From the NCBI GenBank assembly GCA_020721205.1, contig DYNF01000029.1, positions 1-41,486 on the forward strand: a stretch of 41,486 nucleotides of DNA. Reading direction: 5' to 3'. Each line of letters opens with the position of its first letter. Within the stretch, counting starts at the first letter, position 1. The stretch is from Prochloron sp. SulCav_FS08_3_32_3330 (GTDB taxonomy: Bacteria; Cyanobacteriota; Cyanobacteriia; Cyanobacteriales; DYNF01). The notes under the pieces are model-generated. The model searched no databases. It worked only from the letters and a program-made list of their open reading frames with translations, and had not been told where the DNA came from. Below are positions 1-41,486 of this stretch, piece by piece. The translations under genes were made by a program, and so were the position numbers.

Positions 1-54
1 TTGGGTAGCAACGGGTTTTAACCCGTTGTAAAAAAAAAGAATGAAAACGCCCTG
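1..54. repeat. MITE-like palindromic element, right end only (cut by window edge)
   Basis: This is the right-hand end of the dispersed element also found at 3192-3373, 4301-4537, 10574-10740 and 15594-15776. It contains the AACGGGTTTTAACCCGTT palindrome, an A-run, and the terminal sequence GAATGAAAACGCCCTG, the reverse complement of the left end CAGGGCGTTTTCATTC seen in other copies. The rest lies outside the window. Confidence 0.8.
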
Positions 55-58
55 CCCC

Positions 59-84
59 TATAGGGCTGAAGCCCAACTACGAAC
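59..84. repeat. Right arm of a dispersed hairpin repeat (GGGCT..AGCCCAACTACGAAC family)
   Basis: The sequence ends in AAGCCCAACTACGAAC, matching the right arm of hairpins at 3161-3407, 13970-14022, 30250-30304 and 37013-37063. The left arm is not visible, so the MITE-like element at 1-54 appears to lie inside this hairpin, as at 3161-3407. Confidence 0.65.
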
Positions 85-162
85 CATCTTCTTTTTGTTA
101 CTTTATTTATGACCATCTACTTAAATCAATTATGATCAAAAACATGGTCTAAATACTAATAC

Positions 163-232
163 AAATGACAAATGACCAATGACCAATGACCAATGACAAA
201 TGACAAATGACAAATGACCAATGACCAATGAC
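163..232. repeat. Tandem heptamer repeat, (A/C)AATGAC x10
   Basis: Ten perfect head-to-tail copies of a 7-bp unit occur, alternating between AAATGAC and CAATGAC. Short heptamer arrays of this kind are common in cyanobacterial intergenic DNA. It lies 126 bp upstream of the DUF4114 gene; the rest of 85-357 holds nothing else I recognise. Confidence 0.92.
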
Positions 233-357
233 AAAAACCTTAATGTTTAGGATTGCGGTATAAGTCTGTGTTACGAACCGAAAAAAAATAATTTTTTCCG
301 GTATTTACGTTATAGCATTTGAAAGAGAACTATTAAATCAAAATGGAGTTTTCTCAA

Positions 358-1140
358 ATGTTACTAAAAAAATGGACTAAAAAACTATTGACTATGAGCT
401 TAGTTACTGGACTTTATGGTAGTTTAGTAACATCAGTTTCAGCCCAAGATCAATTTGATCATAATAATATCTCTTTTGGTCAAGATACGATTGTCGAATT
501 TGAATTTATCCGTTCTCACGGTTCAAATCAAGCTACTTTTGGCATAGTTAACTTTACAACGGCAGTAGAAACCGTTTTCTTTCAAGAAATTAAGCCTTAC
601 GATAATTATGGTAGTTATGTCAGAGATAGAAGAATCGAAGGACAAAATAACACCAATCAACTCGTTGATTTTGTTGGGACAATCGGTAATTCCGTATTAC
701 CGGGAGCGAATGTAACCATTGTTCCCTATAATAATAAAGCCAATGGTTCAGTGATTGAATTTTTATTTAAAAAAAATGAAGTATATGCCTTTTTCTTAGA
801 GTCAAGAAATCCAGACGGCGAGATTAGAAGAACCTTTTTATCTACTCAAGATTATGTCCAGTTTGATGGAGATCTCGGTGGTGGGAATATGCGCGATCGC
901 TACGGCAGGGATATTATCGGGCGTAGTATGGCGTGGGAAGATGGAGGAGAAGAAAATCGTACCGATTTAGACTTTGACGATTTTGTAATTGAAGCAGGAG
1001 GAATATTACGAGATAATTGTCATTGTCAAAATAATTATTCCTATCAATCTTACTCGACTCAACTTCAACCTTACTCTTATTATGCCCCTTATTATTATTA
1101 TCAACCCTATCAACCTTATCAACCCTATTCTGTTTATTAA
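358..1140 (+). CDS. Secreted DUF4114-domain protein with Tyr/Pro/Gln-rich tail
   Basis: The product is predicted to be exported. It has an N-terminal KKWTKKLL basic stretch, a hydrophobic core and a probable signal-peptidase site at VSA-QD. The last 35-40 residues of the main fold carry the DUF4114 signature (LDFDDFVIEAGG), a calcium-rich beta-fold often found in cyanobacterial extracellular proteins. I chose the ATG at 358 over the in-frame ATG at 343 because GGAG at 345-348 is a ribosome-binding site with 9-nt spacing for 358 and overlaps the earlier ATG. After the domain comes CHC, then a low-complexity tail with QPYQPYQPY repeats. The function is unknown; no PEP-CTERM or LPXTG anchor is seen. 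Upstream lies the heptamer array; downstream is a dispersed repeat. Confidence 0.82.
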   Translation: MLLKKWTKKLLTMSLVTGLYGSLVTSVSAQDQFDHNNISFGQDTIVEFEFIRSHGSNQATFGIVNFTTAVETVFFQEIKPYDNYGSYVRDRRIEGQNNTNQLVDFVGTIGNSVLPGANVTIVPYNNKANGSVIEFLFKKNEVYAFFLESRNPDGEIRRTFLSTQDYVQFDGDLGGGNMRDRYGRDIIGRSMAWEDGGEENRTDLDFDDFVIEAGGILRDNCHCQNNYSYQSYSTQLQPYSYYAPYYYYQPYQPYQPYSVY

Positions 1141-1147
1141 TTTTTCG

Positions 1148-1242
1148 GTATTGCTGAATGGAGAGATGATTTTAAAATATTTCTTTGCGCCTTTGCGCCT
1201 TTGCGAGATTTTATCATACCTTAATTATGCAACGCCAATTTT
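1148..1242. repeat. Dispersed repeat, copy 1 (second copy at 26803-26896)
   Basis: About 95 bp, beginning ATTGCTGAAT, passing through CTTTGCGCCTTTGCGAGATT and TATCATACCTTAAT, and ending near CAACGCCAA, is repeated at 26803-26896 with few differences. The core is a short tandem of CTTTGCG-like heptamers. Both copies start just downstream of a plus-strand gene stop. Confidence 0.85.
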
Positions 1243-1335
1243 TCTCCTTAATGACAAGACTTAAAAAATAAGATAAGCTTAAACATTGCATTAAATTCTA
1301 TAAAACAATCTAAAATATTAATAAGGAGTAGATTA

Positions 1336-2433
1336 ATGGGCGAAAAACAAATGTTAATGATTCCGGGACCCACCCCCGTACCCGAAAAAGTGTTACTAGC
1401 CATGGCAAAACACCCGATCGGACACCGTAGCGCCGATTTTAGTAATATTATTGCCCAAGTAAATAAGGGTTTAAAATGGTTACATCAAACCAACAATGAA
1501 ATCTTAACCCTCGCCTCCAGTGGTACAGGGGCAATGGAAGCAGGTATTATTAACTTCTTAAGTCCGGGAGATAAAGTCTTAGTAGGAGATAACGGTAAAT
1601 TTGGAGAACGTTGGGGTAAACTTTGTCAAGCATTTGGCTTAGATACAGAAATCATTAAAGCAGAATGGGGACAACCCCTTGATCCTGAAGTTTTTAGGGA
1701 AAAATTAACAGCCGATACCAATAAAAAAATTAAAGCCGTTATTATTACCCATTCGGAAACTTCCACCGGAGTTTTAAATCCGCTTGAAGCGATTAATAAA
1801 GCAGTTAAAGATCATGGAGAAGCTTTAATTATTGTAGATGCCGTGACCAGTTTAGGCGCAACTAATGTACCCGTAGATCAATGGGGTTTAGACGTAGTCG
1901 CTTCTGGTTCTCAAAAAGGTTATATGATTCCTCCCGGACTCGGTTTTGTCGCCGTCAGTGAAAAAGCATGGAAAGCTTACGAAACTGCGAAATTACCTCG
2001 TTTTTATTTTGACCTTGGCAAATATAAAAAAGCCAACGCTAAAGATAGCACTCCTTTTACCCCCGCTATTAACCTTTATTTTGCCCTCAATACCGCATTA
2101 GAGTTAATGCAAGAAGAAGGTTTAGAAAATATTTTCGCCCGTCATCAACGCTTAACTAAAGTTACCCGAGAGGGAATAAAAGCTTTAGGATTGAAATTAT
2201 ATGCCCCTGATCAATATGCTAGTAATGCGATTACCGCCGTAGCTACTTCTCCCTTAAATGCGGAAGACTTACGGGGATATATTCGCAAAACTTATGATAT
2301 TGTCTTAGCAGGAGGACAAGATCACCTTAAAGGTCAAATTTTTCGGATTGGACATTTAGGTTTTTCTTGTGAACGAGAAATGTTAACTGTTTTAGCTGTA
2401 CTGAAAGAATCTTTAGCTACTTTACAGGCTTAA
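1336..2433 (+). CDS. Class V PLP aminotransferase, alanine/serine-glyoxylate aminotransferase type
   Basis: A cytoplasmic pyridoxal-phosphate enzyme of the class V aminotransferase family, predicted to move an amino group from alanine or serine to glyoxylate, which fits photorespiratory glycolate recycling. Visible motifs are the N-terminal PGPTPVP, the phosphate-binding SSGTGAME (61-68), the ring-binding Asp168 in IIVDAV, and the Schiff-base Lys194 in SGSQKGYM. The length of 365 residues suits the family. The start at 1336 has an AAGGAG ribosome-binding site at 1323-1328. Cyanobacterial members were historically called soluble hydrogenase 42-kDa subunit, a name now considered misleading. It is transcribed alone and converges on the DUF697 gene. 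The exact donor amino acid cannot be told from sequence. Confidence 0.9.
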   Translation: MGEKQMLMIPGPTPVPEKVLLAMAKHPIGHRSADFSNIIAQVNKGLKWLHQTNNEILTLASSGTGAMEAGIINFLSPGDKVLVGDNGKFGERWGKLCQAFGLDTEIIKAEWGQPLDPEVFREKLTADTNKKIKAVIITHSETSTGVLNPLEAINKAVKDHGEALIIVDAVTSLGATNVPVDQWGLDVVASGSQKGYMIPPGLGFVAVSEKAWKAYETAKLPRFYFDLGKYKKANAKDSTPFTPAINLYFALNTALELMQEEGLENIFARHQRLTKVTREGIKALGLKLYAPDQYASNAITAVATSPLNAEDLRGYIRKTYDIVLAGGQDHLKGQIFRIGHLGFSCEREMLTVLAVLKESLATLQA

Positions 2434-2462
2434 CCTATTCTTAACCTTAACTTAAAAAAATT

Positions 2463-2530
2463 GTAGGGTGGGCAATTTCTAATTATTTTGAAGTAAAAAT
2501 TTCAAACTTTTTAGGAATTGCCCACCCTAC
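2463..2530. repeat. Inverted repeat with GTAGGGTGGGCAATT arms
   Basis: The 15-bp arms at 2463-2477 and 2516-2530 are perfect inverted copies separated by 38 bp. The motif is a widespread cyanobacterial repeat type. It sits between two convergent genes and may also end transcription, though there is no strong U-tract. Confidence 0.88.
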
Positions 2531-2542
2531 GTTTTATTAAAA

Positions 2543-3103
2543 TTAAATTCGATCTAATAATTCTTTTTTCTTAGCTTGAAATTCATCTTCAGATAAAATA
2601 CCCTGTTCTTTAAGTTTACCCAATTTTTCCAAAGATTGATAAACATTAGCCACTTTATCTTCATCTTTTTCCAAATCAGAAACATAAGATTTTCCCCTTT
2701 CAAAAGCGTCTTCATAAGCTTTTTTTGCCTGTTGAAGATCAAAATCAACCAAGGATCCCGATCCCGAAAACACATTAATGGCAACTTGCCCCACAGCATA
2801 AGTGGAAGCCCCCGACATAATAGACATAGAAGCCCCTCCCACAAGCATACCAATCCCCGGAATAGCCTTAAGCATACTTGCCCCTAGACTTGCCAGAGTT
2901 GTGCCTGTAAGTGCCGATACAAAAGCTTTTCCGTTACTTTTGGAATAATTAACTTGATAAAGTTCAGCTAATTGTTGTAACATTTCTAATTGAATAGCGG
3001 TAACAGCCGCAAAGTCAACTAAAGGTATAGGAATCAGCCCACCACCCATTGCCCATAGAACATGAGTTCTAATAATTTTTTCTGCCTCAAAACGACTTGC
3101 CAT
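2543..3103 (-). CDS. DUF697-family membrane-associated protein with C-terminal SHOCT motif
   Basis: Residues about 5-125 match the DUF697 type: an early IPIPLVDFAAVTAIQLEML segment followed by two glycine- and alanine-rich hydrophobic helices (ALTGTTLASLGASMLKAIPGI and the following GMLVGG stretch). These probably insert in or lie on a membrane. A charged linker (about 126-155) leads to a SHOCT-like end (LKEQGILSEDEFQAKKKEL), a short module often found at the ends of prokaryotic membrane proteins. DUF697 domains are often attached to GTPases; no GTPase domain is present here or next door. The role is unknown. The stop lies 12 bp past the inverted repeat shared with the convergent aminotransferase gene. 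Confidence 0.78.
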   Translation of the reverse strand: MASRFEAEKIIRTHVLWAMGGGLIPIPLVDFAAVTAIQLEMLQQLAELYQVNYSKSNGKAFVSALTGTTLASLGASMLKAIPGIGMLVGGASMSIMSGASTYAVGQVAINVFSGSGSLVDFDLQQAKKAYEDAFERGKSYVSDLEKDEDKVANVYQSLEKLGKLKEQGILSEDEFQAKKKELLDRI

Positions 3104-3160
3104 AAATTTTTCCTTTGTAAAACTTATTTAATTATAGTAAGTTTAAAAGTAAAAAAATTG

Positions 3161-3407
3161 GTTCGTTGTTGCGCTTTAGCGCCACAATGCTCAGGGCGTT
3201 TTCATTCTTTTTTTTCCAACGGGTTAAAACCCGTTGCTATCCAAACAAAACCACGGGAGTCCTAGGTTTTAAGATTAAATATTAACTAATATTAAAAAAT
3301 TAAACCTGCGTAGGCAGGTTTTGCTTATGTAGCAACGGGTTAAAACCCGTTGCCTCCCGAGAATGAAAACGCCTATAGAATTGGGGCGCTAAAGCGCAAT
3401 AACGAAC
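3161..3407. repeat. Long inverted repeat interrupted by the MITE-like element
   Basis: The arms at 3161-3183 and 3385-3407 match at 22 of 23 positions (GTTCGTTGTTGCGCTTTAGC... against its complement). They enclose the MITE-like element at 3192-3373. Uninterrupted members of the hairpin family lie at 13970-14022 and 37013-37063, so this copy looks like a hairpin split by insertion. Confidence 0.82.
3192..3373. repeat. MITE-like palindromic element, copy A
   Basis: The left end CAGGGCGTTTTCATTC (3192-3207) and right end GAATGAAAACGCC (3361-3373) form terminal inverted repeats. Inside are the palindromes AACGGGTTAAAACCCGTT (twice), CCTAGG flanked by ACGGGAGT, and AAACCTGCGTAGGCAGGTTT. No reading frame is present. 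The last 3 bp of the right end (CTG) are missing and no target duplication is seen. It fills most of the gap between the DUF697 gene and the dehydrogenase gene. Confidence 0.85.
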
Positions 3408-3437
3408 AATTCTCCTTATTCTTAACATTTTAGAACT

Positions 3438-4295
3438 ATGAAAATTGGTATTTTAGGCACAGGTTTAATAGGATTTCCTCTAGGGTTAAGATTATTAGAA
3501 AATAACTATACTGTTATTGCTTATAATCGAACTTTTGAAAAATTATTACCTTTACAAAAAGCAGGAATTGAAGTATTTAATCAACCGCAAGAGGTAATAG
3601 AAAAGGCTGATATTTTAATTTTAATGTTAACAAATTATTCAGCAATTATTGAAGTTTTAGAGTTAAATACAAATGATTATAATTTAACTAATAAAACTGT
3701 TATTCAGATGGGAACGATCGCCCCGGATGAAAGTAAAAAAATTGCTCAAGAAGTAATCAAAAAAGGAGGAGAATATTTAGAAGCACCCGTATTAGGAAGT
3801 ATTCCCGAGGTAAAAAATGGTACTTTATTAGTGATGGTAGGAAGTACAGAAAATCAATTTAAAAAATATTACAATTTATTACAGAATTTCAGTCCAGAAC
3901 CTCAATTAATTGGAGAAATAGGCACAGCTTCCGCTTTAAAATTAGCCTTAAATCAATTAATTTCTAGTCTGACTACGGGCTTTAGTTTAAGTTTAGCTTT
4001 AATCGAAAAAGAAGGAGTAAATGTAGAGAAATTCATGAATATTTTAAGACAAAGTGCCTTATATGCTCCCACTTTTGATAAAAAATTAAAGCGAATGTTA
4101 GAAGGAGATTTTACTAATCCTAATTTTCCCACTAAACATTTATTAAAAGATACGGAACTTTTCTTAAATCAAGCTCAAACTTTAGGCTTAAATACTGATA
4201 GTTTAGAAGGAATTAAAAAAGTGATTGAAAAAGCGATAGAATTAGGCTTAGAAAATGAAGATTATTCCGCAATTTATCAAGCAATCATCTCGTAA
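3438..4295 (+). CDS. NAD(P)-dependent beta-hydroxyacid dehydrogenase (glyoxylate/succinic semialdehyde reductase-like)
   Basis: A Rossmann-fold oxidoreductase of the 3-hydroxyisobutyrate dehydrogenase family. The nucleotide-binding loop GILGTGLIGFPLG begins at residue 4. The substrate-binding segment is EAPVLGS (115-121), where the family usually has APVSGG. The catalytic Lys168 and Asn172 lie in the segment KLALN. The length of 285 residues fits the glyoxylate and succinic semialdehyde reductase branch, which detoxifies aldehydes and recycles glycolate-pathway glyoxylate. The substrate is inferred. No clear ribosome-binding site precedes the ATG at 3438. The stop codon lies inside a 13-bp direct repeat that flanks the next MITE-like element, so the insertion left the reading frame intact. 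Confidence 0.85.
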   Translation: MKIGILGTGLIGFPLGLRLLENNYTVIAYNRTFEKLLPLQKAGIEVFNQPQEVIEKADILILMLTNYSAIIEVLELNTNDYNLTNKTVIQMGTIAPDESKKIAQEVIKKGGEYLEAPVLGSIPEVKNGTLLVMVGSTENQFKKYYNLLQNFSPEPQLIGEIGTASALKLALNQLISSLTTGFSLSLALIEKEGVNVEKFMNILRQSALYAPTFDKKLKRMLEGDFTNPNFPTKHLLKDTELFLNQAQTLGLNTDSLEGIKKVIEKAIELGLENEDYSAIYQAIIS

Positions 4296-4300
4296 TACTG

Positions 4301-4537
4301 AGGCGTTTTCATTACCGGGAGGCAAGGGGTTGAAACCTCTTGCTACATAAGCAAAACCTGCCTACGCAGGTTTAATTTTTAAAATAATAGTTAATATTTA
4401 ATCATAAAACCTAGGACTCCCGTGGTTTTGTTTGGGTAGCAACGGGTTTTAACCCGTTGGAAAAAAAGAATGAAAGCTAAAACTCTTATGAGAAAAAGCT
4501 TACAAGGATCACAAAATTTGACTTTGAAAACGCCCGG
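4301..4537. repeat. MITE-like palindromic element, copy B, flanked by a 13-bp direct repeat
   Basis: The element runs opposite to copy A. Its ends are GGCGTTTTCATT (4302-4313) and TGAAAACGCC (4525-4534), with the same internal palindromes and an extra 60 or so bp (about 4476-4524) near the right end. CGTAATACTGAGG occurs at 4291-4303 and again at 4538-4550. Deleting one repeat and the element would join the dehydrogenase stop codon cleanly to downstream DNA, which is what a target-site duplication would give. Confidence 0.82.
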
Positions 4538-4571
4538 CGTAATACTGAGGTTATTGTTGATATTTAATCCC

Positions 4572-4599
4572 TTTACAGTTGATAGCTAATAGCTATAAT
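4572..4599 (+). promoter_or_regulatory. Sigma70-type promoter for the 98-residue gene
   Basis: TTTACA at 4572-4577 and TATAAT at 4594-4599 are separated by 16 bp. The gene's ATG at 4654 follows, with GGAGG at 4641-4645. This is a match by eye only. Confidence 0.55.
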
Positions 4600-4653
4600 A
4601 TAATTATAAAAATTGTATAATCTATTATTAATTAGTTAGAGGAGGAATAATTT

Positions 4654-4950
4654 ATGTTATTAACAGACAATTATCAAGTACAAATTAAACAAAGATTACA
4701 ACCAGTTATTCAAGAATTAATTGAAGAAAATCAACTTTATCAAGAAGATTTAGATTCAGCAGATATTGTTAATCAAATTATGCAAATGATTACCAAAAAT
4801 GCTTTAACTGAAGAATTAATTAAACTTTCAGAACCAGAATTTAAAAAACGGTGTAATGGTTTTCTCGCTTTAGTTTCATGGGCAAAATCTTTAACAGAAA
4901 TTAGTGTGCAAGATTGGGCTGATATTAAAGATGCTATTCAAGGAGTATAA
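4654..4950 (+). CDS. Small hypothetical protein, possible antitoxin of a broken PIN-toxin locus
   Basis: A 98-residue, mostly helical, acidic protein with no family I recognise. It has a strong ribosome-binding site (GGAGG, 4641-4645) and its own promoter-like sequence. Six bases after its stop is the start of a truncated PIN-domain toxin (4957-5040), the usual antitoxin-then-toxin order. That neighbour is the only basis for suggesting an antitoxin role. The gene itself shows no damage. An orphan antitoxin kept after toxin loss, or an unrelated small protein, are both possible. Confidence 0.6.
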   Translation: MLLTDNYQVQIKQRLQPVIQELIEENQLYQEDLDSADIVNQIMQMITKNALTEELIKLSEPEFKKRCNGFLALVSWAKSLTEISVQDWADIKDAIQGV

Positions 4951-4956
4951 AAGAGA

Positions 4957-5040
4957 ATGAGTTATCTTTTAGATACTAATATTGTTTCTTTTGCCATGAG
5001 AGGTAATCTTAATATTTTAGAGAGATTACAGCAATTCTAA
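4957..5040 (+). pseudogene. Truncated PIN-domain (VapC-type) toxin, remnant 1
   Basis: Twenty-seven codons starting MSYLLDTNIVSFAMRG, then a stop. The first acidic active-site residue of the PIN fold (Asp in LLDTN) is visible, but a full toxin is about 130 residues, so at least three quarters is gone. It directly follows the 98-residue gene. The next sequence reads as the tail of a different antitoxin, so a deletion probably fused two toxin-antitoxin loci here. Confidence 0.78.
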
Positions 5041-5042
5041 CT

Positions 5043-5123
5043 ACTGAAGCTTTTGCGGGTTTTCTTAATGATTTAAGCCCCGAAGATTTAGCTATATTTG
5101 AGGAGGCAATTAAAAGAAAATAA
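5043..5123 (+). pseudogene. C-terminal tail of a lost antitoxin gene
   Basis: The frame 5043-5123 reads TEAFAGFLNDLSPEDLAIFE and ends in a stop overlapping the next ATG (TAATG). This four-base-type overlap is typical of antitoxin-toxin pairs, and the following gene is a PIN toxin remnant. There is no start codon in this piece. Confidence 0.62.
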
Positions 5124-5257
5124 TGGGTTATTTATTAGATACAAATATTATTTCCTTAGAATTTAGAAATAATCTAAATATTAAATCTAAAATTCAACTA
5201 CTACAATCTCAAAATGAACAAATTTATATTAGTGTTATGGGAAACCAGAGGAATTAA
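5123..5257 (+). pseudogene. Truncated PIN-domain toxin, remnant 2
   Basis: Forty-four codons beginning MGYLLDTNIISLEFRNNLNI and continuing to IYISVMG, which match the first third of a VapC-type PIN protein. The frame then runs into unrelated sequence and stops. The start overlaps the antitoxin tail by TAATG. The central and C-terminal acidic residues are absent, so no active nuclease is expected. Confidence 0.78.
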
Positions 5258-5343
5258 TGATAGAATTTGTGGAGATTTCAGCACAGGTTAAAATGATTCA
5301 AGATGCCCTTAAACAGCAACTAATGGTGGCTTTTAACAGTTGA
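5242..5343 (+). pseudogene. Coding fragment of unidentified gene fused to PIN remnant 2
   Basis: In a different frame, 5242-5343 reads KPEELMIEFVEISAQVKMIQ and continues for a further 13 residues to a stop at 5341-5343. The even, helix-like residue pattern suggests a C-terminal coding tail left by a deletion. I do not recognise the family. Confidence 0.4.
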
Positions 5344-5366
5344 CAGTTGATAGTTGACAGTTGATC

Positions 5367-5433
5367 AAAAAGTCGGTGATTTTCCTAAAACATTGATTTT
5401 TAAAGATTAACTACCATAAAATCCCCGACTTTT
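5367..5433. repeat. Palindromic repeat with AAAAGTCGG..GATTTT arms, copy 1
   Basis: The arms AAAAGTCGGTGATTTT (to 5383) and AAAATCCCCGACTTTT (5418-5433) pair. A second copy in reverse orientation, with matching interior (AGTTAATCTTTAAA type), is at 39651-39718, and a shorter relative is at 6317-6351. Just upstream (about 5335-5362) is a short CAGTTGA/TAGTTGA heptamer tandem. Confidence 0.82.
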
Positions 5434-5474
5434 GGGGTTAATAATTTTAACAATATTTTTCAGATTTTATTACC

Positions 5475-6311
5475 ATGAAAACCGATAATCTTTTTTATTA
5501 TATTTTTCTTAATTATCCTCAAATTTTCTTTGAATTAATTAACAAACAAGACACTAATATTAATAATTATGAATTTACCTCAAGGGAAATTAAACAATTA
5601 TCTTTTCGTTTAGATGGTTTATTTTTACCCGTTGATAATAATAGTGAAAATCCCTTTTATTTAGTAGAAGTACAATTTCAATCTGATGATAAATTTTATT
5701 ATCGTTTGTTTAGTGAATTTTTGTTATTTTTACGGCAATATCAACCCCCTTTCCCTTGGCAAATAGTGGTTATTTATCCTAGTCGTAATATTGAAGTCAA
5801 AGCGGATTTACATTTTAAAAGTTTTTTGGCACTAGAGGAGGTGAAAATAATTTATTTAGATGAATTAAAAGCAGACACTTTAGGCTTAAAAACTGTTAAA
5901 CTATTTGTAGAATCAGAAGCTCAAGCGGTGGAAAGTGCTAAACTATTAGTTAGGGAAGCTAAACAACAGTTACCAGAGCTTAAAATTCAACAAGATTTTA
6001 TTGATTTAATTGAAACTATTATTGTTTATAAATTACCACAAAAAACAAGGGAGGAAATTGAAGCTATGTTAGGTTTAAATTCAATTAAGGAAACTAAAGT
6101 TTACCAAGAAGCTTTTGATGAAGGTAAACAAGAGGGTAAACAAGAGGGTAAACAAGAAGGCGAACAAATTGGTGAGCAAAAAGGTGAGCAAAAAGCAAAA
6201 AAAGCCTTAATTTCTACTTTAATTAATAAGGATTTTTCTGTTGCTCAAATTGCTCAAATGTTTGATTTACCTTTAGATTATGTCGAAAATTTAATTAAGG
6301 AAAATCAATAA
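5475..6311 (+). CDS. Rpn-family PD-(D/E)XK nuclease (DUF2887), recombination-promoting nuclease / putative transposase type
   Basis: A 278-residue protein of the Rpn/DUF2887 group, which are nuclease-fold proteins linked to mobile DNA and phage response and are very numerous in cyanobacteria. The PD-(D/E)XK core is visible as FRLDGLFLP (Asp47) and FYLVEVQFQ (Glu65-Val-Gln67), with Gln in place of the usual Lys, as is common in the family. Residues about 205-235 are tandem EGKQ/EGEQ/KGEQ repeats forming a charged linker, followed by a short helical end (SVAQIAQMFDLPLDYVENLI) resembling a helix-turn-helix. It is flanked on both sides by palindromic repeats and by toxin-antitoxin debris, and is the only intact-looking gene between 4951 and 6851 apart from no others seen. 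Activity is unproven. Confidence 0.85.
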   Translation: MKTDNLFYYIFLNYPQIFFELINKQDTNINNYEFTSREIKQLSFRLDGLFLPVDNNSENPFYLVEVQFQSDDKFYYRLFSEFLLFLRQYQPPFPWQIVVIYPSRNIEVKADLHFKSFLALEEVKIIYLDELKADTLGLKTVKLFVESEAQAVESAKLLVREAKQQLPELKIQQDFIDLIETIIVYKLPQKTREEIEAMLGLNSIKETKVYQEAFDEGKQEGKQEGKQEGEQIGEQKGEQKAKKALISTLINKDFSVAQIAQMFDLPLDYVENLIKENQ

Positions 6312-6316
6312 AAAAT

Positions 6317-6351
6317 AAAAAGTTGGGGGTTTAGAAAATCCCCAACTTTTT
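6317..6351. repeat. Short palindrome, AAAAGTTGGGG..CCCCAACTTTTT, terminator-like
   Basis: The arms at 6317-6329 and 6339-6351 pair and end in a T-run on both strands. It lies 6 bp after the Rpn gene stop and is related to the repeats at 5367-5433 and 39651-39718. It could end transcription of the Rpn gene. Confidence 0.7.
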
Positions 6352-6360
6352 CCCCGTCAG

Positions 6361-6480
6361 CCAACTACCACTATTGCCCAAATGCTCGATCAATTGGCAC
6401 AAATTCAACAGGAATCTCCCATTGATCTTGAAATTCCCCAACGCAGTGATCGAGTAAACCTATTAGTAAAAGAGGAATAA
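6361..6480 (+). pseudogene. Antitoxin C-terminal remnant preceding PIN remnant 3
   Basis: An open frame with no proper start reads PTTTIAQMLDQLAQIQQESP and ends DRVNLLVKEE, with its stop overlapping the next ATG (TAATG at 6478-6482). The overlap with a PIN-toxin start shows it to be the antitoxin half. Its 5' end is replaced by the palindrome at 6317-6351. Confidence 0.62.
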
Positions 6481-6627
6481 TGGAATTTTTAGTAGATACA
6501 AATGTTTTAAGCGAAATATTTAAACCCTTTGCCTCATCCATTAGTTAAAAATTGGTTATCAAGTCAAACAATAATTGGAGTTAGTGTTATTACCCTCGAA
6601 GAAATTGAATATGGATTAAGCTATTAA
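6480..6627 (+). pseudogene. Frameshifted and truncated PIN-domain toxin, remnant 3
   Basis: The frame begins MEFLVDTNVLSEIFKP and hits a stop after 22 codons. Shifting frame near 6522-6530 restores PLPHPLVKNWLSSQTIIGVS followed by VITLEEIEYGL, the expected continuation of a VapC-type PIN protein, before a second stop at 6625-6627. So one frameshift and a 3' truncation have destroyed it. A 30-bp palindrome starts 5 bp later. Confidence 0.82.
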
Positions 6628-6631
6628 ATCC

Positions 6632-6661
6632 TGTAGAGACGTAATATATTACGTCTCTACA
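6632..6661. repeat. Perfect 30-bp palindrome (TGTAGAGACGTAATA and its complement)
   Basis: Two perfect 15-bp half-sites with no spacer. GTAGAGACG palindromes are a common dispersed cyanobacterial repeat. It separates the PIN remnant from the HsdS remnant. Confidence 0.9.
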
Positions 6662-6667
6662 AACGTC

Positions 6668-6799
6668 CTAACATTAGTTGGTAGCACTATAAAAAAAATA
6701 GATCAATTAATGAAATTATGTGACGAACTTGAAGCAAAAATCAATCAAGCCACCCGGCAACAAACCACTTTATTAAAATCAATTATCGCTCAAATTTGA
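6668..6799 (+). pseudogene. C-terminal remnant of a type I restriction specificity subunit (HsdS)
   Basis: The frame ending at 6799 reads KKIDQLMKLCDELEAKINQA, then RQQTTLLKSIIAQI and a stop. The QLMxLCDELEAK heptad pattern is characteristic of the C-terminal coiled coil of type I HsdS proteins. There is no start codon and the target-recognition domains are missing. No hsdM or hsdR is present in the window. The piece is therefore debris of a lost type I restriction system. Confidence 0.78.
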
Positions 6800-6851
6800 G
6801 CAGAAAATTAAGCCGATTATTTTGTCCTAACGATCTCGTTTTTTACTCTAT

Positions 6852-7589
6852 TTAATCCGGTTTAACTGTTAATTTTCCATGACAACAAAGTTGAGTAGAA
6901 TCTAAACTTAAATGATTAATTTCTACTTCCTCTCCTAAATCTACTTGAAAATCTGTTAAACTAAAGTTTAAATGTTCCGGTTTAGCCTCGACTTTTAACG
7001 GATTTAATGCTAAAATTTGTTTATCTATTAAATTTAAGCCCGTACTTAAATAAATCGCTGAAATTTCCTCTCGTTCATCCTTTAAACTTCCTTTTAAACT
7101 AACTTGATCTTGAGTAAATTCTACTTCTTCCCATGTAATGTCATAATTCTCTAACATTTGATGAGGATTAGTAAATTTTTTAGCTTCTAACAATAATGCT
7201 AATAAATCTTTTAAGCCGGAAGCCAAAAGAGATGAGCTTAAAGACCCTTGTAAATCGTTTTTTTCTAAAGTAATTTGACCGCCAATAAAAATCGGTTCTA
7301 AAAGTCTCAAAGCTTTACCTTTTAAGACTTGACCTAAGTTAATTCTAATATTTTCTCCCGTGATTTGTACCGCCGATAAAGATAAACCTTGATAAATGGC
7401 ACGTTGGGCGACTAAAAATACCTCTGGAATGTGTCCCCGTAAAATTTGCCCATCTTTTCCATTAATCTTGATCTCTAAGCCTTCTACCTTTTCCACTTGC
7501 GATCGCAAGTATAACTTAATCGCAGGAGAAAGCACCGAAGCGATAATTTTACTTTTGCCTTTAGTTGTCATTGTTATCTCATTAACCAT
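6852..7589 (-). CDS. DUF2993 protein, LmeA-like phospholipid-binding family
   Basis: The 245-residue product matches the cyanobacterial DUF2993 family, related to LmeA-type lipid-binding proteins. The pattern is an N-terminal SPAIKLYLRSQVEKVEGLEI, a repeated beta-strand fold around residues 40-120, and a C-terminal LNFSLTDFQVDLGEEVEI. There is no signal peptide or membrane helix, so it is probably cytosolic or peripheral to membranes. The start at 7589 (MVNEITMTTKG) has an alternative six codons inside at MTTKG. It is transcribed away from the pseudouridine synthase gene, 183 bp apart. The lipid-binding role is family knowledge, not visible in the sequence. Confidence 0.8.
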   Translation of the reverse strand: MVNEITMTTKGKSKIIASVLSPAIKLYLRSQVEKVEGLEIKINGKDGQILRGHIPEVFLVAQRAIYQGLSLSAVQITGENIRINLGQVLKGKALRLLEPIFIGGQITLEKNDLQGSLSSSLLASGLKDLLALLLEAKKFTNPHQMLENYDITWEEVEFTQDQVSLKGSLKDEREEISAIYLSTGLNLIDKQILALNPLKVEAKPEHLNFSLTDFQVDLGEEVEINHLSLDSTQLCCHGKLTVKPD

Positions 7590-7772
7590 TGAAAAAAGAT
7601 CTTAATTATTGTTACTATAAAAAATAGGTAAGTAAGATTACTTATTTTGATCGGAAAAATTTACCATTTGTTCGTTACATCTTGTAATATTTGTACATAG
7701 TTGATCATAATTCGATTAACCAAATAATTAACAAAATTTAAACAATCTCAAATAAAATCGTAGTAAAGCCTT

Positions 7773-8519
7773 ATGGCACAAAGAGTTCAAAAAATTCTAT
7801 CTCAGTGGGGAGTCGCCTCTCGTCGTCAAGCAGAAAAAATGATTCTGGACGGACGAGTGCGACTTAATGGTAATTTAGTCCAGTTAGGACAAACCGCCGA
7901 CTTAAAGCGCGATCGCTTAGAAGTAGATGGTAAAATCATTAACAAGAGCGATCGCCCCCAAAAAGTGTATCTTTTACTCAATAAACCTAAAGGAGTGCTT
8001 TCCACTTGTTACGATCCAGAAAATCGTACCACTGTATTAGATTTATTGCCACCCCATTTAAAAAAAGGTACGGGAATACACCCGATCGGGAGACTTGATT
8101 CTAAGTCCACAGGGGCATTAATCTTAACCAATGATGGAGATTTAACTCTCAGTTTAACCCATCCCCGTTATCATTTAGCAAAAGTTTATTATGTGCGTCT
8201 GAGAGGGCATCTTTCTAATGCTCAGATTAAACAATGGGCGGAAGGAGTAATGCTAGATGAGGAAAAAACCTTACCTGCGGAAATTACTCTGATTAGTCGC
8301 TCAAAACAGGAAACTGAGTTAGAAATTATCCTTAAAGAAGGAAAAAATCGTCAAATTAGAAGAATTGCTGAACAATTTGACTCTGAAGTATTACAATTAC
8401 ATCGCAGTGCGATCGCAGATATTAAACTGAAAACAGAAGGAGGTGATCCCTTGGCGAAAGGAAAATACCGGAAATTAACTCCCCGGGAAATAAAAAATTT
8501 AATTAAACTGACTTCTTAA
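7773..8519 (+). CDS. rRNA pseudouridine synthase, RsuA/RluB/RluF family
   Basis: Converts a specific uridine in rRNA to pseudouridine. Residues 3-50 form an S4 RNA-binding domain (QKILSQWGVASRRQAEKMI). The catalytic domain starts with YLLLNKPKG (67-74) and has the family active-site motif GRLDSKSTGALILTNDG with catalytic Asp109; the late motif is LKEGKNRQIRRI. At 248 residues the length is normal. The architecture fits RluB (23S, near position 2605) or RsuA (16S position 516), and which one cannot be decided by eye. Two HIP1-type GCGATCGC sites lie in the coding sequence. It is followed by rodZ-like and ftsW genes on the same strand. Confidence 0.93.
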   Translation: MAQRVQKILSQWGVASRRQAEKMILDGRVRLNGNLVQLGQTADLKRDRLEVDGKIINKSDRPQKVYLLLNKPKGVLSTCYDPENRTTVLDLLPPHLKKGTGIHPIGRLDSKSTGALILTNDGDLTLSLTHPRYHLAKVYYVRLRGHLSNAQIKQWAEGVMLDEEKTLPAEITLISRSKQETELEIILKEGKNRQIRRIAEQFDSEVLQLHRSAIADIKLKTEGGDPLAKGKYRKLTPREIKNLIKLTS

Positions 8520-8602
8520 TTCCACTTATTGTTATTATTTTATTTTTATTATTTTATTTTGATTCAATTATTCGTTAAATTAATACTAGAAAATCAAAAA
8601 TT

Positions 8603-9352
8603 ATGTTCACAAAAAAGAAAGACAAAAAAACTAATTTTAAGCAAGAACAACTCACGGCACTTAAAGAAATTGGCACAATTTTAAATCAAACTCGTACGGA
8701 AAAAAAACTTTCTTTAAGTGTGATTGCCGAAGAAACTTGTATTTCTAAAAGATTACTTAAAGCGATCGAAAAGGGAAATTTAGATAGTTTACCTCCCGGA
8801 ATTTATACCCAAGGTTTTATTAGAAAATTTGCCCAAACTTTAGACTTAGATGGAATTGAATTATCTCAAAAGTTTCCGATTCAATCTTACGGCACTTTTG
8901 TTAATTCAAAATCTTGGTGGCAATTTCCTGTTTTTCAACTGAGAACTTTTCATTTATATTTGTTTTATATCTTAGTAGTCGCTTTTTCTGTTAAAGGTTT
9001 ATCTACAGCTTTAGAAAGGTCTTTAATCGAAGGAAACGGCACATCTATTGCTTCTTCAGAAACAATCATCGAAAATCAGGATAATTCTGGAGCAAAAAAT
9101 ATTGTTAATTCTGAAAATTTAAGTGTGAAAATTCAACTTCAAGATCAATCTTGGGTAGAAATTGTTGTAGATGGGAAAACCGAATTTAAAGGAGAATTAC
9201 CAAAAGGCACAAATCGCACTTGGAGTGCTAAACAGGAGTTAACTTTACGCACAGGTAACGCTGGAGGAGTCTTAGTCGCCTTAAATGATCAACAGGCACA
9301 AAAATTAGGTCAGCCCGGACAAATCCAAGAAGTTACCTATAAAGCACCTTAA
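8603..9352 (+). CDS. RodZ-like membrane protein: Xre HTH, one membrane helix, DUF4115
   Basis: Domains in order are an Xre-type helix-turn-helix (about 14-80; VIAEETCISKRLLKAIEKGN, then LPPGIYTQGFIRKFAQTLDL), a single membrane segment around 114-135 (YLFYILVVAFSVKGL), a Ser/Asn-rich linker, and a periplasmic DUF4115 beta domain (SWVEIVVDGKTEFKGELPKG). This is the RodZ architecture; RodZ links MreB to the cell-wall elongation machinery. The next gene, 35 bp downstream, encodes FtsW/RodA, which supports a cell-shape or division role. No mreB is in the window. No clear ribosome-binding site precedes the ATG. Confidence 0.87.
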   Translation: MFTKKKDKKTNFKQEQLTALKEIGTILNQTRTEKKLSLSVIAEETCISKRLLKAIEKGNLDSLPPGIYTQGFIRKFAQTLDLDGIELSQKFPIQSYGTFVNSKSWWQFPVFQLRTFHLYLFYILVVAFSVKGLSTALERSLIEGNGTSIASSETIIENQDNSGAKNIVNSENLSVKIQLQDQSWVEIVVDGKTEFKGELPKGTNRTWSAKQELTLRTGNAGGVLVALNDQQAQKLGQPGQIQEVTYKAP

Positions 9353-9387
9353 TTATTTAAAATTTCCTTTATCTTTAAATTTTAATT

Positions 9388-10551
9388 TTGCTAAAAATCC
9401 TTCAATTTTTTATCCCCTTTATTGATCCCACCGTCAAAAACTGGGCAATGGAAGCCAGACTTTTACGTTGGTTAACTTTTATCTGGTTATTTGTCGGCTT
9501 GATTGCCCTGTTTTCTGCCTCCTACCCCGTTGCTGATGCTGAATCTGGCGACGGGTTATATTATTTTAAACGTCAATTAATTTGGGTCTGGTTAGGATTA
9601 TTTGGGTTTAATTTTATCGTGCGATCGCCCATAAAATATATCCTCAGTAGTGCAAAATGGGGAATTTTACTGGTACTAGGCTTAATCCTCTTAACTTTAT
9701 TACCGGGTTTAGGCACAACTGTCAACGGTGCGACTCGCTGGATCAGTATTGGACCGATTCCGATTCAACCCTCTGAATTGATGAAACCTTTTTTAGTGTT
9801 ACAAGGGGCTAATCTTTTCGGAAAATGGGATCACTATAGTTGGAAAATTAGAGGAGTCTGGCTCGGTGTTTTTATTGTCACTTTAGGCTCTATTTTATTG
9901 CAACCTAATTTAAGCACTACCGCCTTATGTGGTATCAGTCTTTGGTTAATTGCTTTAGCCGCAAATTTGCCCATGATCTACCTTTCAGGTACAGCTTTAG
10001 TGGGATTTTTAACCGGAGTTATCAGTATTAGTTTACAAGAATATCAACGTCGTCGGGTAATGTCTTTTATGGATCCTTGGTCTGACCCCAGAGGCGACGG
10101 TTATCAATTAGTGCAAAGTCTTTTAGCGGTGGGATCCGGGGGAACTTGGGGAACAGGTTTTGGTCTGTCTCAACAAAAATTATTTTATTTACCTATTCAA
10201 TATACAGACTTTATTTTTGCCGTTTTTGCTGAAGAATTTGGTTTTATTGGCGGTATTATTTTATTACTTTTACTGATTAGTTATGCTAGTTTAGCTATAT
10301 TAGTTTCATTTAAAACTCGAAATCCGGTTAAACGATTAGTAGCGATCGGGGTAATGATTTTTATGGTAGGACAATCTTTATTAAATATTGGAGTAGCTAC
10401 CGGAGCATTACCTACCACTGGACTACCCTTACCTCTGTTTAGTTATGGTGGAAGTTCGGTTATTTCTAGTTTATTTCTTGCCGCTTTACTGATTCGAGTA
10501 GCAAGGGAATGTAATGAAGCCGATGTTTTACCGATTCATAATAAAGAATAG
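9388..10551 (+). CDS. ftsW: FtsW/RodA/SpoVE-family peptidoglycan glycosyltransferase
   Basis: A SEDS-family integral membrane glycosyltransferase that polymerises lipid II. About ten membrane helices are evident. Family motifs include SASYPVADAESGDGLYYFKRQ near the N-terminus, LGTTVNGATRWISIGP, the loop QQKLFYLPIQYTDFIFAVFA with the conserved Asp, and the late LPTTGLPLPLFSYGGSSV. The frame starts at TTG (9388); the first in-frame ATG (9448) would remove the IPFIDPTVKNWAMEARLLRW-type leader found in cyanobacterial members, so I kept the TTG. It sits directly behind the RodZ-like gene. Assignment to FtsW rather than RodA follows the cyanobacterial N-terminal sequence and is moderately certain. 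Confidence 0.88.
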   Translation: MLKILQFFIPFIDPTVKNWAMEARLLRWLTFIWLFVGLIALFSASYPVADAESGDGLYYFKRQLIWVWLGLFGFNFIVRSPIKYILSSAKWGILLVLGLILLTLLPGLGTTVNGATRWISIGPIPIQPSELMKPFLVLQGANLFGKWDHYSWKIRGVWLGVFIVTLGSILLQPNLSTTALCGISLWLIALAANLPMIYLSGTALVGFLTGVISISLQEYQRRRVMSFMDPWSDPRGDGYQLVQSLLAVGSGGTWGTGFGLSQQKLFYLPIQYTDFIFAVFAEEFGFIGGIILLLLLISYASLAILVSFKTRNPVKRLVAIGVMIFMVGQSLLNIGVATGALPTTGLPLPLFSYGGSSVISSLFLAALLIRVARECNEADVLPIHNKE

Positions 10552-10573
10552 GCTCGATGTGGCGCTTTAGCGC

Positions 10574-10740
10574 TAGGGTGTTTTCATTCTTTTTTTCCCA
10601 ACGGGTTAAAACCCGTTGCTATCCAAACAAAACCCGTCTTTACGGGTTTTAGAGTTTCAAAATATTGATTAACTAATATTAAAAAATTAAACCTGCGTAG
10701 GCAGGTTTTGTTTATGTAGCAACGGGTTTCAACCCGTTGC
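10574..10740. repeat. MITE-like palindromic element, copy C, right end lost at trpA stop
   Basis: The left end TAGGGTGTTTTCATTC is a two-base variant of the consensus CAGGGCG end. Inside are AACGGGTTAAAACCCGTT, AAACCCGTCTTTACGGGTTT, AAACCTGCGTAGGCAGGTTT and AACGGGTTTCAACCCGTT. The match stops at 10740, which is also the last base of the trpA stop codon, and about 20 bp of right end are missing. Upstream at 10552-10573 is a degenerate left arm of the hairpin family found at 3161. It separates convergent ftsW and trpA. Confidence 0.82.
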
Positions 10741-11537
10741 TAAAAGCTAATCGCCTCTTTTAAACTGCGACAAAAAGACTCGATTTCCCTTAAACCCTCC
10801 GCAGGATCAGTCTGTGCCAATCTTTTAACAAAAGCACTCCCCACAATTACTCCATCAGCACCCCATTTTTTAACCTGTAAAGCCTGTTCAGGCTCAGAAA
10901 TACCAAAACCGACCCCAATCGGTTTATCTGTGACTGTACGCAACTGAGGAAGCAATGTTTCCACATTACTTGCAACTTCTGATCGCACCCCCGTAACCCC
11001 TGTAACACTCACTAAATAAATAAAACCTTGAGATTGATCACAGATCGCTTTGATTCTTTCGATCGGGCTAGTAGGGGCAACCAATAAAATCAAATCAATC
11101 CCTTTTTGTGCCGTTATTTTAAGGATATTTTCCGCTTCTTCAAGAGGTAGATCCGGCACCACTAAACCTTTAACTCCGGCTTTAGCTATCTGCTCGACAA
11201 AAAGTTCAATCCCACGATGAAAAATCGGATTATAATAAGTAAATAAAATAATCGGCGATCGCAACTTAGGACTAACCTCTTTCACCAGATTTAAAACCTG
11301 ATCAAGAGTAACACCCTGTTGTAAAGCCCTAGTTGCCGCCGCTTGAATCACAGGACCATCAGCGAGAGGATCCGAATAAGGAACACCCAACTCAATTAAA
11401 TCAGCCCCCGCTTGATCTAAAATTGCTAAAGCCTTAGCCGTAGTTTCTAAATCCGGATCCCCTGCTGTAATAAAAGGAATTAAAGCACACTTACCCGAAG
11501 CTTTTAAAGATTGAAAACAATTAGAAATAGAACTCAT
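10740..11537 (-). CDS. trpA: Tryptophan synthase alpha subunit
   Basis: Cleaves indole-3-glycerol phosphate to indole and glyceraldehyde 3-phosphate, passing indole to TrpB. The TIM-barrel motifs are clear: [28 protein letters not shown] with catalytic Glu49 and Asp60, and the phosphate-binding [12 protein letters not shown] and [12 protein letters not shown]. At 265 residues the length is normal. It is the last gene of the ndhL-DUF3007-trpA minus-strand series, an order conserved in many cyanobacteria. Its stop codon coincides with the truncated edge of MITE copy C, so the 3' end was only just spared, or was slightly remodelled, by that element. Confidence 0.97.
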
Positions 11538-11615
11538 TAGAATAACATTTGTAATTACAATTTAAAGTTGAAAATTAAAGTTAAAAATAAACAGAAAAAA
11601 TAAAATATCCTATTT

Positions 11616-11909
11616 TTAGTCCTCATCTTGATTCGATAACTTTTCAATTTCTTCAGGAGTCATTTCCTCAAGACGCTTTTGAATAACCGCCTCCTCATAA
11701 TCCTTAAGTTGTTGATGATAAGTCATTTTATGGGTAAAAACTCGGAATAAATAAGTTAACACCCAAATAATCACACCACAGATCAATAAGACTTGACTCC
11801 AGATCCCAGCATGAGAAGGATCTATCCCAAAAGACTTAAACAGGAGATAAATCATACCTCCTGTCGCAAAAACACCTAAACCAATAGCTATAACGTCAAT
11901 TCGTCGCAT
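11616..11909 (-). CDS. DUF3007 family small membrane protein
   Basis: A 97-residue protein with two predicted membrane helices (about 5-25 and 38-60) and an acidic C-terminal helical tail ending EEIEKLSNQDED. It matches the DUF3007 family of cyanobacteria and chloroplasts. It lies between ndhL and trpA on the minus strand, a conserved position. Function is unknown. The constant link to ndhL makes a role near the thylakoid NDH-1 complex possible, but that is inference. Confidence 0.87.
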   Translation of the reverse strand: MRRIDVIAIGLGVFATGGMIYLLFKSFGIDPSHAGIWSQVLLICGVIIWVLTYLFRVFTHKMTYHQQLKDYEEAVIQKRLEEMTPEEIEKLSNQDED

Positions 11910-11941
11910 TTTAGAACTTTTTAAAATAGTTTATTACAAAA

Positions 11942-12175
11942 TTAAGCTTTCTGTGACCGACGCTTAGGGTTTAAATTCAGAAAAGGACTAAGTAAAATCA
12001 TTCCCGGAAAGAAAAAGAAGACAAAGAAATACATAATAAATCTTTCAATCGAACTAGCTACATACCAGCGTTTTTGAAGATAGAGATAAAGTAAACCCGG
12101 AACAACTAACAAATATAGTCCGCTTAAGACCAAATATAAAGCCCCTACAAGGAGAGCTTGAAAATCCAAGATCAT
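11942..12175 (-). CDS. ndhL: NAD(P)H-quinone oxidoreductase subunit L
   Basis: A 77-residue thylakoid membrane subunit of the cyanobacterial NDH-1 complex, involved in cyclic electron flow and inorganic carbon uptake. Two hydrophobic segments (about 8-28 and 44-64) flank the conserved [20 protein letters not shown]. It is followed 32 bp later by the DUF3007 gene and then trpA. The length fits the family. No obvious ribosome-binding site is seen before the ATG. Confidence 0.92.
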
Positions 12176-12283
12176 ATAAATTAACCAAAAACAAACAACT
12201 AGATTATTTTACCCTTTTCTAGGCTGAATGACCTTATTTTTCTCAAAAATCTTGAATTTAACCAAAAAAACTTTCCAAAACCC

Positions 12284-12312
12284 TTGCATTTTATTTTTTC
12301 TTATGCTATTGT
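12284..12312 (+). promoter_or_regulatory. Possible promoter for tRNA-Leu
   Basis: TTGCAT (12284-12289) and TATTGT (12307-12312) lie 17 bp apart, about 75 bp before the mature tRNA. The match is moderate. Confidence 0.35.
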
Positions 12313-12385
12313 TACTAAACGTAAGCAAAAAACAAGCGATTGTTAAATGTTTATCAAAAAGTAAATAATATTTTTACTCAAAAAC

Positions 12386-12471
12386 GGGGGTGTGGCGGAA
12401 TGGTAGACGCTGCGGACTTAAAATCCGTTGTCCCTTATAAGGACGTGAGAGTTCAAGTCTCTCTACCCCCA
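12386..12471 (+). tRNA. trnL-UAA: tRNA-Leu (anticodon UAA), uninterrupted
   Basis: A class II tRNA of 86 nt. The acceptor stem GGGGGTG pairs with TACCCCC, the D-stem GCG with CGC, and the anticodon stem GCGGA with TCCGT around loop CTTAAAA, giving anticodon TAA. A long variable arm (GTCCCTTATAAGGAC) and a T-arm with TTCAAGT loop follow. CCA is not encoded. The group I intron found at this anticodon in many cyanobacteria and chloroplasts is absent. Confidence 0.97.
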
Positions 12472-12560
12472 TTATTAGATCAATCTTGACAAATTGAGAT
12501 CAAGCCACTGCTAAAAGTTCATTAAACTTATTTTTCGTTTAAATGGTCTTGTCCTCCTTT

Positions 12561-12569
12561 TGTTAAAAT
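12561..12569 (+). promoter_or_regulatory. Extended -10 promoter (TGTTAAAAT) for small-RNA candidate
   Basis: TGTTAAAAT fits the extended -10 pattern TGnTAnnnT. Transcription would begin about 12576-12578, just before the structured segment. Confidence 0.45.
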
Positions 12570-12576
12570 ACTCTCC

Positions 12577-12672
12577 TAAAATCAAAGCCCCTCGCAAACT
12601 AGACTTAACTAGACTTAATTTGTGAACATACGGCATTTCTGCCGATGTTCATCTGCGATCGGGCTTTTTTTT
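12577..12672 (+). ncRNA. Candidate small RNA, about 95 nt, intrinsic terminator at end
   Basis: An outer stem joins AAAGCCCCTCGCA (12584-12596) to TGCGATCGGGCTTT (12654-12667). Inside is a hairpin GAACATACGGCA / TGCCGATGTTC (12624-12650) with a TTTC loop and one bulged A. A U-run (12665-12672) follows the outer stem like a terminator. The single-stranded part holds two tandem copies of ACTAGACTTA (12598-12617). There is no reading frame. It does not show the Yfr1 or Yfr2 signature sequences I know, and the family is unknown. Confidence 0.55.
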
Positions 12673-12732
12673 ATTATAGCATTATATTTAGATTTCTTAA
12701 CAAAATTTCATTTATTCTCCATTTTAAGCATT

Positions 12733-12748
12733 AGTGATCAAGATCACA
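12733..12748. promoter_or_regulatory. CRP-type operator candidate (SyCRP1-like)
   Basis: AGTGATCAAGATCACA matches the CRP consensus TGTGA-N6-TCACA at nine of ten fixed positions and is nearly symmetrical. It lies between the small-RNA candidate and the 74-residue gene, about 190 bp upstream of that gene's ATG. The other bases of 12673-12935 hold only AT-rich sequence. Binding is inferred from the motif alone. Confidence 0.5.
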
Positions 12749-12935
12749 TAAAAATTTTATAAATATCATTGCAAAATGTCCTGATTTCTTGGATAATAGA
12801 CATTAACGGGAATATACCGATCTTTCAAAATAAATTTATTAAATTAATATTCTTTGTAAGTGTTTATTCTTTTTCTAATTTAATAAGCACAAACATCATT
12901 TTAACAACACATTATTTATTTTAGGATGCACTACT

Positions 12936-13160
12936 ATGATTAACTCTCTTGTTCATTATGCTTTAGAAAACGGCTGTTTAAGTGTAGCCTCTGAAAGCTT
13001 ACTTCGTCAATTGGTTAATATGAAAATTCATAGTCCCTCTGACTTAGAAGCATTAGCAAATCTCAAAGTTGCTTTTAATTCTGGTCAGATCCAAAGAGAA
13101 GCTTGTAGTACAAGAATATTACTGGATATCGGGGATAATTGTGAAATTTCGGTTAATTAA
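12936..13160 (+). CDS. Small hypothetical protein, 74 residues
   Basis: No family is recognised. The sequence is soluble-looking and mostly helical (SVASESLLRQLVNMKIHSPS, then DLEALANLKVAFNSGQIQRE), with two cysteines and a short C-terminal strand. Codon use matches neighbouring genes and the frame is clean, so it is probably real. An AGGA at about 12923 is a possible ribosome-binding site. The long leader, the CRP-like site at 12733 and the small-RNA candidate upstream suggest regulated expression. It converges on the phytol-kinase-like gene. Confidence 0.68.
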   Translation: MINSLVHYALENGCLSVASESLLRQLVNMKIHSPSDLEALANLKVAFNSGQIQREACSTRILLDIGDNCEISVN

Positions 13161-13179
13161 ATTTTCTACTTTCTGTTTT

Positions 13180-13905
13180 CTAAGATAAAAGCCAGTGACT
13201 TAAATAAAAACAAATAGCCGCACTACCTACGGGTACGGTTAAATTGTCAATTCCGAGTTTGGAATAGGACTCTAAAGCTGTGGCTAATAAAGCTACAATC
13301 AAGGCAATGAGTAAGATTTGTCCTGTCAATCCGACAGTAATTAATAACATAATACTGGTGACAAGAAAACTCATTACCATCATCGTTAGTGACCCTTCCC
13401 AAGATTTTTTGTTCCCGATTACATAATAAAAGTTTTTTCCATATTGTGTGCCAATAACACCCGCCATTCCATCCCCCCACGCCATAATTAAAATTCCAAT
13501 CACGGCGTATTGAGGCTGATCTATTTGCCAAAACCATCCCGTTAATACGCCGATACTAATGGCATAACAAAATGTGCCTAAACTTTGACGACCTACGCTA
13601 TGAATACTGGGTAAAATAGGCAGAAAATAAGACATTAAGGCAATGATTCCTGCTACGATGGAAGCCCATAAACAGATATTTAAGGGGATATGAAATAACC
13701 AAGCAAATAATAAACTATGACCGCTACCAATATGGACAATTTTACGAGTTAATTCTGTATCTATTTTGAGAAAACGGTGTAATATTTCGGCGATCGCTAC
13801 TAATATTCCCAGATAAAGAAAAATCAGACTTAAGGGATAAGCGAAAAGTACAATGGAATCAAGCATTATGATGAAAGATGAACTATTTTGAAATATTATA
13901 AACAA
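13180..13905 (-). CDS. Phytol/polyprenol kinase-like membrane protein (dolichol kinase, VTE5 family)
   Basis: An integral membrane protein of the CTP-dependent dolichol/phytol kinase family, with about seven hydrophobic segments. Family motifs are TRKIVHIGSGHSLLFA near residue 55, IMAWGDGMAGVIGTQYGK (about 145-160) and the following NKKSWEGSLTMM. In Synechocystis the relative is a phytol kinase used in tocopherol synthesis and chlorophyll phytol recycling; that assignment is by family only. The frame opens at 13905, but the internal ATG at 13866 (MLDSIVLFAYPLS) better fits the usual N-terminus, and neither has a strong ribosome-binding site. It converges with the 74-residue gene. Confidence 0.84.
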   Translation of the reverse strand: MFIIFQNSSSFIIMLDSIVLFAYPLSLIFLYLGILVAIAEILHRFLKIDTELTRKIVHIGSGHSLLFAWLFHIPLNICLWASIVAGIIALMSYFLPILPSIHSVGRQSLGTFCYAISIGVLTGWFWQIDQPQYAVIGILIMAWGDGMAGVIGTQYGKNFYYVIGNKKSWEGSLTMMVMSFLVTSIMLLITVGLTGQILLIALIVALLATALESYSKLGIDNLTVPVGSAAICFYLSHWLLS

Positions 13906-13969
13906 ATGAACGATAAATTAACAAAATATTAGTAAGTAGCGAGAAATAAATAAAGTAACAATAAAAAAG

Positions 13970-14022
13970 GTTCGTTGTTGGGCTTTAGCCCTATTTATTC
14001 GGGTTAAAGCTAGACTACGAAC
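13970..14022. repeat. Hairpin repeat GTTCGTTGTTGGGCTTTAGCCC...CTACGAAC, uninterrupted copy
   Basis: The outer arms GTTCGTTGTTG and AGACTACGAAC pair imperfectly and inner GGGCTTTAGCCC is itself palindromic. The copy at 3161-3407 is split by a MITE-like element; this one is not. The rest of the 404-bp gap before 14310 is AT-rich with no further feature I can support. Confidence 0.78.
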
Positions 14023-14309
14023 TTTTTTATGACTATTTGTTTAATCTCTAGCACTATCATAAGCCTCGGAGTGAAACAGTTGTTAAACCAATAAAAATAT
14101 TAAGGGATGTTTCACTTTTTACTGCACTATTTTTTGGGCAAGATAGGGATAGGATTAAAGGAGTAATTTTTGTTAGCTATCATTGATTTTACCGTTAATT
14201 TAAGATTACCGGATTAGAAAAAAAGTTAATCAATTTTTAAGATTTGAAGTCCTGATTTTCGTTGTTTTACCAGAATGTTTTGTATATAAGAAGAAAAGGA
14301 GAACTTACT

Positions 14310-14495
14310 ATGAATGGTCTACCCGAAAGAGAACCTCCATTGGAAACTGTTAAGCGGATTTTAAATGAGGTTATAACTATTCTCCAACAACATCCTGAAA
14401 TTCAAAACATAGATACAATCATACAATATCTACGGCGACTTCTGGAATATATTGATGATGAAGAAAATGGACCACCTCTTATTCCATATAGATAA
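14310..14495 (+). CDS. Small hypothetical protein, 61 residues
   Basis: The protein reads MNGLPEREPPLETVKRILNE and continues with two amphipathic helices rich in Ile and Leu, then a short proline-ended tail. I chose the ATG at 14310 over the in-frame ATG at 14262 because AGGAG at 14297-14301 sits 8 bases before it. No family is recognised. Its stop lies 45 bp from the end of the converging membrane-protein gene. It is acidic, soluble-looking and intact. Confidence 0.65.
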   Translation: MNGLPEREPPLETVKRILNEVITILQQHPEIQNIDTIIQYLRRLLEYIDDEENGPPLIPYR

Positions 14496-14539
14496 ATAAA
14501 GATATAGATTGGGGAAACAATTAGTAAAAATGATTTTAC

Positions 14540-15307
14540 TTATTTTCTTGGTTGGGGAATTATTTGAATTAATTTATTAAAATAACTCCCCAATTCTTGT
14601 CGTAAGTCTTCTGATAAAAATTCTGTTTTAATCCAGTTTAAAGCATAAATAGTTCTTTTTTTATCAGATATTTTAGGAGGATTTTTGGTTAAATACTTAC
14701 CATGTTCAAAACTAGCTTTAATCCACAATAAACAGTTATAAATATTTCGATAGAGATCATCTTTAGATTGATTCTTGTGAAATATTGTTTCTAATCCCTT
14801 AATAGGATAAACAGTTAAAGCGAAGTTACTTGACTCTTTAGCTATATTCTCAAGGTTTTCTGTATTTTCTAACCATATTCTTGTCGTTTGACAAGATTGA
14901 TTTTCTTGTAAAGCATCTAATTCATGAACCAGAGATAGAATATGCTCTTTTTCTGATATTAGTTCTGGATGCTCTGCAATGTTATTTAAGGTGTTTTTTG
15001 CTATTTCTACTAAAGCAGAAGCTGAATGATTGAATGCTAGTTGATTATTATTGAGTTTTATGTTTTCTTCTATCATCTTAGCTTTTTCTTGTTCGATTAT
15101 TTTGTTTCTTTGATAAGTGATAGATCCGACAATTATTTCACTAATACCCACAATACCAACTATTAACATTAAATTATCAAAAAGTGATGGTCTTTGCAAA
15201 ATTGCTTTAATCACAAATAAAAATAGAGTAACTACTGAAACAATGAAGAATGATAAGATTATTTGTCGACGAAGCCATTGTGAGTTTCGAGATTTTCCAT
15301 AATTCAT
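14540..15307 (-). CDS. Hypothetical two-helix membrane protein with cytoplasmic helical domain
   Basis: A 255-residue protein with two membrane segments near the N-terminus (about 15-36, IILSFFIVSVVTLFLFVIKA, and about 43-63, DNLMLIVGIVGISEIIVGS). These are followed by a roughly 190-residue charged, mostly helical domain starting with a coiled-coil-like QRNKIIEQEKAKMIEENIKL. No catalytic motif or family is recognised. It stands alone on the minus strand. An imperfect inverted repeat (15383-15485) lies upstream. The function is unknown. Confidence 0.72.
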   Translation of the reverse strand: MNYGKSRNSQWLRRQIILSFFIVSVVTLFLFVIKAILQRPSLFDNLMLIVGIVGISEIIVGSITYQRNKIIEQEKAKMIEENIKLNNNQLAFNHSASALVEIAKNTLNNIAEHPELISEKEHILSLVHELDALQENQSCQTTRIWLENTENLENIAKESSNFALTVYPIKGLETIFHKNQSKDDLYRNIYNCLLWIKASFEHGKYLTKNPPKISDKKRTIYALNWIKTEFLSEDLRQELGSYFNKLIQIIPQPRK

Positions 15308-15382
15308 GATGTTTTAACCTCCTTGACAGCCTAATTAATTAGCTGTTTAAATGCTTTTTATTCAATTGTGTAATTTTCCTTT

Positions 15383-15485
15383 AATAGACCTACTGCACAC
15401 AAGTCAAAATAATAATTAATTAGATAAAAGTTTTCGTCAATTCTTTTACTTATTACTTATTACTTGACTTGTGCAAGAAGTCTAT
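15383..15485. repeat. Imperfect inverted repeat, about 100 bp (AATAGAC...GCACACAAGTCAA arms)
   Basis: The left arm from 15383 (AATAGACCTACTGCACACAA) pairs with the right arm ending 15485 (TTGTGCAAGAAGTCTATT) with a few mismatches. The loop holds TTACTTATTACTTATTACTT. It lies upstream of the two-helix membrane protein. No reading frame is present. Confidence 0.7.
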
Positions 15486-15593
15486 TTAATTTCTTAACTC
15501 CCTTTTACTTCCTCTCTCTTAAATCCGGTAAAATCTTAACAATTTTTACTGTTTCTAATCCTAATTGCCCTCACCCCAACACCTCTCCCAATG

Positions 15594-15776
15594 CAGGGCG
15601 TTTTCATTCTCGGGAGGCAAGGGGTTGAAACCCCTTGCTACATAAGCAAAACCAGCTACCCGCAGGTTTAATTTTTAAATATTAGTTAATATTTAATCTC
15701 AAAACCCGTGAAGACGGGTTTTGTTTGGGTAGCGACAGGTTTTAACCTGTCGTAAAAAAAGAATGAAAACGTCCTG
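15594..15776. repeat. MITE-like palindromic element, copy D, with perfect 5-bp target duplication
   Basis: The ends are CAGGGCGTTTTCATTC (15594-15609) and GAATGAAAACGTCCTG (15761-15776), 15 of 16 complementary. CAATG flanks both sides (15589-15593 and 15777-15781). Removing the element and one CAATG rebuilds CCTCTCCCAATGGGAGAGG, a palindrome. Internal hairpins include AAGGGGTTGAAACCCCTT, AAACCCGTGAAGACGGGTTT and GACAGGTTTTAACCTGTC. From 15782 to 16007 I see only AT-rich leader DNA and one solitary hairpin near 15957-15971. Confidence 0.92.
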
Positions 15777-16007
15777 CAATGGGAGAGGGGAGTGTTTTTT
15801 CTAACATTAAATAAAGTTATATAAACATTTGCTACAAAATATTAACTTTTAATGCGATTTTATCAAAAACGGTCAAAGTTATGCACTATTCACAGATAAT
15901 AGGAATAGTAATGAATAAAGCCTTAAGGAGAGAAAAGACTTTACCCACAATCATTAATCCTGATTAGGGATTGAAATGAAACAAAAATAAATAAGGGGGG
16001 AAAGACG

Positions 16008-16778
16008 ATGAATATTTACAGAAAATGGTTGCCTATTACCACTACAATTTTATTAGCACTATTTGGTTTAACTTCTGTTGCTAAAGCAGAAAATCCGCAA
16101 GATTTACAAACTCTTTTTAAAACTGGCAATTGTGTTAATTGTGATTTAACAAATGTGGATCTTAGCTATATTAATTTAGAAGGTGCTAATCTGGAAAATA
16201 CTAATTTAGCTGGGGCTAATTTAAGTGCGGCTAATTTAGAAAATGTTACTTTAATTAATGCGAATCTTCAATCTACTAATTTAAGTTATGCTAATTTAAG
16301 TCATGGGGATTTATTAGGTGCTGATTTAAGTCATGGCAATTTAACGGGTGCTAATTTAAGTTATGCTTACTTAAATAATGCTAATTTAAGATTAGCTTCT
16401 TTAGAAGGTGCTATTTTAACAGAAACTCATTTATCTAGTGCTAATTTGGAATTGGCTAATTTACAAGGTGCTAATTTAAGTAAAAGTTGGTTAGATAGTG
16501 CGGATTTGTCTATGGCAAATTTAAGTGATGCTATTTTAACTAATGCCCATTTAGAAGGTAGTTTATTTACTTCTGCTATTTTAAGTTATGCTGATTTAAG
16601 TAATGCTAATTTAGAAGCTTGTGAATTAATTTCTGCTAATTTAGAAGGGGCTAATTTGGCTAATGCTAATTTAAGTAATGCTAATTTAAGTAATGCTAAT
16701 TTAGCTGATGCTAATTTTAAAGATGCTAATTTAGATGGGGCGATCGGCTTAGGTGATCGTTTGATTAGTCCTTTCTAA
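16008..16778 (+). CDS. Exported pentapeptide-repeat protein
   Basis: A signal peptide (MNIYRKWLPITTTILLALFG, cleavage likely after AKA at 27) is followed by a short leader with Cys42-x-x-Cys45 (TGNCVNCDL). About 38 consecutive A(N/D)LXX pentapeptides follow, which fold as a right-handed quadrilateral beta-helix. The LLKTGNCVNCDLTNVDLS-type entry is common in cyanobacterial lumen and periplasm proteins. The ribosome-binding site AAGGGGGGAAAG lies 4-15 bp before the ATG. The biochemical role of such proteins is mostly unknown. A bidirectional terminator at 16796-16833 separates it from convergent psbX. Confidence 0.9.
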   Translation: MNIYRKWLPITTTILLALFGLTSVAKAENPQDLQTLFKTGNCVNCDLTNVDLSYINLEGANLENTNLAGANLSAANLENVTLINANLQSTNLSYANLSHGDLLGADLSHGNLTGANLSYAYLNNANLRLASLEGAILTETHLSSANLELANLQGANLSKSWLDSADLSMANLSDAILTNAHLEGSLFTSAILSYADLSNANLEACELISANLEGANLANANLSNANLSNANLADANFKDANLDGAIGLGDRLISPF

Positions 16779-16795
16779 TATTGTCAACTAAAATA

Positions 16796-16833
16796 AAAAA
16801 CCATCCTTAGAATTAAAAAAAGGATGGTTTTTT
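16796..16833. terminator. Bidirectional intrinsic terminator
   Basis: AAAACCATCCTT pairs with AAGGATGGTTTT, with A-run before and T-run after. It serves the pentapeptide-repeat gene on plus and psbX on minus. Confidence 0.85.
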
Positions 16834-16871
16834 AGATTTTTATAGATTTTTTTAAAAAAAACCAAATAAAA

Positions 16872-16991
16872 TTATGAGCGAGTCACTTTATCATTTTGAC
16901 TAAGCCAGAGTAACGCAACTACTGCTGGAATAACAACGATCGCCGCACCTGCTAGTAAGCTATACAAAAAGTTTGCTAAAGAAGGGGTCAT
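16872..16991 (-). CDS. psbX: Photosystem II reaction-centre protein X
   Basis: A 39-residue single-helix subunit of photosystem II. The translation starts MTPSLANFLYSLLAGAAIVV and ends LWLSQNDKVTRS, matching PsbX with its conserved N-terminal TPSL and C-terminal SQxDKxxRS. A ribosome-binding site AAAGGA is placed about 10 bases before the ATG. It is too short for routine gene calling. It lies divergent from the small-RNA candidate at 17162 and shares the terminator at 16796-16833. Confidence 0.94.
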   Translation of the reverse strand: MTPSLANFLYSLLAGAAIVVIPAVVALLWLSQNDKVTRS

Positions 16992-17147
16992 GGTTTTTTT
17001 CCTTTACTTTCTATAATGAGTCATCATTGATCATTGTAACCTAATCGGTGTTCAATTTTTAAATTGATTGTTAAGAATCAGTGAAAATCTGTAATTATAG
17101 CTCAAATCATGATTTATTGGGGATATGTACAAACCAAGCTCAAAGAA

Positions 17148-17156
17148 TGCTATAGT
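17148..17156 (+). promoter_or_regulatory. Extended -10 promoter (TGCTATAGT) for second small-RNA candidate
   Basis: TGCTATAGT matches TGnTATAnT. Transcription would begin about 17162-17164, at the first stem-loop. No good -35 is seen, as expected for an extended -10. Confidence 0.5.
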
Positions 17157-17161
17157 TAAAC

Positions 17162-17252
17162 TAACCATAGCTAGGGTTACAAATCTTAATCAATCGCTTA
17201 AATTAAGCCAAAAAGATTTGTAGCAAAAAGAGGTAGAGCATACCTTTTTTGC
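17162..17252 (+). ncRNA. Candidate small RNA, about 90 nt with three stem-loops and terminator
   Basis: Stem 1 is TAACC-ATAGCTA-GGGTTA (17162-17179). Stem 2 is CAAATCTT (17180-17187) with AAGATTTG (17213-17220), enclosing the smaller stem GCTTAA-A-TTAAGC. Stem 3 is a strong terminator, GCAAAAAGAGGTA with TACCTTTTTTGC (17223-17252), ending in a U-run. An extended -10 lies 6 bases upstream of the start, and no reading frame is present. It is divergent from psbX. The RNA family is unknown. Confidence 0.6.
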
Positions 17253-18047
17253 TTAGGTTGTTTGAGTAATTTTACCTAAAATACTAATTTTAAGTAAGAT
17301 CAAACTATGAAATAAGAATCTTAATGTTATAATCATAAGTTAATATTAAGAATGTCAAATTAAACTTAATTGTAAATTTAACTCTAAAGGTTAATTAACC
17401 GAAAATATATTTATCTCAATCCCATTTATGGGATCAAGAAAATCTCCTATTATTAATTTTTGTTAACAAAATTATTTTTTATTTTCTTAATTGATAAAAA
17501 TCAAATAAAAATCACATTTAGTGATACTTGATTAAAGTCAAAAGTCACGAAATAGGCATTTTGTCAATGGTTGATAAAATGTCAATTTCCTTATATTTAA
17601 TTATCTTTTGCTTAAAGTAAATTAGCTGAAGAATTGAGATTTTTCTCAATTAATATTAATTAAAAGTATTACTAATTTTAAGATAGCCAATCTTTCTCAA
17701 AAAATGAAGAAATTGGCTAGGTTTGTGATCATTCATTTCTAACTGTTTTCGAGTTAGAAAAAGATTTTTATTGTCTAAAAACTAGACTTTAATTTAATTA
17801 ACAAAAAGTAATCATTATTATTTATATTTTTTGATTAATAGATGTTCTAAATTATTAATAAAATCGAGAATCTATCTATTATAAAATGATCAAATTTTCA
17901 GGAGGTTTAAACTAGAAAAATTAACTAATTATATTAACTTATTCTTTGCTTCAATTATCTTAAATTTACATTATTATCTCAGTCACTATTTTCTTTATAT
18001 CTACTTATATTCAGCTCAAATTATTTAATTGATAGGTATTATTTTTT
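17253..18047. other. Long AT-rich intergenic region with palindromes and hairpins, no gene seen
   Basis: Contents: an extended -10-like TGTTATAAT (17325-17333); a hairpin ATCCCAT-TT-ATGGGAT (about 17419-17435); the palindrome TTTTGTTAACAAAA (about 17458-17471); and a paired-hairpin block at 17684-17760 (TAGCCAAT/ATTGGCTA, then TTTCTAACT/AGTTAGAAA). An AGGAGG near 17902 has no ATG in range. It may be a long leader for the LabA-like gene or hold another small RNA. Confidence 0.6.
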
Positions 18048-18566
18048 ATGAATTATAAACGAGACCGTATCTCCATATTTGTAGACGGTAATAATATGTT
18101 TTATGCCCAACAAAAAAACGGCTGGTTTTTTGATCCTAGAAGGGTACTAGACTATTTTACAGAGGATCCAAAAGTATCTTTAGTTAATGCTTTTTGGTAC
18201 ACAGGATTAAAAGATTCTCAGGATCAAAGGGGCTTTCGAGATGCCTTAATTAGCTTAGGTTATACTGTGCGCACTAAAATATTAAAAGAGTATTATGATG
18301 ATGCTTCGGGACGGTATTCCCAAAAAGCTAATTTAGATATAGAAATAGTGGTAGATATGTTTAATACTTGTGAACAATATGATCAAGTAATTCTTTTTAG
18401 TGGAGATGGAGATTTTGAAAGAGCAATTGAATTATTACGCTCTAAAAATACTCAAATTACTGTAGTTTCTACGGAAGGAATGATCGCAAGGGAATTGAGA
18501 AATGCTACGGATCGTTATATAGATTTAAACGATATTCGAGATCGGATTGAAAAATATGATTATTAA
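18048..18566 (+). CDS. LabA-like NYN-domain protein (DUF88)
   Basis: A 172-residue protein of the NYN/PIN-like nuclease fold, LabA/DUF88 branch. Conserved acidic positions are Asp13 (IFVDGNN), Asp97 (KANLDIEI), Asp120 and Asp122 (LFSGDGDFERA). LabA and its homologue LalA in Synechococcus elongatus act in circadian output from KaiC; other family members are RNA-binding or RNase-like. Which applies here is not shown. It follows a nearly 800-bp leader or intergenic region and is followed by a terminator hairpin at 18662-18695. Confidence 0.86.
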   Translation: MNYKRDRISIFVDGNNMFYAQQKNGWFFDPRRVLDYFTEDPKVSLVNAFWYTGLKDSQDQRGFRDALISLGYTVRTKILKEYYDDASGRYSQKANLDIEIVVDMFNTCEQYDQVILFSGDGDFERAIELLRSKNTQITVVSTEGMIARELRNATDRYIDLNDIRDRIEKYDY

Positions 18567-18661
18567 TCCTCAATAAACTGAGATTAAAAAAATATTAAGC
18601 TTTGAGGTGAAGTCATTGAAAAAATCAAGATAAGTTAAGAAAAATTAAGTAATTTTTAGCT

Positions 18662-18695
18662 AAACTTCCGTAATCTTCAAGATTTCGGAAGTTTT
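18662..18695 (+). terminator. Intrinsic terminator after LabA-like gene
   Basis: AAACTTCCG pairs with CGGAAGTTT around AATCTTCAAGATTT, then TTTTAATCTT. A related hairpin lies at 30371-30402. Confidence 0.72.
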
Positions 18696-18720
18696 AATCT
18701 TAAAATGACATTCAATGCTA

Positions 18721-18726
18721 TATAAT
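18721..18726 (+). promoter_or_regulatory. Promoter -10 (TATAAT) for the 100-residue helical protein
   Basis: TATAAT within TGCTATATAATAAAA, about 155 bp before the ATG at 18882. The intervening leader has a weak hairpin (AATCGGTTTTTTAACTGATT). No clear -35. Confidence 0.35.
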
Positions 18727-18881
18727 AAAATTATCATAGCAAATCGGGTTGATCTACATCTTTAAAAATTAATCGGTTTTTTAACTGATTTTATCTTGTC
18801 TCAATCAGTAGGTTTTAAAACCAGATTTGGTATCAATTTTAAATATTGAAAAAAATTAGAATATTTAGTGGTTTAAAAGTT

Positions 18882-19184
18882 ATGGATAAGCAAGTTTTAG
18901 ATGACTACCAAAAACAACTTAATCAATGGCAACAACAACTAGGAGATTGGCAAAAAAAATTTTTTAGTATTTGGCTTGATAGTGTTCCCCATTGGAAAAG
19001 TCAAGAAAACTTAAAACACACTTTAGATAATACGATTAATTTCCAAGAGGAGGTAATCAAATCTTATTTAGAGGCTCAAGAAAAAGCGAATCAAATGCTT
19101 TTAGAAAATCAAAGAAAATTTTGGGAGGAATACTTTGAGATTTTGCGTCATACTCCTACTCCTAATGTAGATGAGTCTAAATAA
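18882..19184 (+). CDS. Small amphipathic helical protein, phasin-like pattern
   Basis: About 100 residues, almost all helical, with regular Gln/Trp spacing: DDYQKQLNQWQQQLGDWQKK, then KFFSIWLDSVPHW and ENQRKFWEEYFEIL. The pattern (repeated Q-W, F-W near a PH, long amphipathic helix) resembles granule-coating phasins, but no polyhydroxybutyrate genes are nearby, so the match is a suggestion only. I prefer the ATG at 18882 over an in-frame TTG at 18846; neither has a strong ribosome-binding site. The next genes are the convergent restriction pair. Confidence 0.65.
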   Translation: MDKQVLDDYQKQLNQWQQQLGDWQKKFFSIWLDSVPHWKSQENLKHTLDNTINFQEEVIKSYLEAQEKANQMLLENQRKFWEEYFEILRHTPTPNVDESK

Positions 19185-19197
19185 GGGGATTCAGTTT

Positions 19198-19217
19198 AAT
19201 ATTTGTTAACAAATATT
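19198..19217. repeat. Perfect 20-bp palindrome AATATTTGTTAACAAATATT
   Basis: The palindrome lies 14 bp after the helical-protein stop and 100 bp before the restriction-gene stop. A shorter relative (TTTTGTTAACAAAA) is at about 17458. It could be an operator or a weak terminator; no protein is assigned. Confidence 0.8.
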
Positions 19218-19317
19218 TACCTTACCTAATCTAATCTTTCTTAAACTTACTCATTGCTTATCGTAAACATAGGATTATGAGTAAGTTATTTATTTTAAAG
19301 GTAACTAAATCAAAATA

Positions 19318-20433
19318 TTACTTGATAACAAAAATAATGTCTGTTAATGCAGTGAAATTTTGTGGTTTACCATGATAATTAAACTCTATTTTTAAGTCTT
19401 CTATTTTTTTGGAACTAAACGTATCAAGAAATTTATTAATTGTCGGTGTTAAGACATCTAAGTTTCTCTTAAGTTTCCAAGAACTTGCAAAATCATCGGT
19501 ATCAATTAACACAAGAAATAATCTATTTTCTGAACCGAATCTCATTTCTCCTTGATTTTCATAAAGCCATTTTGCCAAAATTTTAGGATTTTGTTGAGCT
19601 TCATTGATAATTCCCATATTTTCTAGCTTAAGCTGATTCAGAATATTTATAGCTGTTTTGTCATTTCTATCTTTTAACTTTTCAGTAATTTCATAATATA
19701 TATCCGGAGGTTTTGCTGTTTTATCAAAATCAATTAAAAGTTCTTTTGCTTTAGTTTTTAAAAAAGTTAGTTCAACTGGTAAATTTTTCTCCTTTCTTTT
19801 TAATTTTAAGTATTCTGATGGGAAATAAGTTACTTTTAAATCAAAAGGTATATTGTTAATAAAAAAATCTACGCTTTTAATTTGTCCTACAGTAGGTAGA
19901 ATTGAGGAATGGGACTTAAATATATGCTCAATTAAAATACTAGACCAATAATTGTACCAACTATTTAAAACATATCCTTGAACAACAGGAGTTATCTCTT
20001 GTTCAAATTTAGACATCAATTCATTGTAGGAGATAATCATTTTGGTTTTTACATAATGACTTACTAAGTATTTATCTAATGAATTTTGATAATCTCCTCC
20101 CCATTGAAATATTTTTAATTTATATAGTTCAGAAACTAAACGGTTCCTATCTAATGATTTTAATATTTGAGAGTTTTTTTCCTTAATATATAAATCTAAT
20201 TGCTGATGAGATTGATTAGAATTTGTTTGAAAAATTATAAATAATTCTTCAAATTGATCCCGCAGAGTAGTTAATTCTAACTTGATTGAGTATTTGTCAA
20301 TAAATTCTAAAACTAATTCTTTTCTCATAATTGATTTCGTTTTTAACCATAGTTGTCCAATCATATTTGTATTAAATTCTGTTAGATTATCCCCATCATA
20401 TAGTTTTTTCCAGTAAATAAAATCTTTTTTCAT
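19318..20433 (-). CDS. Type II-like restriction endonuclease (PD-(D/E)XK), family not identified
   Basis: A 371-residue protein with a PD-(D/E)XK core visible as Glu169 (SILIEHIFKS), Asp189 (IKSVDFF) and Asp198-Leu-Lys200 (NIPFDLKVTY). The N-terminal 140 residues are charged and helical; residues 205-370 end in beta-strand-like NFTALTDIIFVIK. It starts 25 bp after the methyltransferase stop on the same strand, the usual layout of a restriction-modification pair. The region 19.3-21.9 kb is AT-rich and lacks GCGATCGC sites, which fits recent transfer. The recognition sequence is unknown and I could not place it in a named endonuclease family. Confidence 0.78.
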   Translation of the reverse strand: MKKDFIYWKKLYDGDNLTEFNTNMIGQLWLKTKSIMRKELVLEFIDKYSIKLELTTLRDQFEELFIIFQTNSNQSHQQLDLYIKEKNSQILKSLDRNRLVSELYKLKIFQWGGDYQNSLDKYLVSHYVKTKMIISYNELMSKFEQEITPVVQGYVLNSWYNYWSSILIEHIFKSHSSILPTVGQIKSVDFFINNIPFDLKVTYFPSEYLKLKRKEKNLPVELTFLKTKAKELLIDFDKTAKPPDIYYEITEKLKDRNDKTAINILNQLKLENMGIINEAQQNPKILAKWLYENQGEMRFGSENRLFLVLIDTDDFASSWKLKRNLDVLTPTINKFLDTFSSKKIEDLKIEFNYHGKPQNFTALTDIIFVIK

Positions 20434-20458
20434 AATCCAATTTAATCATAAGTTTATG

Positions 20459-21934
20459 TTAAGCAACTGATACTATTTGAGGCATAGACACTGACCAGCC
20501 TGGAATACTATCAAGTTTATGTTGAAAGTTTATATTATATCCTATTTTTTTTAACACCAGAGCATAATCTGTCGTCATTCCCCCTTTTCTATTATCCTGC
20601 ACTACAGAATTAGTAGAGTATTCCATTGGGAAAGCCCCAATAAATTGCAAATTCACACCTATTTTTAGTATTTCTAAGAATTTCCAACTTTGTTGATCTC
20701 TAGCATTAAAATAAATTAAAAGCGTACCATCATCAGTAAGAATACGACTTGACTCACTAATAAATAATTTCATTTTTTCAATAAATTCAGTCTTTTTTTT
20801 GTTTCTTTCTTTAGCATTAGAAACAACAATCTCTTTTTCAAAAAAAACGGTTTTATTTAGAATTGCATTCCACATTTCACTTAATTCTAAATAGGGAATG
20901 CGATCACTATGGGGCGGATCTGTACAAATAAGTTTTATTGATTTTTCAGGTATCTGTTTCATTGTATCTATACAATCACCATTAATAATTGATGTCCCCT
21001 GTTTTTTTTCTAAAAGTAGTTCTATAGATTCATATTTTTGATATTTGTGTTCATCTATATTAAGTAAAGCTTTATAAAGTTTATTAGCTCTACTTTCAAA
21101 ACAATTCCAAACATTAATTTCAAAATGTAATTGTGGTCTCCAATAGCCAATCACCCAACTACCAACTTCAACTTTATTAGAAATTTTATTTTTGGTTTTT
21201 CCTCTATTAGTAATTGCAAATACCATAGATGACATTTGCCCGGAAGATGAAGTAAGGGTCAATAATAAAGCTCTTTTAATTAGATCAGGAAATAATTGAA
21301 TTTCATCTAAGAGTAAATCAATATTATGTAAAGCTCTATAAGTAAATAAATCGTAGATAGACATTTCAGGTTTTGAATTAATTTTTGAGTTTGTAAAAAA
21401 GTTAATATTTCTGATATTTCTAACTGTATAATTAGAGAAGCACTTAATTTTTTCCAAATCAAAACTTGTTGGTTCAAGTTCAATTCTATTTCTACCTACC
21501 TCCGGTCTAATCCATACTTTCAAAAGGCTATCATTATTCCATAAATAATGGGATGCTATTTTCTGATTTCCAATAAGATAGGTTTCATTTATTTTTTGTT
21601 TAACTTTTTTCTCAATTTCTTTTACAGCCGATTGAAATATCGAAGCTTTTGGAAGTTCTAACAAAAAATTAGTATGCTCAATCGCAAAAGGATTAAGATC
21701 AATTCCGATAAATCGTCTCTTTCTGGATAAACACTCTCTGCTTATAAAGCCTGAACCTAAAAATGGATCAAGAACTATATCTGATTCTTTGGTACAATTT
21801 TCAATAAAAAAAGCAATACTTTCAGTGGGTTTTTTTCCCCAATATTTATGAAATGAATAAATACCTTTATAGCTATTAGGATTAGTAATATTATTTATAG
21901 TCTTAGTATTGATATCAAATAATGTTAGTTGCAT
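20459..21934 (-). CDS. Site-specific DNA methyltransferase of a type II-like restriction-modification pair
   Basis: A 491-residue SAM-dependent amino-methyltransferase. Motif I is DPFLGSGF (56-63), preceded by HKYWGKKPTESI (29-40) and followed by FIGIDLNPFAIEH (motif II). About 270 residues later comes motif IV, LICTDPPHSDRIPYLELSEM, with DPPH (339-342) rather than DPPY, DPPF or DPPW. The I-then-IV order is that of alpha-type N6-adenine or N4-cytosine enzymes with the recognition domain in between. It lies upstream of the endonuclease gene, so modification would be made first. The function is inferred from motifs; target and modified base are unknown. Confidence 0.85.
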   Translation of the reverse strand: MQLTLFDINTKTINNITNPNSYKGIYSFHKYWGKKPTESIAFFIENCTKESDIVLDPFLGSGFISRECLSRKRRFIGIDLNPFAIEHTNFLLELPKASIFQSAVKEIEKKVKQKINETYLIGNQKIASHYLWNNDSLLKVWIRPEVGRNRIELEPTSFDLEKIKCFSNYTVRNIRNINFFTNSKINSKPEMSIYDLFTYRALHNIDLLLDEIQLFPDLIKRALLLTLTSSSGQMSSMVFAITNRGKTKNKISNKVEVGSWVIGYWRPQLHFEINVWNCFESRANKLYKALLNIDEHKYQKYESIELLLEKKQGTSIINGDCIDTMKQIPEKSIKLICTDPPHSDRIPYLELSEMWNAILNKTVFFEKEIVVSNAKERNKKKTEFIEKMKLFISESSRILTDDGTLLIYFNARDQQSWKFLEILKIGVNLQFIGAFPMEYSTNSVVQDNRKGGMTTDYALVLKKIGYNINFQHKLDSIPGWSVSMPQIVSVA

Positions 21935-22152
21935 TTATTAGCCCTATTTTAAAATTACTATTTTAATCATGATTTGTTAATAATTTAAGTTAATCGTTCT
22001 CAATCCTAACTCTGGATAATTATTAATTTACTTAGGTTAAGTTGAATTTTATTTTATTTTATAACAAACAGGGTTTAAATTTAGCAAAATTTCAGTTATC
22101 CTAGATCAAATATAGAATTATCATTTCCCTCAAGGTAAAATAGGGCTTTGCT

Positions 22153-23757
22153 ATGGACAAATCAACAGACCGTATTATTATTTTCGATACCACCTTAAGA
22201 GACGGCGAACAGTCTCCGGGTGCTACTTTAAATGTAGAAGAAAAGTTAACCATTGCCCGGGCTTTAGCAAGACTAGGAGTAGATGTAATTGAAGCTGGTT
22301 TTCCTTATGCAAGTCCGGGAGATTTTGAGGCTGTACAAAAAATTGCTCACACTGTTGGGACGGAAAATGGACCGACAATCTGCGGTCTGGCTAGGGCAAC
22401 TAAAGCGGATATTAAGAGTGCGGCAGAAGCGGTAAAACCCGCCGTTAAAGGGCGTATCCATACTTTTCTCGCTACTTCTGATATTCATTTAGAATATAAA
22501 TTGAAAAAAACTCGTGCGGAAGTTTTGGCGATCGCCCCGGAAATGGTGGCTTATGCGAAAACTTTTACACCGGATGTAGAGTTTTCTCCCGAAGATGCGG
22601 GACGCTCTGATCCTGAGTTTCTCTATCAAATGTTAGAGGCTGTTATTTCGGCGGGTGCTACTACAGTTAATATCCCTGATACAGTGGGTTATCTTACTCC
22701 AAGTGAGTTTGGCACGTTAATTAAAGGAATTAAAGAGAATGTTCCTAATATTGATCAGGCAATTATTTCTGTTCATGGTCACAATGATCTCGGTTTAGCT
22801 GTGGCTAATTTTCTCGAAACGGTGAAATATGGAGCAAGACAGTTAGAATGTACTATTAATGGTATTGGGGAACGGGCGGGAAATGCGGCTTTAGAGGAGT
22901 TGGTAATGGCTCTCCATGTGCGTCGTCAGTATTTTAACCCATTTTTAGGTAGACCTGTAACTTCAGAAGCTCCTTTAACTAATATTGATACTCAACAAAT
23001 TTATAAAACTTCTCGCTTAGTTTCTAACTTAACGGGGATGTTTGTCCAACCAAATAAGGCGATCGTGGGTGCTAATGCTTTTGCCCATGAGTCTGGCATC
23101 CATCAAGATGGAGTCTTGAAAAATAAACTCACTTATGAGATTATGGACGCAACTTCGATCGGTTTAAATGATAATCAGATTGTATTGGGTAAACATTCCG
23201 GTCGTCACGCTTTCCGTACTCGTTTAGAAGAATTGGGTTTTGATTTATCTGAAACTGACTTAAATAAAGCTTTTTTAAGCTTTAAAGATGTGGCGGATAA
23301 GAAAAAAACGATTACTGATTGGGATTTAGAAGCGATCGTTAATGATGAAATCCAACAACCGCCTGAATTATTCCGCTTGGAATTAGTACAAGTGTCCTGT
23401 GGAGATAATGCTTGTCCCACTGCTACCGTGAAAATCGTAACTCCTGATGGAGAGGAATTGACCGATGCGGCAACGGGTACAGGTCCAGTAGACGCTATTT
23501 ATAAGGCGATCAATCGAGTGGTTAATATTCCCAACCAACTGATCGAGTTTTCTGTGCAATCTGTAACAGAGGGTATAGATGCGATCGGCGAGGTAACGAT
23601 TCGTCTGCGTCATGAGCAGAAAATTTATTCAGGACGGGCGGCGAATACGGATATAATTGTAGCGTCGGCTCGTGCTTATATGGGGGCATTAAACCGTCTT
23701 TATGGAGCTTTAGAGAAACGTAAAGTTAATCAAGATAATCTGAGTGTAACTGTTTAA
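22153..23757 (+). CDS. leuA: 2-isopropylmalate synthase
   Basis: Condenses acetyl-CoA with 2-oxoisovalerate, the first step of leucine synthesis. The TIM-barrel motifs are [15 protein letters not shown] (12-26), [34 protein letters not shown] and [13 protein letters not shown]. The C-terminal allosteric LeuA dimer domain, which senses leucine, ends with [13 protein letters not shown]. The length of 534 residues is normal. A 218-bp spacer separates it from the divergent restriction pair, and no other leu gene is adjacent. Codon use returns to core-genome type with several GCGATCG sites. Confidence 0.96.
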
Positions 23758-23891
23758 AAAATCAAAATAATCAGATTTTCAGGTTTGAAACAGAGCTTCT
23801 TAAATTTATATAAATCTCAATAAATTTATATAATAGTAGTAAAAATATTGAGATTTATTTTAAAAAAAATTTGAAACATTAGAAAGAAAAA

Positions 23892-25643
23892 ATGAAACCC
23901 ACATTAATGCAAAAATTAAAAGTAGGACAAAAAATTAATTTGGGCTATGTAATCACCCTTGGTATTGCGGTGATTGGTACTGCGATTGGTGTAATATTAG
24001 GGGAGTTTTATCAGCATAATGCTTGGGAAGCTGAAGAACATTCTCAAGAAGAAATAGAATATATTTATAATTTACAAATTAGTTTATTATTATTAAGAAA
24101 TGATCAACAACAGTTAACTGGTATTCTATCAGATTCTCAACAATTTAATCAAAAGTATCAAGCAATTATAGAGGATGGCAATAATGCTCAAAAAAATTGG
24201 CAAGAATTACAAGATTTTTTTCAAGAAGTATTAAATAAACATCAAATTAATTATCAACCGAAAATTAATCAATATAATTTGAATTATCAAAATACAATTA
24301 ATAATTATCTAACAGAATTAGAAACAATAGTTAATCAAATAAAACCTTTAAATTTAGCGATTAATCAAAATTTACAATTAGCACAAACTAAACTGTTTAC
24401 ATTTTCTAATAGTGAAATTTCTCTAAAATTAGCTCAAATGTCCACAGAACTTTCTCAATTAAAAGAATTAGCAAATCAAGAATATTTAACCTCAGAAAAA
24501 GATGCTAAAGAGGCTGTTTTAATGAACCGTAAAATTATTATGGTTAGTATGATAGTTTCTTTAATTATGGCGGTTATTTTAGGTAATTATATTAATAAAT
24601 TGATTATTAATTCCTTAAAACAAGTTACTGAAGTGGCGAAACAAGTAACAGAAGAAGCTGATTTTAAACTACAAGTTCCAGTGGAGGGGAATGATGAAAT
24701 AGCGAAACTTGCTAGTTATTTTAATTTATTAATTCAAAAAGTAAACACGCTTTTAGAAGAACAGAAACTATTAACGGAAGAACAAGTTATTAAAACTCAA
24801 CAAGTAAGACAACTATTAGAGGAACAGAAAAAAGCGACGGAAGAACAACTTATTCAAAGTGAAAAAATGTCTTCTTTAGGGAGAATGTTAGCCGGAGTTG
24901 CACACGAAATTAATAATCCGATTAATTTTATTTATGGTAATTTAATTCATGCGAATGATTATATTAAAGATTTATTGGAATTAGTAGAAACTTATCAAGA
25001 GGAAATTCCTAATCCTCCTGAAACGGTATCAGAAATGAGGGAAGAAATTGATGTAGAATTTTTAGCAGAAGATTTACCAAAATTGATTGATTCGATTAAA
25101 ATAGGGGCGGAAAGAACTAGACAAATTGCTTTAAGTTTACGGAATTTTTCCCGTTTAGAAGAAACTAATCCTCATTTATTAGATCTTCATGATTGTATTG
25201 ATAGTACCCTTGTTATTTTACATAACCGGATTAAAAAAGGAATTAATATTGAAAAAGAATATGGTAAAATTCCTGAAATTGAAGGTTTTGCGGGGTCTTT
25301 ATATCAAGTATTTATGAATTTAATTAGTAATAGCATTGATGCTTTATTAGAGAAAGAATCTATAAATCCCACTATTACTATTATGACGGAATTAGAACCG
25401 GAAAAGAAAGAATCAGTTATTATTAAAATTAAGGATAATGGCTTAGGAATTTCTCCTGAAAATCAAACAAAAATCTTTGATACTTTTTTCACTACTAAAC
25501 CGAGGGGAATCGGTACTGGTTTAGGTTTGGCTATTACTAAAGAAATTATTGTAGACAAACATCACGGGAAAATTAATTGTTCTTCTCAAGAAGGGATCGG
25601 TACGGAATTTATGATTATTTTACCTGTGGAATATTCGCAATAG
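23892..25643 (+). CDS. Membrane sensor histidine kinase
   Basis: A 583-residue kinase. Membrane helices at about 19-38 and 215-233 bracket a roughly 175-residue extracytoplasmic, helix-rich sensor domain. A HAMP-like linker (about 235-285) and coiled coil (LLEEQKLLTEEQ...) follow, then HisKA with phosphate-accepting His338 (GRMLAGVAHEINNPINFIYG). The ATP-binding domain has the N-box FMNLISNSIDALL, then IKDNGLGISPENQ and GTGLGLAITKEI. The HEINNP form is typical of the HK4/HrmK-like group. There is no response regulator next to it. The signal sensed is unknown. Confidence 0.92.
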   Translation: MKPTLMQKLKVGQKINLGYVITLGIAVIGTAIGVILGEFYQHNAWEAEEHSQEEIEYIYNLQISLLLLRNDQQQLTGILSDSQQFNQKYQAIIEDGNNAQKNWQELQDFFQEVLNKHQINYQPKINQYNLNYQNTINNYLTELETIVNQIKPLNLAINQNLQLAQTKLFTFSNSEISLKLAQMSTELSQLKELANQEYLTSEKDAKEAVLMNRKIIMVSMIVSLIMAVILGNYINKLIINSLKQVTEVAKQVTEEADFKLQVPVEGNDEIAKLASYFNLLIQKVNTLLEEQKLLTEEQVIKTQQVRQLLEEQKKATEEQLIQSEKMSSLGRMLAGVAHEINNPINFIYGNLIHANDYIKDLLELVETYQEEIPNPPETVSEMREEIDVEFLAEDLPKLIDSIKIGAERTRQIALSLRNFSRLEETNPHLLDLHDCIDSTLVILHNRIKKGINIEKEYGKIPEIEGFAGSLYQVFMNLISNSIDALLEKESINPTITIMTELEPEKKESVIIKIKDNGLGISPENQTKIFDTFFTTKPRGIGTGLGLAITKEIIVDKHHGKINCSSQEGIGTEFMIILPVEYSQ

Positions 25644-25701
25644 TTATTTGTTCTTCTTTTTTTGTCAAATATTAACTTAATTCTCCCATTTTTGTGGAAA
25701 C

Positions 25702-25710
25702 TGCTATAAT
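25702..25710 (+). promoter_or_regulatory. Extended -10 promoter (TGCTATAAT) for the DUF760 gene
   Basis: TGCTATAAT is a perfect TGnTATAAT. The gene starts 168 bp downstream, leaving a long leader that contains an imperfect repeat of TTGCAACTTC/AGAGTTGCTAC. Confidence 0.55.
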
Positions 25711-25878
25711 GAAAGTACGGTTATTGCAACTTCAATCATTAAGTTAGAGTTGCTACAGTATTATTAAGCTAATTAAATTAAGTTAATTTATTAACAGATA
25801 CCCAAAAGTTCTTTGTTTTTTATTGAAAACAATAGATAAACAGAGGATATTAAAGAATGATCTTAACGGAGGTAACAG

Positions 25879-26250
25879 ATGAACAGCCCATCTCAAAGAA
25901 ATTCGACTATGTTTGATGACTATAGACATTCCAAAAATCAATTATGGCAATATGTTCAATCTTTAAGTCCTGATACGATTGAACAGATGTCTAAGCCTAA
26001 TTCTACCGAGGTATTTCAATTAATGGAACAAAATATTATGGGGTTGTTAGGTCATCTCCCTGCTGAACATTTTGGCGTATCTATTAGTACCAGTAGAGAA
26101 CATTTAGGGCGCTTATTGGCTTCAGCAATGATGAGCGGTTATTTTATTAGAAATGCTGAACAAAGAATGGATTTTGAAAATGCAATCTGTCAAATGGATT
26201 CTTCTGTTAATGATCAATTTAATGATCAAGGTGATTTTCTAAATGATTAA
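25879..26250 (+). CDS. DUF760 family protein
   Basis: The 123-residue product contains the conserved core LLGHLPAEHFGVSISTSREH followed by LGRLLASAMMSGYFIRNAEQ, which defines DUF760, a family shared by cyanobacteria and chloroplasts. A good ribosome-binding site (GGAGG at about 25868) precedes the ATG. The C-terminal tail is acidic. Some plant members affect photosynthesis-related proteins, but the molecular role here is not known. It is followed by mutT on the same strand after 120 bp. Confidence 0.88.
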   Translation: MNSPSQRNSTMFDDYRHSKNQLWQYVQSLSPDTIEQMSKPNSTEVFQLMEQNIMGLLGHLPAEHFGVSISTSREHLGRLLASAMMSGYFIRNAEQRMDFENAICQMDSSVNDQFNDQGDFLND

Positions 26251-26370
26251 ATTCAATTTTAAGAATCTCGGTGTTAAAACTGATTAAGGTTAATACCGAG
26301 AGTATATCAAACTTGCGAGATTATTAATATTTCGGAAGTATTTATATTTGAAATATTAATAAGTAATTTT

Positions 26371-26796
26371 ATGCAAGAAAAAACTCAATCTAAACCTCAT
26401 AAAAAAATTGGGGTTGCTGTTATTTATAATCCCCAAGGTCAAATTTTAATTGATCGTCGTCTTTCTCAAGGTTTGTTCGGTGGTTTTTGGGAATTTCCGG
26501 GAGGAAAAATTGAGGCGAATGAAACGGTTTGTGCTTGTATAAAAAGGGAAATTCAAGAGGAGTTAGGGATCCAAATTCAAGTTAATCATCATTTAATTAC
26601 TGTTAATCATGATTATGAAGATTTTTCTGTTACTTTAATGGTTTATTTATGTGATCATTTAAACGGTATTCCTCAAACTCTTGAATGTGCGGAGATTCGT
26701 TGGATTACTTTACCCGAAATTGATAATTTTACTTTTCCTCCTGCTAATATTGCGGTGATTGAGGCTTTAAAAAAGAGCGTTGCTGAATTAATTTAA
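26371..26796 (+). CDS. mutT: MutT-type Nudix hydrolase (8-oxo-dGTP diphosphatase)
   Basis: Removes oxidised dGTP from the nucleotide pool. A full Nudix box is visible at residues about 37-59: GGKIEANETVCACIKREIQE followed by ELGI, with the metal-binding REIQEEL glutamates. The first half IGVAVIYNPQGQILIDRRLS and the length of 141 residues fit MutT. The dGTP specificity is by family resemblance. A dispersed repeat begins 7 bp after its stop. Confidence 0.9.
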   Translation: MQEKTQSKPHKKIGVAVIYNPQGQILIDRRLSQGLFGGFWEFPGGKIEANETVCACIKREIQEELGIQIQVNHHLITVNHDYEDFSVTLMVYLCDHLNGIPQTLECAEIRWITLPEIDNFTFPPANIAVIEALKKSVAELI

Positions 26797-26802
26797 AAAT
26801 GA

Positions 26803-26896
26803 AGCATTGCTGAATCGAGGTACGATTTAAAAATATTTCTTTGCGTTCTTTGCGCCTTTGCGAGATTTTATCATACCTTAATCATTACAACGCCAA
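26803..26896. repeat. Dispersed repeat, copy 2 (first copy at 1148-1242)
   Basis: The sequence matches 1148-1242 from CATTGCTGAAT through TTTGCGCCTTTGCGAGATTT and TATCATACCTTAAT to CAACGCCAA, with about ten differences. It fills much of the mutT to M16 peptidase gap (26797-27022). Confidence 0.85.
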
Positions 26897-27022
26897 AAAT
26901 GATTGTTTCTGCTAAAGCCACAAAGGATCAGAAATGTTAAGATTTTAAGATAAAAAAAATTTAAGAAAAAGTAAAAATAGAGTTAAGATAGTATCATCAA
27001 ATTAAGTCATAGGTTGTGAAGA

Positions 27023-28306
27023 TTGCAACAATTATTCCCAAGATTTGAAGAACCTCAGAGTCCCTTCCCTGCTACTATCTTCACCTTAGATCAGGGTTTA
27101 ACTCTTGTGCATCAATATATTGCCGCTACTCCGGTGGTGGTGGCGGATATCTGGGTTCGGGCAGGGGCGATTACTGAACCGATCCAATGGAATGGGATGG
27201 CACATTTCCTTGAACACATGATTTTTAAGGGTAGTAAACGAATCCCCCCCGGCTGGTTCGATCGGGCGATCGAAAATCAAGGTGGCATGACTAACGCCGC
27301 TACTAGCCATGATTACGCTCATTTTTACCTCACAACGGGTAATCATTGTTTTAACGAGACTTTTCCCTATTTGGCAGAAATTCTTTTACAGGCAGAAATT
27401 CCTGATTGTGAGTTTATTCGAGAACTTGATGTGGTATTAGAAGAAATTAGAGGCAGTTATGATGATCCAGATTGGGTAAGTTTTCAGACTCTTTGTGAAA
27501 CTATTTATCAAAATCATCCTTATGGGCGTTCGATTTTAGGAGAGGAAGAACAGTTATTAAAATATACTCCGAATCAAATGCGTTGTTTTCATCGCACTTA
27601 TTATCAACCGGAAAATATGACGGTGGTTATGGTAGGGGGAATAGAGGAAAAAGATGCTCTTAAATTAATGGAAAAATATGTGAGTAATCAATTTTTAGTA
27701 AGATCGGAGTCTCCTGTGGCGATCGCCGAAGCTGAACCGCCGTTAATTGGGATTCGTCGTAGTGAAATTCAGATCCCTCGTTTAGAACATTGTCGTTTGT
27801 CTATGGGGTGGATCGGTCCGGGAGTGGAAAATTTAGAAGCAGGTTTTGGTTTAGACTTATTATCCGCAGTATTGGCTGGAAGTGCCACTTCTCGCTTAGT
27901 ACAGGAATTACGGGAGGAAGAACATTTAGTTTTAGATATTTGTAGCAATTTTTCCCTTCAACAAGATTCGAGTTTATTAACTGTTAGTGCTTGGTTAGAA
28001 ACTGAGGATTTAGAGGAAGTAGAACAGCGAATTTGCGATCGCATTCGTCAATTACAAAATGAGCCAATTTCGGAGTTAGAATTAGTAAGATTTAAAAGAA
28101 TGTTATGTCATGATTACACATTTTCCACAGAAACACCCGGACAATTAGCGGGACTTTACGGTTATTATGGTACGATAGCTAAACCAGAATTATCGGTAAT
28201 TTATCCTGCTGAAATCAGAAAAATTAAACCTTACTATTTACAAATTTTAGCAAAACAATATTTATCTGCTGATAATTATGGAATTACAATTTTAAGACCA
28301 TGTTAA
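27023..28306 (+). CDS. M16 zinc metallopeptidase, catalytic subunit type
   Basis: A 427-residue processing peptidase-like protein with the inverted zinc motif His61-Phe-Leu-Glu-His65 (MAHFLEHMIFKG) and the downstream glutamate in ELDVVLEEIRGSYDDP. It keeps the two-lobe M16 fold of about 420 residues (M16B). The start must be the TTG at 27023: the in-frame codon at 27017 is a stop and the next ATG would remove the N-terminus. A second M16 gene without the zinc motif follows at 28960; such pairs form active/inactive heterodimers in other bacteria. The toxin-antitoxin debris lies between them. Confidence 0.88.
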   Translation: MQQLFPRFEEPQSPFPATIFTLDQGLTLVHQYIAATPVVVADIWVRAGAITEPIQWNGMAHFLEHMIFKGSKRIPPGWFDRAIENQGGMTNAATSHDYAHFYLTTGNHCFNETFPYLAEILLQAEIPDCEFIRELDVVLEEIRGSYDDPDWVSFQTLCETIYQNHPYGRSILGEEEQLLKYTPNQMRCFHRTYYQPENMTVVMVGGIEEKDALKLMEKYVSNQFLVRSESPVAIAEAEPPLIGIRRSEIQIPRLEHCRLSMGWIGPGVENLEAGFGLDLLSAVLAGSATSRLVQELREEEHLVLDICSNFSLQQDSSLLTVSAWLETEDLEEVEQRICDRIRQLQNEPISELELVRFKRMLCHDYTFSTETPGQLAGLYGYYGTIAKPELSVIYPAEIRKIKPYYLQILAKQYLSADNYGITILRPC

Positions 28307-28420
28307 GAGAGTAATCAGTTAGGAATAAAATATAACGTAACTATAGGTTTATTCTATATTGCACAACTTAATCAAAAATGATATAATAATAACAATTTAT
28401 ATTAATAGTAATAAATAATT

Positions 28421-28738
28421 ATGCCATCTTTAGTTACTTCAAAACATATTCAAATTACTCCGGGTATCTGTGGCGGAAAACCTCGTATTGCTGGACATAG
28501 AATTAAAGTCTCCGATATTGTAATTTGGCATGAAAGAATGGGAATGTCACCTGATGAAATAATTTTTCATCATCCGACTATTACCCTCGCAGATGTTTAT
28601 GCGTCCTTGAGTTATTATCATGATCATCGAGAAGAAATTAGACAACAAATTGAAGATGGAGAAGCTTTTGCTAAAAAATTACAAGGGGATAAACCATCTT
28701 TAATTGATAAAATATTGAAGGGTGAAAATGTCAAATAA
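28421..28738 (+). CDS. DUF433 family antitoxin (VapB-like)
   Basis: A 105-residue protein of the DUF433 family, winged-helix DNA-binding antitoxins. The core CGGKPRIAGHRIKVSDIVIW and the following segment with MGMSPDEII and TLADVYASLSYY are characteristic. It overlaps the start of the broken toxin gene by 11 bp (stop at 28736-28738, toxin ATG at 28728). The locus lies between two M16 peptidase genes, so it was probably inserted. With the toxin truncated, it is now an orphan antitoxin. Confidence 0.86.
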   Translation: MPSLVTSKHIQITPGICGGKPRIAGHRIKVSDIVIWHERMGMSPDEIIFHHPTITLADVYASLSYYHDHREEIRQQIEDGEAFAKKLQGDKPSLIDKILKGENVK

Positions 28739-28856
28739 AATAAAATTTCATCTGGATGAAAGTGTTAGTAATGCCATTGCTAAAATATTGAATATTTGTA
28801 ATAAAATTAAATTTAAGGTGGGTAATGAGGTTAATTTCTTCAAATATTATTCATAA
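28728..28856 (+). pseudogene. Truncated DUF5615 (Mut7-C/PIN-like) toxin partner of the DUF433 antitoxin
   Basis: The frame starts MSNKIKFHLDESVSNAIAKI and runs 42 codons before a stop. FHLDESVSNAIA matches the N-terminus of DUF5615 PIN-like toxins, which are normally about 110-120 residues and usually follow DUF433 antitoxins. The remaining sequence to 28959 has no continuation, so the toxin has lost its later acidic residues. Confidence 0.78.
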
Positions 28857-28959
28857 TATGCTTAAAAAGTTGGATAATTTCATTATTTTAACTCCTCATG
28901 GATGTTTCTACTATTTTAGTATGTTATAATATGGTTTATTTTAAAAATTTTGAATTTAT

Positions 28960-30201
28960 ATGATTCATCAATCTATTAATCGCTGTGTTTTAAATAACGG
29001 TATTAAATTAATCACAATCGAAAATCAAGCCGCCGATGTGATTGCGGGGCGAATTTTCTTGAAAAAAGCCGGGGCTTTATGGGAAAGTCGAGAAAAGGCA
29101 GGATTATCTCATTTATTATCGGCTGTTTTAACTAAAGGCACAGAAAAATTATCCTCTGTCGAAATTGCCGAAAAAATTGAGTTTATTGGGGCAAATTTAG
29201 GTACGGAAGCGGCTTGTGATTATTTTGTCATGGGCATTAAAACTGTGACTAAAGATTTTCTTTCGATCTTGAATTTAGCAGGAGAAATCCTCAGAACTCC
29301 CTCTTTTCCTGAAGAAGAAGTAAAATTAGAAAAAAAATTAGCTTTACAGAGTATTCGCTCTCAATTAGAACAGCCTTTTAATGTGGCATATAATCAGTTA
29401 AGAGAGGCTATGTATCCTAATCATCCCTACGGAAGTTCAATTTTAGGTACAGCCGAAACCGTTGAAAACCTAACCAGAGAGGATTTACAACAATATCATC
29501 AAACCTATTTTCGTCCTGATAATATTACCATCAGTTTATCAGGTAATTTAACCCATGAACAGGGTTTAGAATGGGTTAATACGGTGTTTAGTAGTTGGGA
29601 TAATCCTTCTATTCCCCTTCCTGAGTTACATTTACCCCCGATTAATTCTCAACCCTCTGAAAAATTTATTCCTCAAGATACTCAACAAACTATTGTGATG
29701 TTAGGTTATTTAGTAGATGGAGTATTAAGCGAGGATTATCCCATTTTAAAATTAATTAATACTTATTTAGGCAATGGTTTATCAAGTCGTTTATTTGTAG
29801 AATTGAGAGAAAAAAGAGGTTTAGCTTATGATGTTTCTGCTTTTTATCCGACTCGGATAGATTCCTCTCAATTTGTGGTTTATATTGGCACAGCCCCTCA
29901 TAACAGAGCGATCGCCTTAGAAGGTTTAAAAGCAGAAGTAGATCGGCTTTGTGCGGTAGAATTATCTCCTAGTGAGGTACAAGGGGCGAAAAATAAACTT
30001 TTAGGGCAATATGCTTTAGGAAAACAAACTAACTCAGAATTAGCACAAATTTATGGTTGGTATGAAAATTTAGGCTTAGGCTTAGAATTTGACGATGAAT
30101 TTCAAGAAAAAATTAAACAAATAACGCCTCAAATGATTCATGAAACGGCGAAAAATAATTTTCAAGAATTTTATATTTCTATTGTAGGAACAGAAGATTA
30201 A
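28960..30201 (+). CDS. M16 peptidase-like protein, non-catalytic partner type
   Basis: A 413-residue M16 fold protein in which the zinc motif is lost: the position of HxxEH reads HLLSAVLTKGTEK. The glycine-rich loop HPYGSSILGTAETV and the late ELREKRGLAYDVSAFYP are typical M16B sequence. It is paired with the active-type gene at 27023-28306 and was probably once its direct neighbour. In related two-subunit M16 enzymes, one subunit lacks zinc and helps bind peptide. The pairing is inferred. The ATG at 28960 has no strong ribosome-binding site. Confidence 0.87.
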   Translation: MIHQSINRCVLNNGIKLITIENQAADVIAGRIFLKKAGALWESREKAGLSHLLSAVLTKGTEKLSSVEIAEKIEFIGANLGTEAACDYFVMGIKTVTKDFLSILNLAGEILRTPSFPEEEVKLEKKLALQSIRSQLEQPFNVAYNQLREAMYPNHPYGSSILGTAETVENLTREDLQQYHQTYFRPDNITISLSGNLTHEQGLEWVNTVFSSWDNPSIPLPELHLPPINSQPSEKFIPQDTQQTIVMLGYLVDGVLSEDYPILKLINTYLGNGLSSRLFVELREKRGLAYDVSAFYPTRIDSSQFVVYIGTAPHNRAIALEGLKAEVDRLCAVELSPSEVQGAKNKLLGQYALGKQTNSELAQIYGWYENLGLGLEFDDEFQEKIKQITPQMIHETAKNNFQEFYISIVGTED

Positions 30202-30249
30202 GAGTACCTTAGCAAAAATTAGTGATATTTTTGTATAAAAAATTAGGCT

Positions 30250-30304
30250 TGTAGTTGGGCTTGGTTTCCCTATCTAGTTAGGGAAACAAAGCCCAACTAC
30301 GAAC
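30250..30304. repeat. Hairpin repeat with GTAGTTGGGCT..AGCCCAACTAC arms
   Basis: GTAGTTGGGCTTGGTTTCCC pairs with GGGAAACAAAGCCCAACTAC around a short loop, then GAAC. It belongs to the family at 3161, 13970 and 37013. It sits between convergent M16 and hybrid-kinase genes. Confidence 0.82.
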
Positions 30305-30370
30305 ATTTCGCCAACAGGATCATTTATTTCATAGCGGGATATTAACTTATCTTAATAAAGATAAAATGAT

Positions 30371-30402
30371 AAACTTCGGAAATTTCAGAGATTTCGGAAG
30401 TT
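30371..30402. terminator. Terminator-like hairpin between M16 gene and hybrid kinase gene
   Basis: AAACTTCGGAAAT pairs with ATTTCGGAAGTTT with one mismatch. On the minus strand it follows the kinase stop by 18 bp and is followed by TCATTTTATC. It resembles the terminator at 18662-18695. Confidence 0.6.
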
Positions 30403-30419
30403 TATGATTGATTGATCAA

Positions 30420-33400
30420 CTAAACACTATTATTATCTAAAACTAACTTTAATTCTTCAATTAATTCAGGAAAATGATGTAAATTTTGCGTAATATTATC
30501 TACATCAAACTCAATTAAACTTTGAGAAAGTTGATAACTATAATTTAATAACGGTTGATATCTATATTCAATGCCTAATTTTTGCAAAGATTGGGAAAAT
30601 TGACGAATTTCACTAATTAAATGTTTTTGATTGATTTCTTGCCAAATTTCAGCTTTAATATTTTGTAATTGATTTAATAAATCAGGTAATTTATGAGTAA
30701 TTTCTGGAGTAAGTTTGTCCAAAATATTCGCTTTAATTTTATCTGTTGAACTAGCTTTTCCATTAATTCTACAACTAGAAGGAAATAGTTTTTGTAAAGC
30801 TTTAATAATGTCAAAACGATGCACAGGTTTTACTAAAAATTCCTCAATTTTGTCCGTTAAATTTTTATTATCTTTATATTCAACGGAAGCACTTAAAATT
30901 AAAATAGGAATGTTTTTTGTTTTTTCATTATTGCTAACTTTTTCAATAAATTTAATACTATCAAATTGAGGCATTTTTAAATCTAAAAAGATTAAACTTA
31001 TTGATTCTTGTTCGAGAATAGACATCGCATCTAAATCATTATTAGCAAAAAATAACTGATGATGACTATGCACAAAATAAGCTTTAATTAAGTCTAAATG
31101 AGACTGAATATCATCAATATATAAAATAGTTTGGGGCGGAAATTGATTAAGATCGGGATTAATTTCTGTTTCAAGATTTAGCAATAAATTATCTTCACAA
31201 ATTTGCACATTCGGAAAGGTAAAAGTAAAAATACTACCTTGATTTATTTGACTTTCTAAAGTAACAGTTCCCCCTAATATTTCCGTTAAACTTTTGGTTA
31301 AAGTTAACCCTAAACCAGTGTGATGATATTGTTCAGGAATACCCGTTTTAACCTGTTGAAATGCCTCAAAAATATCTTTTTGTTCTTGGGGATCAATGCC
31401 GATTCCTGTATCTTCAATTTTAATAATTAAAGTACAGGTTTTCATCAGTTCTTTTTGATCTGATTCTTGGAAATTTTCACTACTAACTAAGATTTTAAGA
31501 TAACCTTGATTGGTAAATTTTAAAGCATTCCCTACTACATTTAATAAAATTTGTCTAAGTCTAATTTTATCAAATATAATCACTTTAGGTACTAAGGTTT
31601 TAATTTCACTAATAAAATCTAATTTTTTACTTTGAATTTGATAAAGAAAAATCTCTTGAATATCCTGTAAAAATTGATATATATTAATCGGTTCATTATG
31701 TAATTGTAATTTTTTTGATTCAATTTTTGATAGATCTAAAATATCATTAATTAAAGCTAATAATGCCTCTCCACTTTTGACAATAGAATCTAAATAAGAT
31801 AGACTTAACGAATCTTCTATTTTCTCTTTTAATAATTCCGAAAACCCTAAAATTGCATTCATGGGAGTGCGGATCTCATAACTCATATTTGCCAAAAATT
31901 TATTTTTCGCTTCATTAGTCTGTGTTACTTGATTTTTGATAGTTTCTAAAGCCATATTTTTTAAAGTTAATTCTGCTTTTTGTTTCTGTTCTTGTTCTAA
32001 TTTTTTTTCTAATAAAATTTCAGCGACTTTTCTTTCTTCAATATCTTCTAACATTAAAATAAAATAAAGTGGTCTTTTTTCTTCATCTTTAATTAAAGAT
32101 AAAAATAAATGTCCCCACCGACAAGAATTATCAGATATTTGATAACATTTTTCTTCTTTAAAATAGGCTTTTTCACCCTTTACAATTTCCTCTAAAATTC
32201 TAGCAAAAGATTGATCAGATTCTTCTAGTCTAAATTCCATAAAATTTTTGTTTAAAATCTCTGATTGATCCAGTGCAAAAAATTGACAAAATTTCTGATT
32301 GATTTGGATAATTTCCCCAGTCAAAGATAAAATACTCATCCCCATTTCTGCTTGTTCAAATATCCCTCTAAAACGGGCTTCACTATCATTTAAAGCCTGT
32401 TGAGTTTGTTTAATATCTGTTAATTCTGTCATAACAATTCCTACCCCTTGATCATTAATTTTAATAAAGCTTAAAACTACTCCATTATAATTACCATTAT
32501 TCGTATTATAAGGATGAATACGCATCAAAAAATAATCATTAGTTTTCTTAATTTTAACCTCTTTTTCTATTACTTTTTGCGTTTGTTCCACTTCCTGTAA
32601 TAATTCTAATAAATTTTGACAGTCTAAATTATGAGTTAAATGATTAATCGGTCGCTCAATATCCGTATCTAATAAATTAATTGCTACTGTTGCAGAGGGG
32701 GTAAATTTACGAATTTTTAACTCTTTATCTAAAAAAATAACCCCAATATTACTACTACATAATAACTTATTTATCTCATTACTCCATTGAGTTAAATCTT
32801 TAATTTTTGATTGATACTCAGTATTAACTATATATAATTCTTCATTTATATTTTGTAATTCCTCATTTGTTGACTGTTGTTCCTCATTCGTTGTTTCTAA
32901 TTCTTCAATCGTAGTCTGTAAATTTTCTTTATTCTGTTGTAATTCATTCTCTAATTCTACAATGCGTTGTGCTGATTCTACCTCGATCTGATCTTTCTCC
33001 GGTTTTTCCGCTATCTGAGGATCAATTTCAGTCTCAATTACGACCATTAAAAAATCGTCAACCGCTTGATTTCCATCACAATAACTCACTTTTACTCTTA
33101 AATTACGGCTTTCTGTCTCACTTTCCTCTAAATAAATCCCCGTATATAACACAGAACGGTTATTTCTTCCTGCACGGTGTAAAGCGGTACTAACAGGGAC
33201 TTGTAAAACCTTGGGTAACATCACAGTAATCTCTTTTGTAATGCGTCCTCTGGGCATTTGTAACACTTTTGCACCATCAGAAATTAAATGAATTAACTCC
33301 TGATTTCGATTAACTAAAAGGCAGGTATAACCCCGATCTTCCATAAAATTACCCATTGCTTCATCTAAAATAGGATCAAAACGATATTGAGGATTTCTCT

Positions 33401-34928
33401 CTATTTTAGAAGGAAAACTGAGGGAAGTGGGGAAAATTTGATTGTCTGATTGTTTAATCGGCAACCTCACATTACGACGTTTTTGATAAATGCGATATTG
33501 TTCGTGGAGGGGAATAAATTCACCCTCAATTTCCCCGGTAGTTTCTGCCATTCCTAAAAATAAAATACCCTTAACTATGAGGGAAAAATGCAACATTCTC
33601 AAAACTTGTTGTTGTAATTTTGGTTGCATATAAATTAAAACATTACGACAACTAATGAGGTTCATTCGAGTAAAACCTGCATTTTTTACGAGGTTATGAG
33701 GTGCAAATATGAGTAAATCTCGTATTTTTCGAGAGATAATAAAGCTTTGATTGCGAAAAGTAAAATATTTTACCAGACGATCCGCAGAAATATCCTTGGC
33801 AATACTTTCAGGATAAATACCTTCAGAGGCTTTAGCCAGTGCTTCATTATCTATATCCGTGGCAAAAATTTTCACATTAAACATTTTGCCTGTTCTTTCT
33901 ATTGCCTCATGAATTAAGATCGCCATAGAATAGGCTTCTTCCCCTGTTGAACAGGCTGTTATCCATACTCTTAACTGTTGTTTATCTTCTAAACTACTGA
34001 TTAAATTAGGAATTATTTGAGTTTCTAAATATGTCCATACCTCTTTATCTCTAAAAAAACGAGTAACTCCGATTAAAAGATCATTCCTTAAGAGGGATAT
34101 TTGATCAAAATTTTTCTCTAAATAAGCAACATAATCAGGTAAATTATTAAATCCGGCTAAAGAACAACGACGATAAATACGACGGGAAAGGGTAGTTAAT
34201 TTATAAGAAGAAAAATCTATTTCTTCAGATTCATTTAAGAGTTTAATAATACTATTTAAGATATTATCTTCAATTTTTATCTCTAAATTCATCTCTTTTT
34301 GTCTTTGAAAATTGTGCATTTGGACTAAATCATAAATACTTTGGGCAATATCTTTCGCTGATAAAACCTGATCAATCACACCAGTGGCGATCGCACTTTG
34401 GGGCATTCCGTCAAACTCGGCGGTAAGGGGGGATTGAACGAAACACAGACCTCCATTTTGACTAATCGTTTGTAAACCGATCGTCCCATCAGTTCCCGTG
34501 CCTGAAAGCACTACTCCCACAGCTTTTTCATGACAGTCTTCCCCTAGAGACTGAAAAAATAAATCAATGGGAAAATGGGGATGATGACGGTTTTGTTCCT
34601 GTTCAATCAGACTTAAATGACGATTTTTAATAATTAAATTATGACGTGGAGGGATTAAATAGATTCTATTCGGTTCTAGTTTCATCCCATCGCTAACTCT
34701 GTTAACTACCATTTGAGTATGGCGTTCTAATAACTCTTTCATTAAACTCTTAAAATCGGGAGAAAGATGCTGGATCACAACAAAAGTTGCCCCGCTATCG
34801 GGGGGCAGATGATCAAAAAATTCTTCTAAGGCGCGCAATCCTCCGGCGGAAGCACCTATTCCTACCACAAAAAAGTTCTCAGTTTTATTTTGAGATAAAC
34901 AGTCCAAATTTTCTTGATCTTGAGACAT
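30420..34928 (-). CDS. CheB-CheR-PAS hybrid histidine kinase with Tyr at the phosphate-accepting position
   Basis: A 1502-residue multidomain protein. In order: CheB methylesterase (about 15-200; GIGASAGGLRALEEFF, IQHLSPDF, LSGTGTDGTIG); CheR methyltransferase (about 220-480; WITACSTGEEAYSMAILI, NLISCRNVLIYM); a flexible part with a Gln/Glu coiled coil (about 645-720); PAS domains (about 720-970); HisKA; HATPase; and a receiver (about 1270-1390), then a helical tail. HisKA reads FLANMSYEIRTPMNAI: Tyr1017 (TAT at 31878-31880) replaces the usual His. The ATP site (NVVGNALKFT, DTGIGIDPQ, HHTGLGLTL) and receiver Asp1316 (LIFLDLKMPQ) look intact. CheB-CheR fusions of this type are common in cyanobacteria and need not serve chemotaxis. 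No chemotaxis genes are adjacent. Confidence 0.9.
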   Translation of the reverse strand: MSQDQENLDCLSQNKTENFFVVGIGASAGGLRALEEFFDHLPPDSGATFVVIQHLSPDFKSLMKELLERHTQMVVNRVSDGMKLEPNRIYLIPPRHNLIIKNRHLSLIEQEQNRHHPHFPIDLFFQSLGEDCHEKAVGVVLSGTGTDGTIGLQTISQNGGLCFVQSPLTAEFDGMPQSAIATGVIDQVLSAKDIAQSIYDLVQMHNFQRQKEMNLEIKIEDNILNSIIKLLNESEEIDFSSYKLTTLSRRIYRRCSLAGFNNLPDYVAYLEKNFDQISLLRNDLLIGVTRFFRDKEVWTYLETQIIPNLISSLEDKQQLRVWITACSTGEEAYSMAILIHEAIERTGKMFNVKIFATDIDNEALAKASEGIYPESIAKDISADRLVKYFTFRNQSFIISRKIRDLLIFAPHNLVKNAGFTRMNLISCRNVLIYMQPKLQQQVLRMLHFSLIVKGILFLGMAETTGEIEGEFIPLHEQYRIYQKRRNVRLPIKQSDNQIFPTSLSFPSKIERNPQYRFDPILDEAMGNFMEDRGYTCLLVNRNQELIHLISDGAKVLQMPRGRITKEITVMLPKVLQVPVSTALHRAGRNNRSVLYTGIYLEESETESRNLRVKVSYCDGNQAVDDFLMVVIETEIDPQIAEKPEKDQIEVESAQRIVELENELQQNKENLQTTIEELETTNEEQQSTNEELQNINEELYIVNTEYQSKIKDLTQWSNEINKLLCSSNIGVIFLDKELKIRKFTPSATVAINLLDTDIERPINHLTHNLDCQNLLELLQEVEQTQKVIEKEVKIKKTNDYFLMRIHPYNTNNGNYNGVVLSFIKINDQGVGIVMTELTDIKQTQQALNDSEARFRGIFEQAEMGMSILSLTGEIIQINQKFCQFFALDQSEILNKNFMEFRLEESDQSFARILEEIVKGEKAYFKEEKCYQISDNSCRWGHLFLSLIKDEEKRPLYFILMLEDIEERKVAEILLEKKLEQEQKQKAELTLKNMALETIKNQVTQTNEAKNKFLANMSYEIRTPMNAILGFSELLKEKIEDSLSLSYLDSIVKSGEALLALINDILDLSKIESKKLQLHNEPINIYQFLQDIQEIFLYQIQSKKLDFISEIKTLVPKVIIFDKIRLRQILLNVVGNALKFTNQGYLKILVSSENFQESDQKELMKTCTLIIKIEDTGIGIDPQEQKDIFEAFQQVKTGIPEQYHHTGLGLTLTKSLTEILGGTVTLESQINQGSIFTFTFPNVQICEDNLLLNLETEINPDLNQFPPQTILYIDDIQSHLDLIKAYFVHSHHQLFFANNDLDAMSILEQESISLIFLDLKMPQFDSIKFIEKVSNNEKTKNIPILILSASVEYKDNKNLTDKIEEFLVKPVHRFDIIKALQKLFPSSCRINGKASSTDKIKANILDKLTPEITHKLPDLLNQLQNIKAEIWQEINQKHLISEIRQFSQSLQKLGIEYRYQPLLNYSYQLSQSLIEFDVDNITQNLHHFPELIEELKLVLDNNSV

Positions 34929-35159
34929 TGACTTAATTTTTAGATAAAGAAAAGATTTTAATTCATTTTAATACTTATTTTTTCTTTTGGGATACTTTTT
35001 TACAATTATATATATTTTTTCTTTTTGATTTAATTATTTAAACACAAATAGAAAAGAAGAATAAAATTGCTTTCAACTAATCTTACTTTCTTATTCTTGA
35101 ATTTTATTTGTTATTTTATGCTAAATTAAATTATGAATTAATATTAACTTATTTTCACA

Positions 35160-35963
35160 ATGATCTTAGAAAAAAAAGAATTAAAAATCGGTTGGTTATA
35201 TCCAACTTTAATGAGTACCTACGGCGATCGGGGTAATGTTATTTGTATCCAAAAGCGTTGTCAGTGGCGAAATATTGCCGTTTCTATTATTCCTTTAGAA
35301 CAAAAAACTGACCCTCAATTATTTCAGGAAGTGGATTTAATTGTAGGGGGAGGAGCGCAAGATCGTCAACAAGAAATCGTGATGCGAGACTTAAAAGGGG
35401 CAAAAGCAGAAGCTTTTAAAGCTAAAATTGAAACGGGTACACCCGGCGTTTTTACCTGTGGTTCTCCTCAACTTTTGGGGCATTATTATGAACCTGCTTT
35501 AGGGCAAAAAATCGAAGGTTTGGGCATTTTAGACTTAGTAAGTAAACACCCGGGCATTAAAGCTCGTCGTTGTATTGGCAATGTAGTATTTGAAGTTACA
35601 GCCGAACCTTTAGCACAAGATTTGAAATTAATGTTAGGAAAAACCCCGATTGTGGTAGGATTTGAAAATCATGGCGGACGTACTTATTTAGGGCAAGTTG
35701 AGCCTTTTGGAAAGGTGATTAAAGGTTATGGGAATAATGGAGAAGATGGTTGGGAAGGGGCTTTTTATCACAATGCGATCGCCACTTATTCCCATGGACC
35801 GTTATTACCAAAAAATCCTTTTTTGGCTGACTGGCTTATTATTCAAGCATTGCAACAAAAATATCAACAAACAATTTCTTTAACAAAACTTGATGATACT
35901 GTTGCATTTCAGGCACGTCAAGCTATGTTTAATAAACTAGAATTAGCTCATATTGATAATTAA
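35160..35963 (+). CDS. gatD: GatD-type glutamine amidotransferase (lipid II isoglutaminyl synthase subunit)
   Basis: A class I glutamine amidotransferase of the CobQ/GatD type. In MurT-GatD complexes it supplies ammonia for amidation of the peptidoglycan stem. The nucleophile Cys100 lies in PGVFTCGSPQLLGHY, and a late His lies in YSHGPLLPKNP. The N-terminal LYPTLMSTYGDRGNVI is characteristic, and 267 residues is a normal length. MurT is not beside it in this window. The stop codon lies inside a short tandem heptamer repeat. Its role with MurT is by family. Confidence 0.86.
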   Translation: MILEKKELKIGWLYPTLMSTYGDRGNVICIQKRCQWRNIAVSIIPLEQKTDPQLFQEVDLIVGGGAQDRQQEIVMRDLKGAKAEAFKAKIETGTPGVFTCGSPQLLGHYYEPALGQKIEGLGILDLVSKHPGIKARRCIGNVVFEVTAEPLAQDLKLMLGKTPIVVGFENHGGRTYLGQVEPFGKVIKGYGNNGEDGWEGAFYHNAIATYSHGPLLPKNPFLADWLIIQALQQKYQQTISLTKLDDTVAFQARQAMFNKLELAHIDN

Positions 35964-35990
35964 TAATTAATAATTAATAATTAATAATTA
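35958..35990. repeat. Tandem heptamer AATTAAT, about 4.7 copies
   Basis: The perfect 7-bp unit begins inside the last codons of gatD, so the stop codon TAA is part of the repeat. Confidence 0.88.
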
Positions 35991-36037
35991 TCTCAATAAA
36001 AAATAAATTTATCTTACTTAATATTATTGAAATAAAC

Positions 36038-37012
36038 ATGAATGGAAATTTACTCGAAGATAATACCAAAGGACTGTTACTTTTAATTCTCCCTTTAGCG
36101 GTAGCAATTATTTTTGTTTATCAATTTTGGTATATCATTTTAGGATTATTTATCTTAATAATTATTGCCCAAATTTGGCAAAATTATCAATGGAAACAAT
36201 GGACTTTTCAAGTTAATCCTTTTTTCAATGAATTAATTATTGAAAATCAAGGTTGTTTAACTCCTTTAGATTTATCAGTAAAAGCTAATTTAACAGCTAA
36301 AGCCGCTCAAAATTTTCTGGAAAAAAAAGCCGAAGAATATGGCGCACAAAAGAAATTTTATGATGATAAAGGAGTAATTTATTATTTCTTAACAGCGAAT
36401 GCTTTACAAAGTATTTTTGAAGATAGTGAACCTTTATCTTTAGCGGCTACTCTTACAGAAGAAAAAGCAGAAACTGACCTTAAAACTGTTACTAATATAG
36501 GAGATTTATTTGAGGAAGATCAAATAATAGAAACTGATGAAAATGAGGAGGATGAAGAATATTTAGAAGATGAAGATTTAGAAGAAGATCAAGAATTAGG
36601 AATTTTATCTTTAGCATCTGCATTAGATGAGATTGAAGAAACAACTCATCATGAAATGACCATTCAAGAAATGGCTAAATTAGTAGAAGTTACAGAAGAT
36701 TCCCCCTTACCTCTTGAGTTACAAGAAGATAATGCTGGAGAAAATTCAGTGAAAAAAATTGCCGAATTAATAGAATTAGATCAAACAGAAAATGTAACTC
36801 AAACAACCACAAAAACGATTAATTATCAATCCCTGAGACTCAAACAAAATGAATTAGCAAAACGTCTGGATATTCATTATAATACCATTGGCAAACGTAA
36901 ATCTGATTCAGATTTTCCCCAATGGACGCAAAGACGAGATCCTGATAATATAGCATGGGAATATTTACCAAAAATTAAACTTTTTGCCCCCATAGAAATC
37001 AAAAATAATTAG
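36038..37012 (+). CDS. Membrane-anchored protein with winged-helix-like and HTH-like domains
   Basis: A 324-residue protein with no family I can name. Two N-terminal hydrophobic helices (about 13-31 and 33-47, LLLLILPLAVAIIFVYQFWY and following) anchor it. Residues 60-128 resemble a winged helix (LTPLDLSVKANLTAKAAQNF, then EYGAQKKFYDDKGVIYYFL). An acidic linker (145-190; EDEEYLEDEDLEEDQELG) follows. The last 55 residues look like a helix-turn-helix (LRLKQNELAKRLDIHYNTIG) ending in a short DPDNIAWEYLP module. It lies 74 bp after gatD on the same strand and may be cotranscribed. A membrane-tethered regulator is one reading; function is unproven. Confidence 0.7.
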   Translation: MNGNLLEDNTKGLLLLILPLAVAIIFVYQFWYIILGLFILIIIAQIWQNYQWKQWTFQVNPFFNELIIENQGCLTPLDLSVKANLTAKAAQNFLEKKAEEYGAQKKFYDDKGVIYYFLTANALQSIFEDSEPLSLAATLTEEKAETDLKTVTNIGDLFEEDQIIETDENEEDEEYLEDEDLEEDQELGILSLASALDEIEETTHHEMTIQEMAKLVEVTEDSPLPLELQEDNAGENSVKKIAELIELDQTENVTQTTTKTINYQSLRLKQNELAKRLDIHYNTIGKRKSDSDFPQWTQRRDPDNIAWEYLPKIKLFAPIEIKNN

Positions 37013-37063
37013 GTTTGTTGTTGTGCTTTAGCACCACATTAGCGCTAAAGCCCAACAACGAGC
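37013..37063. repeat. Hairpin repeat GTTTGTTGTTGTGCTTTAGCAC...CCCAACAACGAGC
   Basis: The arms GTTTGTTGTTGTGCTTTAGC and GCTAAAGCCCAACAACGAGC pair with mismatches. It is a member of the 3161/13970/30250 family and starts immediately after the stop codon at 37012. Confidence 0.75.
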
Positions 37064-37076
37064 CTTCTTTTTATTG

Positions 37077-37679
37077 TTACTTTATTTCATAACCTAAAGA
37101 TAATATACCAAGAATTTTACTTAAATCATTAATTAAATATTCAGTTAAATCAATAGATACCTCATTGTTTTCTAATTGTAAAAATTTCCAAATATTACCC
37201 GTTGTTACTGCACCATAAATAATCGGAATTTCGTTACCTTCCTGTTGATTAAAAATTTGACCAGCAATCATTTCAGCTATACATTGACCTAGACCACCAT
37301 TTAAGTTTTCTTTCTTAGCTTCAATAATTGCAAAAACGGGAACTTTAATAAATAATTGTTCAGAAGATTTACTAAATAAAAAATCACAAGTTCCATTTAA
37401 TCCTTTACTAATATCCACATTAAATTCTGTCCCCGAAAAAAGACTAATTTTTCCGTTCATTTTTTTTCTGATTTCAATTAAAATAGGGGTAATAATCATT
37501 TCAGATCGAGATTTTTCTGTATTAATAGCTAAAGCTAAAGCTAGATTATCTTTTAATGTTTGTTGAAGAAAATCACTAGGTTCAATGGGGTTTATTGTAG
37601 CAAAAAAATCAATTTCTTCTTTAATAATTAAATTAAATTTTTTTTGAACTTTACTTAAATTAAATTCACTATAAGACAT
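37077..37679 (-). CDS. PD-(D/E)XK nuclease-like protein, orphan
   Basis: A 200-residue protein with the nuclease-like pattern Glu60 ([11 protein letters not shown]), Asp99 ([12 protein letters not shown]) and Glu120-Ala-Lys122 ([12 protein letters not shown]), followed by [13 protein letters not shown] and [17 protein letters not shown]. This resembles the N-terminal nuclease part of some type I restriction subunits and stand-alone cyanobacterial proteins. No methyltransferase or helicase is beside it, so it is probably not part of an intact restriction system. It is convergent with the membrane-anchored gene and divergent from the ABC1 kinase gene. Confidence 0.74.
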
Positions 37680-37899
37680 AATTGTATTACTCCTTATTAT
37701 TGTTGTCTATTCCCTATCCCTTTTTAAGATTAAATAATTATTCCAATCTAAATAGGACTGCTATCTTTGATTTTAGTTTAACTTTTGCAAATTATCTGAT
37801 CAAATTTGTCTCAATCAAGTAAAAATGCTATATATTAAAAGAGATAAGAAAAATATTAATTTTTGTTACATAAATAAAATAGAGGTTTAACATAACATC

Positions 37900-39606
37900 G
37901 TGAGTCAGCATTCTGCACTATTGGCAAAAGATACTGCTCCCAAAATACCACTCTGGCGTTATGATTACGAGGCGATCGCTCGATATTATAATTTTCGCCC
38001 TTGGCTTTATATTTGGCGCAGTTTAACCATTGTTTGGTATTTTGGTAACTTTATTTTGCATTTATTATTTGATCATTGGTATGATCAAACTGATAGAAAT
38101 AAAGGCAAAAGAGCGAATGAAATTAGGGAAATTTTAACCCGTTTAGGACCCACTTTTATTAAAGTTGGTCAAGCTTTATCTACACGCCCAGATTTAATTA
38201 AAAGAAACTATTTAGATGAATTAATTAAACTACAAGATCAACTTCCACCCTTTGATAATGGATTAGCATTTTCGATTATTGAAATGGAATTAGGTCGCCC
38301 TATAGATGAAATTTATCGAGAAATTTCACCCCATCCGATCGCCGCCGCAAGTTTAGGACAAGTTTATCGTGCCATATTGCATACAGGGGAAGAAGTTGCT
38401 GTTAAAGTACAACGCCCAAATTTACGTCCTTTGTTATCATTAGATTTATATATTATGCGGTGGGGAGCGAGTTGGATTGCCCCATTTTTACCCTTAAATT
38501 TAGGTCATAATTTAAACCTAATTGTAGACGAATTTGGCACTAAATTATTTGAAGAAATAGACTATCTAAATGAAGGGAGAAATGCCGAAAAATTTGCCAC
38601 AAATTTCCTCAATGATCCCGAAGTGAAAGTACCTTGTATTTATTGGCGTTATACTAATCATAAAGTTTTAACTTTAGAATGGATTAACGGTTATAAACTT
38701 AACGATATTGATGGGATGAAAGCCGCAGGTTTTAATCCTGATGAAATAATTAGAATCGGTGTTACTTCGGGCTTAAAACAATTACTTGAACATGGATTTT
38801 TTCACGCTGATCCTCATCCCGGAAATTTATTTGCTACCAGCGAAGGACAAATGGCTTATATAGATTTTGGCATGATGGATCAACTAGAAGAAGAAACAAA
38901 AGAAACCATTGCTAGTTCCGTTGTCCAATTAATTAATAAAGATTATAATGCCTTAGCAAGAGATTTTATAACTTTAGGATTTTTAGCACCAAATACGGAT
39001 ATAACACCAATTATTCCGGCTTTAGAAAAAGTTTTTAGTAAAGCAGTCGGAGAAAAAGTAAGCGACTTTAATTTCAAAACTATCACCGATGAATTTTCGG
39101 AATTAATGTATGAATATCCCTTCAGAGTACCCGCTAAATTTGCGTTAATTATTCGATCTTTAGTCACTCAAGAAGGATTAGCATTAAGTTTAAATCCTAA
39201 TTTTAAAATAGTGGAAGTTTCCTATCCTTATATTTCTGGTCGTTTATTAACAGGGGAATCTCCTCAATTAAGAAGACGCTTATTAGATATATTATTTAAA
39301 GATGGAAAATTCCAATGGCAAAGATTAGAAAATATGATATCTATTGCCCGATCAGATAATCAATTTGATCTACTACCAACGGCACAAATTGGCATCCAAT
39401 TTTTATTATCCCCAGAAGGTCGTTATTTACGCAATCAACTATTAATTGCATTAACAGAAAATGAAAGATTACACACAGAAGAAGTGCAACGAATTTGGAG
39501 TTTAGTTAAAGATGAATTTAAACCCCAAAAAATATTTGATGTTGCCCTCAATACCTTCCGTAATTTTTCCACAAATAACGTAGCGGCAATTATTCCTAAA
39601 GAATAA
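37900..39606 (+). CDS. ABC1/UbiB-family atypical kinase (AarF/ADCK)
   Basis: A 568-residue ABC1 kinase. In the family these act in quinone or prenyl-lipid metabolism at membranes. The signature KxGQ motif is at 88-91 (FIKVGQALSTRPDL), the Ala-rich loop AAASLGQVY at 148-156, the ATP-binding Lys at about 169 (VAVKVQRP), the catalytic loop HADPHPGN at 302-309, and the metal-binding DFG at 322-324. The start is GTG at 37900. The C-terminal end has hydrophobic helices. It stands alone, with a palindromic repeat after its stop. The substrate is unknown. Confidence 0.93.
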   Translation: MSQHSALLAKDTAPKIPLWRYDYEAIARYYNFRPWLYIWRSLTIVWYFGNFILHLLFDHWYDQTDRNKGKRANEIREILTRLGPTFIKVGQALSTRPDLIKRNYLDELIKLQDQLPPFDNGLAFSIIEMELGRPIDEIYREISPHPIAAASLGQVYRAILHTGEEVAVKVQRPNLRPLLSLDLYIMRWGASWIAPFLPLNLGHNLNLIVDEFGTKLFEEIDYLNEGRNAEKFATNFLNDPEVKVPCIYWRYTNHKVLTLEWINGYKLNDIDGMKAAGFNPDEIIRIGVTSGLKQLLEHGFFHADPHPGNLFATSEGQMAYIDFGMMDQLEEETKETIASSVVQLINKDYNALARDFITLGFLAPNTDITPIIPALEKVFSKAVGEKVSDFNFKTITDEFSELMYEYPFRVPAKFALIIRSLVTQEGLALSLNPNFKIVEVSYPYISGRLLTGESPQLRRRLLDILFKDGKFQWQRLENMISIARSDNQFDLLPTAQIGIQFLLSPEGRYLRNQLLIALTENERLHTEEVQRIWSLVKDEFKPQKIFDVALNTFRNFSTNNVAAIIPKE

Positions 39607-39650
39607 CAACAATTTAAAAATTGTACAGCAAAAAACGAGGAAAAAGGGAC

Positions 39651-39718
39651 AAAAAAGTCGGGGATTTTATTCTAGTTAATCTTTAAATATTAAGGATTTA
39701 GTAAAAGCCCCGACTTTT
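39651..39718. repeat. Palindromic repeat with AAAAGTCGGGGATTTT arms, copy 2
   Basis: The arms AAAAAGTCGGGGATTTT and TAAAAGCCCCGACTTTT pair. The interior matches the reverse complement of the copy at 5367-5433. It lies between convergent ABC1 kinase and HicB genes and may end both. Confidence 0.85.
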
Positions 39719-39724
39719 AAGAAT

Positions 39725-39907
39725 TTATGATTCAAAATATGTAGGTAAATTATCTTCTTCTAAAGCTTTAATATAACCATTAATAGCTTCCTTAATATTT
39801 TCTAAAGCTATTGCTTTAGTTTCACCTTGAGAAATACAACCTTTTAAACTAGGACATTCGGCGATCCAATATCCATCTTCATCAGTATAAAGTACAACTT
39901 GTCTCAT
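39725..39907 (-). CDS. Orphan HicB-family antitoxin
   Basis: The 60-residue core MRQVVLYTDEDGYWIAECPS followed by LKGCISQGETKAIALENIKE is the HicB antitoxin fold, in which HicB blocks the RNase toxin HicA. I chose the internal ATG (39905-39907) because the longer frame's first 19 residues are poorly conserved-looking and basic. No hicA-like gene lies on either side, so this seems an orphan. It is preceded by an intergenic stretch (39908-40216) with only a terminator at 40149-40176. Confidence 0.78.
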   Translation of the reverse strand: MRQVVLYTDEDGYWIAECPSLKGCISQGETKAIALENIKEAINGYIKALEEDNLPTYFES

Positions 39908-40148
39908 TCTAGTAACTATTTTCAATTTATTTAAGTTTTTAATTATTATTTTTGATTTTAGCATTTTTCACAAAAAATAATCACCCAATGCTGTCTTCGG
40001 CGATCGCCCCTTAAAACTTCCCTTCTTTCAAAAGAGATCGCTCCTTAACAAAAGTTCAATAATTAGTAGTTTTTTTAGAAAATTTTAAGAATTTAGTAGC
40101 TGATTATAGCTTATAACTAATCTGTTTGTGAGAAATGCGGGTCAAAAG

Positions 40149-40176
40149 AAAACCTCCAGCCGGAGGTTTCTTTTTG
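40149..40176. terminator. Strong intrinsic terminator hairpin
   Basis: AAACCTCC-AGCC-GGAGGTTT followed by CTTTTTG on plus, and TTTTCTTTTG on minus, so it could work both ways. It lies 40 bp after the stop of the minus-strand gene at 40217. Confidence 0.82.
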
Positions 40177-40216
40177 TTTCCATTCAAGTAATTTCTCTTA
40201 TAAAAAGAGAGTGTCT

Positions 40217-40522
40217 TTACGCATAGGGCAACAGCATTTGCTCAATCTCGGTTGCATTTTTTAGCTGTTCTAGGTAGCGTTTACGGGCAAGATTACCGAG
40301 TTTCCGGTGACCGCTACGAATTAACTGCTTGTACAGCCACTTAGTATCAATGGCTTTAAGATCAGGAATCTGTTGTGTTTCGATTGTTGTTTGTAGAATT
40401 GAATCCATATTATTCGATAGTACAAGTTGTGTAGGTTGGTCTAACTTAGCGTCCCCTTCATTACTGGCATTCTTGTCTTCTGCTAATTCAGATTTAGGTG
40501 GTGTGATTTTAATAAAGCTCAT
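40217..40522 (-). CDS. Unrecognised protein or C-terminal fragment, compositionally foreign
   Basis: The frame reads MSFIKITPPKSELAEDKNAS and continues to a basic helical end, DTKWLYKQLIRSGHRKLGNL then ARKRYLEQLKNATEIEQML. No family is recognised. The frame stays open upstream to about 40575 (HYPDRLSRFVETD), and the junction with the broken transposase lies there, so this may be the tail of a larger protein instead of a complete one. Base composition is visibly richer in G and C than neighbours, with different codon use, which suggests horizontal origin. The function is unknown. Confidence 0.5.
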   Translation of the reverse strand: MSFIKITPPKSELAEDKNASNEGDAKLDQPTQLVLSNNMDSILQTTIETQQIPDLKAIDTKWLYKQLIRSGHRKLGNLARKRYLEQLKNATEIEQMLLPYA

Positions 40523-40523
40523 A

Positions 40524-41084
40524 TCAGTCTCTACAAAGCGGCTGAGACGGTCGGGATAATGAACTTTTATCAAGATCACTTACTACAGTTGCAAATTTTC
40601 TTTTTCCCTTTTGTCTGCTAAACTCATCTAAACTTATTCTTTCTGGCATTGACCAGTCTTTTTTTTTTGAACCTTCTATTCTTGAAAAAATATTTTGAAC
40701 TTGTTCAGCACTTAATTGTTCATTATAACTAACTTGTTCTACCGTTAATTCTTTCACTCTTTCATAAATATATTCTTCATATCTTTTGGTGTATTTTCTT
40801 CCTTTCTCAATAAAATCTAAAGTCTCAGTAGAATATTTTTGACAATGAGGACAATAAATTTGACGACGAGGTAGTTGTAAATATACTCCCTTGCCACAAA
40901 TCGTCAAATCTCTGACTAGAATTGGACGATTTTGATGGATTTCATCGGTTTCAAAATCACAATAAGAACATTTTACTTTGTCATTCAAAAAATCAAGTTT
41001 AAGGAAGTTAAATCCCTCTTTCTGATAACAAGTAAAAACCGTAACATAAGGCAAATTTAGCAAAGTATCCAGATAAATATTCAT
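40524..41084 (-). pseudogene. ISL3-family transposase, N-terminal half only
   Basis: The product begins MNIYLDTLLNLPYVTVFTCY and has the N-terminal zinc-finger pattern CSYC and CPHC and the first catalytic-domain motif ISLDEFSRQKGKRKFATVVS-DLD. A full ISL3 transposase is about 400 residues; this one stops matching after about 170, near 40565, where the sequence changes into the foreign-looking segment at 40217-40575. The remaining acidic residues of the DDE triad are missing. The internal ATG at 41082-41084 fits the family N-terminus better than the earlier frame opening. A 15-bp-arm hairpin lies just upstream (41095-41128). Confidence 0.85.
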
Positions 41085-41094
41085 CGTTAACACG

Positions 41095-41128
41095 GTGGTA
41101 AAATGTTGCTGTCGCAACATTTTACCAC
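41095..41128. repeat. Perfect hairpin at the ISL3/HicB boundary (GTGGTAAAATGTTGC arms)
   Basis: GTGGTAAAATGTTGC (41095-41109) and its perfect complement (41114-41128) surround a TGTC loop. It lies between the transposase start and the truncated HicB gene, so it may be the insertion-sequence end or a target structure. The HicB coding match begins right after it. Confidence 0.75.
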
Positions 41129-41445
41129 GAAATGCCGAAAGAGCCGCTATTATTGAATATGATGATGAAGATCGTTTATTTGTAGGACGAGTAATTAATA
41201 CTAAAGATCTAATTTTATTTGATGGTATTTCAGTAGAAGAATTAGAACAATCTTTTCATAATGTTATTGATGAATATTTAGAAGATTGTCAAACTTTAAA
41301 TAAAACGCCGGATCTTCCTTTTTCGGGGGAATTAAATTTATCTATTTCACCTAATATACATAAAAAAGTTGCGATTGAAGCGCAAAAAAAAGGAGTAAGT
41401 TTAAATAGTTTTATTGAAGAAATTTTAATTAATAATCTATCTTAA
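41127..41445 (+). pseudogene. HicB-type antitoxin gene with 5' end replaced by ISL3 sequence
   Basis: From about 41127 the frame reads AERAAIIEYDDEDRLFVGRV, then SVEELEQSFHNVIDEYLEDC and a C-terminal ribbon-helix-helix part (KKGVSLNSFIEEILI). This is the longer HicB type with both HicB and RHH parts. The usual beginning (YKGYxAxIEYDDED) is missing upstream of IEYDDED and is replaced by the hairpin/ISL3 boundary. An in-frame ATG in the hairpin could give a chimeric protein, so it may still be made. No hicA is seen before the window ends. Confidence 0.72.
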
Positions 41446-41486
41446 ATGTCAAAAGAGGACACCCGTTAAATTTCACAACAAAAAAA

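What the first reader, a model, noticed from the sequence alone, without database searches (positions are those of the whole stretch)
31854..31905. Hybrid kinase lacks the phosphate-accepting histidine (His to Tyr1017)
HisKA reads FLANMSYEIRTPMNAI with TAT at 31878-31880; the standard sequence has CAT (His), one transition away. The rest of HisKA, the ATP-binding boxes and receiver Asp1316 look intact. The protein may be a pseudokinase whose CheB/CheR and receiver parts are still used, may phosphorylate by another route, or may be a recent mutation or sequencing error.
Basis: partly seen in the sequence, partly recalled or inferred. Interest (0 to 1): 0.68.

Follow-up and report, generated by a model that had tools for sequence, protein, structure and literature searches.

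The report
Kinase half turned pseudokinase
A large bacterial sensor protein has a tyrosine where the phosphate-carrying histidine should be and a damaged ATP-binding lid, so its kinase half has probably stopped being an enzyme while its two chemotaxis-type enzyme domains look intact.

Summary
In detail: residue 1017 of the 1502-aa CheB-CheR-PAS-PAS-HisKA-HATPase-REC protein is Tyr (TAT, 31878-31880). In 148 genomes of the order the exact motif occurs once with Tyr (here) and 1,496 times with His; 34 of 34 aligned relatives have His.

The claim of intact ATP boxes is wrong. The G2 box/lid reads EQYHHTGLGL against typically RKYGGTGLGL: G1203 is Gly in 34 of 34 relatives, R1199 Arg or Lys in 34 of 34. 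G1202H and G1203H each need two or more base changes, so one sequencing error does not explain the set. The kinase-receiver half has the longest branch of 35 rows; CheB and CheR are normally conserved.

A second, separate kinase of the same genome (C193, beside a CheR gene) shows His to Tyr plus loss of the same G2 glycine; 46 of 47 His kinases read keep it.

Best reading: a lineage-specific pseudokinase working like DivL or RetS. Tyr at this site is known (DivL, green-algal CSK); the architecture and double loss are a new variant. Nothing was tested biochemically.

The parts
30420..34928 (-). CheB-CheR-PAS-PAS-HisKA-HATPase-REC hybrid protein, 1502 aa
34335..34865 (-). CheB methylesterase domain (residues 22-198), GASAGG/IQHLSP/TDGT motifs present
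   Evidence: Pfam 195 bits; motifs; 3 of 55 conserved columns deviate
33507..34256 (-). CheR methyltransferase, N-terminal and SAM-binding domains (residues 225-474)
   Evidence: Pfam 42.4 and 167.7 bits; 4 of 91 conserved columns deviate
32457..32774 (-). PAS_10 domain (residues 719-824)
   Evidence: Pfam 79.8 bits
32040..32375 (-). PAS domain (residues 852-963)
   Evidence: Pfam 55.3 bits
31716..31910 (-). HisKA/DHp domain (residues 1007-1071)
   Evidence: Pfam 64.6 bits; 71.8 bits
31878..31880 (-). Tyr1017 (TAT) at the phosphoacceptor position; neighbours E1018 and T1021 kept
31209..31571 (-). HATPase_c/CA domain (residues 1120-1240)
   Evidence: Pfam 78.5 bits; 5 of 44 conserved columns deviate, next highest of 35 rows has 2
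31320..31334 (-). Altered ATP lid/G2 box: E1199, Q1200, Y1201, H1202, H1203 before TGLGL
30795..31127 (-). Receiver domain (residues 1268-1378), catalytic D1272, D1273, D1316, K1367 kept, otherwise divergent
   Evidence: Pfam 50.9 bits; 9 of 29 conserved columns deviate, next 5; residues
30423..30731 (-). C-terminal tail (residues 1400-1502), shared with relatives, no confident Pfam family
   Evidence: 0 of 11 conserved columns deviate; DALR_1 20.5 bits, below its cut-off

Best explanation
The kinase half of this CheB-CheR-PAS-HK-REC hybrid is a lineage-specific pseudokinase. It has lost the phosphoacceptor His (Tyr1017) and the usual residues of the ATP lid (R1199E, G1202H, G1203H), so it should not autophosphorylate (inferred, not assayed). 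The DHp helices still dimerise and offer a response-regulator docking face (inferred); E1018 and T1021, the other residues of the HExxT phosphatase motif, are kept (shown by sequence). The receiver keeps its catalytic residues (shown) and would receive phosphoryl groups from another kinase, for example one of the genome's similar hybrid kinases that has His (C154, C121, C18) (inferred). PAS input and receiver state would then gate the conserved CheB methylesterase/CheR methyltransferase part, which may act on proteins with the genome's seven MCP signal domains (inferred). It works like DivL or RetS: a kinase fold re-used as a phospho-sensor or regulator of partners.
For: Tyr in 1 of 1,497 matches to this motif; His in 34 of 34 relatives. 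Losses beyond the His: G1203H (Gly in 34 of 34), R1199E (33 Arg, 1 Lys), G1202H (31 Gly, 3 Glu). CA has 5 deviations at columns at least 90% conserved, no other of 35 rows has more than 2; REC 9, next 5; DHp 4, second of 35. Longest end branch, 1.72 against at most 1.16. CheB 3 of 55 and CheR 4 of 91 deviations, mid-range; branch 0.38; motifs present. Parallel in the same genome: C193 Tyr kinase with G2 Gly to Lys and N-box Lys to Asn, while 46 of 47 His kinases read keep that Gly. Solved precedents match the region: DivL 4q20 at 73 bits, RetS at 109 bits; their functions in PMC4211667 and PMC5992135 (passages). Seven MCP signal-domain matches in the genome.
Against: N box, DTGIG and TGLGL are kept and HATPase_c scores 78.5 bits, well above its cut-off, so ATP may still bind. 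Another Tyr lineage (L068/L069) keeps its GxGLGL, so Tyr does not always go with G2 loss. Genus and family hold only this genome, so age and selection on Tyr cannot be measured. The rate contrast with the own paralogue is partly due to that paralogue's fast CheB-CheR part, and the C-terminal half evolves faster than the N-terminal half in G070/G087 too. REC also deviates strongly, so its activity is not assured. No partner kinase is shown; AlphaFold gave only pLDDT 59.
Confidence: 0.62

Rival explanations
1. The kinase half is simply vestigial: selection on it is relaxed, it carries no signal, and the protein persists only for its CheB-CheR (and perhaps PAS) activities.
For: CA and receiver deviate most of all 35 rows while CheB and CheR are mid-range; longest branch; very low GC3 in residues 701-1502.
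Against: The ORF has no stop or frameshift over 1502 codons; the N box, DTGIG, E1018, T1021 and four catalytic receiver residues survive; the tail shows 0 of 11 deviations.
Confidence: 0.22
2. Sequencing or assembly error, or a very recent single point mutation at an otherwise normal kinase.
For: CAT to TAT is one transition; the relatives aligned have His; reads cannot be inspected here.
Against: Three further conserved lid residues differ, two of them needing at least two base changes each (codons); the whole half is divergent.
Confidence: 0.06
3. Tyr1017 is a real phosphoacceptor: a tyrosine autokinase or a substrate of another kinase.
For: Tyr, a phosphorylatable residue, is what replaces His in both degenerate CheR-linked kinases here and in other lineages.
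Against: The lid is damaged; for DivL the paper reports no kinase activity of the Tyr form (PMC4211667, passages). His to Tyr is a single C to T transition, so mutation alone favours it.
Confidence: 0.05
4. It is still a working kinase in trans: its ATP domain phosphorylates the His of a different, His-bearing partner in a heterodimer.
For: DHp is 74% identical to the own paralogue C154; part of the ATP-binding motifs is kept.
Against: Losses fall in the ATP lid, which such a role would need.
Confidence: 0.05

Closest known systems
DivL of Caulobacter crescentus (Tyr550 pseudo-histidine kinase, PDB 4q20)
   Same: Tyr in place of the acceptor His within an otherwise recognisable HisKA-HATPase core behind PAS domains; functions without kinase activity (PMC4211667, passages).
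   Different: DivL appears to keep all characteristic boxes by that paper, is PAS-DHp-CA without CheB, CheR or REC, and is alphaproteobacterial; here the G2 box/lid is altered. 4q20 is only the 14th PDB match (73 bits against 162 for the best).
RetS of Pseudomonas aeruginosa
   Same: Degenerate HATPase with retained HisKA and receiver; cannot autophosphorylate; uses receiver, phosphatase motif and core contacts to control another kinase (PMC5992135, passages).
   Different: RetS keeps its H box and lacks the G boxes; the present protein lost His and part of G2, and bears CheB-CheR instead of a periplasmic sensor.
Chloroplast sensor kinase (CSK) of green algae
   Same: Tyr replaces the H-box His (PMC2677595, passages).
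   Different: Putative GAF sensor, plastid protein (same passages); that it has no CheB, CheR or REC is recall.
CheB-CheR fusion sensor kinases with His (own C154; G070, G087, G100)
   Same: CheB-CheR in front, the same kinase-receiver-tail at the end; 56-65% identity in CheB-CheR, 44-48% in DHp-CA-REC.
   Different: They have His, lid Arg and GGTGLGL, and middle parts of other lengths.
Own-genome C193 Tyr kinase
   Same: His to Tyr with loss of the G2 first Gly; beside a CheR gene.
   Different: Another kinase subfamily, 445 aa, PAS-HisKA-HATPase, no receiver match; the relatives read have His.

Membership tests
Hybrid histidine kinase (HisKA PF00512, HATPase_c PF02518, Response_reg PF00072) | Domains present above curated cut-offs | tested here: met
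   64.6, 78.5 and 50.9 bits against cut-offs 26.9, 26.4 and 30.2
Hybrid histidine kinase (HisKA PF00512, HATPase_c PF02518, Response_reg PF00072) | Phosphoacceptor His in the H box | tested here: not met
   Tyr1017; His in 34 of 34 relatives
Hybrid histidine kinase (HisKA PF00512, HATPase_c PF02518, Response_reg PF00072) | G2 box GxGLGL and lid Arg | tested here: not met
   HTGLGL, first Gly lost; R1199E
Hybrid histidine kinase (HisKA PF00512, HATPase_c PF02518, Response_reg PF00072) | Autokinase activity | not testable with these tools
   needs a biochemical assay
DivL | Tyr at the acceptor position | tested here: met
   Tyr1017
DivL | Other HK boxes retained | tested here: not met
   R1199E, G1202H, G1203H; DivL state from PMC4211667, passages
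DivL | Closest sequence kin, PAS-DHp-CA without CheB/CheR/REC | tested here: not met
   CheB, CheR, REC present; 13 PDB sequences score above 4q20
RetS-like degenerate regulator | Degenerate HATPase with retained E and T of HExxT and a phosphorylatable receiver | tested here: inconclusive
   E1018, T1021 and receiver D/K residues kept; His itself lost, lid only partly degenerate and receiver divergent
RetS-like degenerate regulator | Binds and inhibits a partner kinase | not testable with these tools
   no partner known
CheB-CheR fusion proteins | CheB and CheR domains with conserved motifs | tested here: met
   195 and 167.7 bits; motifs as in the 16 relatives with small variations, e.g. T instead of S/N before DGT; calling these motifs catalytic is recall

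The most novel reading that the evidence does not exclude
In this lineage kinases tied to CheR-type methylation have twice been turned into tyrosine pseudokinases by the same combination of losses (acceptor His to Tyr plus the first G2 glycine): once in a CheB-CheR fusion (C71) and once in a kinase encoded beside a CheR gene (C193). They would be phospho-sensors that gate receptor methylation from the phosphorylation state of other systems, a link between methylation-based adaptation and phosphorelays for which the listings showed no description.
Probability: 0.18. Interest if true: 0.62.

Novelty: new variant of a known kind. Interest (0 to 1): 0.42.

Why it matters
To my knowledge few bacterial pseudo-histidine kinases have been studied. 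A natural case in which acceptor His and ATP lid are both lost while the fused CheB-CheR enzymes stay conserved would show that the kinase fold can be kept as a regulator inside a methylation enzyme. The rare His-to-Tyr change is also a simple genome-wide flag: in the sampled genomes it also picks out a HisKA-EAL family in which no ATPase domain was found.

Tried and rejected
The genome-contig scan with the whole protein found 9 loci, eight Microcystis and one Alteromonas, 27-32% identical over the kinase-receiver part only, so no orthologue. Genus and family searches held only the window's own genome. The looser S-Y-E-x-R pattern gave 55 places in 42 of 148 genomes, and its reversed control also hits in many genomes; of 51 places read, 8 lie in HisKA contexts and the rest do not look like HisKA by eye, being short frames or other proteins; 4 places were not read (two in G095, one each in G003 and G085).

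The relative-rate count against the own paralogue C154 (28 against 9 unique changes in DHp-CA, 24 against 69 in CheB-CheR; in DHp alone 5 against 4 and in REC alone 9 against 7, not different) was given little weight, because in the CheB-CheR tree C154 lies outside the weakly supported group of query, G071, G070, G087 and G100 and is itself fast. An AlphaFold model of residues 980-1502 with six sequences reached mean pLDDT 59 and pTM 0.41, too weak for a fold search, which was not run. A weak Pfam match of the tail to DALR_1 (20.5 bits, below its cut-off) was taken as chance. Uneven base composition within the gene was noted, not explained.

Literature: the listings (titles and abstract beginnings) showed no paper on a Tyr-type CheB-CheR hybrid kinase in this open-access library; CheB-CheR fusions as such are mentioned (RC1_3878 in PMC2890560; Geobacter in a table of PMC8396549; passages). 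PMC6194562 (passages) uses the words for neighbouring genes. PMC9953108 was searched for relevant words only.

Row choices: the 35-row alignment took matches over 350 bits that cover the region, with rows of identical core dropped (L035 and L036, the same genes as L115 and L117). The 61 rows include such repeats, and one (D) is a misaligned second hit. Of the 30 loci, one is the window itself and 29 were read; the other matches listed there were not read, except those already held from other calls. Of 37 other matches to C193, 29 were read. Of the 80 own His kinases, the lid was read in 47.

Full report
What is there. The minus-strand ORF 30420-34928 encodes 1502 residues without a break. Pfam gives CheB (22-198), CheR_N and CheR (225-474), PAS_10 (719-824), PAS (852-963), HisKA (1007-1071), HATPase_c (1120-1240) and a receiver (1268-1378). 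The codon at 31880-31878 is TAT, Tyr1017, where HisKA domains carry the phosphoacceptor His. The genome is probably cyanobacterial (inference): 16 copies of GCGATCGC in 41 kb at 32% GC, read as HIP1 from recall, and Microcystis among the nearest named matches.

Rarity. A DNA pattern for A-N-M-[mostly S/T]-Y-E-x-R-T-P matched one place in 148 genomes of the order, the window itself. The same pattern with a His codon matched 1,496 places in 134 of those genomes (sum). Of the genome's 85 PF00512 matches, the acceptor residue read from DNA is His in 80, Tyr in 2 (this gene and C193), Gln in 2 (C97, C199) and Asn in 1 (C203) (84; this gene).

Relatives. No genome of the same genus or family is held besides the window's own. 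In 148 order genomes, 13 (the own one included) have a match at E of 1e-200 or less to the whole protein, aligned over the CheB-CheR part and in a few cases onward into the PAS part. A search with residues 980-1502 over 388 genomes found matches at E of 1e-105 or less in 76; of its 30 loci one is the window and 29 were read. In the alignment of 34 distinct C-terminal relatives (those 29, plus C154, C18, two from C121 and one from G100) all 34 have His at 1017. In the wider set of 61 rows, repeats included, 57 have His, 3 have Tyr (C193 and the pair L068/L069) and one is a misaligned second hit.

The ATP lid is not intact. Relatives typically read R-K-Y-G-G-T-G-L-G-L; this protein reads E-Q-Y-H-H-T-G-L-G-L. 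G1203, the first Gly of GxGLGL, is Gly in 34 of 34 relatives; R1199 is Arg in 33 and Lys in 1; G1202 is Gly in 31 and Glu in 3. The codons here are GAA, CAT and CAC. By the genetic code G1202H and G1203H each need at least two base changes, and so does R1199E unless it went through Lys, so one base-calling error cannot account for the set. The N box (NVVGNALKFT), DTGIG, F box and TGLGL remain.

The losses concentrate in the kinase-receiver half. At columns at least 90% conserved among the other rows, this protein deviates at 4 of 37 in DHp (second of 35 rows), 5 of 44 in CA (next highest 2) and 9 of 29 in REC (next highest 5), but 0 of 11 in the tail. In the maximum-likelihood tree of these rows it has the longest end branch, 1.72; the next are 1.16, 1.11, 1.10 and 1.02. 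In the CheB-CheR part it deviates at 3 of 55 and 4 of 91 conserved columns, mid-range among 17 rows, with end branch 0.38 and motifs much as in relatives. Caution: the C-terminal half evolves faster than the N-terminal half in G070/G087 too, and the direct relative-rate count against the own paralogue C154 is inflated by that paralogue's fast CheB-CheR part; taken alone, DHp and REC show no excess there. The receiver keeps D1272, D1273, D1316 and K1367.

A parallel in the same genome. A 445-aa PAS-HisKA-HATPase kinase on contig C193 reads S-Y-E-V-R-N-P. It lies 332 bases downstream of, and on the same strand as, a gene for a CheR-PAS protein. The 30 relative rows read, from 29 of 37 other matches, have His, the nearest at 48% identity, so this looks like a separate His-to-Tyr event. 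It has N-box Lys to Asn (NAVNF) and G2 first Gly to Lys (KIGLGL). Of 47 His-bearing kinases of this genome whose lid was read (of 80), 46 keep the G2 first Gly (30 of 30, 16 of 17); neither Tyr kinase does. By simple hypergeometric arithmetic (not a call) that is about 0.003, but on only two cases.

Other Tyr cases. In the looser pattern search 51 of 55 places were read and 8 lie in HisKA contexts: the two above, a Cache-HAMP-HisKA-HATPase-REC-SpoIIE protein in two species of one genus (L068, L069), and a HisKA-EAL protein without a HATPase match in four genomes (L056, L084, L088, L089) (Pfam was run on L056, L084, L088 and L068, the other two assigned by near-identical sequence). Tyr at the acceptor site thus recurs in unrelated lineages. 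It does not always go with a lost G2 glycine: L068/L069 keep GxGLGL.

Mechanism. Shown by sequence: loss of the acceptor His and of lid residues; retention of E1018 and T1021, of receiver catalytic residues, and of CheB-CheR motifs. Inferred: no autophosphorylation; DHp acting as dimeriser, docking face or phosphatase; receiver fed by other kinases, for which the similar His hybrids on C154, C121 and C18 are candidates; output through CheB-CheR on proteins with the genome's seven MCP signal-domain matches. Precedents: DivL carries Tyr550, lacks kinase activity and senses DivK~P (PMC4211667, passages); RetS has a degenerate HATPase yet controls GacS through its receiver, its HExxT motif and core contacts (PMC5992135, passages); a ChrS pseudokinase arose in laboratory evolution and promotes signalling by a paralogous kinase (PMC9491836, passages); green-algal CSK has Tyr at this site (PMC2677595, passages).

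Membership. It is a hybrid histidine kinase by domain content but fails two defining features (acceptor His, G2/lid). It works like DivL or RetS, but is not filed as a member of either: DivL keeps its other boxes and lacks CheB, CheR and REC, and 13 PDB sequences match better than DivL 4q20.

Verdict. A real, lineage-specific, probably functional pseudokinase rather than an error; the kind is known, the architecture and double loss are a new variant. Age, selection and activity cannot be settled without siblings and assays.

Noticed in passing
L052:4214-5551 (+), own genome contig C193: Second kinase with Tyr at the acceptor site in the same genome (S-Y-E-V-R-N-P), also with altered N box (NAVNF) and G2 box (KIGLGL), 332 bases downstream of a CheR-PAS gene (2040-3881).
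   Followed up: yes
L056:567-1628, L084:3115-4260, L088:2836-3999, L089:2549-3709: HisKA-like segment with Tyr (SYELRTP/SYEFRTP) fused directly to an EAL domain, without a HATPase match (Pfam run on the first three), in four genomes of the order.
   Followed up: partly
L068:1-3018 and L069:3-3020: Cache-HAMP-HisKA-HATPase-REC-SpoIIE hybrid with Tyr at the acceptor site in two species of one genus; N box (INNAIKFT) and GxGLGL look kept.
   Followed up: partly
L248:15-1469 (C97), L249:278-1891 (C203), L250:948-1646 (C199): Three further own-genome HisKA matches without His: Gln (C97, GAF-HisKA with no HATPase match), Asn (C203) and Gln (C199, short).
   Followed up: partly
window 30420-34928: GC3 falls from 0.27 in codons 1-700 to 0.13-0.16 in codons 701-1502 of the same gene; the own paralogue shows a weaker step (0.19 to 0.14).
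   Followed up: partly
L048:2230-6282 (-), own contig C154: The His-bearing paralogue shows the opposite pattern: normal kinase motifs but the longest CheB-CheR end branch (1.0) of 17 rows.
   Followed up: partly
window 28421-28738 (+) and 28728-28856 (+): DUF433 gene (70.5 bits) followed by a short open stretch MSNKIKFHLDESVSNAIAKI... of 42 codons; possibly a truncated partner gene.
   Followed up: no
window 23892-25643 (+): Another histidine kinase in the window (HAMP, HATPase_c) with a normal AHEINNP H box.
   Followed up: no
window 30423-30731 (-): About 100 residues after the receiver, shared by this kinase subfamily, without a confident Pfam family; predicted as low-confidence helices.
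   Followed up: partly
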